Assembly (NCBI GenBank): GCA_030154045.1
Contig: JASKKU010000005.1
Coordinates: 1 to 40,967, forward strand
Length of the DNA: 40,967 nt
Source: Candidatus Woesearchaeota archaeon
GTDB lineage: Archaea; Nanobdellota; Nanobdellia; Woesearchaeales; JASKKU01
Reading direction: 5' to 3'
Position numbers and translations under genes: made by a program. How positions within the stretch are numbered: position 1 is the stretch's first letter; each line of letters opens with the position of its first letter. Below the pieces are notes generated by a model. It made no database searches. It had not been told where the DNA came from and saw only the letters and a program-made list of their open reading frames with translations. Shown in pieces: positions 1-40,967 of the stretch.

Positions 1-1
1 T

Positions 2-355
2 GGTGTAGTTTTTTTTAAGTTCGAACCTGAGAATCATATGGCTGTAGGAATTAAATGTCCTTTGGAGTACTCTTATAAAAATACTAGCTATTGCTTTATT
101 GAAACAACTACACCTACCATACCAACATATGCTGATGGAGACTATGTAGGTGCAGGAAAACTTACTTCAGATCCTGAAGTAATTTTCATAAGTGATGGTA
201 AATCTTTTGACAGTATTTCAGAAGAGTATCAAGATGCGCAGGATTGGATTCGATTAAATGAATTATCAGAATCTCATAATGGCTATCTTAGTAGACATAA
301 CTGGTTTAAATGGAGAGCGCTTCAGAGAAAATATGGAATTGAAGTTAGTGAATGA
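2..355 (+). CDS. Transglutaminase-like protein, C-terminal fragment (5' end outside window)
   Basis: The ORF track starts this at an internal ATG (38), but the frame is open from base 2 (GVVFFKFEPENHMAVGIKC), so this is the last 117 residues of a larger protein. An H-M-A-V-G-I block followed about 20 residues later by Y-C-F-I-E-T-T-T-P resembles the His-containing strand and following strand of archaeal transglutaminase/cysteine-protease-like domains. In that fold the catalytic Cys lies about 30-40 residues before this His, so it would be off the window. The rest (SEEYQDAQDWIRLNE, then a basic helix with several W) is not recognised. No membrane segment is visible in this part. The assignment rests on motif resemblance only, and the missing N-terminus prevents checking the catalytic triad. 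Confidence 0.55.
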   Translation, partial: GVVFFKFEPENHMAVGIKCPLEYSYKNTSYCFIETTTPTIPTYADGDYVGAGKLTSDPEVIFISDGKSFDSISEEYQDAQDWIRLNELSESHNGYLSRHNWFKWRALQRKYGIEVSE

Positions 356-388
356 TATTCCGTTTAATTTCGCTTATCATTCAAAAAT

Positions 389-712
389 ATGAAACCAACA
401 TTCAAACCAAAAACCAAATTAGGCAAATTGTCCATAGCTTTGATTGTTTTAATACCAGCACTATTTTTTATAGGTATGCATTCTGTTGTTTTTTATGGTC
501 CTTCAGGAAAAACAATACTCCAAGATATTATTTTAAGACCAGCAGTATCATTGCCTATGTTAACAGGGTTTCTTTTTGGCATTCTTGCTTTTTTATTTGG
601 GATTATTGCACTTATTAAGAAGAAGGACCTTTCTGTTTTAGTTTTTATATCAACTTTTATTGGTTTTCTGTTTATATTGTTTCTTTTAGGAGAAGTTTTA
701 TTTCCGCATTAG
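389..712 (+). CDS. Small three-helix membrane protein, unknown
   Basis: 107 residues with a basic N-terminus (KPTFKPKTKLGK) and three hydrophobic stretches, at roughly residues 14-33, 53-74 and 80-103. This predicts a small polytopic membrane protein. A loop of about 20 residues between helix 1 and helix 2 contains YGPSGKT, which does not fit a P-loop NTPase and is probably coincidental. An AT-rich stretch (cgtttaatt) about 28 nt upstream could be a TATA box for a nearly leaderless message. I do not recognise a family. The overlapping ORF 352..618 is a shadow of this gene in another frame. Confidence 0.6.
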   Translation: MKPTFKPKTKLGKLSIALIVLIPALFFIGMHSVVFYGPSGKTILQDIILRPAVSLPMLTGFLFGILAFLFGIIALIKKKDLSVLVFISTFIGFLFILFLLGEVLFPH

Positions 713-739
713 ATTTAGATGGTTTTTTATTAATCATAG

Positions 740-755
740 TTAGGTCTAAACCTAA
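740..755. promoter_or_regulatory. Inverted repeat upstream of the serpin TATA box (possible operator)
   Basis: TTAGGT-ctaa-ACCTAA is a perfect 6-bp inverted repeat with a 4-nt spacer. It lies about 15 bases ahead of the TATA-like tttataata (772-780) of the serpin-like gene. The position is suitable for a dimeric regulator, and a small winged-helix gene lies just downstream of the serpin. No second copy was noticed, so operator function is only a suggestion. Confidence 0.25.
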
Positions 756-799
756 AAATAACGTTAAACTTTTTATAATAATATAGATTATTTGGCTTT

Positions 800-1810
800 A
801 TGAAACCGAAAATTTTGACCTTAATAATTGTTTTGTTTGTTATTGTAGTTGGGAGTGCTGTCGGAATTTTGTTTAATTTTCCTTACGATCCGTTGAAGCC
901 TCCAAAAGCTGATGATACAGGCTCAACACCTGAAGGAATACAAGAAGTAGTAAACGCAAACAACCAGTTTGCCTTTGATTTGTATTCTGAATTAATCAAA
1001 TCTAAACATGGAAACATATTTTATTCGCCATACAGCATTTCTGCTGCTTTTGCAATGGTTTATGAAGGCGCAAGAGGAAAAACTTCTGAGGAAATTCAGT
1101 CAGTTTTTCATTTTCCGGAATATAGTGAATTGAGGCCGAATTTCGCAGCGATATATAATGAAATCAATTCAAATCATAAAGATTACGAATTAAGAACAGG
1201 GAACGCGTTATGGCTTCAGAAAGATTTTCACTTGCTCAAAAATTATAAGGATATTATTAAAAGATATTATGGCGGAAAGGCAGCAGAAGTTGATTTTAGT
1301 AGAGCTCCTGATGCTTCTATAAAAACAATCAATACTTTTATCGAGGAACAAACGAATCATAAAATCAAAAACCTTCTATCTAGAGGTGATATAGACCCTT
1401 CAACACTATTAGTAATTACCAATGCTGTTTACTTTAACGGAGAATGGATGTATAAATTTGACCCTGGAAGGACAGAGGATATGTATTTTAGAATAGATCC
1501 AAAAAACTTAGTAAAAGTTCCTATGATGTCTATGAAACCAAAAGAGAAATTAAATTATTTTGAGGATAAGTTTTTACAAATCTTGAAATTACCTTATAAA
1601 GGAAATAGACTCTCTATGTTAATTATTCTTCCTAAAGATAATTTAACCATGCTTGAATCAAAATTGAGTGCAGAAATGATTTCACATTATAGAGAGATGA
1701 TGAAGGAAACATATCTTGATGAAATTCTCATACCTAAATTTGAGTTTGATACTAAGTACTATCTTTCCCATATCTTTTTTAAATTAGAAATTTTTTATCA
1801 ATTTATTTAA
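800..1810 (+). pseudogene. Truncated serpin-family protein lacking the reactive-centre loop
   Basis: 336 residues. Residues about 5-27 form a signal anchor (IVLFVIVVGSAVGILF), so the domain would sit outside the membrane. Serpin landmarks follow: NNQFAFDLYSEL, NIFYSPYSISAAFAMVYEGARG, NAVYFNGEWMYKFD and the LPYKGNRLSMLIILPK strand. The normal family core is about 370-400 residues, with the inhibitory loop near its C-terminal end. Here the match stops at IPKFEFDTKYYLSH and is replaced by an unrelated tail, IFFKLEIFYQFI. About 90-100 residues are missing, including the reactive-centre loop and strand 5A partners, so it cannot work as a standard inhibitor. No remainder is visible downstream, where another gene begins almost at once. 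A TATA-like tttataata lies about 25 nt before the ATG. Serpin membership is clear; calling it a pseudogene is an inference from the truncation. Confidence 0.8.
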
Positions 1811-1857
1811 CAAATATGTTAAAAACATATATAAATCATGTTAAATATGTGTTAAAT

Positions 1858-2130
1858 ATGGATTGGGATTTGCTTGGATTAATAATTGGAAGTAAAATAA
1901 GATTTGAAATATTATCACTTTTAAAGGAAGGCATTATGACACCTACACAAATTAGTAAAAAGACTAAAAGACATATTTCTTCTATAAGCCGGGCACTTAA
2001 AGAATTAAAAGAATATGATTTGGTTATTCTTTTAAATAATAAGAGATCTCGGAATTCATTTTATTCTATAACTGAAAAGGGTAAATTCTTGTTGAGGCAA
2101 ATTGAAGAGAAAATTTCTTTTATTAAATAA
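1858..2130 (+). CDS. Small winged-helix (ArsR/MarR-like) DNA-binding protein
   Basis: 90 residues from this start. IRFEILSLLKEG, then TPTQISKKTKRHISSISRALKEL (recognition helix), then a YDLVILLNNKRSRNSFYSIT wing and a C-terminal helix give a typical single winged-helix domain. There is no obvious ligand or metal-binding motif. The ORF track starts at 1816, but catatataaat (1826-1836) lies 22-32 nt before the ATG at 1858, as expected of a leaderless archaeal message, and the first 14 codons would lie across that promoter. The promoter region has two tandem copies of TGTTAAATATG. It sits 47 nt after the truncated serpin. The target is unknown; self-regulation or control of the serpin locus are possibilities. 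Confidence 0.7.
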   Translation: MDWDLLGLIIGSKIRFEILSLLKEGIMTPTQISKKTKRHISSISRALKELKEYDLVILLNNKRSRNSFYSITEKGKFLLRQIEEKISFIK

Positions 2131-2214
2131 AAACGATACTTTTTGTGGGATTATTAATTTTTACTTATCTATTTTCAAAATATTTATAATTTAATGCTAT
2201 GTTCTTGTTGAATT

Positions 2215-3894
2215 ATGAAACCTGAATTATTAGACATCATAGAGAAACACGCTCTAAAAAACGCTATTGAACACGATGGAAAGGCTAATCCTAAGGCTTT
2301 GATAGGCAAGGTAATCTCAGAATTTCCTGAATACAAGCAAAAAATCAAAGAATTATTGCCTATTATTGAAGAAAAGGTTTCAGAGATAAACAATTTATCT
2401 CTAGAAGAACAGAAAGATTTAGCAAATAAAAAGTATCCAGAAATATTCAAAAAAGAGAAGAAGGAGAAAGACTTGCCTGAACTGCCTAATGCAATTAGAG
2501 GAAAAGTTGTTACTAGGATACCTCCTGAACCAAGCAAGTATGCTCACATAGGCCATGCTTTGTCTTTCTTGATAAATTATCTTTACGCTAAAAGGTATGA
2601 GGGCAAGAGCATATTGAGGTTTGAAGATACTAATCCTGAGAAATCTAAGCAGGAGTTTGTTGATTCTATGCTGGAAGACATCCAGAATTATTTAGGTATA
2701 ATACCTGACAAGATTATATTTGCGTCAGATGATATGCAAAAGTTTATTGACTTTGCTACAGATTTAGTTAAAAGAGGTGAAGCTTATGTCTGCTTCTGCA
2801 ATCAAGAGATTATGAGAGAAAACAGGCAGAAAGGTATAGAATGTGCTTGCAGAAACAAGAGTGTTGACCAAAATCTGAAAGAATGGCAGGATATGATTGG
2901 TGGGAAGTACAAGGAAGGAGAATGCACTTTAAGGCTTAAGATCGATATGAAGCACAAGAATTATGTGATGAGAGACCCTGTTATTTTCAGAATTGTTGAG
3001 CATCCGCATTACAAGTATGGTAGCAAGTATAAGGTCTGGCCTATGTATGATTTTGAGAATTCTTTAGAAGATGCTTGGAACGGTGTAACTCACATCCTTA
3101 GAAGCAATGAATTTGGCAAGATGAGGGAAGAGTTGCAGAATTATATTAAAGGGCTGTTTGATTACCCAAAACCTTTTGTAAAACAATACGGAAGGTTTAA
3201 TGTTATAGGCGCTACAACAAAAGGCAGGGAAATTAGAGAACTAATTGAAAAAGGCGAATTGATAGGCTGGGACGATCCAAGATTAGTGACTTTAAAAGCT
3301 TTGAGAAGAAGAGGTATTCAGAGAGAAGCATTATATGAAATGGTCAAAAAAATAGGTTTGTCTTCGCAGATTACCAATATTGATTGGAATTTCATAAGCG
3401 CGTTTAATAGGAAGATTGTAGATAAGTCTGCCAAGAGATTTATGTTGATTAAGGAGCCGGTTAAAATACAAATAAAGAATGCTCCTGAAGAGGAATTAAA
3501 AATAAGATTGCATCCTGATGTGGATTACGGTTATAAAACTTTAAGAATAAATGGGGAATTTTACATAGAAAAAGAGGACTTTGACAAGATAAAAGACAAC
3601 GAAGTTGTAAGGTTGATGGAATGCTTGAATTTCTATAAGAAAGGCAATGAGTTTTATTTCCATTCAAAAGAATATGAGGATTTCAAAGGAAAAGGGAGCA
3701 GGATTATACACTGGCTTCCTGCTGATGATAAACAACTCTTAGAAATCAAAGTAATGATGCCTGATGCTAAGAAAATCAAAGCCTTAGTAGAATACAACAT
3801 TAGTATGGTTAAAGTTGACGAGATTGTTCAGTTTGAGAGGTTTGGCTTTGCAAGAAAAGATTCTCAACTAGAGTTTTGGTATTCGCACAAATGA
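2215..3894 (+). CDS. gltX: Glutamyl-tRNA synthetase, archaeal type
   Basis: 559 residues, normal for the archaeal/eukaryotic-branch class I GluRS. It charges tRNA-Glu and, if non-discriminating as in most archaea, also tRNA-Gln, which would then need an amidotransferase not seen in this window. An archaeal-specific helical N-terminal region (about 1-95) is followed by the Rossmann catalytic domain with a literal HIGH motif at 111-114 (PEPSKYAHIGHA), the GWDDPRL block near residue 360, and a beta-barrel anticodon-binding region. The KMSKS loop reads ATTKGRE, which keeps the Lys but not the usual SK pair. A cysteine-rich insertion (CFCNQE..ECACRN, about 193-213) resembles the zinc region of GluRS. 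The TATA-like tatttataat (2181-2190) is about 25-34 nt before the ATG, suggesting a leaderless message. It overlaps the next gene by ATGA. Confidence 0.95.
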   Translation: MKPELLDIIEKHALKNAIEHDGKANPKALIGKVISEFPEYKQKIKELLPIIEEKVSEINNLSLEEQKDLANKKYPEIFKKEKKEKDLPELPNAIRGKVVTRIPPEPSKYAHIGHALSFLINYLYAKRYEGKSILRFEDTNPEKSKQEFVDSMLEDIQNYLGIIPDKIIFASDDMQKFIDFATDLVKRGEAYVCFCNQEIMRENRQKGIECACRNKSVDQNLKEWQDMIGGKYKEGECTLRLKIDMKHKNYVMRDPVIFRIVEHPHYKYGSKYKVWPMYDFENSLEDAWNGVTHILRSNEFGKMREELQNYIKGLFDYPKPFVKQYGRFNVIGATTKGREIRELIEKGELIGWDDPRLVTLKALRRRGIQREALYEMVKKIGLSSQITNIDWNFISAFNRKIVDKSAKRFMLIKEPVKIQIKNAPEEELKIRLHPDVDYGYKTLRINGEFYIEKEDFDKIKDNEVVRLMECLNFYKKGNEFYFHSKEYEDFKGKGSRIIHWLPADDKQLLEIKVMMPDAKKIKALVEYNISMVKVDEIVQFERFGFARKDSQLEFWYSHK

Positions 3895-4553
3895 AGCTGA
3901 TAAAACAGGCATTTAAGGAGAATTATAAATCTATTTTGTCAGGGATTTTTTTAGGTTTGTTTGTTTTTTTACTCTTAGTTGTATTCTCATGTAAATCTGC
4001 TGAACCAAAAACGGCGAGTTCTGATTTGCTGAAAGGAAAGAGTTGCATCCTTGTAATAGCGCCTGAGAATTTCAGGGATGAAGAGTTTGTTATAACTAAG
4101 AATACGTTAATAGAAAATGGTGCTTATGTGGAAGTTGCTTCAGTCAGAAAAGGAATAATTAAAGGGATGCTTGGCTTAGAGGTGAATGTTAATAAAACAA
4201 TATCTGAGTTTTCTCCTAGTGATTTTGATTGCGTTGTTGTTATTGGCGGTTCGGGCGCTCCCACCCTTTTAGAATATCCAGAAGTCATAAATTTTGTAGG
4301 TTCAGCTTATAAACTGAATAAAACAATTGCAGGCATTTGTTTAGGACCAATGATTTTAGCAAAGGCAGGGGTTTTGAATGGGAAAAAGGCTACAGTGTTT
4401 GAAACAGATGATTCTCTGCGGATTTTTAATGAAAATAATGTTACTTTTCTGAGAAAGCAAGTAGTTGTAGATGGAAATATAATTACATCAAACAATCCGA
4501 AGTATGCTAAAGAGTTTGCTGATGCTTTAGTTGATTTGCTAAGCAAGAATTAA
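3891..4553 (+). CDS. DJ-1/PfpI-family protein with N-terminal membrane anchor
   Basis: 220 residues from the ATG that overlaps the gltX stop as ATGA. The track start at 3876 lies inside gltX. Residues 14-33 form a hydrophobic anchor ending in VVFSC (Cys34), which could be a lipobox-like site. The DJ-1/PfpI domain then runs from about residue 50 to the end: ILVIAPENFRDEEF with the conserved Glu, the VVVIGGSGAP nucleophile-elbow approach, and AGICLGP carrying the nucleophilic Cys150. The family includes protease-like, deglycase-like and chaperone activities, and the sequence does not say which applies. The domain is probably outside the membrane, which is unusual for a family that is mostly cytoplasmic. 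The 4-nt overlap suggests translational coupling with gltX. Confidence 0.85.
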   Translation: MKLIKQAFKENYKSILSGIFLGLFVFLLLVVFSCKSAEPKTASSDLLKGKSCILVIAPENFRDEEFVITKNTLIENGAYVEVASVRKGIIKGMLGLEVNVNKTISEFSPSDFDCVVVIGGSGAPTLLEYPEVINFVGSAYKLNKTIAGICLGPMILAKAGVLNGKKATVFETDDSLRIFNENNVTFLRKQVVVDGNIITSNNPKYAKEFADALVDLLSKN

Positions 4554-4608
4554 GATTATGGCAAAGTTTAAATATCTGCAGGCATTATCACTGCTGAAGG
4601 GTGATAAA

Positions 4609-4992
4609 ATGGCAGTTGAGTATAAGAAGCTTCACATTGTAAAAGAAAAAGGACCAAAAACAAATAATGGTTTTGCATATGACTTTACTCCAACAGAGAG
4701 CAATAAGATTATCTTAGATTTAGTTGATATTATTGACCAATTTGAAACGACCTATCGAGGTGAAAGTCCTTTAGTTGACCTTATTGTAGACGGACCAAGA
4801 ATTACTAAGGCTACTGTGAAAAGTAAAGATAACATAATCGCAAGTAAGATAGAGTACTTTAAACCTTACTTTTATGGCGGCAAGTCTAACGCATACATTT
4901 CATTAGACTTAAGTTTTAACACAAATAAAGAATCTTTTCTTGATGAGTATCTTACACTTTCAGAAGAAATTATAAAATATCTCTCTGAGTAA
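4609..4992 (+). CDS. Unknown small protein, third gene of the gltX unit
   Basis: 127 residues from the ATG at 4609. The track begins at 4558, but GGTGAT (4600-4605) sits 3 nt ahead of 4609 and matches the SD sequences of this genome. Both starts remain possible, since 4558 lies only 4 nt after the DJ-1 stop. The protein is mixed alpha/beta and soluble, with no signal or membrane segment. Visible features are KEKGPKTNNGFAYDFTPTESNK near the N-terminus, SPLVDLIVDGPRITKATVKS in the middle and an acidic C-terminal helix. I do not recognise a family. The position suggests co-transcription with gltX and the DJ-1 gene. Confidence 0.6.
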   Translation: MAVEYKKLHIVKEKGPKTNNGFAYDFTPTESNKIILDLVDIIDQFETTYRGESPLVDLIVDGPRITKATVKSKDNIIASKIEYFKPYFYGGKSNAYISLDLSFNTNKESFLDEYLTLSEEIIKYLSE

Positions 4993-5064
4993 AAAGTATT
5001 TTTTTATTTTAATTCTTTGAAAAATCTCAAAAAACTTTTAAAAGAAATCTCTTTTTAGGGTTTT

Positions 5065-5778
5065 ATGAGGTTAGACAGGTTTCTTGTTGACAAGAAATTA
5101 GTAAAGTCGAGGTCCAAGGCCCAGAATCTGATTTCTTTAGGCTTGGTTAAAGTTAATGGAAATGTCATTTTGAAATCAGCTTACGAAGTTAAACCCGATA
5201 ATGATGTTGAAATAACTCAAGGAACTTTTGTCAGCAGAGGCGGTTATAAGTTGGTGAATTTTTTGTCAAGGTTTGATTTTGATTTTAATCAAAAATTAGT
5301 TTTAGATATAGGCTGTTCAACGGGTGGTTTTTCGGATTTTTTTCTTAAAAATAATGCAAAGGTTTTTGGCGTTGATGTGAATGATGTTTTGGATAAAAGC
5401 ATAAAGGAGAATGAAAACTTTACTTTTGTTAAAGCTAACATTCTTGACTTAAACGATTTTGAAGATAAGCTAAAGAAACATAATGTGAGCAAGTTTGATT
5501 TTATAAGCGTAGATGTGAGCAATTTAAGACTTGAGTATTTTATCTTTGATTTAAAAGAATTTATGCACGAAAATAGTTATCTAATTGTATTGTTCAAGCC
5601 TGCTTATGTTTTGAATAAATCTGTTGATGATGAGTTAGCGTTGTCTTTAGCAGAAGAGCTTAAAGGAAAGCTAGCTAAAAGTTTTGAGGTTGTGAGTTTT
5701 GAACTTTCTGAATTAAAAGGCAAGGTTAAAAATCAGGGTAGTTCAGAGGTTTTTTTCTTGCTGAAACTGAAAAAGTAA
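5065..5778 (+). CDS. tlyA: TlyA-type rRNA 2'-O-methyltransferase (S4 + FtsJ domains)
   Basis: 237 residues. Residues 1-60 form an S4 RNA-binding domain (MRLDRFLVDKKLVKSRSKAQ, then VKVNGNV). The VSRGGYKL linker typical of TlyA leads into a Rossmann methyltransferase domain with the SAM site VLDIGCSTGGFSDF and a FISVDVSNL motif IV-like strand. Bacterial TlyA proteins 2'-O-methylate 16S and/or 23S rRNA, and some were earlier called hemolysins. The same rRNA role is inferred here, but the target nucleotide cannot be read from sequence. A TATA-like cttttaaaag (5034-5043) lies about 22-31 nt before the ATG, so the gene probably has its own leaderless promoter. Confidence 0.88.
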   Translation: MRLDRFLVDKKLVKSRSKAQNLISLGLVKVNGNVILKSAYEVKPDNDVEITQGTFVSRGGYKLVNFLSRFDFDFNQKLVLDIGCSTGGFSDFFLKNNAKVFGVDVNDVLDKSIKENENFTFVKANILDLNDFEDKLKKHNVSKFDFISVDVSNLRLEYFIFDLKEFMHENSYLIVLFKPAYVLNKSVDDELALSLAEELKGKLAKSFEVVSFELSELKGKVKNQGSSEVFFLLKLKK

Positions 5779-5800
5779 TTTGCGCTACTTATTGCTAAAA

Positions 5801-7417
5801 TTACAAATCTTCTTCACAGAAAACATACGCTCTGTAAACATAAACTTCAGTATTTGGGTTAGTCCAGCAAAGAGGTTCCATACCTGCTTTTAAGCAAAGG
5901 TGCGTTAAAAACTCTTCCTTGTCAGACAGTTTCTCCCATACCTGAGGAAGAAAAGTGCTTTGGTAAAATCCTCGTTTTAATATTACTCCATGAACATTTG
6001 GAATAAGCTTATTCTTTAGGTCTTCTGGAGATGAGAATTCTAGTTTTTGAGGAACAGAAAGCACGGAAATCTCTATGCTTATATCATCCAATTCATCTAA
6101 AGTAACTGGATTAAACCTTGGGTCTTTTACAGCAGCATTTATAGCATTGTCAATTACGCATTTATACAATTCTTCCTGAGGCAAAATGTGGCCTATACAT
6201 CCTCTTAGATTGTGGTTCTTCTCAAGGGTCACAAAACAGCCCATCTTTTGCTTAAATTTGTTTGGTATAGAGTTTTCATCAATCTTTGGTTTTCTCCCTG
6301 TTTTTAAGTATGTTTCAATGGTGCTTCTTGCAAGTGTCAACAGAAACTCTTTTTCAGATTTATTTAATTCAATAATCTTGTCTTCTGGGTTAGAAAATGC
6401 GATTGCCATGTAGCTCACCGAGTTTGTAAAATCTTTTGTGATGTTTCCAGATGTATCATATTTGATTAAAGTGATATTTAATTTTTTGTCTTTTAATAAA
6501 TTCATGAGTATCAAAATAGGATACCTGCCACAGATTGTGTCTTTTGATTCCTGGATGAATTTGTAGAATTTTTTAGGGTCAAGGCTTTTAATGTTGTTAA
6601 AAGCAGCCATGTCAAGAGATTTTAGGTTTTCGCTTATATTGTTTGTAAAGGGAACGAACCCATATCTTAAACCATAATGAGTAAAGTCCGAGCTAACCAC
6701 AATTAAGCTGTTATCATCAATATACTTGTTTAATGTATTGGCAATGTTCTCAAGGTCTGAGTAATTGTTTAGATTTCCAACAAGTATTGGAATAATTTCA
6801 AAGTTCTGTAAGCAACGCTGTAAAGAAGGCAGTTCGATCTCAATTGCGTGTTCTCTTGAATGCGCTTCTGGAATGTATTTAAATAAGGGTTCTTTTAACA
6901 AATCATAAGTTATGTTTGAGACTTTGACTTTTCCTAAAGGCGTTTCATAATGCGTGAAATTAGCTACAGAAACGCCTTTAAAACTAACATAATGGCTTGG
7001 CGCAATTATGAAAACCTTATGGTAACTTTTATTGCAGATAGCATTAAAGGCAGTTGATGCAACTTGACCTGAGAACTGCCAGCCAGCGTGTGGAACTATA
7101 ATTGCCAGAATCTTTTGCTGTTGGAGTTGTTTTATCTTAGAATTTACTTCATTATCTTGTTTATTGTTATTGAAGAAATTATCAATGGTTTTTATTATGA
7201 CCTCTTTTGTTCCAGGATACCATGACCCTGAAATTGCTGATTTTCTGATTACTTCCTTGAATTCTGTGGTTTGGTTTTCTTCTGAGTTGGATTTAGTGTT
7301 AGGTTTAATTAAAAACACTAAGAAGATAAAAGCAGCGATTAAAACGAAAGCTATCTTAAAATAGATATCATTTGAGTTTTTTCTATTTTTTGTTGAGGTT
7401 TTATGTTTATTTGCCAT
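5801..7417 (-). CDS. Membrane-anchored Memo-AMMECR1 fusion (AmmeMemoRadiSam B + A)
   Basis: 538 residues. The start at 7417 (MANKHKTS) is preferred because it follows the radical SAM stop after one base; the track start at 7465 lies inside that gene. Residues about 20-37 form a membrane anchor. A Memo-family domain follows (about 55-350): SGSWYPGT, the IIVPHAGWQFSG His, the IAPSHYVSFKG His and the ICGRYP Cys match the three metal-coordinating positions known in human MEMO1. The C-terminal AMMECR1 domain (about 365-538) contains LRGCIGH and DPRFNPVT. The family is related to ring-cleaving dioxygenases, but the substrate in the AmmeMemoRadiSam set is not established. The membrane anchor places both domains probably outside the cytoplasm, while the radical SAM partner would be cytoplasmic. 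That is an oddity if they act on one substrate. Confidence 0.93.
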   Translation of the reverse strand: MANKHKTSTKNRKNSNDIYFKIAFVLIAAFIFLVFLIKPNTKSNSEENQTTEFKEVIRKSAISGSWYPGTKEVIIKTIDNFFNNNKQDNEVNSKIKQLQQQKILAIIVPHAGWQFSGQVASTAFNAICNKSYHKVFIIAPSHYVSFKGVSVANFTHYETPLGKVKVSNITYDLLKEPLFKYIPEAHSREHAIEIELPSLQRCLQNFEIIPILVGNLNNYSDLENIANTLNKYIDDNSLIVVSSDFTHYGLRYGFVPFTNNISENLKSLDMAAFNNIKSLDPKKFYKFIQESKDTICGRYPILILMNLLKDKKLNITLIKYDTSGNITKDFTNSVSYMAIAFSNPEDKIIELNKSEKEFLLTLARSTIETYLKTGRKPKIDENSIPNKFKQKMGCFVTLEKNHNLRGCIGHILPQEELYKCVIDNAINAAVKDPRFNPVTLDELDDISIEISVLSVPQKLEFSSPEDLKNKLIPNVHGVILKRGFYQSTFLPQVWEKLSDKEEFLTHLCLKAGMEPLCWTNPNTEVYVYRAYVFCEEDL

Positions 7418-7418
7418 T

Positions 7419-8429
7419 CTACCAGTAGCCTGGGATTGTTGCATTGCAGTATTCGCATTTACCATTTCTGATGTGGTTTTGTGTTATTAGGAAGCCTTTT
7501 CTTTCAATTAAGAGTTTGCCGCAGCTTGGGCAATATGTGTTTTCTCCTTCGTGTCCTGGGACATTTCCAACATAAACAAACTTGAGCCCTTGTTCCATAG
7601 CAATCTTTCTTGCTTTAGTTAGGGTTTCAATAGGTGTAGGCGGAACATTTTGGAGTTTATAATCAGGATGGAACCTTGAGAAATGTAAAGGAGTGTCTTC
7701 AAAACCGTTATCATACAACCATTTTGTCATATTTTTAATCATACTCAAATCATCAGTCCAGCCAGGTATAATGAGGTTTGTTATTTCCAACCAGACTCCT
7801 TCTTCTTTTAAAACTTTTAAAGTTCTAAGCACAGTTTCAAGAGTTCCTTTGTTGAGTTTTTGGTATATGGAATTGCTGAAACTTTTTAGGTCAATGTTTA
7901 CTGCGTCAATATACTTTGCTAATTCTCTTAAGGGCTTTTCATTGATGTAGCCTGCACTGACTAAAACATTCTTTATGCCTTTTCCTTTAGCTAGTTTCGC
8001 AGTATCGTAAGTGTATTCATAGGAAACTATTGGTTCTGAGTAAGTATAAGCTATAGATTTGCAGTTGTTTCTCTTGGCTTCATTTACAACCTCTTCAGGA
8101 GATAAACCGTAACTTTGTAGCTCTTCAGGGTTTGACTGCGAGATCTCCCAGTTCTGGCAATTCAAGCATCTGAGGTTGCAGCCTGCTGTTGCTATTGAGA
8201 ATGATGCGCTTTCAGGGTAAAAATGAAACAAAGGCTTTTTTTCAATAGGGTCAATATGGATTGCAACAGGTTTTCCATAGACTAAAGAATATAGAGTATT
8301 GTTGTGGTTTTCTCTTACTCTGCAGACTCCTCTAACACCTTCCTGCAAAAAACACTCTCTTGGACAAAGCAAGCATTTAACGCCGGTATCATATTTCTCA
8401 TAGAACATGGCTTCTTTTAGATTGGTCAT
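7419..8429 (-). CDS. amrS: AmmeMemoRadiSam-system radical SAM enzyme
   Basis: 336 residues. The radical SAM cluster motif CNLRCLNC (C84, C88, C91) follows an N-terminal four-Cys segment (CLLCPRECF..GVCRV), a hallmark of this pyruvate-formate-lyase-activase-related group. The TIM-barrel part includes AYTYSEPIVSYEYTYDTAK and INLDLKSF-like VNIDLKSF. The C-terminus has a four-Cys zinc-ribbon-like element (CPSCG..CEYC). GAGGTTG sits about 6 nt ahead of the ATG. It is the upstream gene of a tight pair with the Memo-AMMECR1 fusion (one base between stop and start), so the two are almost certainly co-expressed. The substrate is unknown in the family. Confidence 0.93.
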   Translation of the reverse strand: MTNLKEAMFYEKYDTGVKCLLCPRECFLQEGVRGVCRVRENHNNTLYSLVYGKPVAIHIDPIEKKPLFHFYPESASFSIATAGCNLRCLNCQNWEISQSNPEELQSYGLSPEEVVNEAKRNNCKSIAYTYSEPIVSYEYTYDTAKLAKGKGIKNVLVSAGYINEKPLRELAKYIDAVNIDLKSFSNSIYQKLNKGTLETVLRTLKVLKEEGVWLEITNLIIPGWTDDLSMIKNMTKWLYDNGFEDTPLHFSRFHPDYKLQNVPPTPIETLTKARKIAMEQGLKFVYVGNVPGHEGENTYCPSCGKLLIERKGFLITQNHIRNGKCEYCNATIPGYW

Positions 8430-8511
8430 GTTTTCAACCTCTTTTTGGTTAGTGGTTTAATGATAAATGAAGTAATGATTAATACAAAGAATACCAGAAG
8501 AAGTTTATTTT

Positions 8512-8985
8512 TTAATACATAATTTTGTCTTTTTTGTTTTTCCATATTTCAAAAGGTTTTAAGCAGTCTTCTCTTGAAATGTTTATGAATTGGATTTCGC
8601 CTTTGTTCTCGAGAGGATTGTTCCTTATGAATTCGTATATCCTTTTGTCGTCAAAGCCTATGCTTTCAGCATCTTTGTCTGTGCAACCATAGTAAACTTT
8701 TTTGATTCTGCTCCAGTATATTGCAGACAAACACATAGGGCAAGGCTGGCAGGTTGTGTAAATTTCGCAGCCGCTTAAATCAAAGGTTTTGAGTTTCTTT
8801 GCGGCTTTTCGTATAGCAGTGATCTCAGCATGTGCAGTAGGGTCTTTATTTTTCAGGACCATATTATGAGCTTTTGCTATTACTTTGCCGTCTTTGACTA
8901 TTACTGCTCCGAATGGGCCTCCATGACCTTTTTTTATTCCTTTTAAGGCTTCTTCAACAGCAATCTGCATAAATTTGTCTTGCAT
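8512..8985 (-). CDS. CMP/dCMP-type nucleoside or guanine deaminase
   Basis: 157 residues from the ATG at 8985, which has GGTGA 5-6 nt upstream. The longer track start (9036) would overlap the TyrRS gene. The zinc-dependent cytidine-deaminase fold is clear: the catalytic HAE motif at 52-54 and PCPMC at 81-85 supply the zinc ligands and proton-shuttling Glu. The N-terminal GGPFGAVIVKDGKVIAKAHN and the C-terminal aromatic tail (KPFEIWKNKK) resemble guanine deaminases of the GuaD/tRNA-adenosine-deaminase group more than free-cytidine deaminases. The exact base is uncertain. It lies between TyrRS and amrS on the same strand. Confidence 0.88.
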   Translation of the reverse strand: MQDKFMQIAVEEALKGIKKGHGGPFGAVIVKDGKVIAKAHNMVLKNKDPTAHAEITAIRKAAKKLKTFDLSGCEIYTTCQPCPMCLSAIYWSRIKKVYYGCTDKDAESIGFDDKRIYEFIRNNPLENKGEIQFINISREDCLKPFEIWKNKKDKIMY

Positions 8986-9013
8986 TGTTTCACCTAAGAA
9001 ATAATAAATAAAT

Positions 9014-10030
9014 TTATTGTGGATATGCTTCTTCATGAAGCTTTAATAGTTTCTTATTTTCTCGGAATGGTTTTAATAGCTTAATCACTTCTTTTGTGAC
9101 TGCGTTTTTCAAATCCAAAGGATACAACTTTTTATCTATAAAATCCTTTTCAAGTTCTTCATAGCTTTTGTATTCTACAGTGCCGCCGTATTTCTCTGGT
9201 CTTTCAATTACAAAAGGTTCATTTCTGTCTTGTTTGAGTATCATAATCAAGTATCTTACTAATGAAATGATTCCATTGTTAGGGTCTCCTTCGGCGCATT
9301 CAGCTTTCCTAATTTTCCATTTGATTTTATTTTCGTCATCCAACAGGTCAATCTTGCTCTGTTCAACGCTTGAGCTCATCTTTTCTCCAACTAATCCTCT
9401 AATCATTGGCGAGATTATTTCAACTCTTGGTTTATAACCTATTTTTGGCAGGTATTCTCTTGCATAAACCATAATTTTCCTCTGGTCTAAGCCTCCGTAC
9501 TGGGCATCTACTTCTAGGTAAACCTCATCAAGTGCTTGCATTAACGGATAAATCAAGCTTGCGAGTTTAGGATTTTCGCTTGTTTTAACAACTTCAGCAG
9601 CGGATTTTTTGCATATTCTTATACTTGAGATTGTACTTAATCTTAATACATCTTTAAAATAGTCTCCTTTTAGTTGGATTTCGCTTCCTCTAACAAATTC
9701 AAGCTTGTTTATATCAACCCCAATTACATTAAGCATCTGGACAATAGCTTCCTTGTAGTATTCTGTTCTTTTTTCAAGAAGGTCCCAAGGAACACCATCT
9801 AAAGCAGCGTGCAAATCTGCCAACAGGATTTTAACTCTGAAGCCTGCCTTCAACAGATCACTTATTTTCAACATTGGGAAGAAGTATGCTAAAGAAATGC
9901 TGCCAGTAGGCATGGTCCCCCAATAAACAGAAGGCGTTTCCTTTGTCTTAAGCAGTTCTTTTAATTCATCTTCGGTTATGACTTCTTGAAGATTCCTTGT
10001 AACAAGGTTGTATCTAGTTTCAAAGTCCAT
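9014..10030 (-). CDS. tyrS: Tyrosyl-tRNA synthetase, eukaryote-like sequence
   Basis: 338 residues, a compact catalytic plus anticodon-binding TyrRS without extra C-terminal domains. It charges tRNA-Tyr. The class I signature region reads YWGTMPTGSISLAYFFPMLK, with SLAY (46-49) in place of HIGH. The second signature is canonical, KMSSS at 217-221. The blocks ADLHAALDGVPWDLLEKR, QALDEVYLEVDAQYGG and LDQRKI closely resemble eukaryotic cytosolic TyrRS, which has HVAY at the HIGH position. M. jannaschii-type archaeal enzymes have a HLGH-type motif instead. A TATA-like tttaaata lies about 30 nt before the ATG, indicating a leaderless transcript. Function is secure; the evolutionary affiliation is from memory of family sequences. 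Confidence 0.94.
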   Translation of the reverse strand: MDFETRYNLVTRNLQEVITEDELKELLKTKETPSVYWGTMPTGSISLAYFFPMLKISDLLKAGFRVKILLADLHAALDGVPWDLLEKRTEYYKEAIVQMLNVIGVDINKLEFVRGSEIQLKGDYFKDVLRLSTISSIRICKKSAAEVVKTSENPKLASLIYPLMQALDEVYLEVDAQYGGLDQRKIMVYAREYLPKIGYKPRVEIISPMIRGLVGEKMSSSVEQSKIDLLDDENKIKWKIRKAECAEGDPNNGIISLVRYLIMILKQDRNEPFVIERPEKYGGTVEYKSYEELEKDFIDKKLYPLDLKNAVTKEVIKLLKPFRENKKLLKLHEEAYPQ

Positions 10031-10260
10031 TTTATAGAGAAAAGGAGTGTTTTATTTAAAAGTTTATCTATTTGGTTTATTTACAGGATTACTTGTCACT
10101 TAGAATTGGCTTTTTATTATGAATGTATCTAGTTATAAAAACAATTGGTTTATGGTTTAATAGGATGTTTTTACTTTAACAACTTTTTCTGTAAATTTTA
10201 AAAACTGTTATAAATCCCAAAAAAATGTTTTAAACATAAACTTAAACTCGAGGTGTTATT

Positions 10261-10797
10261 ATGGATCCTTGGAAAGATATTGAAACAGGCAGGAATGTTC
10301 CAAAGGTTGTGAATGCTGTTATAGAAATACCTATGGGCTCAAGAAACAAGTATGAATTAGATAAAAAAACTGGTTTAATCAAACTAGATAGGGTTGTTTA
10401 TAGCTCTGTTTCTTATCCCGGAGATTATGGTTTCATTCCTCAAACATTGTGGGATGATGGAGATCCTTTAGATGTTTTAGTTATTACAAGGTTTCCTTCG
10501 CATCCTCTAGTTTTGATGGAAGTAAGGCCTATCGGTGTTATGAAGATAATTGACGATTCAGAGAGAGATGACAAGATTATTGCTGTGCCTTTAGGCGATC
10601 CCTTCTTTGAGAAAATTAACGATGTCAAGGAATTGCAGCCCCATATTCTTGAAGAGATAAAGAATTTTTTTGAGATTTACAAGCAGCTTCAGAACAAAGT
10701 TGTAAAAGTAGAGAAATTACTTAATAGAAAAGAAGCTTATAAAAGCATAGAACGCGCTGTTAAACTCTTCAAAAAGAAATTTGAGAAAAAGAAATAA
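10261..10797 (+). CDS. ppa: Inorganic pyrophosphatase, family I
   Basis: 178 residues, normal length for the soluble family I enzyme that hydrolyses PPi to phosphate and pulls biosynthetic reactions such as tRNA charging forward. The metal-binding signature DDGDPLDVLV is intact, as are VIEIPMGSRNKYELD, VSYPGDYGFIPQT and the DDSERDDKIIAVP segment. A TATA-like ttataaat (about 10208) and an SD gaggtg (10250-10255) precede the ATG, so the message has a short leader. It converges on metK with only 6 bases between stops. The MetK reaction itself releases PPi, so the neighbourhood is metabolically sensible, though opposite strands argue against an operon. Confidence 0.96.
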   Translation: MDPWKDIETGRNVPKVVNAVIEIPMGSRNKYELDKKTGLIKLDRVVYSSVSYPGDYGFIPQTLWDDGDPLDVLVITRFPSHPLVLMEVRPIGVMKIIDDSERDDKIIAVPLGDPFFEKINDVKELQPHILEEIKNFFEIYKQLQNKVVKVEKLLNRKEAYKSIERAVKLFKKKFEKKK

Positions 10798-10803
10798 ATT
10801 TTT

Positions 10804-11955
10804 TTATATTTCAGCTCTTTCTTTTAATATCTTGGCAAGGTCTGTTTTCTCCCAGGTAAACTCAGGTTCATTTCTTCCAAAATGACCAAAAGCTGCGGTT
10901 TTCTTATAAATTGGTCTCTTTAATTTTAGATGATTAATTATGCCTTTTGGAGTTAGAGGGAATACAATTTTAACTATATGTGATAGTTTTTCATCACTAA
11001 TTTTTCCAGTGCCAAATGTATCAATATAGATTCCTACAGGCTCAGGAACGCCGATAGCATACGCTAACTGCACCTCGCATCTTTCAGCAAGGTTGGCAGC
11101 AACAATGTTTTTAGCAATATATCTTGCCATATAAGCTCCGCTTCTGTCAACTTTGCTTGGGTCCTTGCCAGAGAAGGCTCCTCCGCCGTGTCTTCCTATT
11201 CCGCCGTATGTGTCAACTATGATTTTTCTTCCGGTTAAACCAGTATCAGCTGCAGGGCCTCCCAAAACAAACCTGCCTGTTGAGTTTATCCAGATTTTTG
11301 TGTCATCTGTAAGATAATCCTTTAGTATGGGCTTGATAACATGAGTTTTGATATCTTCTCTTAGTTTTTCTATATCAACTTTTTCATCGTGCTGTGCGGC
11401 TATGACAACTGCTTTAACTTTTGAAGGTTTATTATTATCATATTCAACAGTAACCTGGCTTTTGCAATCAGGACCTAGATAGTTTAGAATGCCTAAATCT
11501 CGAACTTCTTTGATTCTTCGTGTTAATTTATGAGCTAAAATAATAGGCAGCGGCATTAACTCGTTTGTTTCGTTTGTAGCATAACCAAACATCATTCCTT
11601 GGTCTCCAGCGCCTTGTTCTTTGTTATTTTTTTCATCAACGCCTTGAGCAATGTCTGGGCTTTGAGGATGTACTGAAATCAAAATACCGCAACTTTTGTA
11701 GTCTAATCCCCATTTGACATCATCATAGCCTATTTCTTTAATGGTTTCTCTTGCAACTTTCTCAATATCAACAACAGCATTGCTCTTTACTTCTCCTGCA
11801 ATGACTAAATAACCTTTGCTGGCTAAAGTTTCCACAGCAACATGAGCATTAGGATCTTTCTCAAGGAAAGCATCTAGAATCGCATCAGAGACCTGGTCGC
11901 AAACCTTGTCAGGGTGGCCTGCACCAACGCTTTCAGAAGTAATTAATTTTTTCAT
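10804..11955 (-). CDS. metK: S-adenosylmethionine synthetase, bacterial type
   Basis: 383 residues. It makes S-adenosylmethionine from methionine and ATP. The bacterial/eukaryotic MetK signatures are present: [24 protein letters not shown] at the N-terminus, [33 protein letters not shown] and [16 protein letters not shown]. Most archaea use a different, highly diverged SAM synthetase family, so this is probably an ancient acquisition from bacteria. A consensus archaeal SD, GAGGTGAT, lies 4 nt before the ATG, and a TATA-like tttataat lies further upstream, so expression signals are native. SAM made here would serve the radical SAM and methyltransferase enzymes in this window. Confidence 0.97.
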
Positions 11956-12102
11956 AGAATCACCTCATTAGTTTCCTAAAATTTATGCTATGATTATAAA
12001 ACTTGTTTTTTATAATTTATTGCCAAAAAAATTCCGATAGGAATATCTTAAATCTGCGTTTTTAGAAACTTTTTTATTAAATCGTGTGTATTTAAGCGCA
12101 TT

Positions 12103-12345
12103 ATGACTAATAATCGTTCAAAAAAAGGCAACCATGATAATAAAGAGAGCATTGAGGAACTCAAGAGAAAGATAAAAATTCTCGAGGAAGCAATCGTAGA
12201 AAAAGACCGAAGAATTGAGGAATTGTTAAAAAAGAACGAGCTTTTAGCCAAAATTTCGTTAAAAATTGAGGATAGAAACCTTGAATTGCAAACGATGATT
12301 AAAGAATTAGAAAAACAGGTTAAAAAAATTACAAAAGAGAAGTAA
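12103..12345 (+). CDS. Short coiled-coil protein, unknown
   Basis: 80 residues, very rich in K, E, I and L with heptad spacing from about residue 16 to the end (ELKRKIKILEEAIVEKDRRIEEL). This predicts one long coiled-coil helix after a basic, disordered N-terminus. There is no signal or membrane segment. A TATA-like tttttattaaa about 25-33 nt upstream supports the start. It converges on the next gene with a single base between the stop codons. The minus-strand ORF 12048..12350 is its shadow. No family was recognised. A structural or oligomerising role is possible. Confidence 0.65.
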   Translation: MTNNRSKKGNHDNKESIEELKRKIKILEEAIVEKDRRIEELLKKNELLAKISLKIEDRNLELQTMIKELEKQVKKITKEK

Positions 12346-12346
12346 T

Positions 12347-12952
12347 TCACTTAACACAGTCATGTGGTTTCAATCCTGCGAACTCTGCTTTCTCCTTTGA
12401 TTCATAGTACCTTTTCTTGACGAGTCTTTTAGCAACTGGGCAGTCTTCTACATGATACTGGTGTGAGAACTTGCCAGCAACATATCTTACTTGTTTAGCT
12501 GTTTTCTTCTCGGAATTTTTTGGTTTTGCTTCTGTTTTTGTTTCCTTGGAAGGTTTCTCATTAACTGCTTTTTTCTCAGAATTCCTAGGTTTATTTTCTT
12601 CAGACTTGGATTTTTCGATATAATAATTCAACTTGTTAAGTTTCTCAGCCTGTTCATTTAATTCTATGCTTATTGAAGTCAATATTAATCCAAGTATTGT
12701 AATCAAGAAAGCCAAAGTTATGTCCACGCCTTTAATTCCAGCTAAGAATACTAAAGTTATCAATAACAGGTTTATTGAGTTATGTATCAAAATTAAGTCG
12801 TCTCTACGCTTGCTAAGGGATAAAATCGCCAAAGAAAACGCTGCTAGTAAAGATACTTCAAAGAACAATTCTGTATTAAATGATGCCTTTATAATTAAGC
12901 CTAGGAAGATTATCGAAAATATTGCTTGCCAAAAAAATGTTTTCTGTTTCAT
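12347..12952 (-). CDS. Membrane protein with C-terminal Ada-like metal-binding domain
   Basis: 201 residues. Three or four hydrophobic segments occupy about residues 8-100 (IFSIIFLGLIIKA; EVSLLAAFSLAIL; INLLLITLVFLAGI; ITLAFLITILGLIL). A charged, low-complexity linker rich in K, E, S and P follows (about 115-152). The last 45 residues, RYVAGKFSHQYHVEDCPVAK through EFAGLKPHDCVK, resemble the small zinc-binding module of Ada and related secreted nucleases, with His, Cys, Cys ligands and the K..A...G.KPC-type ending. The function of this combination is unknown. A TATA-like tttaaata about 32 nt before the ATG supports the start and a leaderless message. Confidence 0.7.
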   Translation of the reverse strand: MKQKTFFWQAIFSIIFLGLIIKASFNTELFFEVSLLAAFSLAILSLSKRRDDLILIHNSINLLLITLVFLAGIKGVDITLAFLITILGLILTSISIELNEQAEKLNKLNYYIEKSKSEENKPRNSEKKAVNEKPSKETKTEAKPKNSEKKTAKQVRYVAGKFSHQYHVEDCPVAKRLVKKRYYESKEKAEFAGLKPHDCVK

Positions 12953-13005
12953 TTTAGAGAATAAACGCTCAGCAACTATTTAAATTTTTTCATTTTAGAG
13001 TAGTG

Positions 13006-13308
13006 TCATTTAAATACTGTTCTAATTAGTCTGAAGATTAGGGTTATTACGAATGCAACCAGCCAGTTTTTAAACACAAGGGTTAATAGAATTAGCAATA
13101 CAATATTAAAGGCAAACAAGCCATTAAACAGAACATGGGCAATTAGTACGCCTATGGTAACATAAAACATGGAATTACTGGTTTTATCACTGACCGGAAC
13201 ATTGGTAAAAGGGAGGTTTAAAAAGGAAAGGTCAAATTGGTCAGAAATCACGAGATAGCAAAAAAATACCAAAAGAGCATCCACGAAAAATTTTACTAGT
13301 CTGCCCAT
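13006..13308 (-). CDS. Small membrane protein, unknown
   Basis: 100 residues with three hydrophobic stretches (FFVDALLVFFCYLVI; FYVTIGVLIAHVLFNGLFAFNIVLLILLTLVF; WLVAFVITLIFRLI), the second long enough for two passes. The loop after helix 1 is short and the C-terminus is basic (RLIRTVFK). A TATA-like tttaaatg starts about 30 nt ahead of the ATG, so the start is well supported and probably leaderless. No family recognised. Confidence 0.6.
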   Translation of the reverse strand: MGRLVKFFVDALLVFFCYLVISDQFDLSFLNLPFTNVPVSDKTSNSMFYVTIGVLIAHVLFNGLFAFNIVLLILLTLVFKNWLVAFVITLIFRLIRTVFK

Positions 13309-13366
13309 GTTTAAGATTCTGGGTTAATGACATTTAAAAAATTTTGTAAATATAAAAAATAGGACT

Positions 13367-15046
13367 TTATATCTCTTCTAATGGCTCAATGTTCAATAAT
13401 TGAAGGCCTTGTTCTATCACTTTTTTAATAATAAGTGTTAACAAAATCCTTGTTTCTATGTTGTTTGAGTTAAGAATCGGCGTGCTGTGGTAATAACTGT
13501 TGAAAGTCTCAGAGATTTTTATTAGATAATTGGCAATTATGCTAGGTTTGTACTGAGTTGCTGCTTCTTCTACTGTGTTAGGGAACTGTGTTAGCAAAGA
13601 GATCATCTTTTCTTCTTCATTTGTAAGGTCTTTTATGGTTGCTTTGTTTAGATCAAGTTTTCTGAAGATCTCTTCATATTTTCTTATCAAGCTTGAGATT
13701 CTTGCATGAGTGTACTGAACATAAACACCGCTCTGTCCTTCAAAAGATAAGGATTCTTCAGGATTGAACACGAAATCTTTCTTAGGGTCAATTTTTAGCA
13801 TGTAGAAGTTTATAGCTGATAACGCAATCTTTTTAGCGAGTTCTTCGTCATTTTTTCCTCTTTTTGAAAGCTCTTGCAATGCAAGCTGCTTTATCTCATC
13901 AAAAAATTCGTCTGCATCAACAACTGTTCCCTCTCTGGACTTCATCTTGCCAGAAGGCAGGAGCACCATACCATAGCTTAAATGATGCATCTTTTCTACA
14001 GGCGCTATTCCAAGCATCTCGCAAATCCTGAACAGTTGAACAAAATGAAGGTTTTGTTCAGAAGCCACAACATAAATAGATTTGTCTAAATCAAAGTCCT
14101 CAAACTTTTTCTTTGCCAAATAGATGTCTTGTGTAATATAAAGAGTTGTGCCATCGCTTTTCAATACTGTTTTATTGGGCAAGCCATATTTTTCCAATGG
14201 CGCAACCACAGCATTATCTTCTTTTATGAAGATTCCTTTCTTCAATGCATCTAATACAATGTCTTTGCCTTTTTCATAGATCTCTGATTCATAGTAGATT
14301 ACATCAAAATTGTAGCCAAATTTCTTGTAAGTTTCTTCATAGCCTTCCATTACCCATTTTCTTAATTTTTTCCAAACAGAGATAATCTCGGGGTCGTTTT
14401 GTTCGAATCTCTTTAAAATTTCTCTTGCTTTTTCTTCTAAACTCGGGTCTTCCTTTTTCTTCTTCTGGAATAGAACATAAAGATTACCTACAAAATGGTC
14501 AGGTTTTGTGTCTGGCTCTTTTTTATCTGAAAGGTATAAATAGGCATAAATCGTTTCTGAAACTCCCATTCCCCTATCATTGTATAAGTTTGCTCTGATT
14601 ACTTTGTTTCCTAAACTTTCTAATATCTTAGATGTGCTCTCACCCAAAGAACCGTTCCTTATGTGGCCAATGTGCAAAGGCTTATTTAAATTAGGACTTA
14701 AGAATTCAATCATAATCTTTTCATTTTTTGTTTTTGGTATAAGGCTATTATCTTTAATTTTTTCAATTAGGTCTAAGGCAACGGCTGATTTGTTTAGATA
14801 AAAATTTACATATGGTCCAACAGCTTCTACCTTGCTTATTAAACCATCAGGATTGATTTTTTCAGAAATTTCTTTAGCAATAAGCTGTGGAGCTTTTCTT
14901 AGTTCTTTTGCGAACTGAAAACATGGCAAAGCAATGTCTCCTAGGCTTAAATCTTTTGGTATCTCTAACTGTATCTCCTGACTGGATAATTCTAAAGGCA
15001 GTGCTTTTTTTACAAGCTCTTTAACTTTGTCAAAGTACATCTTCAT
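13367..15046 (-). CDS. argS: Arginyl-tRNA synthetase
   Basis: 559 residues, normal for a class I ArgRS. The ATG at 15046 is chosen over the GTG at 15055 because gtgat just upstream forms an SD with 4-nt spacing, and the GTG would lie inside that SD. The N-terminal Add-1 domain (DIALPCFQFAKELRKAPQLIA) is followed by SPNLNKPLHIGH, with HIGH at 125-128. The KMSKS-equivalent is SGKMKSREGTVV. The C-terminal DALR helical anticodon domain includes YVQYTHARISSL. It charges tRNA-Arg; one tRNA-Arg(TCT) lies elsewhere in this window. It follows the HAD gene with a gap of about 40 nt and may share its transcript. Confidence 0.96.
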   Translation of the reverse strand: MKMYFDKVKELVKKALPLELSSQEIQLEIPKDLSLGDIALPCFQFAKELRKAPQLIAKEISEKINPDGLISKVEAVGPYVNFYLNKSAVALDLIEKIKDNSLIPKTKNEKIMIEFLSPNLNKPLHIGHIRNGSLGESTSKILESLGNKVIRANLYNDRGMGVSETIYAYLYLSDKKEPDTKPDHFVGNLYVLFQKKKKEDPSLEEKAREILKRFEQNDPEIISVWKKLRKWVMEGYEETYKKFGYNFDVIYYESEIYEKGKDIVLDALKKGIFIKEDNAVVAPLEKYGLPNKTVLKSDGTTLYITQDIYLAKKKFEDFDLDKSIYVVASEQNLHFVQLFRICEMLGIAPVEKMHHLSYGMVLLPSGKMKSREGTVVDADEFFDEIKQLALQELSKRGKNDEELAKKIALSAINFYMLKIDPKKDFVFNPEESLSFEGQSGVYVQYTHARISSLIRKYEEIFRKLDLNKATIKDLTNEEEKMISLLTQFPNTVEEAATQYKPSIIANYLIKISETFNSYYHSTPILNSNNIETRILLTLIIKKVIEQGLQLLNIEPLEEI

Positions 15047-15085
15047 TTTTATCACAAGTTTTAAGATTTTTCGTTCTTTAAAAAA

Positions 15086-15913
15086 TTATTCGTAAAGCTG
15101 TTTCCTGATATAATTTTTAAAGCTTTCAAGACTGAAAATCTCAATATTGTCATCAATAGTGAGGTTTTTACTGAAATAGTCATCATGTTTTACCCACAAC
15201 ACTTTGAACATTTCTTTAAGTTCCAAAGCAGGCTGGATTTCTTCCTTAAGCGAATTTCCTACCATTAATGCTTGATTTATTCCTCTTAATTCTGAGATCT
15301 CTTGCAGGATTTTGCTGTCTTTTTTATGCAAGATGAAGATGTTTTCAAGAGGAATTAAATCTTGTAGTTTTAGGTATTCTATTTTTTTCACTTGCTCCTT
15401 GAAACTACCTTTGGAGAAGATAAATATGTTAACTTTGTATTCTAAAGATTCTTTAGATAATTCTTTTATTGATAACAATGGCTCTTTAGTTTTTAAGTTG
15501 TAATGGAATGGTATTTGGGAAGCAAAGTATAAATCTCTTTGTCCGAGGTTTAAGTTGTACTTATAAATTACTTGTTCTAAAGCAGCCATTAAGCCTTCTG
15601 GAGAGAATGGATTTCTATGCATTTTTGGCCATTCTTCCATAATCTTATCGTCACAAGTTCTAACATATTGTTTAAATTCCTCGATTTCTTTTTTAAGTTC
15701 TGGGTTTAGGTTGTTTAGTTTATTTTCTATAACTTTTTTCAAAAAGGAATACTTTTGCAGTTCTGTGTAAATTCCCTCAAAATCAATTCTCTTTTCATCT
15801 TTGTTAATTTTCTTAAGATAAGACCATGCTAAAAGATTATCTACAAAGAAAAAAAGGTCTAAACTTTCAACCAAAGTGTCATCCAAGTCGTAAAAAATGT
15901 TTAAACACTTCAT
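15086..15913 (-). CDS. HAD-superfamily hydrolase
   Basis: 275 residues. Haloacid-dehalogenase motifs are visible: motif I YDLDDTL with the nucleophile/acid pair D9 and D11, motif II Ser in IFIFSKGS, a basic HKKDSK segment likely to hold motif III, and ALMVGNSLKEEIQPALE as motif IV with reduced acidity. A helical cap of about 120 residues lies between motifs I and II. The family is mostly phosphatases of small molecules, and the substrate is unknown here. The cytoplasmic protein lies between the DUF368 flippase and ArgRS on one strand, with a 26-nt gap to DUF368. Confidence 0.82.
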   Translation of the reverse strand: MKCLNIFYDLDDTLVESLDLFFFVDNLLAWSYLKKINKDEKRIDFEGIYTELQKYSFLKKVIENKLNNLNPELKKEIEEFKQYVRTCDDKIMEEWPKMHRNPFSPEGLMAALEQVIYKYNLNLGQRDLYFASQIPFHYNLKTKEPLLSIKELSKESLEYKVNIFIFSKGSFKEQVKKIEYLKLQDLIPLENIFILHKKDSKILQEISELRGINQALMVGNSLKEEIQPALELKEMFKVLWVKHDDYFSKNLTIDDNIEIFSLESFKNYIRKQLYE

Positions 15914-15939
15914 TAATTAAGAGATATTGAGAGTTATTC

Positions 15940-16758
15940 TTATTTTTTACTCTTTTTCTTCTGTAAAGTTGTTATTAAAACAACGGTTACATAACCTAAG
16001 GCTCCGTAAATGAGCAAGCTTAGAAGGTCTCCGTCAACTCTTTGAATAGGTGTTTTAAGACCGCCGATCATTAAACCTATCAAGAATACAAGCGTGGAAT
16101 CGTGATGCTTTTTTAATAAGAAGTTAAGGATTTTTGACATAAAGAAGATTCCTATTAATATTCCCAGGATAAACACTGAAAGCACTAAAAAGTCTAAATT
16201 GGCAACTGTGTGTGCAATGTACTCGTACTGATTCAACATTAAAAGAACATAAGCTCCAGATATTCCTGGCAAGATCATAGCTGAGATAGCTGCTGCTCCT
16301 GAGATAAAAATCATAGGCAAGGAATGATTTTCAGTTACTGCATCAAATGAAAGGATAATTATACCTGTTAAAAGTCCTAGGAATAGGAAAGGACTCTTTT
16401 TTAGAACAATGTTCTTGTTTTTTCTGAATAAAAAGACTATGCTTGCTACAATCAGGCCAACAAAATAAGAGAATAACTGCACTTCGTTGTTTTTTAGCAA
16501 ACTTTCGATAATTTTTAAGAATATATAAAGCATAACAAATACGCCCAAATACAAATTGACCAAGAACTTGAATTCTTTGCTTTTAAGCACTTTTAAAGGA
16601 TGATTTATATTTGAGAAAAAGAAGCTTATTGAATGAACCAATTGTTCGTAAATTCCAAGGATTAAAGCAATAGTTGCTCCAGAAATTCCTGGAATTGCAT
16701 CTGCAATACCCATTAAACTTCCATTAAAGAATGTTTTTAGAATTGACTTGGTATTCAT
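15940..16758 (-). CDS. DUF368 polyprenyl-phosphate translocase-like membrane protein
   Basis: 272 residues from the ATG at 16758. The TTG start in the track lies within the gaggt SD about 9-13 nt upstream. The DUF368 hallmark GIADAIPGISGATIALILGIYEQL is at the N-terminus and is echoed in the second half by AAISAMILPGISGAYVLLML, showing the internal inverted repeat. About eight hydrophobic segments follow. Family members in bacteria (PopT) recycle undecaprenyl phosphate across the membrane. In an archaeon the likely cargo is dolichyl/polyprenyl phosphate for glycan or glycoprotein assembly, which is an inference. The C-terminus is strongly basic (LQKKKSKK). Confidence 0.9.
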   Translation of the reverse strand: MNTKSILKTFFNGSLMGIADAIPGISGATIALILGIYEQLVHSISFFFSNINHPLKVLKSKEFKFLVNLYLGVFVMLYIFLKIIESLLKNNEVQLFSYFVGLIVASIVFLFRKNKNIVLKKSPFLFLGLLTGIIILSFDAVTENHSLPMIFISGAAAISAMILPGISGAYVLLMLNQYEYIAHTVANLDFLVLSVFILGILIGIFFMSKILNFLLKKHHDSTLVFLIGLMIGGLKTPIQRVDGDLLSLLIYGALGYVTVVLITTLQKKKSKK

Positions 16759-16828
16759 CGTTAACAAACCTCAAAGTTTTAGTTAAATTTGGTTATTCTG
16801 TTTTGATTTTTTTATAAGTTTTTTGATT

Positions 16829-17905
16829 TCACCTAAAATCAGTAAGCTTTTTATCGACTTCATTTGCCTTTATTATGCTTGTTTTGCCCTCTTTTCCGCC
16901 TTCAATTTTGTCAACAGTAATGAAATTGTTCTTCTCAAGCTTGTTAATTTTTCTCTGGAAGGTTTTGTAAACGCCTTTTCCTCCTCTTTTGACATATTCT
17001 TTATACAAGTCGCCAATCTTGGATTCAGGCATCTCTTTGATTATCTCAAAGATCAGTTTTTCATCCTCAGATAAACTCTCTTTGCTTTTTATTGAGAATT
17101 CTGAAAGCTTTTCAGCAGCCTTCTTGAAATCAACGACTTCAATTCTTCTAGAAGAACGAGCCTCAGCAAAGTTGCCTGATTCTCTCATTAAGAACAAACC
17201 GGTCCTTACATCTTTAACCTTGTAAGCAATCTCTGCGATTTTTTGCAGGATCTCATCACTGATTACGCCTGGATAGAAAGCGTACTCTGCACGTTCTCTT
17301 AAAATTTCAAATGTTTCTCTCAATGAATAAGGCTTAAACTCAACGATTTCTGGTAAAAGCCTGGATTTTATCCGAGAATCAAAGTTAGCAATTGTTTCCT
17401 GGAAGTTTGTGATTAGTATAATAACTTTTAAGTAGATCTCTTCTAACAAAGAATAGAGAAAATCAACATCTTCAGCCCTGTCAATCTCGTCAAATACAAA
17501 AACTGCTGCTTTCTGGTTAAGGATTTTTTTGATTACGCCAAACAATTCCTCGCTGTTTTTGTTATGGGTAAACTTGTAATCCAATTGATTGCAGATTTCT
17601 AAGAAAATCTTATAACTTGTGTTTTTTTGCCAGCAATTAACATATATTGGAACAATCTCGTCAGTTTTTTCCTCAAGTTCTTCAAGAACTTTTTTTACAG
17701 CAACTGTCTTTCCAATACCTGGAGAACCATAGATAAAAACATTCCTTCCGTTCCTTTTTAAGAACAGGGGTTTTATGTTATTAACTATAATTCTTTGCTC
17801 GTTTTCCCTAAAAGGGATTCTTTTAGGTATATAATCAAAGTCTAAAGCAACAGGATTCTTGAATAAGGTTTCGTCTGCATGCAAAATATCATCAAAAAGT
17901 CCCAT
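16829..17905 (-). CDS. cdc6: Orc1/Cdc6 replication initiator ATPase
   Basis: 358 residues from the ATG at 17905 (MGLFDDILHADETLF), the usual archaeal beginning. A TATA-like tttaaaaa about 25-30 nt upstream suggests a leaderless transcript, and the longer track start (17980) would read across that promoter. AAA+ elements: Walker A GSPGIGKT at 60-67, Walker B FVFDEID at 138-142, sensor 1 LITNFQE, and the RVRTGL-like sensor 2 KDVRTGLFLMRES. The C-terminal winged helix (about 275-358) contains GGKGVYKTFQRKINKLEKNNF, which in homologues binds origin DNA. Archaeal origins usually lie beside such a gene, which makes the adjoining intergenic region of interest. Confidence 0.95.
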   Translation of the reverse strand: MGLFDDILHADETLFKNPVALDFDYIPKRIPFRENEQRIIVNNIKPLFLKRNGRNVFIYGSPGIGKTVAVKKVLEELEEKTDEIVPIYVNCWQKNTSYKIFLEICNQLDYKFTHNKNSEELFGVIKKILNQKAAVFVFDEIDRAEDVDFLYSLLEEIYLKVIILITNFQETIANFDSRIKSRLLPEIVEFKPYSLRETFEILRERAEYAFYPGVISDEILQKIAEIAYKVKDVRTGLFLMRESGNFAEARSSRRIEVVDFKKAAEKLSEFSIKSKESLSEDEKLIFEIIKEMPESKIGDLYKEYVKRGGKGVYKTFQRKINKLEKNNFITVDKIEGGKEGKTSIIKANEVDKKLTDFR

Positions 17906-18216
17906 AATTAGAGATAATACGCCTTGACTTTTTAAAGTTTTTTGATAATAAATTTTATTTCCTAAAGTTAATATGATCAAGGATCCTTAGTCCCAAAACT
18001 TAAGGTTGTGTTTAACACTGCGTTGTTTAATTTAACATAAGATTTATAAAAGATTCTTAATTGCAGAATTGATCATCGATGCATTGAAGAATAATAAACG
18101 CTCTTCGTAAGTTAGCAATAGGAAGATATACTAAATTCACGAAAGGGGTTTATAAGCCTAAGAATCATTAGTGGAAATTGAAAAGATGAATTAATTATGA
18201 TCAAAAGTGAAGAGAA
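17906..18216. promoter_or_regulatory. AT-rich intergenic region beside cdc6: divergent promoters and possible replication origin
   Basis: 311 bases with no credible gene. It contains the cdc6 promoter on the minus strand and, on the plus strand, a TATA with purine-rich BRE (cgaaaggggtttataa, TATA about 18149-18155) for the membrane regulator. The palindromes aaggatcctt (17979-17988) and three copies of TGATCA (17974, 18070, 18198) are present. Archaeal origins commonly adjoin cdc6. No recognisable ORB consensus was found, so the origin assignment is positional. Confidence 0.35.
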
Positions 18217-18720
18217 ATGAAACGAAGTTATCATATAAGTGCAAAGCAGCTAGGTCTTATATTAGTAGCAATTTCTATATCCTTATTTTTTGTTTTTCTT
18301 TCATCAACTCGTGAGCTTATGAGAGTTGCTAACATTGAATGCAAAGAAATTTGTGGTCATGAAACGGAGGCTAGCTGTCCTCACGCGAAGAGTATTCCTA
18401 TTCAAAGCTATATTGGATATAGTGTTGTATTTGTTTTAGCAGGGATTGGTGTTTTTATGATCATATCTGGTAAAAAATACCATGAAGAATTAACAGAAAA
18501 GGAGAAAAAACTTGAGAGAATACTTGGCAATTTGAAGGAAGATGAAAAGAGAATCTGTGAGTTAATTAAAGAAAGTGGTGGAGCAATATTCCAAAGTGAA
18601 CTTGTGGAAAAGACAAATTTTTCCAAGGTGAAGGTAAGTAGAATTTTAGACAAATTAGAAGGAAGGGGAATCATTGAAAGAAGGAGACGTGGCATGACTA
18701 ATCTCGTTTTAATAAAGTGA
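18217..18720 (+). CDS. Membrane-anchored winged-helix regulator with Cys/His external loop
   Basis: 167 residues. Two hydrophobic segments (about 11-29 and 68-89) flank a loop of about 38 residues containing CKEICGHETEASCPH, a Cys/His cluster suited to metal or redox sensing. After the second helix comes a charged linker helix (EELTEKEKKLERIL). A MarR-like winged helix fills about 102-167 (DEKRICELIKESGGAIFQ, then KVKVSRILDKLEGRGIIERRRRGM). With both termini inside, the Cys/His loop is outside and the DNA-binding domain is cytoplasmic, a one-component membrane sensor design seen in archaea. The TATA at about 18150 implies a leader of about 35-40 nt. It precedes a Cys-rich protein and an ATPase remnant, so metal sensing is a reasonable guess. 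Confidence 0.75.
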   Translation: MKRSYHISAKQLGLILVAISISLFFVFLSSTRELMRVANIECKEICGHETEASCPHAKSIPIQSYIGYSVVFVLAGIGVFMIISGKKYHEELTEKEKKLERILGNLKEDEKRICELIKESGGAIFQSELVEKTNFSKVKVSRILDKLEGRGIIERRRRGMTNLVLIK

Positions 18721-18794
18721 AACTAGTTTCATACTAATTCTTAATAAGTATTTCAAATAGGCTATTTCTATAAAATTAAAAGGAGGATAAAAAA

Positions 18795-19400
18795 ATGCAA
18801 AGAAAAAATAAAACTCGATTTGCGACGCTTACCATACTGGTTCTTTTATTAATTCTGATAATACTTCAGATTTTTCAGATTTTGGGACTATCTTTAGAAA
18901 TAAGAACTATAAAAGTTAGAAATGCAACCATTTCAACGGCAGATTATATAAGCGGGCCAACATCCAGTAATAGCACTTTACAACACCTATTAGAAAAGAT
19001 CACACCAACAGGCACACCAGACTATGGAAGTGCAGCACGGGTAAGCTATGATAATGTCGAAGAGGGACTTCAAATTTTAGCAAGATATGCAGCACTTTCA
19101 TTAACTTCAGATGAACAGCAAAGGTATGATGAAATTGCAAACGCTGAAGAAACGTCCTGTAAGTATTGTTGTGATGTTACAAAACTTGCACAGAATTGTG
19201 GTTGTTCTCATAATATCGCTTTGCAAGGATTAGTAAAGTGGCTGATAAAGAATACAAATTACTCTAATAAAGAGATCTTACAAGAAATCAGAAAATGGCA
19301 AACCTTATTTTTCCCAAAGCCAACACTTCAAGAAGAATTACGAAAAAGGAATATCACTCTTGAATATGTAGGTTTGCCATCAATAGTAGGAGAATGTTAA
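18795..19400 (+). CDS. Membrane-anchored extracytoplasmic protein with CxYCC...CGCSH motif
   Basis: 201 residues. A basic N-terminus and one strong hydrophobic segment (about 12-30) predict a signal anchor, with the rest outside the cell membrane. A Ser/Thr-rich stretch and a helical region (DNVEEGLQILARYAALSLTS) lead to a Cys/His cluster, ETSCKYCCD followed by NCGCSHNIAL and GLVKWLI. This recalls PCYCC-type and related archaeal metal-binding modules. The C-terminal residue is Cys201. A strong SD, aggaggat, sits just before the ATG. It lies 74 nt after the membrane regulator on the same strand, likely in one unit. Metal binding is inferred from Cys spacing only. Confidence 0.7.
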   Translation: MQRKNKTRFATLTILVLLLILIILQIFQILGLSLEIRTIKVRNATISTADYISGPTSSNSTLQHLLEKITPTGTPDYGSAARVSYDNVEEGLQILARYAALSLTSDEQQRYDEIANAEETSCKYCCDVTKLAQNCGCSHNIALQGLVKWLIKNTNYSNKEILQEIRKWQTLFFPKPTLQEELRKRNITLEYVGLPSIVGEC

Positions 19401-19417
19401 ACCTGAAGTGATCTACA

Positions 19418-19504
19418 ATGCTTGCAGCAATCGCTATAGTATTATCAGAGATTACTGTGATTTCAAATTCATTATTATTGAAACGGTATAAAGATAAAAT
19501 ATAG
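19418..19504 (+). pseudogene. Remnant of a heavy-metal (CopA-type) P-type ATPase C-terminus
   Basis: A 28-codon ORF, MLAAIAIVLSEITVISNSLLLKRYKDKI, too short for the track. It matches the extreme C-terminal helix of P1B-type copper ATPases, whose usual form is A-A-L-A-M-A-L-S-S-V-x-V-V-x-N-S-L-x-L-[KR]. A stop codon lies in frame two codons upstream of the ATG, so the rest of the roughly 700-800-residue pump is missing here. A GTGAT lies about 6 nt ahead of the ATG. The remnant suggests a metal-efflux gene once stood here, deleted after or during transfer. A functional micropeptide is less likely but not excluded. Confidence 0.55.
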
Positions 19505-19547
19505 TCGAAGGTTCAACTAGCTTTTTGAGATGCTATAACTAAAAAAA

Positions 19548-20261
19548 TTAAAGCTTGTCTTTTATTTTGTTAAAAGCAATTATTGTCCCTATAATGCCGA
19601 AAGTAATTGCCCATCCTGGTTCTAGGAAATAAAGTAGAGTAGTTGTAATGAAAACTAAAATTAAAGAAAATGTAAAGAAAGGTACTGAATATGTTAGAAT
19701 GTCCAATCCAAGACTTTTGAAAGGTATTGGCAGGACAGCATATAAGGCAAAGTAAAGGGATAAATGGAACAAGTTATTTGAAAGCAAACTGTCTGTGAAT
19801 GATTTGGTTATCATTCCTATGAATAAAACAAAGAAGATGCTAATAAGAGCGATAACAGCCTTTTCTATGAACATGGGACCATGTCTGAATTTGCCTAATC
19901 TTCTGTGCTGGATAACTTTAAAATTGAATCCGCCAGGAAGAAAGAAGATCATTTTTCCAAAAGTCAAAAATGAAAGAAAAACTGAAAAGACAAGAGGCAG
20001 AGGGTTCCAAACATATTCTGCATAATAGCCCCTCCAGTATGAAACCATTTTAACAAATACAACAAAAGAGAAAAAGACTATTGACGAGGATAACATAGCT
20101 GCTATAAAGTTCTTGAACCATATCAAATCTAGTTCATTTGTAGGCCTACCATCGTTTATGCCCAAAATAAAGCCTACAACAAGGATCATAACCAGCAATT
20201 GAAAAGTTTCGGTTTTGTTGAATTTGATGCGTTTAAAGTAATTATAAAGCGTATTTATCAT
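19548..20261 (-). CDS. Polytopic membrane protein, possibly M50-like without active-site motif
   Basis: 237 residues with six or seven hydrophobic segments. Two regions recall site-2-protease (M50) relatives: LPGGFNFKVIQHRRLGKFRHGPM in the middle and YAVLPIPFKSLGLDILTYS towards the C-terminus, where M50 enzymes have the N-x-x-P-x-x-x-x-D-G ligand motif. The HExxH zinc motif is absent, so if related it is a non-peptidase homologue. A TATA-like tttataaa about 33 nt before the ATG marks a leaderless start. The family assignment is tentative. Confidence 0.6.
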   Translation of the reverse strand: MINTLYNYFKRIKFNKTETFQLLVMILVVGFILGINDGRPTNELDLIWFKNFIAAMLSSSIVFFSFVVFVKMVSYWRGYYAEYVWNPLPLVFSVFLSFLTFGKMIFFLPGGFNFKVIQHRRLGKFRHGPMFIEKAVIALISIFFVLFIGMITKSFTDSLLSNNLFHLSLYFALYAVLPIPFKSLGLDILTYSVPFFTFSLILVFITTTLLYFLEPGWAITFGIIGTIIAFNKIKDKL

Positions 20262-20389
20262 AATTGAACTTTATTGATTTTTATCATTTATAAATTTATT
20301 TTTACACTCTAGAAAAGTTTTAGTTCTCAATTAAATTAGAAAACAAAAAGATACAAACAAAAGAAAAATCGAAAGAAAAGGGCAAAAGC

Positions 20390-20782
20390 TTACTCTTCTT
20401 TCTTTCTAAACTTTGGCAAATTGAATGGCACTGGCAAATTCGTTTCCTTAGCTAACAATGCTGCTTCAATGCTGCATTTTGAGAAGATGTGATTTAGCAT
20501 TTTTAATGAAGCTTCGTCTTCAATTTTCTTGTCTTTATCCCAGGTCTCTACAAGCTTTTTAATCTCATCTTTCTCGCTAGAGTAATATAAATCGCCTGCA
20601 ATCTCAATCAAGCCAAAATCAGGCTCATATTGTGTCTGATAGATAAACTTAACCTTAACGGTATTATCGCTTTCTTTTTCTAATTCTACAAGCTTTACAT
20701 TTGTCTTAGCACTTACGCTTTTTGCGCTAGCTTCCTTTCTTTCAGATAGTAGCCTTCTAAAATAAACTGTGTATATTGCCAT
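20390..20782 (-). CDS. Small conserved archaeal protein, possibly SecB-like fold
   Basis: 130 residues, soluble, no signal. An N-terminal beta-rich half (VKLVELEKESDNTVKVKFIYQ, FGLIEIAGDLYYS) is followed by two helices and a proline-rich end, ETNLPVPFNLPKF. That order, beta sheet then helices then P-x-P-x-x-L-P, resembles SecB-type chaperones and their archaeal relatives. Clear sequence identity is not visible by eye, so this is a weak structural suggestion. The SD ggtgat lies 7 nt before the ATG. The gene stands alone between two membrane or surface protein genes on the same strand. Confidence 0.55.
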   Translation of the reverse strand: MAIYTVYFRRLLSERKEASAKSVSAKTNVKLVELEKESDNTVKVKFIYQTQYEPDFGLIEIAGDLYYSSEKDEIKKLVETWDKDKKIEDEASLKMLNHIFSKCSIEAALLAKETNLPVPFNLPKFRKKEE

Positions 20783-20921
20783 TGTTAAATCACCTATTAA
20801 GCAGTATTTTTCGGAGTAGTATTTAAATTTAACTTTTTTCAGATTCTCTATGAGACCTTTAACTTAGAATCATACTCAAACAAAAAATAGAAAAAGTTTA
20901 TTAAAAAAATAAAAAAAGTTC

Positions 20922-22178
20922 TTAGTAGTAAGAACCTTCTTCTTCAGATTTCTCTGCGTTCTTAGGTCCTTTCTTCAAAGCTACCAACAAAACTACTACG
21001 ACTAAGATAATTACTAAGATTACAATTCCAATCTCTAATGCTGTCTTAACCTTGTTAACATCTAAAGTGCTTGCTTCTTCTTTCTCAACATTTACTGTAA
21101 ATGGTACGCTTTGGATTACTTTGTCACCAGACTTAATCTCTAAATCAAAGGTCTTCGCACCTGTTTCTCCTTCTTTAGGTGAAACTTCAATAGTGATAAC
21201 TTTTGCATCTTCGCCAGTGATTACTACTGCATTCTCGCTTAGCTTGACATCAGCCCAATCAGCGTTTGTTGTATACAACATTAAGTCTTTAGCAGTTTTA
21301 CCTGTGTTGGCAATAGTTACAACGAACTTTGCGCTTCCTTCTTTAATGTTTGCAACAGTTGTTGGGATTGTTACTAAAAGCTTGCCTTCTTCTGTTTGTT
21401 GAGCCTCTGGGCAGAACTCTGATTCTAAAACTTTAATTGTTTTCTCAGCGGTTACTTCATCATAACCATCATTATACTTTGCTTTTATAACTAGCTTATA
21501 ATCTCCTTCTTTTGCACACTCTGGAATTTTTAATGCGATTTCTTCTGTGGAAACTGCATCTTCAGGATCAATCTCATCAATGAAATCTGAAGCTGAGACT
21601 CCTAGTTCTGGAATGGATACAGTAACTTTTACACTGTCTTCGGTTTTATCTCCAACATTCTTAACTCTTACAAATGAAGTCAAGTAAGTTCCTGCTTTTA
21701 CATAATTCTCTGGGTTCAAAGCAACGTCTTTAATTATTACATCGTGCCTTGGAGAATCCACTTGAATATTGTAATAGTACTCTTTTACTTCACCATATCT
21801 GTCTGAAACCAATAGCTTTATTGTATACACATCTTTATCCATATCTTCAGGCAATCTTAGAGTTAATCTCTTTACATACTTAACATCCTGCTTTACATCA
21901 AAGATGTCTGTTTTTGCTGAGATGTCTTGATAATCGCTGTGCTCATAGCCATCAACAAATGCTCTTAGAATAACATTTTCTGTGTCTGCAACAGCTGTCA
22001 AGGTTACTCTCAAATTTAATTCGTCTCCTCTTTGTACAGAAAGCTTTGTTAAATCGGATGGATTTAGAGTAACCCCATTTACCTGTACTTCTTCAATATT
22101 TACATCGGCAACATCAGCACTAACCACGCCAAACAACAACATTAATACCCCTAAAATTACGAATAGTTCTTTCTTCAT
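20922..22178 (-). CDS. Secreted, C-terminally anchored surface protein with CARDB-like domains
   Basis: 418 residues. Signal peptide at 1-21 (LFVILGVLMLLFGVVSA). Two or three immunoglobulin-like beta domains follow: residues about 22-140 (ISAKTDIFDVKQDVKYVKRLTL..), a CARDB-like domain at about 145-255 (FVRVKNVGDKTEDSVKVTV) and a NEW3/alpha-galactosidase-associated-like domain at about 270-370 (FVVTIANTGKTAKDL). A transmembrane helix (about 380-403, IGIVILVIILVVVVLLVAL) ends in a charged tail with GSYY at the C-terminus. It is probably an S-layer-associated or adhesion protein. GAGGGGT lies about 6 nt before the ATG, and a TATA-like tttaaata lies further upstream near 22228, so there is a short leader. 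Confidence 0.8.
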   Translation of the reverse strand: MKKELFVILGVLMLLFGVVSADVADVNIEEVQVNGVTLNPSDLTKLSVQRGDELNLRVTLTAVADTENVILRAFVDGYEHSDYQDISAKTDIFDVKQDVKYVKRLTLRLPEDMDKDVYTIKLLVSDRYGEVKEYYYNIQVDSPRHDVIIKDVALNPENYVKAGTYLTSFVRVKNVGDKTEDSVKVTVSIPELGVSASDFIDEIDPEDAVSTEEIALKIPECAKEGDYKLVIKAKYNDGYDEVTAEKTIKVLESEFCPEAQQTEEGKLLVTIPTTVANIKEGSAKFVVTIANTGKTAKDLMLYTTNADWADVKLSENAVVITGEDAKVITIEVSPKEGETGAKTFDLEIKSGDKVIQSVPFTVNVEKEEASTLDVNKVKTALEIGIVILVIILVVVVLLVALKKGPKNAEKSEEEGSYY

Positions 22179-22442
22179 TTTTTACCCCTCACAATTAAGG
22201 ATTATCTTGTGTTAAATTAAACTAATATTTAAATGTTTCGTTATTTTAATCATTGCTAAGTGAAAACATAAAATATCTATCAATTAGTTGTGTATACTTA
22301 ATGGGAAATTTGCCGGGCATATTTTTTCTTTTTATTTTTTTCCTTTAGAAGGATGATAACCTTATAATGGATTTTGTTGTATTTACTTTATAATGACTAC
22401 CTACAAAAATTTTATAAAAAGAAACTAAAAACTCTTTTTTAT

Positions 22443-22868
22443 ATGAATAAGAAACTAAAACGGTTTTTAATTACAACTGGGATTATTGGTACAGTAGTAA
22501 CTTTCAATTATGGGATGAGCAATAAAATTAATAAATTTTTTAACGATAAGATCATAGAAAAACCAGGTTATTATCTAGTGTCATACCCTAAAGGCTTATT
22601 TGGTCATGTTGAATTTACAAAATACAAGGATGGTTCTTTTGAGGTTCTGATTTATAAAGGTTTTGGTCGAGAGGCTTATAGTTCAAAGCTATATCAAGAC
22701 ATCAATGGAGATGGTCTTGTAGATAGAATCAGAGTGAATGATGTTGCTTGGAAGTATCATAAACTTAACGATCTTTTAATAAGAGATTTCGATTATGAAA
22801 CACATAAGGAAGAATTCGATAAAGCTGACAAAGTCTTAGAGGATTTAATAAAGAAATATATAAAATAG
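22443..22868 (+). CDS. Unknown small secreted or anchored protein
   Basis: 141 residues from the ATG at 22443. The track begins at 22374, but tttataaa at 22411-22418 lies about 25-32 nt before 22443 and fits a leaderless start. A basic N-terminus (NKKLKRFL) and a moderately hydrophobic segment (ITTGIIGTVVTFNYGM) look like a signal anchor. The rest includes SYPKGLFGHVEFTKYKDGSFEVLIY and DINGDGLVDRI, the latter resembling a single dockerin/EF-hand-type calcium loop. No family recognised. Confidence 0.6.
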   Translation: MNKKLKRFLITTGIIGTVVTFNYGMSNKINKFFNDKIIEKPGYYLVSYPKGLFGHVEFTKYKDGSFEVLIYKGFGREAYSSKLYQDINGDGLVDRIRVNDVAWKYHKLNDLLIRDFDYETHKEEFDKADKVLEDLIKKYIK

Positions 22869-22871
22869 ATA

Positions 22872-23573
22872 TTAAATTTTTCTTAAGTTCTTATCATAAA
22901 CAAACTCAATTAAACAACTATCAACTTCAGACCTCTTCTCAAAACCTAGATCAATTAGTAACCTTTGAGGATTTTTGTTTCCTTTGTGGACTAAAGCGAT
23001 TAAGTTATAACCTAGCTTAGTATAAAGATTTATTGCTTCTTTTACTGCAGATTTAGCAATTCCTTCTCTTCTAAATTCCGGCGAAACATAAATCTCCGCG
23101 AGCTCAATTTGATTTTCCTGATCTTGATTACACAATAGATAACCAGTAATATCCTTTTTTATTTTATCGTTAGATTTTATCTCTTTAACGATAAAATATG
23201 ACTCAAAGAATTCATCTAGCGAATCTAATTCATAAAGAAGCGTTTCTGAATTTGATAGTTCATATTGCGAAGGTTCTTGTTTTAGTTTTGGATTGAATTT
23301 AATTATCTCTTCTAAGAAATTTCTTCTGAATTCTTTAAGTTTACTAATCTCATCTGTGTTGTATAAATCTACAGGACTTAAATAAACTTTAGACTTTTTA
23401 TTGTTGTTATGATACTCATTGATAAGAGATTCAAGTTTTCCAACCAATTCTTCAGGACTTTTGGAGTTTGAAACTATACGATTATATTGCTCTTCAAATT
23501 CAGGATGCCTCTCTATCAAGGAATAAGCTTCTTGTATCAATGATATTAATGATTCTTGTTTATTTTGTTTCAT
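22872..23573 (-). CDS. GNAT-family N-acetyltransferase with long N-terminal extension
   Basis: 233 residues from the ATG at 23573. The track start at 23597 lies in the TATA box itself. The C-terminal half is a GNAT fold: a GYLLCNQDQENQ strand, then ELAEIYVSPEFRREGIAKSAV, whose R-R-E-G-I-A is the acetyl-CoA pyrophosphate loop, then the NPQRLLIDLGFEKR motif B region. The N-terminal 100 residues are helical (SLIQEAYSLIERHPEF, PEELVGKLESLINEYH) and not recognised. The substrate is unknown. It converges on the preceding small gene with only 3 bases between stops. Confidence 0.78.
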   Translation of the reverse strand: MKQNKQESLISLIQEAYSLIERHPEFEEQYNRIVSNSKSPEELVGKLESLINEYHNNNKKSKVYLSPVDLYNTDEISKLKEFRRNFLEEIIKFNPKLKQEPSQYELSNSETLLYELDSLDEFFESYFIVKEIKSNDKIKKDITGYLLCNQDQENQIELAEIYVSPEFRREGIAKSAVKEAINLYTKLGYNLIALVHKGNKNPQRLLIDLGFEKRSEVDSCLIEFVYDKNLRKI

Positions 23574-23596
23574 AATTTTAGTTGAAAGATGCCTCA

Positions 23597-23604
23597 TTTA
23601 TAAA
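23597..23604 (-). promoter_or_regulatory. TATA box that fixes the GNAT start codon
   Basis: TTTATAAA on the minus strand lies 24-31 nt before the ATG at 23573, the classic distance for a leaderless archaeal transcript. The ATG proposed by the ORF track is formed by the end of this box (TTTATAAATG), so it cannot be transcribed. Confidence 0.7.
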
Positions 23605-23677
23605 GGTTACTACTAACAAGGTGTAGTTCTAAGCAATGCTTTAAAAATACTTAATAAAATAGAAAAAGAAAGTAGTT

Positions 23678-24338
23678 TTATTCTGCTTTATTTTTATTTT
23701 GCATAGCTAAGATTTTTTCTCTAATTTCTTCTGCTTCTTGCTGGCTTACTCCAAGAATTTGTCCTTCAGCGGAGTTTATACTTGAGTTTGCTGCAACAGA
23801 GTATCCTGCGGTTTCTATGAATATTTGGTAAATGCCAAGCTTTCTCGCGATGATTCCTTGAAAGATTTCAAAATTTTGTATTTTTTCATATGGGATAAAT
23901 ACATTCCTCTTAAAGACAACTCCTGACTTTATCAATACACCTTTGTCATTAAGCTCATATGCATAATTTTCATAAGCTAATTTTGCATATAGTTCTCCAA
24001 GCGCAAGTATAATTATCAAGAATATTGGGATTAATACTATAAATAACCTAATAACTGGTCCAAAAATACTCCCAAAGAAAGATTTTGGGTTTACAATTTC
24101 ATTAGGATTCTTTATTTCGTTATGCGAAAACATTCGCTGTTGATTCGCTTTCATTAATGATGATAAGTCCATGAAATCGTCAGGCTGAGTGTTCGATAAA
24201 CTTGAAAATACTGAAAATGCTGAAAAAAATGAACTAAACATAAATATGCCTGTACTTAAAAAAAAACACAACAACAAAAGCGAGTACATAACCTTGCAAT
24301 CTAAATATCCATTTTGCCTTAGGGTGTAATTTTTTCAT
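23678..24338 (-). pseudogene. PH-domain (bPH/YdbS-like) membrane protein, interrupted by a frameshift
   Basis: The track shows 203 residues from 24289, but the natural N-terminus is in another frame. ATG at 24338 reads MKKLHPKAKWIFRLQGYVLA then FVVVFFF, the usual opening of PH-domain membrane proteins, and then stops shortly after a T9 run (24258-24266). Downstream of that run the other frame continues with STGIFMF, a second hydrophobic stretch, a long extracytoplasmic or loop region, and a bPH domain (KGVLIKSGVVFKRNVFIPYEKIQNFEIFQG, ARKLGIYQIFIETAG). Eight or eleven T would restore one protein of about 219-220 residues. A TATA-like tttaaata 26-33 nt before 24338 supports that start and not 24289. 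Either the gene is broken, the T count is an assembly error, or slippage is used. Confidence 0.75.
24258..24266 (-). other. T9 homopolymer: frameshift site in the PH-domain gene
   Basis: Nine consecutive T on the coding strand mark the point where the two halves of the PH-domain protein change frame. A run of 8 or 11 would join them. Such runs are prone to assembly error and to polymerase slippage. Confidence 0.7.
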
Positions 24339-24515
24339 TTTAAGTTTGACTTCAAAATGGTTCTATTTAAATTTTTTGTTTTTGAATCCTATTCTTACTT
24401 CAATTTTTTACAATAGATAATCTTAGTTTAAAGATGTCTTTTTTATAAAGATTACTACTTGAAAGTGTTAATTTGTTTAAAATTTATAAAGTCCAAGTTG
24501 TTACTTCTTGCTATA

Positions 24516-25871
24516 ATGCCTGATTTTGAAACTCTTAATGAGATATTTAGGAATTTAAGTGATTTTATTAATATAAAAGGTCTTGTTTTATTTGTTTTTA
24601 AAGACTATGAGGAATTCAATTCTATCTTTGATGAATACTTAAGTACATTAAAGGAATTTTATTCAGGGTTCGTTGACTTAAGGCAATACTTAGCAGAGGC
24701 AAAAGAAATTATAAAAAAGGGTGACTCTTATGAATTATTTGATCCATCTTTAACTCCTTTAGAAAGACGTGTAATTGAGATGTACTTACCTAATTCTGAG
24801 AACTATGATGTTATTGAGTTCCTGGATCATCTTATAGATAAAGGTGTGAGTTTCCAAAAACAACCTTTAAGTTACATTTATTCATCTTTAATTTCAGCTA
24901 GAAATGATAAATCACAAGGATTGCTTTTACTGCATTACGACTCTGAAACTTTTTTATTTGACATTTTAAAAGGATTTTCTGACCACATCTTATTTTATTA
25001 CCCTCTTACTTCAGGCAGAAAAGGGAATTTTTTGCCAGAATCAGAAATTGAGAAAGATGATTTTTTTTCGTGGCTGCTTGTTTATTTCAACAAGAATATT
25101 GGTTTTAATGGTTTTGAAAGTAATAACTTAAAACAGCATTTAGCTAAATTTAGAGCATTCCTTGATGGAACAGAAAAGATTCCGTTTTTAGAACCGATCA
25201 GACCTTTGATTTATGAAAACTTGGAAGCGTACAGAAATTATGACCTGTTATCAATTCTAAAATTTGGGTTTGAATTAAATAATAAAAATGCAGGAAACCT
25301 GTTTGATTATGTTATGGGGACAAACCCTGACTTAAATTATTATTTTGAAACAATCCCCACAGACAAACTGGGAGTGTATTTCTCAATAAATAACATATTA
25401 AACACTATAGATTACCTTGTGGTTGATTATACAAATAAGGCTGAAGAAGGCATCTATTTTGGGAACTTTTTTAGTCTATATGCGGTTCCATTTAATAAAT
25501 TTAGGAGATATGTTGAAAATGGAGATTTGTATGTGCTTGAATTTTTATATAAAGGCTCTGCCTTAAAACCATTCCGTGACCCAAAAAAAGATGTTAAATT
25601 TAATTATTCAACAGAGCGCCTTGATGAGATGATGAAGTTTAATAAAAAACACATTAAGCAATTTGAGAAATTTTTTGAACAGAGTTTAGAGAATTCTGAT
25701 TTTCAGTTAAAAAAGAATAACTTGGCTAACACTGTAGCTTATATCCTTAGTGAACAAATAAAACCATACTCTACCTTTATCAAGGCAATGGATATTAAAT
25801 TTAAGATTTCTTCTGATAAAAATCAATTTAAAAGGCTGCTTAAGATGTACACATATGGCAAAAAAGAGTGA
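24516..25871 (+). CDS. Unrecognised protein family, member A (paralogue of 31603..33030)
   Basis: 451 residues from the ATG at 24516, chosen because ttataaa (24484-24490) lies about 26-32 nt upstream; the track start (24459) precedes that TATA. No signal or membrane segment, so probably cytoplasmic. Mostly helical at both ends with a beta-containing middle (YLVVDYTNKAEEGIYFGNFF). It aligns by eye with the minus-strand gene 31603..33030: FLFDILKGF / LLFDMIKGL, DDFFSWLLVYF / EEFFVWSLVHL, SILKFGFEL / SIIKYGLNI, LVVDYTN / LIVDYTN, RRYVENGDLYVLEFLY / KQYVENVDLFLNLFY, and FRDPKKDVKF / FSDPFKDLKL. The order of blocks is the same. No known enzyme motif is visible and no function can be proposed. It lies immediately ahead of secE-nusG. 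Confidence 0.8.
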   Translation: MPDFETLNEIFRNLSDFINIKGLVLFVFKDYEEFNSIFDEYLSTLKEFYSGFVDLRQYLAEAKEIIKKGDSYELFDPSLTPLERRVIEMYLPNSENYDVIEFLDHLIDKGVSFQKQPLSYIYSSLISARNDKSQGLLLLHYDSETFLFDILKGFSDHILFYYPLTSGRKGNFLPESEIEKDDFFSWLLVYFNKNIGFNGFESNNLKQHLAKFRAFLDGTEKIPFLEPIRPLIYENLEAYRNYDLLSILKFGFELNNKNAGNLFDYVMGTNPDLNYYFETIPTDKLGVYFSINNILNTIDYLVVDYTNKAEEGIYFGNFFSLYAVPFNKFRRYVENGDLYVLEFLYKGSALKPFRDPKKDVKFNYSTERLDEMMKFNKKHIKQFEKFFEQSLENSDFQLKKNNLANTVAYILSEQIKPYSTFIKAMDIKFKISSDKNQFKRLLKMYTYGKKE

Positions 25872-25958
25872 TTTTTTATACCTTTAAGAGATTAAGATAA
25901 GAGATTAAGGAATCTTTCAAAGAAATATTTATAAATGATTTAAATCACCCGTAGCAGT

Positions 25959-26135
25959 ATGAGCGTCATATCTAAATTAAAATCCTTTTTGAACCAGTGT
26001 AAAATAACTTTAAGGCTGACAAAAAGGCCAACAAAGGATGAGTTTTTTAGGATCTCACTGATTTCAGGGGTAGGTATATTAATTATGGGGGCTATTGGCT
26101 TTATTATATACTTAATAAAGTATTATCTGTTTTAA
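25959..26135 (+). CDS. secE: Protein translocase subunit SecE / Sec61-gamma
   Basis: 58 residues, missed by the ORF track because of its length. The amphipathic N-terminal helix ends in CKITLRLTKRPTKDEFFRIS, the conserved R-x-x-[KR]-P-[ST]-x-x-E-[FY] block of archaeal/eukaryotic Sec61-gamma. One transmembrane helix follows (GVGILIMGAIGFIIYLIKYY). It clamps the SecY channel in the membrane. A TATA-like tttataaat (25929-25937) about 22-30 nt ahead gives a leaderless start. It lies 20 bases before nusG, the usual archaeal arrangement. Confidence 0.92.
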   Translation: MSVISKLKSFLNQCKITLRLTKRPTKDEFFRISLISGVGILIMGAIGFIIYLIKYYLF

Positions 26136-26155
26136 AATTTTAAAAGGTGTTATCT

Positions 26156-26641
26156 ATGGAAGAATCTTCAAATATTGAAACGAAAGAGAATAAGCCACAG
26201 ATATTTTCAGTCAGAACAACAGCTGGAAGAGAAGAACAAGTTATTGAGTTTGCTAGCGAAATCATCAAGAAGAAAGGCTATGATGTTTATTCTCTGGTTC
26301 ATCCTAATGGAATGAAAGGCTATATCTTTATAGAGGCTGGTTCTTTGCAAGCCGCTGAAGAAGCAATGAGAGGAGTCCCTTATGCTAAAGGTGTTATCCC
26401 ATCACCAATTGCTTTTGATGAGATTGAGCATATGGTTCAGATTGAGAAGAAACAAGAGGTCAATATAAAAATCGGCGACATTGTTGAAATTATTTCTGGA
26501 CCATTCCAAAGAGAACAAGCAAAGGTCATTAGAACCGATTTAAACAAAGAGGATGTTGTCGTTGAGTTGATTAATGCGGCTGTTCCTATTCCAATTACTC
26601 TTAAAGTAGATAATGTGAAAGTAATAAGAAGAGAGCAATAA
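26156..26641 (+). CDS. spt5: Transcription elongation factor Spt5/NusG
   Basis: 161 residues. The ATG at 26156 is preferred over the GTG at 26147, because the GTG forms part of the aaggtg SD. An acidic N-terminal tail precedes the NGN domain (IFSVRTTAGREEQVIEF, LVHPNGMKGYIFIEAG, YAKGVIPSPIAFDE). The KOW domain follows (IKIGDIVEIISGPFQREQAKVI). It binds RNA polymerase with Spt4 and increases processivity, coupling to translation. It lies between secE and rpl11 with a 12-nt gap to the latter. Confidence 0.95.
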   Translation: MEESSNIETKENKPQIFSVRTTAGREEQVIEFASEIIKKKGYDVYSLVHPNGMKGYIFIEAGSLQAAEEAMRGVPYAKGVIPSPIAFDEIEHMVQIEKKQEVNIKIGDIVEIISGPFQREQAKVIRTDLNKEDVVVELINAAVPIPITLKVDNVKVIRREQ

Positions 26642-26653
26642 GGAGGTTTAAAG

Positions 26654-27136
26654 ATGGCAAAACAAAAAGTTGATGTTTTAATTGAAGGTGGAAAGGCTAC
26701 AGCAGCACCTCCATTAGGTCCTGCTTTAGGTCCTTTGGGCGTAAATATCGGTCAAGTTGTAGCTGAAATTAACAAGAAAACTGCTGATTATAAAGGTATG
26801 CAGGTTCCTGTAACTGTTGAAGTTGATACAGAAACAAAGGAATTTACAATTACAATTGGTACTCCTCCAACTTCAGCTTTGCTTAAGAAGGAAGCCGGAA
26901 TTGATAAAGGCGCTTCCAATCCAAAAGAAAAAGCTGGAGATTTAACCTTTGACCAAATCATTAAAGTTACAAGAATGAAGATGGATGACCTTGAATCAAA
27001 AGATCTCAAAGGAGCAGTCATGCAAGTTCTAGGAACCTGTGTTTCGATGGGTATTTTTGTTGAAGGAAAGAGAGCCACAGAAATCATTGAAGAAGTTAGG
27101 CAAGGTAAATGGGACGGCAAGTTTAAAGCAAATTAA
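26654..27136 (+). CDS. rpl11: 50S ribosomal protein L11
   Basis: 160 residues, a normal archaeal L11. The N-terminal domain contains GGKATAAPPLGPALGPLGVN, the flexible proline-rich segment contacting translation factors. The C-terminal domain (LTFDQIIKVTRMKMDDL, VMQVLGTCVSMGIFVEG) binds the GTPase-centre rRNA. A strong SD, aaggaggttt, precedes the ATG. The usual next genes L1, L10 and P1/L12 are absent here, and an RPA gene follows. Confidence 0.97.
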   Translation: MAKQKVDVLIEGGKATAAPPLGPALGPLGVNIGQVVAEINKKTADYKGMQVPVTVEVDTETKEFTITIGTPPTSALLKKEAGIDKGASNPKEKAGDLTFDQIIKVTRMKMDDLESKDLKGAVMQVLGTCVSMGIFVEGKRATEIIEEVRQGKWDGKFKAN

Positions 27137-27173
27137 TTTTTTAATTTTTTAATAAATTTCACGAGCTGGTAAA

Positions 27174-28175
27174 ATGTTTAACAAAAGCTATGATGAGTTA
27201 GTTTCTATAATTCAAGAGAAGTCTGGCTTATCTAAAGAAGAGATTGAAAAACGAATCAAAGAAAAAATAGATAAGCTTTCTGGATTGATTAGTAGAGAAG
27301 GAGCGGCTCATATTGTTGCTAATGAATTAGGTGTTCAGATCATTGAGAAGGTTGCCGAGGCAACACAGCTTGAAATAAAGAATATTGTTGAAGGCTTGAG
27401 AAATGTCTGCGTTGTTGGCAAAGTCATTCGAAAATATGAGGTCAAATCTTTCAACAGAAGCGATAATTCTGAGGGTAAGGTTGGAGCACTAATACTTGCT
27501 GACGAGACAGGCAGTGTAAGAGTGGTTTTCTGGAATGACCATATTAAGGAGTTTGAAAATATCAAAGAAGGAGACATTTTGGATATAAAAAATGCCTATG
27601 CTAGGAAGAACAAGTTTTCAGGCAATATTGAATTGCAATTAAATTCAAATAGTAAGCTAACAATAAATCCTGAGGGTGTTGAATTAAATGTTGATGTTGT
27701 CAATTCAAATAATTATGACATTCCTGAGAGGAAAGAAATAAAGGACTTAAGCGAGGAAGATTCTAATGTGGAACTTTTGGCTACAATTGTAAGCGTATTT
27801 GATATCCATTTCTTTGAAACTTGTTCCCAATGTAATAAAAGGGTTAAAGAGGTTGATGGCAAATTCATTTGCGATGAGCATGGCGAAGTTGAACCCTTTT
27901 ATAGAGCAGTGCTCAATTTAATTCTAGATGACAGCACTGATACTATTAGAGCTGTGTTCTTTAATAACCAAATAAAGATGTTGCTTGGGCTTGATGATTC
28001 TGCTCTTCTAGAATTAAAAGACAACCCTGAAAAGTTTTCTGAAGTAAGAAACAAAATCTTGGGAAAAATCATCAAAGTAGTCGGTAGGACAAACAAGAAT
28101 GAAATGTTTGACAGGTTAGAGTTTGTTGTAAATTTAGTTGACCCGGACCCAAATCCTGATGAGGAAGAAATTTAA
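27174..28175 (+). CDS. rpa: Replication protein A, single-stranded DNA-binding, zinc-finger type
   Basis: 333 residues. An N-terminal helical domain (about 1-70; EEIEKRIKEKIDKLSGLISREGAAHIVANELG) is typical of archaeal RPA41-like proteins. The first OB fold (about 78-160) has VVGKVIRKYEVKSFNRS, GALILADETGSVRVVFWND. A second OB fold (about 195-320) carries an inserted zinc finger, CSQCNKRVKEVDGKFICDEH. It coats single-stranded DNA in replication and repair. Its AT-rich upstream sequence (tttttaataaattt, about 27146-27157) may be its own TATA, 18-28 nt before the ATG, although read-through from rpl11 is also possible. The last four bases overlap the convergent DUF1893 gene. Confidence 0.93.
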   Translation: MFNKSYDELVSIIQEKSGLSKEEIEKRIKEKIDKLSGLISREGAAHIVANELGVQIIEKVAEATQLEIKNIVEGLRNVCVVGKVIRKYEVKSFNRSDNSEGKVGALILADETGSVRVVFWNDHIKEFENIKEGDILDIKNAYARKNKFSGNIELQLNSNSKLTINPEGVELNVDVVNSNNYDIPERKEIKDLSEEDSNVELLATIVSVFDIHFFETCSQCNKRVKEVDGKFICDEHGEVEPFYRAVLNLILDDSTDTIRAVFFNNQIKMLLGLDDSALLELKDNPEKFSEVRNKILGKIIKVVGRTNKNEMFDRLEFVVNLVDPDPNPDEEEI

Positions 28176-28561
28176 TTATTTCTCTTATTAAACAACTCAT
28201 CGAGATAATTATAAAATTCCTCATCTGTTCTTGTTAATGAAGCTTTCTCCATGGGACACATATCCGTTTGATCATGATTTAAGATTTTGTCTGTTAAGAT
28301 GTCGTATTCTACCTCGATGTTATTTTTAAGCAAGTACTCTAAACCAAGTTTTGAGATAAGATGAGCATTGACTTTTGTTATAATATTTGAAAAGACAATT
28401 AATCTTGCGGCTGCTAAGCCAACGACTTTGTCATAAAGAGTGCAGTTTTTATAATGGCTTCCTTTGAATTTCTTGACTAAATCAAACAAAGGTTTGATTT
28501 GAGTACCGTCAGAAGAATAGACTGCTTGACCTCCGCAATAGAGGGCAATTGAATGGTTCAT
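28172..28561 (-). CDS. DUF1893 protein (TM1506-like, deaminase-like fold)
   Basis: 129 residues from the ATG at 28561; the TTG at 28579 in the track seems less likely. Family marks: SIALYCGGQAVYSSDG at the N-terminus, DKVVGLAAARLIVFSNI in the central helix, and CPMEKA near the C-terminus where the family has a conserved C-P-x-E. The structure of a Thermotoga member is related to cytidine-deaminase folds, but no activity is established. It follows the ECF S-component with a 20-nt gap, so the two are probably one transcript. Confidence 0.8.
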   Translation of the reverse strand: MNHSIALYCGGQAVYSSDGTQIKPLFDLVKKFKGSHYKNCTLYDKVVGLAAARLIVFSNIITKVNAHLISKLGLEYLLKNNIEVEYDILTDKILNHDQTDMCPMEKASLTRTDEEFYNYLDELFNKRNN

Positions 28562-28581
28562 TTTCAAAGAAAAAAACAAAA

Positions 28582-29085
28582 TTAAATCTTTAATCCTTTT
28601 TCTAATCCTTTAGCGATATACTTTGCAACAAGAGCCCATATTGTATCTGAGATAAACAAGCTTACTAAAAGCATATTTAAGAATTTAAATGGCAGACCTA
28701 CTACAAAATGGTCGAGTAAAACTAAAATAGGCATTTCTAATAAAAACGCCAGCCATACTGCGATTATGATGTTAAGTTTCTTTCTTACGAACAATCCAAA
28801 GAAGAATCCTAAAAGCATATTAAACAAAACAATGTAGGGATTATGCATTATCATTGCTGAGTATAATGAGCCTACTGCACCAGAGAACAAACCGCCTAGT
28901 GGTCCATAAAGCATTGCGGCAATAAAAATGCCTAATTGAAAGAAATGTATCTTAAAACCAATGCTTGTAGGCAAATTGACAAAACCTAAAAGGTTCGGCA
29001 AAACTAACAAAGTTGTAAATAATATTACGTTTTTGTAATTTAATTCTCTATTGAATGAAAATATGTTTACATTTTCGGCTTTCAT
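28582..29085 (-). CDS. ECF-transporter S-component-like membrane protein
   Basis: 167 residues with five or six hydrophobic segments. GFKIHFFQLGIFIAAMLYGPLGGLFSGAVGSLYSAMI closely resembles the substrate-binding core of energy-coupling-factor S-components (vitamin or queuosine-precursor uptake). NMLLGFFFGLFVRKK fits the following helices. The substrate cannot be read from sequence. No EcfA or EcfT genes lie in the window, so a shared energising module elsewhere is needed. The promoter is the palindromic TATA shared with the divergent gene at 29138. Confidence 0.75.
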   Translation of the reverse strand: MKAENVNIFSFNRELNYKNVILFTTLLVLPNLLGFVNLPTSIGFKIHFFQLGIFIAAMLYGPLGGLFSGAVGSLYSAMIMHNPYIVLFNMLLGFFFGLFVRKKLNIIIAVWLAFLLEMPILVLLDHFVVGLPFKFLNMLLVSLFISDTIWALVAKYIAKGLEKGLKI

Positions 29086-29106
29086 ACTAAAAATCGAACC
29101 ATAACT

Positions 29107-29116
29107 TATTTAAATA
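29107..29116. promoter_or_regulatory. Palindromic TATA box serving two divergent leaderless genes
   Basis: TATTTAAATA is a perfect 10-bp palindrome centred at 29111.5. The ATG at 29138 (plus) and the ATG at 29085 (minus) each begin 26.5 bases from that centre. The intergenic space is 52 bases, so one TATA element seems to drive both genes. Confidence 0.65.
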
Positions 29117-29137
29117 TTTTTTTGAACAGTGAGATAT

Positions 29138-29557
29138 ATGATTTGGTTAACGCACAGTGTTTTTGCATTTTTGATTTCAAAATTGTGGTTTAATGAATTA
29201 AGCTTAACACAGGCAATCTTTCTATTCTTTGCATCAGTTTTTCCTGATATAGATAACAAGAAATCTTTGATAGGAAAAGTGTTTAAATTAAACATCAAAC
29301 ACAGGGAAATCTTTCATTCTTTGATTTTCTTTTTACCGTTAAGTTATGTCTTTTACATATTTCTAGGAGAGAAATATTTTGTTTTATTTCTCATTGGCTC
29401 AGTAAGCCACATACTTTTAGACTCTTTGACAAAATCTGGAGTCAGGATACTTTATCCAATGAAATTCAGAATTAAAGGTTTCTTTAAAACAAACTCATTC
29501 TCAGAATACCTTCTACTATTTTTGTTCTTAATTTTGTTAATCTTTTTTTTAGATTAA
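29138..29557 (+). CDS. YdjM/DUF457-type membrane-bound metal-dependent hydrolase-like protein
   Basis: 139 residues from the ATG at 29138, fixed by the palindromic TATA; the track uses the GTG at 29129. Landmarks of the family: WLTHSVFAFLI near the start, ASVFPDIDNKKSLIG, HREIFHSLIFF and GSVSHILLDSLTKSGV. These supply the conserved His and Asp residues of this phospholipase-C-like membrane group. Four hydrophobic segments are present. The biochemical activity of the family is not established. The stop overlaps the end of the convergent permease gene by four bases. Confidence 0.82.
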   Translation: MIWLTHSVFAFLISKLWFNELSLTQAIFLFFASVFPDIDNKKSLIGKVFKLNIKHREIFHSLIFFLPLSYVFYIFLGEKYFVLFLIGSVSHILLDSLTKSGVRILYPMKFRIKGFFKTNSFSEYLLLFLFLILLIFFLD

Positions 29558-30774
29558 CTTCTAATCGCGTCAACCGGATTTAATTTTGCGGCTTTAATTG
29601 CAGGATACAGAGTAGAGAACAAGCCCAACAACAAAGAGAATCCAAAAGCAAACAAAACTAACCTGAAATCAAGTGTAACGATTAAAAGTTTGGAACCCAG
29701 AGCAGAATTAGCAATAATTTCAGCAGCCTTACTAATACTAAACCCAATTGATAATCCAATCGCACCTCCAATTAGTGAAATTATAATTGTTTCAATTATG
29801 AAAAACAAAGCCACATCGCTGTTTTTAGCACCTATTGCTTTAAGAATACCAATCTCTTTTCTTCTTTCAATAACACTAATATAGATAGAGTTCATAATCA
29901 CAAACCCAGCAACAATTAAGGAAACAAAGGATAGTGCAATAATTAGTATGTTTAAAGTTGACATTATGTTGTTAAACGTTTCAAGAATATCATCAGAGGT
30001 TTGTACTTGAAAATTTTCTTCACCTTCTTTTAAGCCTCTTAGTTTTCTTAGTCTTGCTTTAACTGCCTCAGCAACTTTGGTAACGTTATAACCTTTGGCA
30101 GCCTTTGCCATAATTATGTTATATGTATCTTTGTTCATAAGTTCTTTATAAACATCAATAGGAATCATTATAGTTGAGTCATCTGCGTCATTTCCAAAGC
30201 AGTTCCAGAAACCTATAACCTTAAACTCAATGCCTTTTATTGAAATCTTGTCATTTAGTTTAACAGCATTATCAAAAATATCTCCTTTCAAGAACTTGCA
30301 TCCAAGTATAGCCTTGTACTTATCATTTTTCTCAAAATCTTTCCCTTCACTTAAAGACATCTGCTGCATTTCTTTGATAATTTCTTCATCTTTTCCTAAT
30401 GGAATGCCTGAAAGATACACTAATTTAGATTCATCTTTGAAGGTTGCTAGAACTTTGTCATAAGTCATAGGACTTACTGCTTCGACACCATCCACTTTTG
30501 CTATCTTTGATAGTTCAGAATCTGTAAACTCTTTTGCTGAAAAGATATTTGCTGGCATAAAAGCCATACTCATTGTAGGACTACTTGTAATGTATATTTT
30601 ATCTCTACCCATCTGCTCGAATCTGTTTTCAACAGAATTCATTAAACCCTGAGATAATGATAATAAAGCAACTAATGAACCAACAGAAATGACAATACTT
30701 AAGGTTGTTAAAAATGCTCTTGTTTTTCTTCTGTTTATGTTTTCAAAAGCAATTTTGAAAAAATCTAAAATCAT
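29554..30774 (-). CDS. ABC transporter permease, FtsX/MacB type
   Basis: 406 residues. The N-terminal helix FFKIAFENINRRKTRAFLTTLSIVISVGSLVAL is followed by a large extracytoplasmic MacB-type domain (about 45-270) and three C-terminal helices of the FtsX domain (NILIIALSFVSLIVAGFVIMNSI, FFIIETIIISLIGGAIGLSIGF, FGFSLLLGLFSTLYPAIKAAKL). The ERRKEIGILKAIGA coupling segment contacts an ATPase. Such permeases usually move or extract lipoproteins or peptides, or transmit force across the membrane. No ATPase adjoins it; the one at 36083 may serve both permeases. A TATA-like ttttttaaa about 27-35 nt ahead supports its own promoter. Confidence 0.9.
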   Translation of the reverse strand: MILDFFKIAFENINRRKTRAFLTTLSIVISVGSLVALLSLSQGLMNSVENRFEQMGRDKIYITSSPTMSMAFMPANIFSAKEFTDSELSKIAKVDGVEAVSPMTYDKVLATFKDESKLVYLSGIPLGKDEEIIKEMQQMSLSEGKDFEKNDKYKAILGCKFLKGDIFDNAVKLNDKISIKGIEFKVIGFWNCFGNDADDSTIMIPIDVYKELMNKDTYNIIMAKAAKGYNVTKVAEAVKARLRKLRGLKEGEENFQVQTSDDILETFNNIMSTLNILIIALSFVSLIVAGFVIMNSIYISVIERRKEIGILKAIGAKNSDVALFFIIETIIISLIGGAIGLSIGFSISKAAEIIANSALGSKLLIVTLDFRLVLFAFGFSLLLGLFSTLYPAIKAAKLNPVDAIRS

Positions 30775-30856
30775 TATGAAGAATATCTATTTTAATTCCT
30801 TTAAAAAATTTGTTAAATTTAGGATTAATTAGAAAACTAAAATTAAGATAAAAAAA

Positions 30857-31453
30857 TTAATCAGAAATAAAATCCTCAGTTTTGTACTCAAACTCTTCGT
30901 CTTTGCTGATCTTTCCTCTAAGTTTCAAGTATTCTCTTGCCAATAACCAAAACACTAATGCTAAACTCTTTTTACCCTTGTTATTGCATGGAATAACTAA
31001 GTCAATCTTGTTAATAACGTTATTTGTATCGCATAATGCAACAATAGGTATTCCTACTTTTACAGCATCTTCAACAACATTTCTGTCAGTCCACGGGTCT
31101 GAAACAACAACAACCTTAGCTTCAGTAAATTCTTTAAGGTTAGTATTAGTCAAAATTCCTGGCAGATATCTACCAATCATAGCTTTTGCGCCAGTAGCTT
31201 TCTTGAACATAGCAATTGGTTTCCAAGCAGATTCCCTTCTTCCACAAACTAAGATGTCCTCAGGCTCATAGTTTGCCAAGAATTTAGCAGCAATGATAAT
31301 TCTTTCATTGATTTTTTCCAAGTTCAAAACTGATAAACCATCAGGTCTCTTTTTGTAGATAAAAGGTTCCATAGCTGCTGTTTTGAACTTAGTTCCGATA
31401 TGTACTCCGTATTTTAGATATTCCTCTGTAGGTAATAATAATTCACTTGCCAT
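30857..31453 (-). CDS. rps2: 30S ribosomal protein S2
   Basis: 198 residues from the ATG at 31453, preceded by the SD GGAGGG (10-nt spacing). The track start at 31471 lies just upstream of the SD. Archaeal S2 marks: YGVHIGTKFKTAAMEPFIYK, VCGRRESAWKPIAMF, GRYLPGILTN, EAKVVVVSDPWTDRNVVEDA and VIPCNNKGKKSLALVFWLLARE. The usual archaeal neighbours (S9, L13, RNA polymerase N/K, enolase) are absent here. A structured leader precedes it (separate entry), which makes autoregulation plausible. Confidence 0.96.
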   Translation of the reverse strand: MASELLLPTEEYLKYGVHIGTKFKTAAMEPFIYKKRPDGLSVLNLEKINERIIIAAKFLANYEPEDILVCGRRESAWKPIAMFKKATGAKAMIGRYLPGILTNTNLKEFTEAKVVVVSDPWTDRNVVEDAVKVGIPIVALCDTNNVINKIDLVIPCNNKGKKSLALVFWLLAREYLKLRGKISKDEEFEYKTEDFISD

Positions 31454-31474
31454 TTTTTCATTTCCCTCCATTTT

Positions 31475-31577
31475 TAAACAGTTAAAACCGCAAGAACTAA
31501 GTTCTTGCCGTCTTATTATCGCCCAGACAGCTGTTTACAGAGTCCTCCAAAAGGAGCCAACCTCTGTAAAGGGCAAT
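31475..31577 (-). promoter_or_regulatory. Structured 5' leader of rps2, candidate regulatory RNA
   Basis: On the minus strand a long-range stem ATTGCCC/GGGCGAT (31571-31577 with 31518-31524; one G.U) encloses a 9-bp perfect stem TTTACAGAG/CTCTGTAAA (31562-31570 with 31534-31542) topped by CTCC-TTTT-GGAG (31545-31556). A separate 8-bp hairpin GCAAGAAC-TTA-GTTCTTGC (31490-31508) follows. A TATA-like tttaaaa at about 31601-31607 predicts a transcription start at about 31577, exactly at the first stem. TAAACAG (31537-31531) could instead pair with CTGTTTA (31481-31475) just ahead of the SD (31464-31469), which would break the 9-bp stem. Such alternative pairing is typical of switches, but no known RNA family is recognised. 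Confidence 0.6.
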
Positions 31578-31602
31578 GTTTTTTGAGATAAAAATTTAGT
31601 TT

Positions 31603-33030
31603 TTAAAGTTTTTGGTTTTTATTGGCATTGATATTTTCTTTTGCACCTCTTTGATTACTCAAAAAATCATTCAAAGCACGATAATTATTAGTTTCTTGAA
31701 TCAGTGTTTCTATAATCTCAAGATAATCAAAGAAGGATGTATAAGGTTCAAGATTTTTTTCTTTAATCTGTTTTTCATAGTTTTTTAGTTTTTCATCTTC
31801 AAAAGAAATAGTCCTAATTCGATATAAAGAATCTTTATTGTATTTAGCAATTTCACTTAATTTGTTTTCATCAAAATCAAGTTTTAAATCTTTAAACGGG
31901 TCTGAAAATCTATTAAAGGATTTACCGCGAGTATAAAAGAGATTCAAGAACAAATCCACATTCTCAACATACTGCTTAAACTTAATTTCAGGCAATAGAT
32001 AGGCAAAAGAGAGTTCATTAAAAACTATTTTTTCATCAATACTATTCGTATAATCAACAATTAAAACCTTTGCAGAATCAAAATGAGTTGAGGGTATCAC
32101 GCGCACGCTAAGGTTTTTATCATTATATCTTTTATTATCAAGAATGTCATTTAAAACATGATGGACCAAAGCCTCTACTTGGCTTTCTTTGATATTCAAA
32201 CCATATTTTATTATTGATGATATTCCATATTGTTCATATAACTCATTAACAGCAGGCAATAAAAATTGATATTTTGCTAAAACTTTATTATCTGTTTTTT
32301 GTTTGTTAACAAAATCTGAAAGCTGTATGGCCTGTTCTTTTATATCATTTAAGTTTAAATCAGACAAGTGCTTAGATAAATGAACTAGAGACCAAACAAA
32401 GAATTCTTCTTTATTGTATAGATAACCATAGCCCAGCTTTTTGTCATAAATCTGAGAATTTAGTGCAAAAAGGTAATTATTTAATCCTTTAATCATATCA
32501 AACAACAGATTCTGAGATTCTGCACAAACAAAAAGAGCATTATCAATTTGGGTGTATAAGTAGTTTAATCCGGAATTTGAATATACAACAGCATTAAGAT
32601 CAGGCAAAAATTTTTCTATAGAATCTTGTTTGTCTTTTTTAAAGTGATATGATTTAATAAAATTAAAGAGAATAGATGATTCAACTTTGTTATAACCTCT
32701 ATTTTTAATCAGCTTTTTAACTAATTCTTCAATGTTTTGTCCATCGTTAAATTTTTGGAAAGGTTCTTCAAAATCTGTCAGAATAATGGTGTTTGCATCA
32801 AAAAAATTAGTCTTGTCTAATTCTTTTTTTATATATTGTAAGTCTTTCAAAAGCACTTTTTTACTTTGATTGGAGCTGGCTTTAAGAAAGTCCTCATAAT
32901 AATTTCTCGTTTTTTGCTGAAACTCAAAGAAATCTTTTGAAATGTCTATTTTCAAAAAAGGTAAAGAATATTCTTCAAAAAGGGAAAGATAATATTGAGA
33001 GAAATCAAGTATTTCTTGAATCAGTTTCAT
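31603..33030 (-). CDS. Unrecognised protein family, member B (paralogue of 24516..25871)
   Basis: 475 residues from the ATG at 33030. A TATA-like ttataaat about 23-30 nt ahead supports it, and the track's TTG at 33036 is rejected. It shares ordered blocks with member A at 24516: LLFDMIKGL, EEFFVWSLVHL, SIIKYGLNI, LIVDYTNSIDE, KQYVENVDLFLNLFY and FSDPFKDLKLDF. The conserved core runs from about residue 170 to 400. The helical N-terminus (about 1-165) differs from member A, and the C-terminus is basic and Asn/Lys-rich. No membrane segment or enzyme motif is seen. Its stop codon overlaps the predicted TATA of the rps2 leader. Function unknown. Confidence 0.8.
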   Translation of the reverse strand: MKLIQEILDFSQYYLSLFEEYSLPFLKIDISKDFFEFQQKTRNYYEDFLKASSNQSKKVLLKDLQYIKKELDKTNFFDANTIILTDFEEPFQKFNDGQNIEELVKKLIKNRGYNKVESSILFNFIKSYHFKKDKQDSIEKFLPDLNAVVYSNSGLNYLYTQIDNALFVCAESQNLLFDMIKGLNNYLFALNSQIYDKKLGYGYLYNKEEFFVWSLVHLSKHLSDLNLNDIKEQAIQLSDFVNKQKTDNKVLAKYQFLLPAVNELYEQYGISSIIKYGLNIKESQVEALVHHVLNDILDNKRYNDKNLSVRVIPSTHFDSAKVLIVDYTNSIDEKIVFNELSFAYLLPEIKFKQYVENVDLFLNLFYTRGKSFNRFSDPFKDLKLDFDENKLSEIAKYNKDSLYRIRTISFEDEKLKNYEKQIKEKNLEPYTSFFDYLEIIETLIQETNNYRALNDFLSNQRGAKENINANKNQKL

Positions 33031-33108
33031 TAGCAAGATAAGTTCTAAAGGGATTTATAATTTTTACTAAGATATAGCTTTATTTTTTTAGGGAAACTTA
33101 AGACTAAA

Positions 33109-33186
33109 TGGCGGACCCGGGGGGATTCGAACCCCCGACCCACAGGTTAGAAGCCTGTTGCCCTATCCTGACTAGGCCACGGGCCC
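33109..33186 (-). tRNA. tRNA-Arg (anticodon TCT), CCA encoded
   Basis: A full cloverleaf can be folded. Acceptor GGGCCCG/CGGGTCC; D arm GCCT with GGGC; anticodon stem ACAGG/CCTGT around CTTCTAA, giving anticodon TCT; 5-nt variable loop; T arm GGGGG-TTCGAAT-CCCCC; discriminator G; then CCA in the DNA (33109-33111). Without CCA it is 75 nt. A TATA-like tttttaaa with a purine-rich element in front lies about 25 nt upstream. It reads AGA, the likely main Arg codon in this AT-rich genome. No intron is present. Confidence 0.97.
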
Positions 33187-33331
33187 ATAATTTTTAGAGA
33201 ATGAAATCCCTTTAAAAAGATTTCGAAATGTTATTTGTTGTTTTGTTTAAAATCACGAAAAGCAAGCTAGCAGAATGATTTAACAGAAAGTTTATATACT
33301 GAAATTTCGATTTAGCTAAAGAGGTGGTTAT

Positions 33332-33571
33332 ATGAAAAACGAAATTATTGATAAATTAGCCCAACTTATTACAGCTGCGTTTGGTCTTGTGGCAGCATTG
33401 GCGTGGAATGACGCTATAAAATCGCTTTTTAGAGGCCCTTGTGGAGCTCCAGACGCCGGCGCATTATGTCAACTTTCAGCAGCAGGACAATGGGGATATG
33501 CAATATTTGTAACAATCCTAGCAGTTATTGCTACAATTTGGATAGGAAAAATAGCCGAGAAAGCCAAATAA
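33332..33571 (+). CDS. DUF5654-family small membrane protein
   Basis: 79 residues with two transmembrane helices. The conserved opening ITAAFGLVAALAWNDAIKSLF is the family hallmark. A short Cys-containing loop (GPCGAPDAGALCQLS) separates it from the second helix (YAIFVTILAVIATIWIG), and the C-terminus is basic. The family is widespread in archaea with no known function. A TATA-like gtttatata (33291-33299) and the SD gaggtgg just before the ATG give a short-leader message. Confidence 0.85.
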   Translation: MKNEIIDKLAQLITAAFGLVAALAWNDAIKSLFRGPCGAPDAGALCQLSAAGQWGYAIFVTILAVIATIWIGKIAEKAK

Positions 33572-33645
33572 TTTTGTGAAATTTATTCTTTTTATTTTTT
33601 TGAATAATACTCCATTTTAGAAAAACCGTAAACTTCTTAGAAAGA

Positions 33646-34845
33646 TTACTCATATCTTAGAGCATCTATTGGTTTTAGTTTCATGGCTTTTAATGCAGGC
33701 GCAACTCCTGAAATAATGCCTACAAAGAATGAAAATGATAGTGATGCTATAACTAAAAGAGGACTGATTACGATTTTTATGTTATCAAATCCAAGAGTAA
33801 ATGCAACTTTCTCAACGCCTAAGGAAACAAGCCAACCAAATAGAACACCTAAAATTCCACCAACTAAACCTAAAATCCCTGCTTCTATCAGGAATATAAA
33901 AAAGATGTCGCTGTTCCTTGCACCTATTGCTTTCAAAGTTCCTATCTCTTTAGTCCTCTCGATGACTGAAGCAAACATTGTATTGGTAATTCCAATTCCT
34001 CCAATTAGCAAAGATATGCTAACAATTCCAATTACAACTATTTGCAGAATAGTCATAATTTGATTAAAGCTTTCAAAAATACTTTCAGTAGATGTTACAG
34101 TGAAATCATCTTTGTCTTCCTTTGAAATATCTCGTTCTTCTCGTAATGCTTCTTTAACTTTTTCTATTTCTTCATCAATCTTATCGCTAAACTCATCTTT
34201 GAAAATTACTCCTAAAATTGTATAATCACTTTTGTTTAAAACTCTTAGAGCATCTTTTAGAGGAATTCTTACAATCACAGATCTACTTTGATCCGATGTT
34301 TTGGCCTGAATACCTACAACCCTAAAAGCGTAACCATTTATGAAAATCTTATCTCCTACCTTGAGATCTCTTGGATGCAGTTCATCTCCTTTTGCTAAAT
34401 AATAATTAACAAAAGCAACCCTTTCATCATTCTCTTTAAGGTCTCTGCCTTCTAAAACCTTTACTATACCACTATCAGGCGCAAGTTCTAAACTTTTCTT
34501 ATCTGTGGGAAGTCCCCTAACTAAAGCAGGAATCTTTTCTTTTTTGAACTCAACAATGGAACTTTGAGTTATTGCTGGAATAACATGTTCTACAGAATCA
34601 ACTCTAAACACTGCATTAACATCTTTATCTGTGAATGTAGCTTGGCCAACAGGCAACACAACTGCTTTGTTTGCACCAATTTGCATAAATTGTTCCAAGA
34701 TAGCATTCTGAGTTCCTTGACCGATAGCTGTTAAAGCAACGATCGCAAGAATACTTATGATTATTCCAATAATTGTTGCCCAGGACCTAAACTTCAATCT
34801 CCTAATATGCCTAAATGCAATAAAAACATATTCAAAAAAACTCAT
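33646..34845 (-). CDS. ABC transporter permease, MacB/FtsX type
   Basis: 399 residues and the same design as the permease at 29554: N-terminal helix (AFRHIRRLKFRSWATIIGIIISILAIVALTAI), a MacB-like periplasmic-type domain (about 45-265), and three C-terminal helices containing VIERTKEIGTLKAIGARNSD and GVAPALKAMKLKPIDALRYE. It is the last gene of a three-gene unit with the ATPase (36083) and the secreted protein (34868), with gaps of 22 and 9 bases. Together they probably form a membrane complex handling surface proteins or lipids. The substrate is not indicated. Confidence 0.92.
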   Translation of the reverse strand: MSFFEYVFIAFRHIRRLKFRSWATIIGIIISILAIVALTAIGQGTQNAILEQFMQIGANKAVVLPVGQATFTDKDVNAVFRVDSVEHVIPAITQSSIVEFKKEKIPALVRGLPTDKKSLELAPDSGIVKVLEGRDLKENDERVAFVNYYLAKGDELHPRDLKVGDKIFINGYAFRVVGIQAKTSDQSRSVIVRIPLKDALRVLNKSDYTILGVIFKDEFSDKIDEEIEKVKEALREERDISKEDKDDFTVTSTESIFESFNQIMTILQIVVIGIVSISLLIGGIGITNTMFASVIERTKEIGTLKAIGARNSDIFFIFLIEAGILGLVGGILGVLFGWLVSLGVEKVAFTLGFDNIKIVISPLLVIASLSFSFFVGIISGVAPALKAMKLKPIDALRYE

Positions 34846-34867
34846 TTTTCGAAATTCTTAAGCAAGT

Positions 34868-36073
34868 TTATCTCTTCTTCCATTTAAAGTACGCAAACAC
34901 AACTACTGCAATTGTTACTATGGCAAGAATTATCTTCCCAACTGACGATGATTTGCTATCATTTATGTTATCATTAGATGTAACTATTAATGTTGTTTCC
35001 TTCTCAAAGAAATCATTCATAGAGTTAAGGTATTGGTACTTGATTTTCAAAGTTATCTTCCCTGATTTTTTTGGCACAATCGTAAAATCAGCTGAATCAT
35101 AGTCATCTCCTTTAATGGAACCAATATACTCCTTGTTTGAACCAACGATATCATAATCTGGCGAATCTAAAAGTTCAACAATTAGGGATTTAACATCGCT
35201 TAAACCTTTGTTTACAAACTTGATATCTATATCGCTTTCCTTGTTTAATAATAGATTGGCATTTCCTATTATAGGCTCGATATTGTTATCCAAGACATCG
35301 TTTAAAAGGACTCCAATCAATTGGGTTGATGTAAATGTATTACCCAAAACATCTTCATATTGCAAAGTTAGAGGAATTTTATAGACTCCTGGACTAGTGC
35401 TAGCATCAGCAATCAGATTGAACTCTGCTGCAACTTGTTCATTAGCTTCTAGTAAATCAAAGGTTTTTGAGTTTGAACTTTTCAATGGGGAAAAAGGTAG
35501 GTTATCCAAATCTAAACTTACCTTTAAGTTTCTAATAGCGCTTTTATCTGAGTTGGATAAGTAAACTTTAAGTTTAAATTCCTTACCAGGAACAATTTCT
35601 TCTGGTTGTGTTTCAATGTCTTTTATATCCACAGAAGGTGATTGGGATGTTATTAAAACATCAAAACCTTTCTTGACAAAAGCGTCATTGCCATATTTGA
35701 TTTTAAGATACAGCTTATTTTCTCCTTGTGTAGCATCATCATTAACTTTAAATCTGAATTTAAATGTATAGTAATCTCTTGGCCTTAACTCATCAATTTC
35801 AACTTGGTTATCTCCAATAACTTGGAATGGAAATTCATCAACGGCTTGGACGATTACTGGTTTAACTTCATCTTGCATTAGGTTCTTTATTTTAAACCAC
35901 ACTTCAAACTCCTGGCCTGATTTTACAGGGAAAGGTTCATAATGCATTAACTCTAACTCATACTCTTCCCCAGAATCTACTGCAAAGGATAACGATAGCT
36001 GCATAAATAAACTTAGCACAACTAATGCTGTTATTAAGAACTTCATCATTTTTTGTTTTTTATCTTCTTTCAT
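34868..36073 (-). CDS. Secreted CARDB/S-layer-like protein of the ABC operon
   Basis: 401 residues. Signal peptide with a basic start (KEDKKQKMMKFLITALVVLSLFMQLSLSFA, cut about residue 31). Three or so Ig-like beta domains follow: about 35-140 (EFEVWFKIKNLMQDEVKPVIVQ), about 150-260 (EFKLKVYLSNSDKSAIRNLKVSLDL) and about 275-370 (DIDIKFVNKGLSDVKSLIVEL). This COG1361-like architecture ends in a membrane helix (IILAIVTIAVVVFAYF) and KWKKR. The SD gaggtggt precedes the ATG. It is the middle gene between ATPase and permease, so it may be an accessory or adaptor domain of the transporter, outside the cell and tethered. Confidence 0.85.
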   Translation of the reverse strand: MKEDKKQKMMKFLITALVVLSLFMQLSLSFAVDSGEEYELELMHYEPFPVKSGQEFEVWFKIKNLMQDEVKPVIVQAVDEFPFQVIGDNQVEIDELRPRDYYTFKFRFKVNDDATQGENKLYLKIKYGNDAFVKKGFDVLITSQSPSVDIKDIETQPEEIVPGKEFKLKVYLSNSDKSAIRNLKVSLDLDNLPFSPLKSSNSKTFDLLEANEQVAAEFNLIADASTSPGVYKIPLTLQYEDVLGNTFTSTQLIGVLLNDVLDNNIEPIIGNANLLLNKESDIDIKFVNKGLSDVKSLIVELLDSPDYDIVGSNKEYIGSIKGDDYDSADFTIVPKKSGKITLKIKYQYLNSMNDFFEKETTLIVTSNDNINDSKSSSVGKIILAIVTIAVVVFAYFKWKKR

Positions 36074-36082
36074 GAGACCACC

Positions 36083-36775
36083 TCAAAGAGCATCAACTAT
36101 TTGACCATCCTTGATGAAAATTTGACGCTGGCATTGATTGCCAATTCTAGGGTCATGTGTTACTATAACAATTGTCTTTTTAAATCTTTTATTTAAGTCT
36201 TTAAGGAAATCCATTATGGTACTTCCAGTTTTTGTATCTAAATTACCAGTTGGTTCATCAGCCAAAATTATATCAGGGTCGTTTGCTAAAGCTCTTGCAA
36301 TTGCAACCCTCTGCTGTTGACCGCCTGAAAGTTCATTTGGTTTATGATTTGCCCTATTTTCAAGTTCAACGATTTTTAATAATTCTAAACCTCGTTTAAT
36401 TCTTTCCTTTCTGCTTTTACCTTGAAAAAGCATTGGTAAAGTCACATTTTCTAGAGCTGTTAAGTAGGGTATCAAATTAAACTGCTGAAAAATAAATCCA
36501 ATCTTTTTACCTCTTAGGGTTGCTAAATCTGATTCATGAAGATGAGCAATGTTTTTTCCAAACAAATAGATATCCCCTTTTGTAGGAATATCCAAACAAC
36601 CAACCATATTCATTAAGGTGCTTTTGCCAGCGCCACTAGGACCCAATATCGCAACCATCTCCCCTTGATTAATGTCTAGAGAGACACCTCTAAGCGCCTT
36701 AACTTCGTTCTCTCCAATCTTATAAATCTTGTAAACATTCCTGAGTTTAATTACAGCTCTGTCTTCCGGTTTCAC
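36083..36775 (-). CDS. ABC transporter ATPase, LolD/MacB type
   Basis: 230 residues, starting at GTG. A TATA-like tttataaat (36797-36805) lies about 22-30 nt upstream, so the transcript is probably leaderless from GTG. Motifs: Walker A GPSGAGKST (45-53), Q-loop FIFQQFNLIPYLTALENV, signature LSGGQQQRVAIARAL, Walker B IILADEPTGNLD, H-loop VIVTHDP. It powers MacB/LolCDE-type permeases. As first gene of the operon it is followed by the secreted CARDB-like protein and the permease at 33646. It might also serve the orphan permease at 29554. Confidence 0.95.
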   Translation of the reverse strand: MKPEDRAVIKLRNVYKIYKIGENEVKALRGVSLDINQGEMVAILGPSGAGKSTLMNMVGCLDIPTKGDIYLFGKNIAHLHESDLATLRGKKIGFIFQQFNLIPYLTALENVTLPMLFQGKSRKERIKRGLELLKIVELENRANHKPNELSGGQQQRVAIARALANDPDIILADEPTGNLDTKTGSTIMDFLKDLNKRFKKTIVIVTHDPRIGNQCQRQIFIKDGQIVDAL

Positions 36776-37059
36776 AAGAGGAAAATCATATTCAGTATTT
36801 ATAAAATTTGTTAAACTTACATAACTGAAAGAGTTTAATGTTCAATTGGCTCTTATGTTTTAGCATATTAGCTTAGCATAGTAATATTTTAACAATCAAA
36901 AATTCATAAAACTTAAAAATTATTGAGAGAACGTGATTTTTGTAATTCTTGAATAGAAAAAAAAGCTTAAATAATATCAAAAGCTGTTTTTCAAAATAAA
37001 GAATTTAGTTAAAAAACCCTAACAAAAATTAAAATCTTATTTAAAACGGAGGATAAAAA
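36776..37059. promoter_or_regulatory. Divergent intergenic region between the ABC operon and ppsA
   Basis: 284 AT-rich bases without a credible ORF. The ABC-operon TATA is at 36797-36805 on the minus strand. On the plus strand cttaaataat (near 36966) is the best TATA candidate for ppsA, giving a leader of about 65-70 nt that ends in ggaggat ahead of the ATG. No strong hairpin or repeated operator was seen. Confidence 0.4.
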
Positions 37060-39468
37060 ATGGATAAGAATAATGCTTTGATTCTATGGTTTGACCAGAT
37101 AGATGTTAATGATGTACCTTTAGTTGGTGGCAAAAATGCATCCCTTGGAGAAATGTACAGATTCCTAACTTCAAAAGGGGTTAATGTACCAAATGGTTTT
37201 GCTATAACTGCAAGAGCATACCAATATTATTTAGAACATAATGATCTGAAAAATAAAATCCGAGATATATTATCAGGCTTAAATAAGAATGATGTGAATG
37301 ACTTAGCAAGAAGAGGAGAAGAGATCAGAAGATTAATTCTCGATGGAGAACTCCCAAAAGATCTAGCTGACAGCATTACTGAAGCTTATGGGCATTTATG
37401 TTTGCAGTACGGAGAAAACACTGATGTTGCTGTAAGAAGTTCTGCGACTGCTGAAGACTTGCCAGATGCTTCTTTCGCCGGCCAGCAAGAAACATACCTT
37501 AATGTCAGAGGAAAAAGTATGCTTTTAGAATCTGTCAAAAAATGTATGGCTTCTCTATTTACAAATAGAGCAATTTCATATAGAGAAGATAAAGGATTTG
37601 ACCATTTTTCAATTTCATTATCCGTTGGCGTTCAAAAGATGGTTAGGTCTGATCTAGCGTCATCTGGAGTTATGTTCTCCATTGATACAGAGAGCGGTTT
37701 TGAGAATGTTGTTTTTATTACAGCAATCTATGGCTTAGGTGAAAACATTGTTCAAGGAAGGGTTAATCCTGATGAGTATTATGTATTTAAACCTACTTTA
37801 AAGGAAGGTTATAAAGCAATAATTTCAAAGAAAGTCGGCAGCAAAGAACTTAAAATGGTTTATAGCGACGACAATAAGAGAGTTAAGAATGTTCCTGTGG
37901 AAAAAAGTTTGAGAAGGAAGTTCGTTTTAACAGATGATGAGATTTTAACACTTGCAAGATGGGCTGTAATTATTGAAGAGCATTATTCGCAGAGAAAAGG
38001 AAAATATACACCAATGGATATTGAATGGGCAAAAGATGGCATAACTGGACAGTTGTTTATTGTTCAAGCAAGGCCCGAAACTGTGCACTCAACAAAGAAC
38101 AAGAACATACTAGAAACTTACGAGCTTGAAGAAAAAGGCAAAGTTTTAGTAAAAGGTATGAGCATAGGAAGCAAAATAGGCGCTGGTAAGGTTAATGTTA
38201 TAAGGCATGTCAATGAAATCTCTTCTTTCAAACCTGGTGAGGTTTTAGTAACTGAGATGACCGACCCTGATTGGGAACCTATTATGAAAGTTGCATCAGC
38301 AATTATTACTAACAAAGGCGGCAGAACCTGTCATGCTGCAATTGTAGCAAGAGAGTTGGGTATTCCTTGCATTGTTGGTACAGAGAATGCAACTGAAGTT
38401 TTGAAATCAGGTCAAGAAGTTACTGTGGATTGTTCACAAGGAGAGGATGGTTTTGTTTATGAAGGCATATTAAAGTATAAAGTTAACAAGGTTGATTTAA
38501 GAGAGATTCCAGAGACAAAGACTAAAATCATGATTAATTTGGGGAACCCTGACTTAGCGTTTTCTCTGGCAAGTTTGCCTGTACAAGGTGTTGGGCTTGC
38601 AAGGGAAGAATTCATTATAAACTCGTACATCAAAATACATCCACTAGCATTAATACATTATCACTCAATTACTGATGAAAAGCTAAAGAAAACAATTGAT
38701 GAGTTGACTTATGGTTATGAAGACAAGAAGCAGTTCTTCATTGATAAATTAGCTTATGGAATTGCTATGATTGCTTCAGCATTCTATCCAAAGAAGGTTA
38801 TAGTAAGGCTTTCTGATTTCAAATCTAATGAGTATGCTAACCTTATTGGTGGAGAGTTATTTGAGCCCAAGGAAGATAATCCGATGATTGGTTGGAGAGG
38901 TGCTTCTAGGTACTATCATCCAAAGTATAAGGAAGCGTTTGGTTTGGAATGCAAAGCACTGCTAAAAGTGAGAAATGAGATGGGTTTGAACAATATTGCT
39001 GTAATGGTTCCATTCTGCAGAACTGTTACTGAAGCGCATTTAGTTATTGATGAAATGAAGAAAAACGGTTTGGTGCAGCATGAAAATGGTTTAGAAGTTT
39101 ATGCAATGTGCGAAGTTCCAAGCAATGTTATTCTGGCAGATGAGTTCTTGAATGTTTTTGATGGTTACAGTATTGGTAGCAACGACTTGACTCAGTTAAC
39201 ACTTGGTTTAGATAGAGATTCCGAGTTAGTTTCATTCATTTATGATGAAAGAAATGAAGCTGTTAAAAGAATGATTAAGAAAGTCATAGATGTTGCTAAG
39301 AGCAAAGGCAAATATATTGGAATCTGCGGTCAAGCGCCGTCAGACTTCCCTGATTTTGCTAAGTTTTTAGTAGAATCAAAAATTGATTCAATGTCGTTAA
39401 ACCCTGACACTGTTTTAAAGACTCTGCTTTTAGTCAAGGAAACTGAAAAGCAAGTCTGTGGTGAATAA
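37060..39468 (+). CDS. ppsA: Phosphoenolpyruvate synthase (pyruvate, water dikinase)
   Basis: 802 residues, normal length. It converts pyruvate, ATP and water to PEP, AMP and phosphate, the entry to gluconeogenesis; in some archaea it may run towards pyruvate. The N-terminal ATP-binding domain (about 1-345) has VGGKNASLGEM, VRSSATAEDLPDASFAGQQET and GLGENIVQGRVNPDEY. The swivelling phosphohistidine domain carries the catalytic His425 in GGRTCHAAIVARELG. The C-terminal PEP/pyruvate barrel (about 480-795) has GVGLAREEF, GWRGASRYYHPKY, FCRTVTEAH and GSNDLTQLTLGLDRDS. The SD ggaggat lies upstream. The next gene starts 2 bases after its stop. Confidence 0.97.
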   Translation: MDKNNALILWFDQIDVNDVPLVGGKNASLGEMYRFLTSKGVNVPNGFAITARAYQYYLEHNDLKNKIRDILSGLNKNDVNDLARRGEEIRRLILDGELPKDLADSITEAYGHLCLQYGENTDVAVRSSATAEDLPDASFAGQQETYLNVRGKSMLLESVKKCMASLFTNRAISYREDKGFDHFSISLSVGVQKMVRSDLASSGVMFSIDTESGFENVVFITAIYGLGENIVQGRVNPDEYYVFKPTLKEGYKAIISKKVGSKELKMVYSDDNKRVKNVPVEKSLRRKFVLTDDEILTLARWAVIIEEHYSQRKGKYTPMDIEWAKDGITGQLFIVQARPETVHSTKNKNILETYELEEKGKVLVKGMSIGSKIGAGKVNVIRHVNEISSFKPGEVLVTEMTDPDWEPIMKVASAIITNKGGRTCHAAIVARELGIPCIVGTENATEVLKSGQEVTVDCSQGEDGFVYEGILKYKVNKVDLREIPETKTKIMINLGNPDLAFSLASLPVQGVGLAREEFIINSYIKIHPLALIHYHSITDEKLKKTIDELTYGYEDKKQFFIDKLAYGIAMIASAFYPKKVIVRLSDFKSNEYANLIGGELFEPKEDNPMIGWRGASRYYHPKYKEAFGLECKALLKVRNEMGLNNIAVMVPFCRTVTEAHLVIDEMKKNGLVQHENGLEVYAMCEVPSNVILADEFLNVFDGYSIGSNDLTQLTLGLDRDSELVSFIYDERNEAVKRMIKKVIDVAKSKGKYIGICGQAPSDFPDFAKFLVESKIDSMSLNPDTVLKTLLLVKETEKQVCGE

Positions 39469-39470
39469 TA

Positions 39471-40247
39471 ATGAAAAGCATTTTTGTTAATAACAAAATT
39501 TTAGCTTTAGCTTACGATCAAGGATTGGAGCATGGTCCCATAGACTTTAATCTAGACAATTGTAACCCAGAGTTTATTTTCAGGCTTGCAATTGATGCTG
39601 GATTTACAGGATTAGTTGTACAACCTGGAATTGCAGAGAAGTATTACTCTGATTTTAAAGACAAGGTTAATCTTATTGTTAAACTAAACGGAAAAACAAG
39701 ACTAGTTAATGGAGACCCTATCTCTTTAAGCAATTGTTCTGTAAAAAGAGCAATTGCCTTAGGTGCTGTTGCAGTTGGTTATACGATCTATGTAGGCAGT
39801 GAACACGAACACAAGATGTTTAAGGAATTTGGGCAAATTGTTGAGGAAGCCAGAAATTGGAAGGTTCCTGTAATTGCTTGGATGTATCCGCGAGGAAAAA
39901 ATGTTCCTGATCCTATGAGTACAGAGATTTTAGCCTATGCCGCAAGAGTAGGCTTAGAGTTAGGAGCAGATGTTGTCAAAGTGCATTACAATGGAGATAT
40001 TGGAGGTTTTAAATGGCTTGTCAAGAATGCCGGTAGAACAAAAGTTGCCGTGGCTGGTGGTTCAAAAAGAGCTGATTTTATCTTCTTAAAAAATGTTGAA
40101 GAAGTGATGAATGCTGGAGCTGCTGGAATGATTATTGGAAGGAACATCTGGCAGCACGAGAAACCTCTAAAAATGGCTGAAGCTGTTAGAAAAATAGTGT
40201 TTGAAAATCAAAGTGCAGAAGAAGCTATAAAAGTTCTTCAATCTTAA
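39471..40247 (+). CDS. fba: Class I fructose-bisphosphate aldolase, archaeal DhnA type
   Basis: 258 residues, one TIM barrel. ALAYDQGLEHGP at the N-terminus, the Schiff-base Lys170 in GADVVKVHYNGD, and the phosphate-binding VAVAGGSKR and GMIIGRNIWQ ends identify the archaeal class I aldolase family. That family also includes 2-amino-3,7-dideoxyheptulosonate synthase-like members. Linkage to ppsA with only 2 bases between favours the sugar-phosphate role, condensing triose phosphates in gluconeogenesis. A dual aldolase/phosphatase is excluded, since that enzyme is a different family. Confidence 0.92.
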   Translation: MKSIFVNNKILALAYDQGLEHGPIDFNLDNCNPEFIFRLAIDAGFTGLVVQPGIAEKYYSDFKDKVNLIVKLNGKTRLVNGDPISLSNCSVKRAIALGAVAVGYTIYVGSEHEHKMFKEFGQIVEEARNWKVPVIAWMYPRGKNVPDPMSTEILAYAARVGLELGADVVKVHYNGDIGGFKWLVKNAGRTKVAVAGGSKRADFIFLKNVEEVMNAGAAGMIIGRNIWQHEKPLKMAEAVRKIVFENQSAEEAIKVLQS

Positions 40248-40269
40248 TATTTAGTTTTTTATTTTATTT

Positions 40270-40967
40270 CTAAAAGAAGTACAATAACACAGGTATTAAA
40301 ATTACATTCATTAAAACCCTCTTGCTAACTTTAAGTCTTAGAGCCAAAACACCTAAACTTGTTGATGCTATAAGGATTAAAAAACCAAGAATACCTGAAA
40401 AAAGAAAGGTAAGGATTAACAAAAATGAAGCCAAAGCAAAAGTTATCAAAGAGTAATTTATTTTAGTTATTATCTTTAAAAACAAAACTTGCAGAAATTT
40501 CCCAAGAAAATAGGCTATGCTCGCAGTAAATAAAGAGATAAGTAAGAAGAGTAATAGATTGTTTAATGTCATTTTGCTAAGAATTTCTTTAACCACTATT
40601 ATTGAACCATTTCTTGATTTTTGATACAAGTAAAAAACAAACAAACTAATCAAGAAATTTATGGTATTTATGCCCCCGCTTATGATTAAATACTTTTCAA
40701 TGCTTTCTTTATTTAATAAGGTCATTGCTAACATGGATGATTGTGAGGTGCTAACACCTGGCAGAGTGCCTGTTAAACTACCTGTTATGATGGACAATAG
40801 TGAACATTTCGCCAAATCATTAGATTTAAGGTTAACTGGCTCAGGTTTCTGTTCAGGGATTTTTGAACTAAATGAGAAAAGAATCGTGCTTAAACCAAAC
40901 AAACCTGTAAGCAGGGGAAAAAGAGAATTCTTGAGATTCAGAGATGTTGTTTTTGGGATGATTGATG
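40270..40967 (-). CDS. TctA-like (COG1784/DUF112) membrane transporter, C-terminal part; 5' end outside window
   Basis: The track starts at a TTG (40902), but the frame is open to the window edge, adding SIIPKTTSLNLKNSLFPLLTG. The visible part has 230-odd residues. FPLLTGLFGLSTILFS, then ITGSLTGTLPGVSTSQSSMLAM, matches the paired glycine/proline-rich repeats of TctA-family permeases and their archaeal relatives. At least four further hydrophobic segments follow. Bacterial TctA works with TctB and the binding protein TctC for carboxylates, while archaeal homologues usually stand alone and their substrate is unknown. It converges on fba with 22 bases between stops. Confidence 0.7.
   Translation of the reverse strand, partial: SIIPKTTSLNLKNSLFPLLTGLFGLSTILFSFSSKIPEQKPEPVNLKSNDLAKCSLLSIITGSLTGTLPGVSTSQSSMLAMTLLNKESIEKYLIISGGINTINFLISLFVFYLYQKSRNGSIIVVKEILSKMTLNNLLLFLLISLFTASIAYFLGKFLQVLFLKIITKINYSLITFALASFLLILTFLFSGILGFLILIASTSLGVLALRLKVSKRVLMNVILIPVLLYFF

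Follow-up and report, generated by a model that had tools for sequence, protein, structure and literature searches.

A conserved pseudoknot in the rps2 leader of Woesearchaeales: a candidate uS2 autoregulatory RNA with a competing hairpin

The rps2 gene, which encodes ribosomal protein uS2, is preceded in many Woesearchaeales by a structured mRNA leader. Comparison of homologues gives good support for an H-type pseudoknot, in which a helix P1 (AUURCC/GGYRAU) is crossed by a second helix P3 and an A-rich loop is present. One strand of P3 is predicted to be shared with a downstream hairpin (P4). We consider it reasonably probable that this RNA serves the autoregulation of uS2 and acts through strand exchange.

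The DNA studied, called the window in the following, is the complete contig C5, which has a length of 40,967 bases and is part of an 805-kb genome. All features reported here are on its minus strand. The rps2 product matches PF00318, and the closest relatives of the gene are found in Woesearchaeota, i.e., DPANN archaea. Of the two potential start codons, ATG 31453 (gene at 30857..31453) is likelier than ATG 31471 from the list of open reading frames (ORFs), because the Shine-Dalgarno (SD) sequence GGAGGG (31464..31469) sits 10 nt before the former while the latter overlaps it. Counted to ATG 31453, the leader covers 31577-31454 (124 nt), and no second copy of this region was found in its own genome. 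The TATA box TTTAAAAA (31600..31607) was identified by sequence and its spacing recurs in relatives. It overlaps the stop codon of an ORF of 477 aa (31603-33036), which lies directly upstream of the rps2 promoter and shows no Pfam match.

The window leader has a minimum free energy of -43.2 kcal/mol (z = -4.74), and none of 200 dinucleotide shuffles is equally stable. Thus, the stems claimed for it in an earlier note, which are all present in the sequence, exceed chance expectation. P1 is formed by AUUGCCC (31571..31577) and GGGCGAU (31518..31524). The P2 hairpin (31534..31570) is located in loop 1 of the pseudoknot and comprises a 9-bp stem (TTTACAGAG 31570-31562 / CTCTGTAAA 31542-31534), an internal loop (GUUG-G / GGA) and 4 apical base pairs (CTCC/GGAG). 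It is absent or variable in relatives. Further downstream follow the 8-bp P4 hairpin (GCAAGAAC 31508-31501 / GTTCTTGC 31497-31490) and the SD. What had been missed is P3, a 7-bp helix of GCUGUCU (31525..31531) with AGACGGC (P3b; 31507..31513). Since the 3' strand of P1 is within the loop of P3, the predicted fold is an H-type pseudoknot; its loop 3 (AAUA, 31514..31517) is A-rich in relatives. Also missed was an extended form of P4 (UAAGACGGCAAGAAC / GUUCUUGCGGUUUUA, 31483..31515; as DNA TAAGACGGCAAGAAC 31515-31501 / GTTCTTGCGGTTTTA 31497-31483), which covers P3b and contains a conserved UUCU.

Next, we studied whether this architecture recurs. The upstream regions of rps2 in relatives show the layout TATA - AUURCC - optional P2 - P3a - GGYRAU - A-rich stretch - P3b - P4 - ATG, with L107 (GCC-AAAC-AUGCU-GA-GGC-AAAAAAGA-AGCAU) and L108 as smallest members. 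With a finder for this layout, 80% of 88 distinct leaders score at least 24, while dinucleotide shuffles do so in 3% and reverse complements in 11% of cases. For scores of at least 28, the respective values are 56%, 0.7% and 1.1%. Counts based on the finder's picks (alignment A1) lean towards structure, since the finder demands pairing. We therefore took 80 further rps2 upstream regions unselected (60 distinct) and placed their P1 strands by sequence profile only. Covariation was judged based on shuffles, slid controls and the sequence-anchored held-out set.

Among the 44 sequence-anchored unselected relatives, the variable (R-Y) pair of P1 is complementary in 43 (30 G-C, 13 A-U). The sole mismatch (L154) seems to result from an anchor being misplaced, and this leader was omitted from alignment A2. 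The P3 helix is found in 89% of the unselected set, compared to 4.5% when flanks are shuffled. In alignment A1, 86.7% of the cells are paired, compared to 24-45% in slid controls. For A2, in which all six P3 pairs show both-sided changes, the value is 80.8% compared to 24-50%. Loop nucleotides of the compact pseudoknot are near-invariant. L170 and L186 carry extra hairpins inserted in loop 3, and P3 is kept beyond the insertion. As far as sequences can tell, the structure is conserved by covariation among homologues, as is looked for in ribosomal protein leaders (r-leaders).

As a check, the earlier note had proposed to build a covariance model from the upstream regions of rps2 homologues, and the outcome of this check is positive. 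Model R1, which is restricted to the P3 pairs and has the window among its seeds, matches 62/80 of the extra regions at E-values up to 0.01. When the window is left out, as in model R2 (derived from A2), its leader is nevertheless recovered, if weakly (E 0.026). That is, the idea of a regulatory RNA in front of an archaeal rps2 is strongly supported by homologues, while the architecture first given for it was incomplete.

The same note had derived a transcription start from the TATA box, which agrees with the comparative data. In the window, the distance from the start of the TATA box to the first A of P1 (A31577) is exactly 30 nt. A TATA-like box is found upstream of this conserved A in 95/108 leaders (9% expected in shuffles), and in about 86 of these 95 (counted from the list) the distance is 29-31 nt. 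Given this fixed spacing, the pseudoknot probably begins at nucleotide +1 of the mRNA. Furthermore, this A is invariant in A1, including the sequences in which it has lost its pairing in P1, likely because it is the +1 nucleotide, such that P1 would use the first nucleotides of the mRNA.

To describe the distribution of the leader, R1 was run on 353 genomes of Woesearchaeales, of which 168 are matched at E-values up to 0.05, nearly always once each. This count is a lower bound, because strict filters were used and R1 misses a genome of the same family (G001) whose leader is plainly readable. We checked 81 matches against a known rps2. Of these, 78 lie on the strand of the gene and no more than 250 nt upstream of it, i.e., they place a structured RNA in the 5' leader of a ribosomal protein gene. 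Two of the remaining three are 308 and 379 nt upstream with an intervening small ORF, and one is on a second contig. None of the 81 precedes a metabolic or transport gene. Sampling of the class and the phylum, with samples overlapping the order, gave a single further match outside Woesearchaeales (G357). We rejected it as a false positive, as it is away from the genome's own rps2 (on another contig) and apparently antisense to a coding frame.

Other families of the class contributed 40 upstream regions of rps2, and 39 of these are without the leader. In many of the 39, a TATA box is located shortly upstream of the start codon, or rps2 runs on from an upstream gene. The exception (L246) has a minimal form that is identical in sequence to L107. 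Also within Woesearchaeales some members are without the element, e.g., L033, L075, L104 and L105. In L033 and L075, rps2 is directly downstream of an apparent enolase gene (with a gap of 75 nt in L033; judged from the upstream sequence in L075), and gain of the leader may accompany the exit of rps2 from an enolase operon. Since the neighbours of rps2 differ among genomes, rps2 is the common target of the leader; it is also the only ribosomal protein gene downstream of it. In two cases (L244 of G178, L245 of G152) a small ORF lies between the leader and rps2 and may thus be co-regulated. Two records (L053, L084) are titled Methanosarcinales and Nomurabacteria, respectively. Their rps2 is closely related to the woesearchaeal gene, which suggests misbinned or mislabelled contigs.

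We then evaluated the relation of P3 and P4. P3b is also the 5' arm of P4, and P3 and extended P4 are therefore mutually exclusive. Of 111 leaders, 61% have a P4 hairpin (score of at least 16) that shares at least 3 nt with P3b, compared to 3.6% with shuffled downstream sequence. An overlap of at least 4 nt is observed in about 71% (21% in shuffles), such that the overlap is frequent without being universal, and some leaders are without P4. For 68 leaders chosen for overlap, the energies of P3 plus remaining P4 and of extended P4 show a median difference of 1.8 kcal/mol, while the window has a preference of 3.9 kcal/mol for extended P4; both values omit P1 and coaxial stacking. Two exclusive, nearly balanced states hence look conserved. 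The UUCU motif, in the window part of 31497-31483, is present in 63/63 P4 hairpins analysed and within 35 nt of P3b in 99/118 leaders (37.5% of shuffles).

A different pair of exclusive folds had been suggested before, in which TAAACAG (31537-31531) pairs with CTGTTTA (31481-31475) just before the SD. This pairing is present, but we find no support for a switch based on it and rejected it: a complement of the pre-SD 7-mer occurs in 11% of shuffles of the window leader, and CTGTTTA is missing from the leader of the nearest relative (L003). The predicted mutually exclusive pairing that is conserved is P3 versus extended P4.

The autoregulation that we propose would work as follows. P1, P2 and P3 would form first during transcription. 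Once made, the 3' arm of P4 would displace P3b, open the pseudoknot and leave the ribosome-binding site free (ON). When in excess over 16S rRNA, uS2 would bind and hold the pseudoknot, such that extension of P4 would be prevented. Repression would then act on initiation, which takes place about 40 nt downstream of P3, either by occlusion or by the block of a bound protein-RNA complex (OFF). The order of events is suggested by the position of the pseudoknot, which is transcribed before the 3' arm of P4 and can thus form first and be displaced unless held. We infer uS2 as ligand as well as the direction of the switch. The natural holder is uS2 because rps2 is the common target, because this protein has been proven to repress its own synthesis in gamma-proteobacteria, where it acts on its own mRNA through the leader, and because it contacts 16S rRNA, namely at h35-h37 and h26 (PMC10931766).

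Within this proposal, we are least certain about the OFF step. Sequestration of the SD as its main component is weak: in forced-state folding, the two states are predicted to expose the ribosome-binding site to a similar extent (0.59 vs. 0.65 unpaired, a comparison biased by the pseudoknot state freeing more strand by construction), which counts against the explanation we favour. Transcription attenuation with P4 as terminator was set aside, as reading the leaders (uncounted) revealed no consistent U tract after P4.

We also looked at likeness to rRNA. In 61/118 leaders UGA directly precedes GGY. The resulting RCC...UGA-GGY, noticed after the fact and failing for the window's own subtype, resembles GCC-GUGA-GGU in the 16S rRNA of this genome, which we take to be h36. 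The single 16S sequence considered has G-U at the h36 position that matches the R-Y pair of P1, and we expect h36 to show little variation across genomes. We treat this likeness as a lead only. Mimicry of SD/anti-SD pairing by P1 (GAGGUGAU vs. AUCACCUC) fits only some members and was rejected as a general feature, because the third P1 pair alternates between A-U and G-C. Taken at its widest, the proposal reads that a pseudoknot on the first mRNA nucleotides senses free uS2, is resolved co-transcriptionally by a hairpin and in some members imitates 16S helix 36, which would make it a new class of archaeal cis-regulatory RNA. In this full form it is a tentative suggestion, which we hold with clearly less confidence than autoregulation as such.

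Other readings of the leader have to be weighed against uS2 autoregulation. The fold might be a constitutive 5'-end structure that protects from decay, or a standby or enhancer site that aids loading of the 30S subunit, without any sensing of uS2. Use of what appear to be the first mRNA nucleotides would suit such a role. Furthermore, in the archaeal 30S subunit uS2 is located where the mRNA exit chamber ends (PMC7005279), so that the leader could touch ribosome-bound uS2. A general stabiliser is, however, expected on other mRNAs as well, while the element is restricted to rps2, and the mutual exclusion of P3 and P4 suggests switching. We regard this reading as unlikely, even if it is the strongest of the competitors. 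Nearly the same holds, at a slightly lower level, for the idea that rps2 is incidentally controlled by a riboswitch with a small molecule or an ion as ligand, or by an RNA that senses another signal of translation status. Folds of this kind, small H-type pseudoknots with an A-rich loop, are typical of aptamers (preQ1-I, SAM-II), and compactness and near-invariant loop nucleotides fit this picture. Against it stands that matches occur essentially once per genome, at rps2, with 0/81 in front of metabolic or transport genes.

A protein other than uS2 might be bound, e.g., L7Ae at the internal loop of P2. This loop (4-nt bulge, GC...GGA) is found in 14/118 leaders compared to 3/710 shuffled loops, and archaeal L7Ae is described to control its own mRNA via a k-turn (PMC5539422, PMC6298567). 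But the loop is confined to a minority, with many members having a plain P2 or none, and canonical tandem G-A pairs are not evident: by eye, the 14 leaders show a single G/A opposition next to the 4-nt bulge, while a k-turn is defined by a 3-nt bulge and tandem sheared G-A pairs. Binding of another protein instead of uS2 is thus improbable in our view. The loop itself (31562-31534 in the window; in relatives, e.g., L089, L095 and L187) is a possible protein site. Finally, AT-rich intergenic DNA easily yields short complementary runs such as TAAACAG/CTGTTTA, and the stems could be without function. Given the z-score of -4.74, the compensatory changes in unselected relatives and the fixed TATA spacing, chance is the least credible reading.

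If uS2 autoregulation applies, the leader would be a probable feedback switch balancing S2 with ribosomal RNA in uncultured tiny archaea. Being single-copy, widely conserved and with two defined exclusive folds, it offers a directly testable model of archaeal translational control by an mRNA leader, and the covariance model can be used for annotating Woesearchaeales genomes.

Concerning known systems, no Rfam 15 family scores above its gathering cutoff in the window leader or 12 related loci, and a permissive Rfam 15 search of the window leader gave chance-level matches only. We found no description of the leader in the open-access literature searched (subscription papers being outside that search), nor any such cis-regulatory RNA for archaeal uS2 or DPANN lineages therein. 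By position and conservation, the predicted structure belongs to the known kind of r-protein leaders, whose defining functional feature is ligand binding. With the preQ1-I and SAM-II aptamers it shares a two-helix pseudoknot with A-rich third loop; it differs by an optional large hairpin in loop 1, its restriction to rps2, no known ligand pocket and no Rfam match.

Few cis-regulatory RNAs have been confirmed or even predicted in archaea (PMC7247131). The archaeal S15, eL15 and L4 r-leaders (Eckert and Weinberg 2020, PMC7247131) are likewise computationally predicted in front of archaeal r-protein genes but relate to other proteins and to Halobacteria, Methanomicrobia, Euryarchaeota and Archaeoglobi; neither uS2 nor Woesearchaeota are mentioned in that survey. 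The archaeal L7Ae leader (PMC5539422, PMC6298567) is also an r-protein leader with translational autoregulation and proposed folding on binding, yet it employs a k-turn hairpin instead of a pseudoknot/hairpin exchange and a different protein. The gamma-proteobacterial rpsB leader (Aseev et al. 2008, via PMC10931766) is likewise a structured 5' leader of the uS2 gene. Its operator precedes the ribosome-binding site without including it, as in the leader presented here, and its architecture is reported to be shared with uS2 sites on 16S rRNA (PMC10931766); on the other hand, it belongs to bacteria, controls rpsB-tsf and depends on the bacterial protein bS1. Compared by description, and with no Rfam match linking the two, the woesearchaeal fold differs in that it starts at the presumed +1 nucleotide and carries a competing hairpin.
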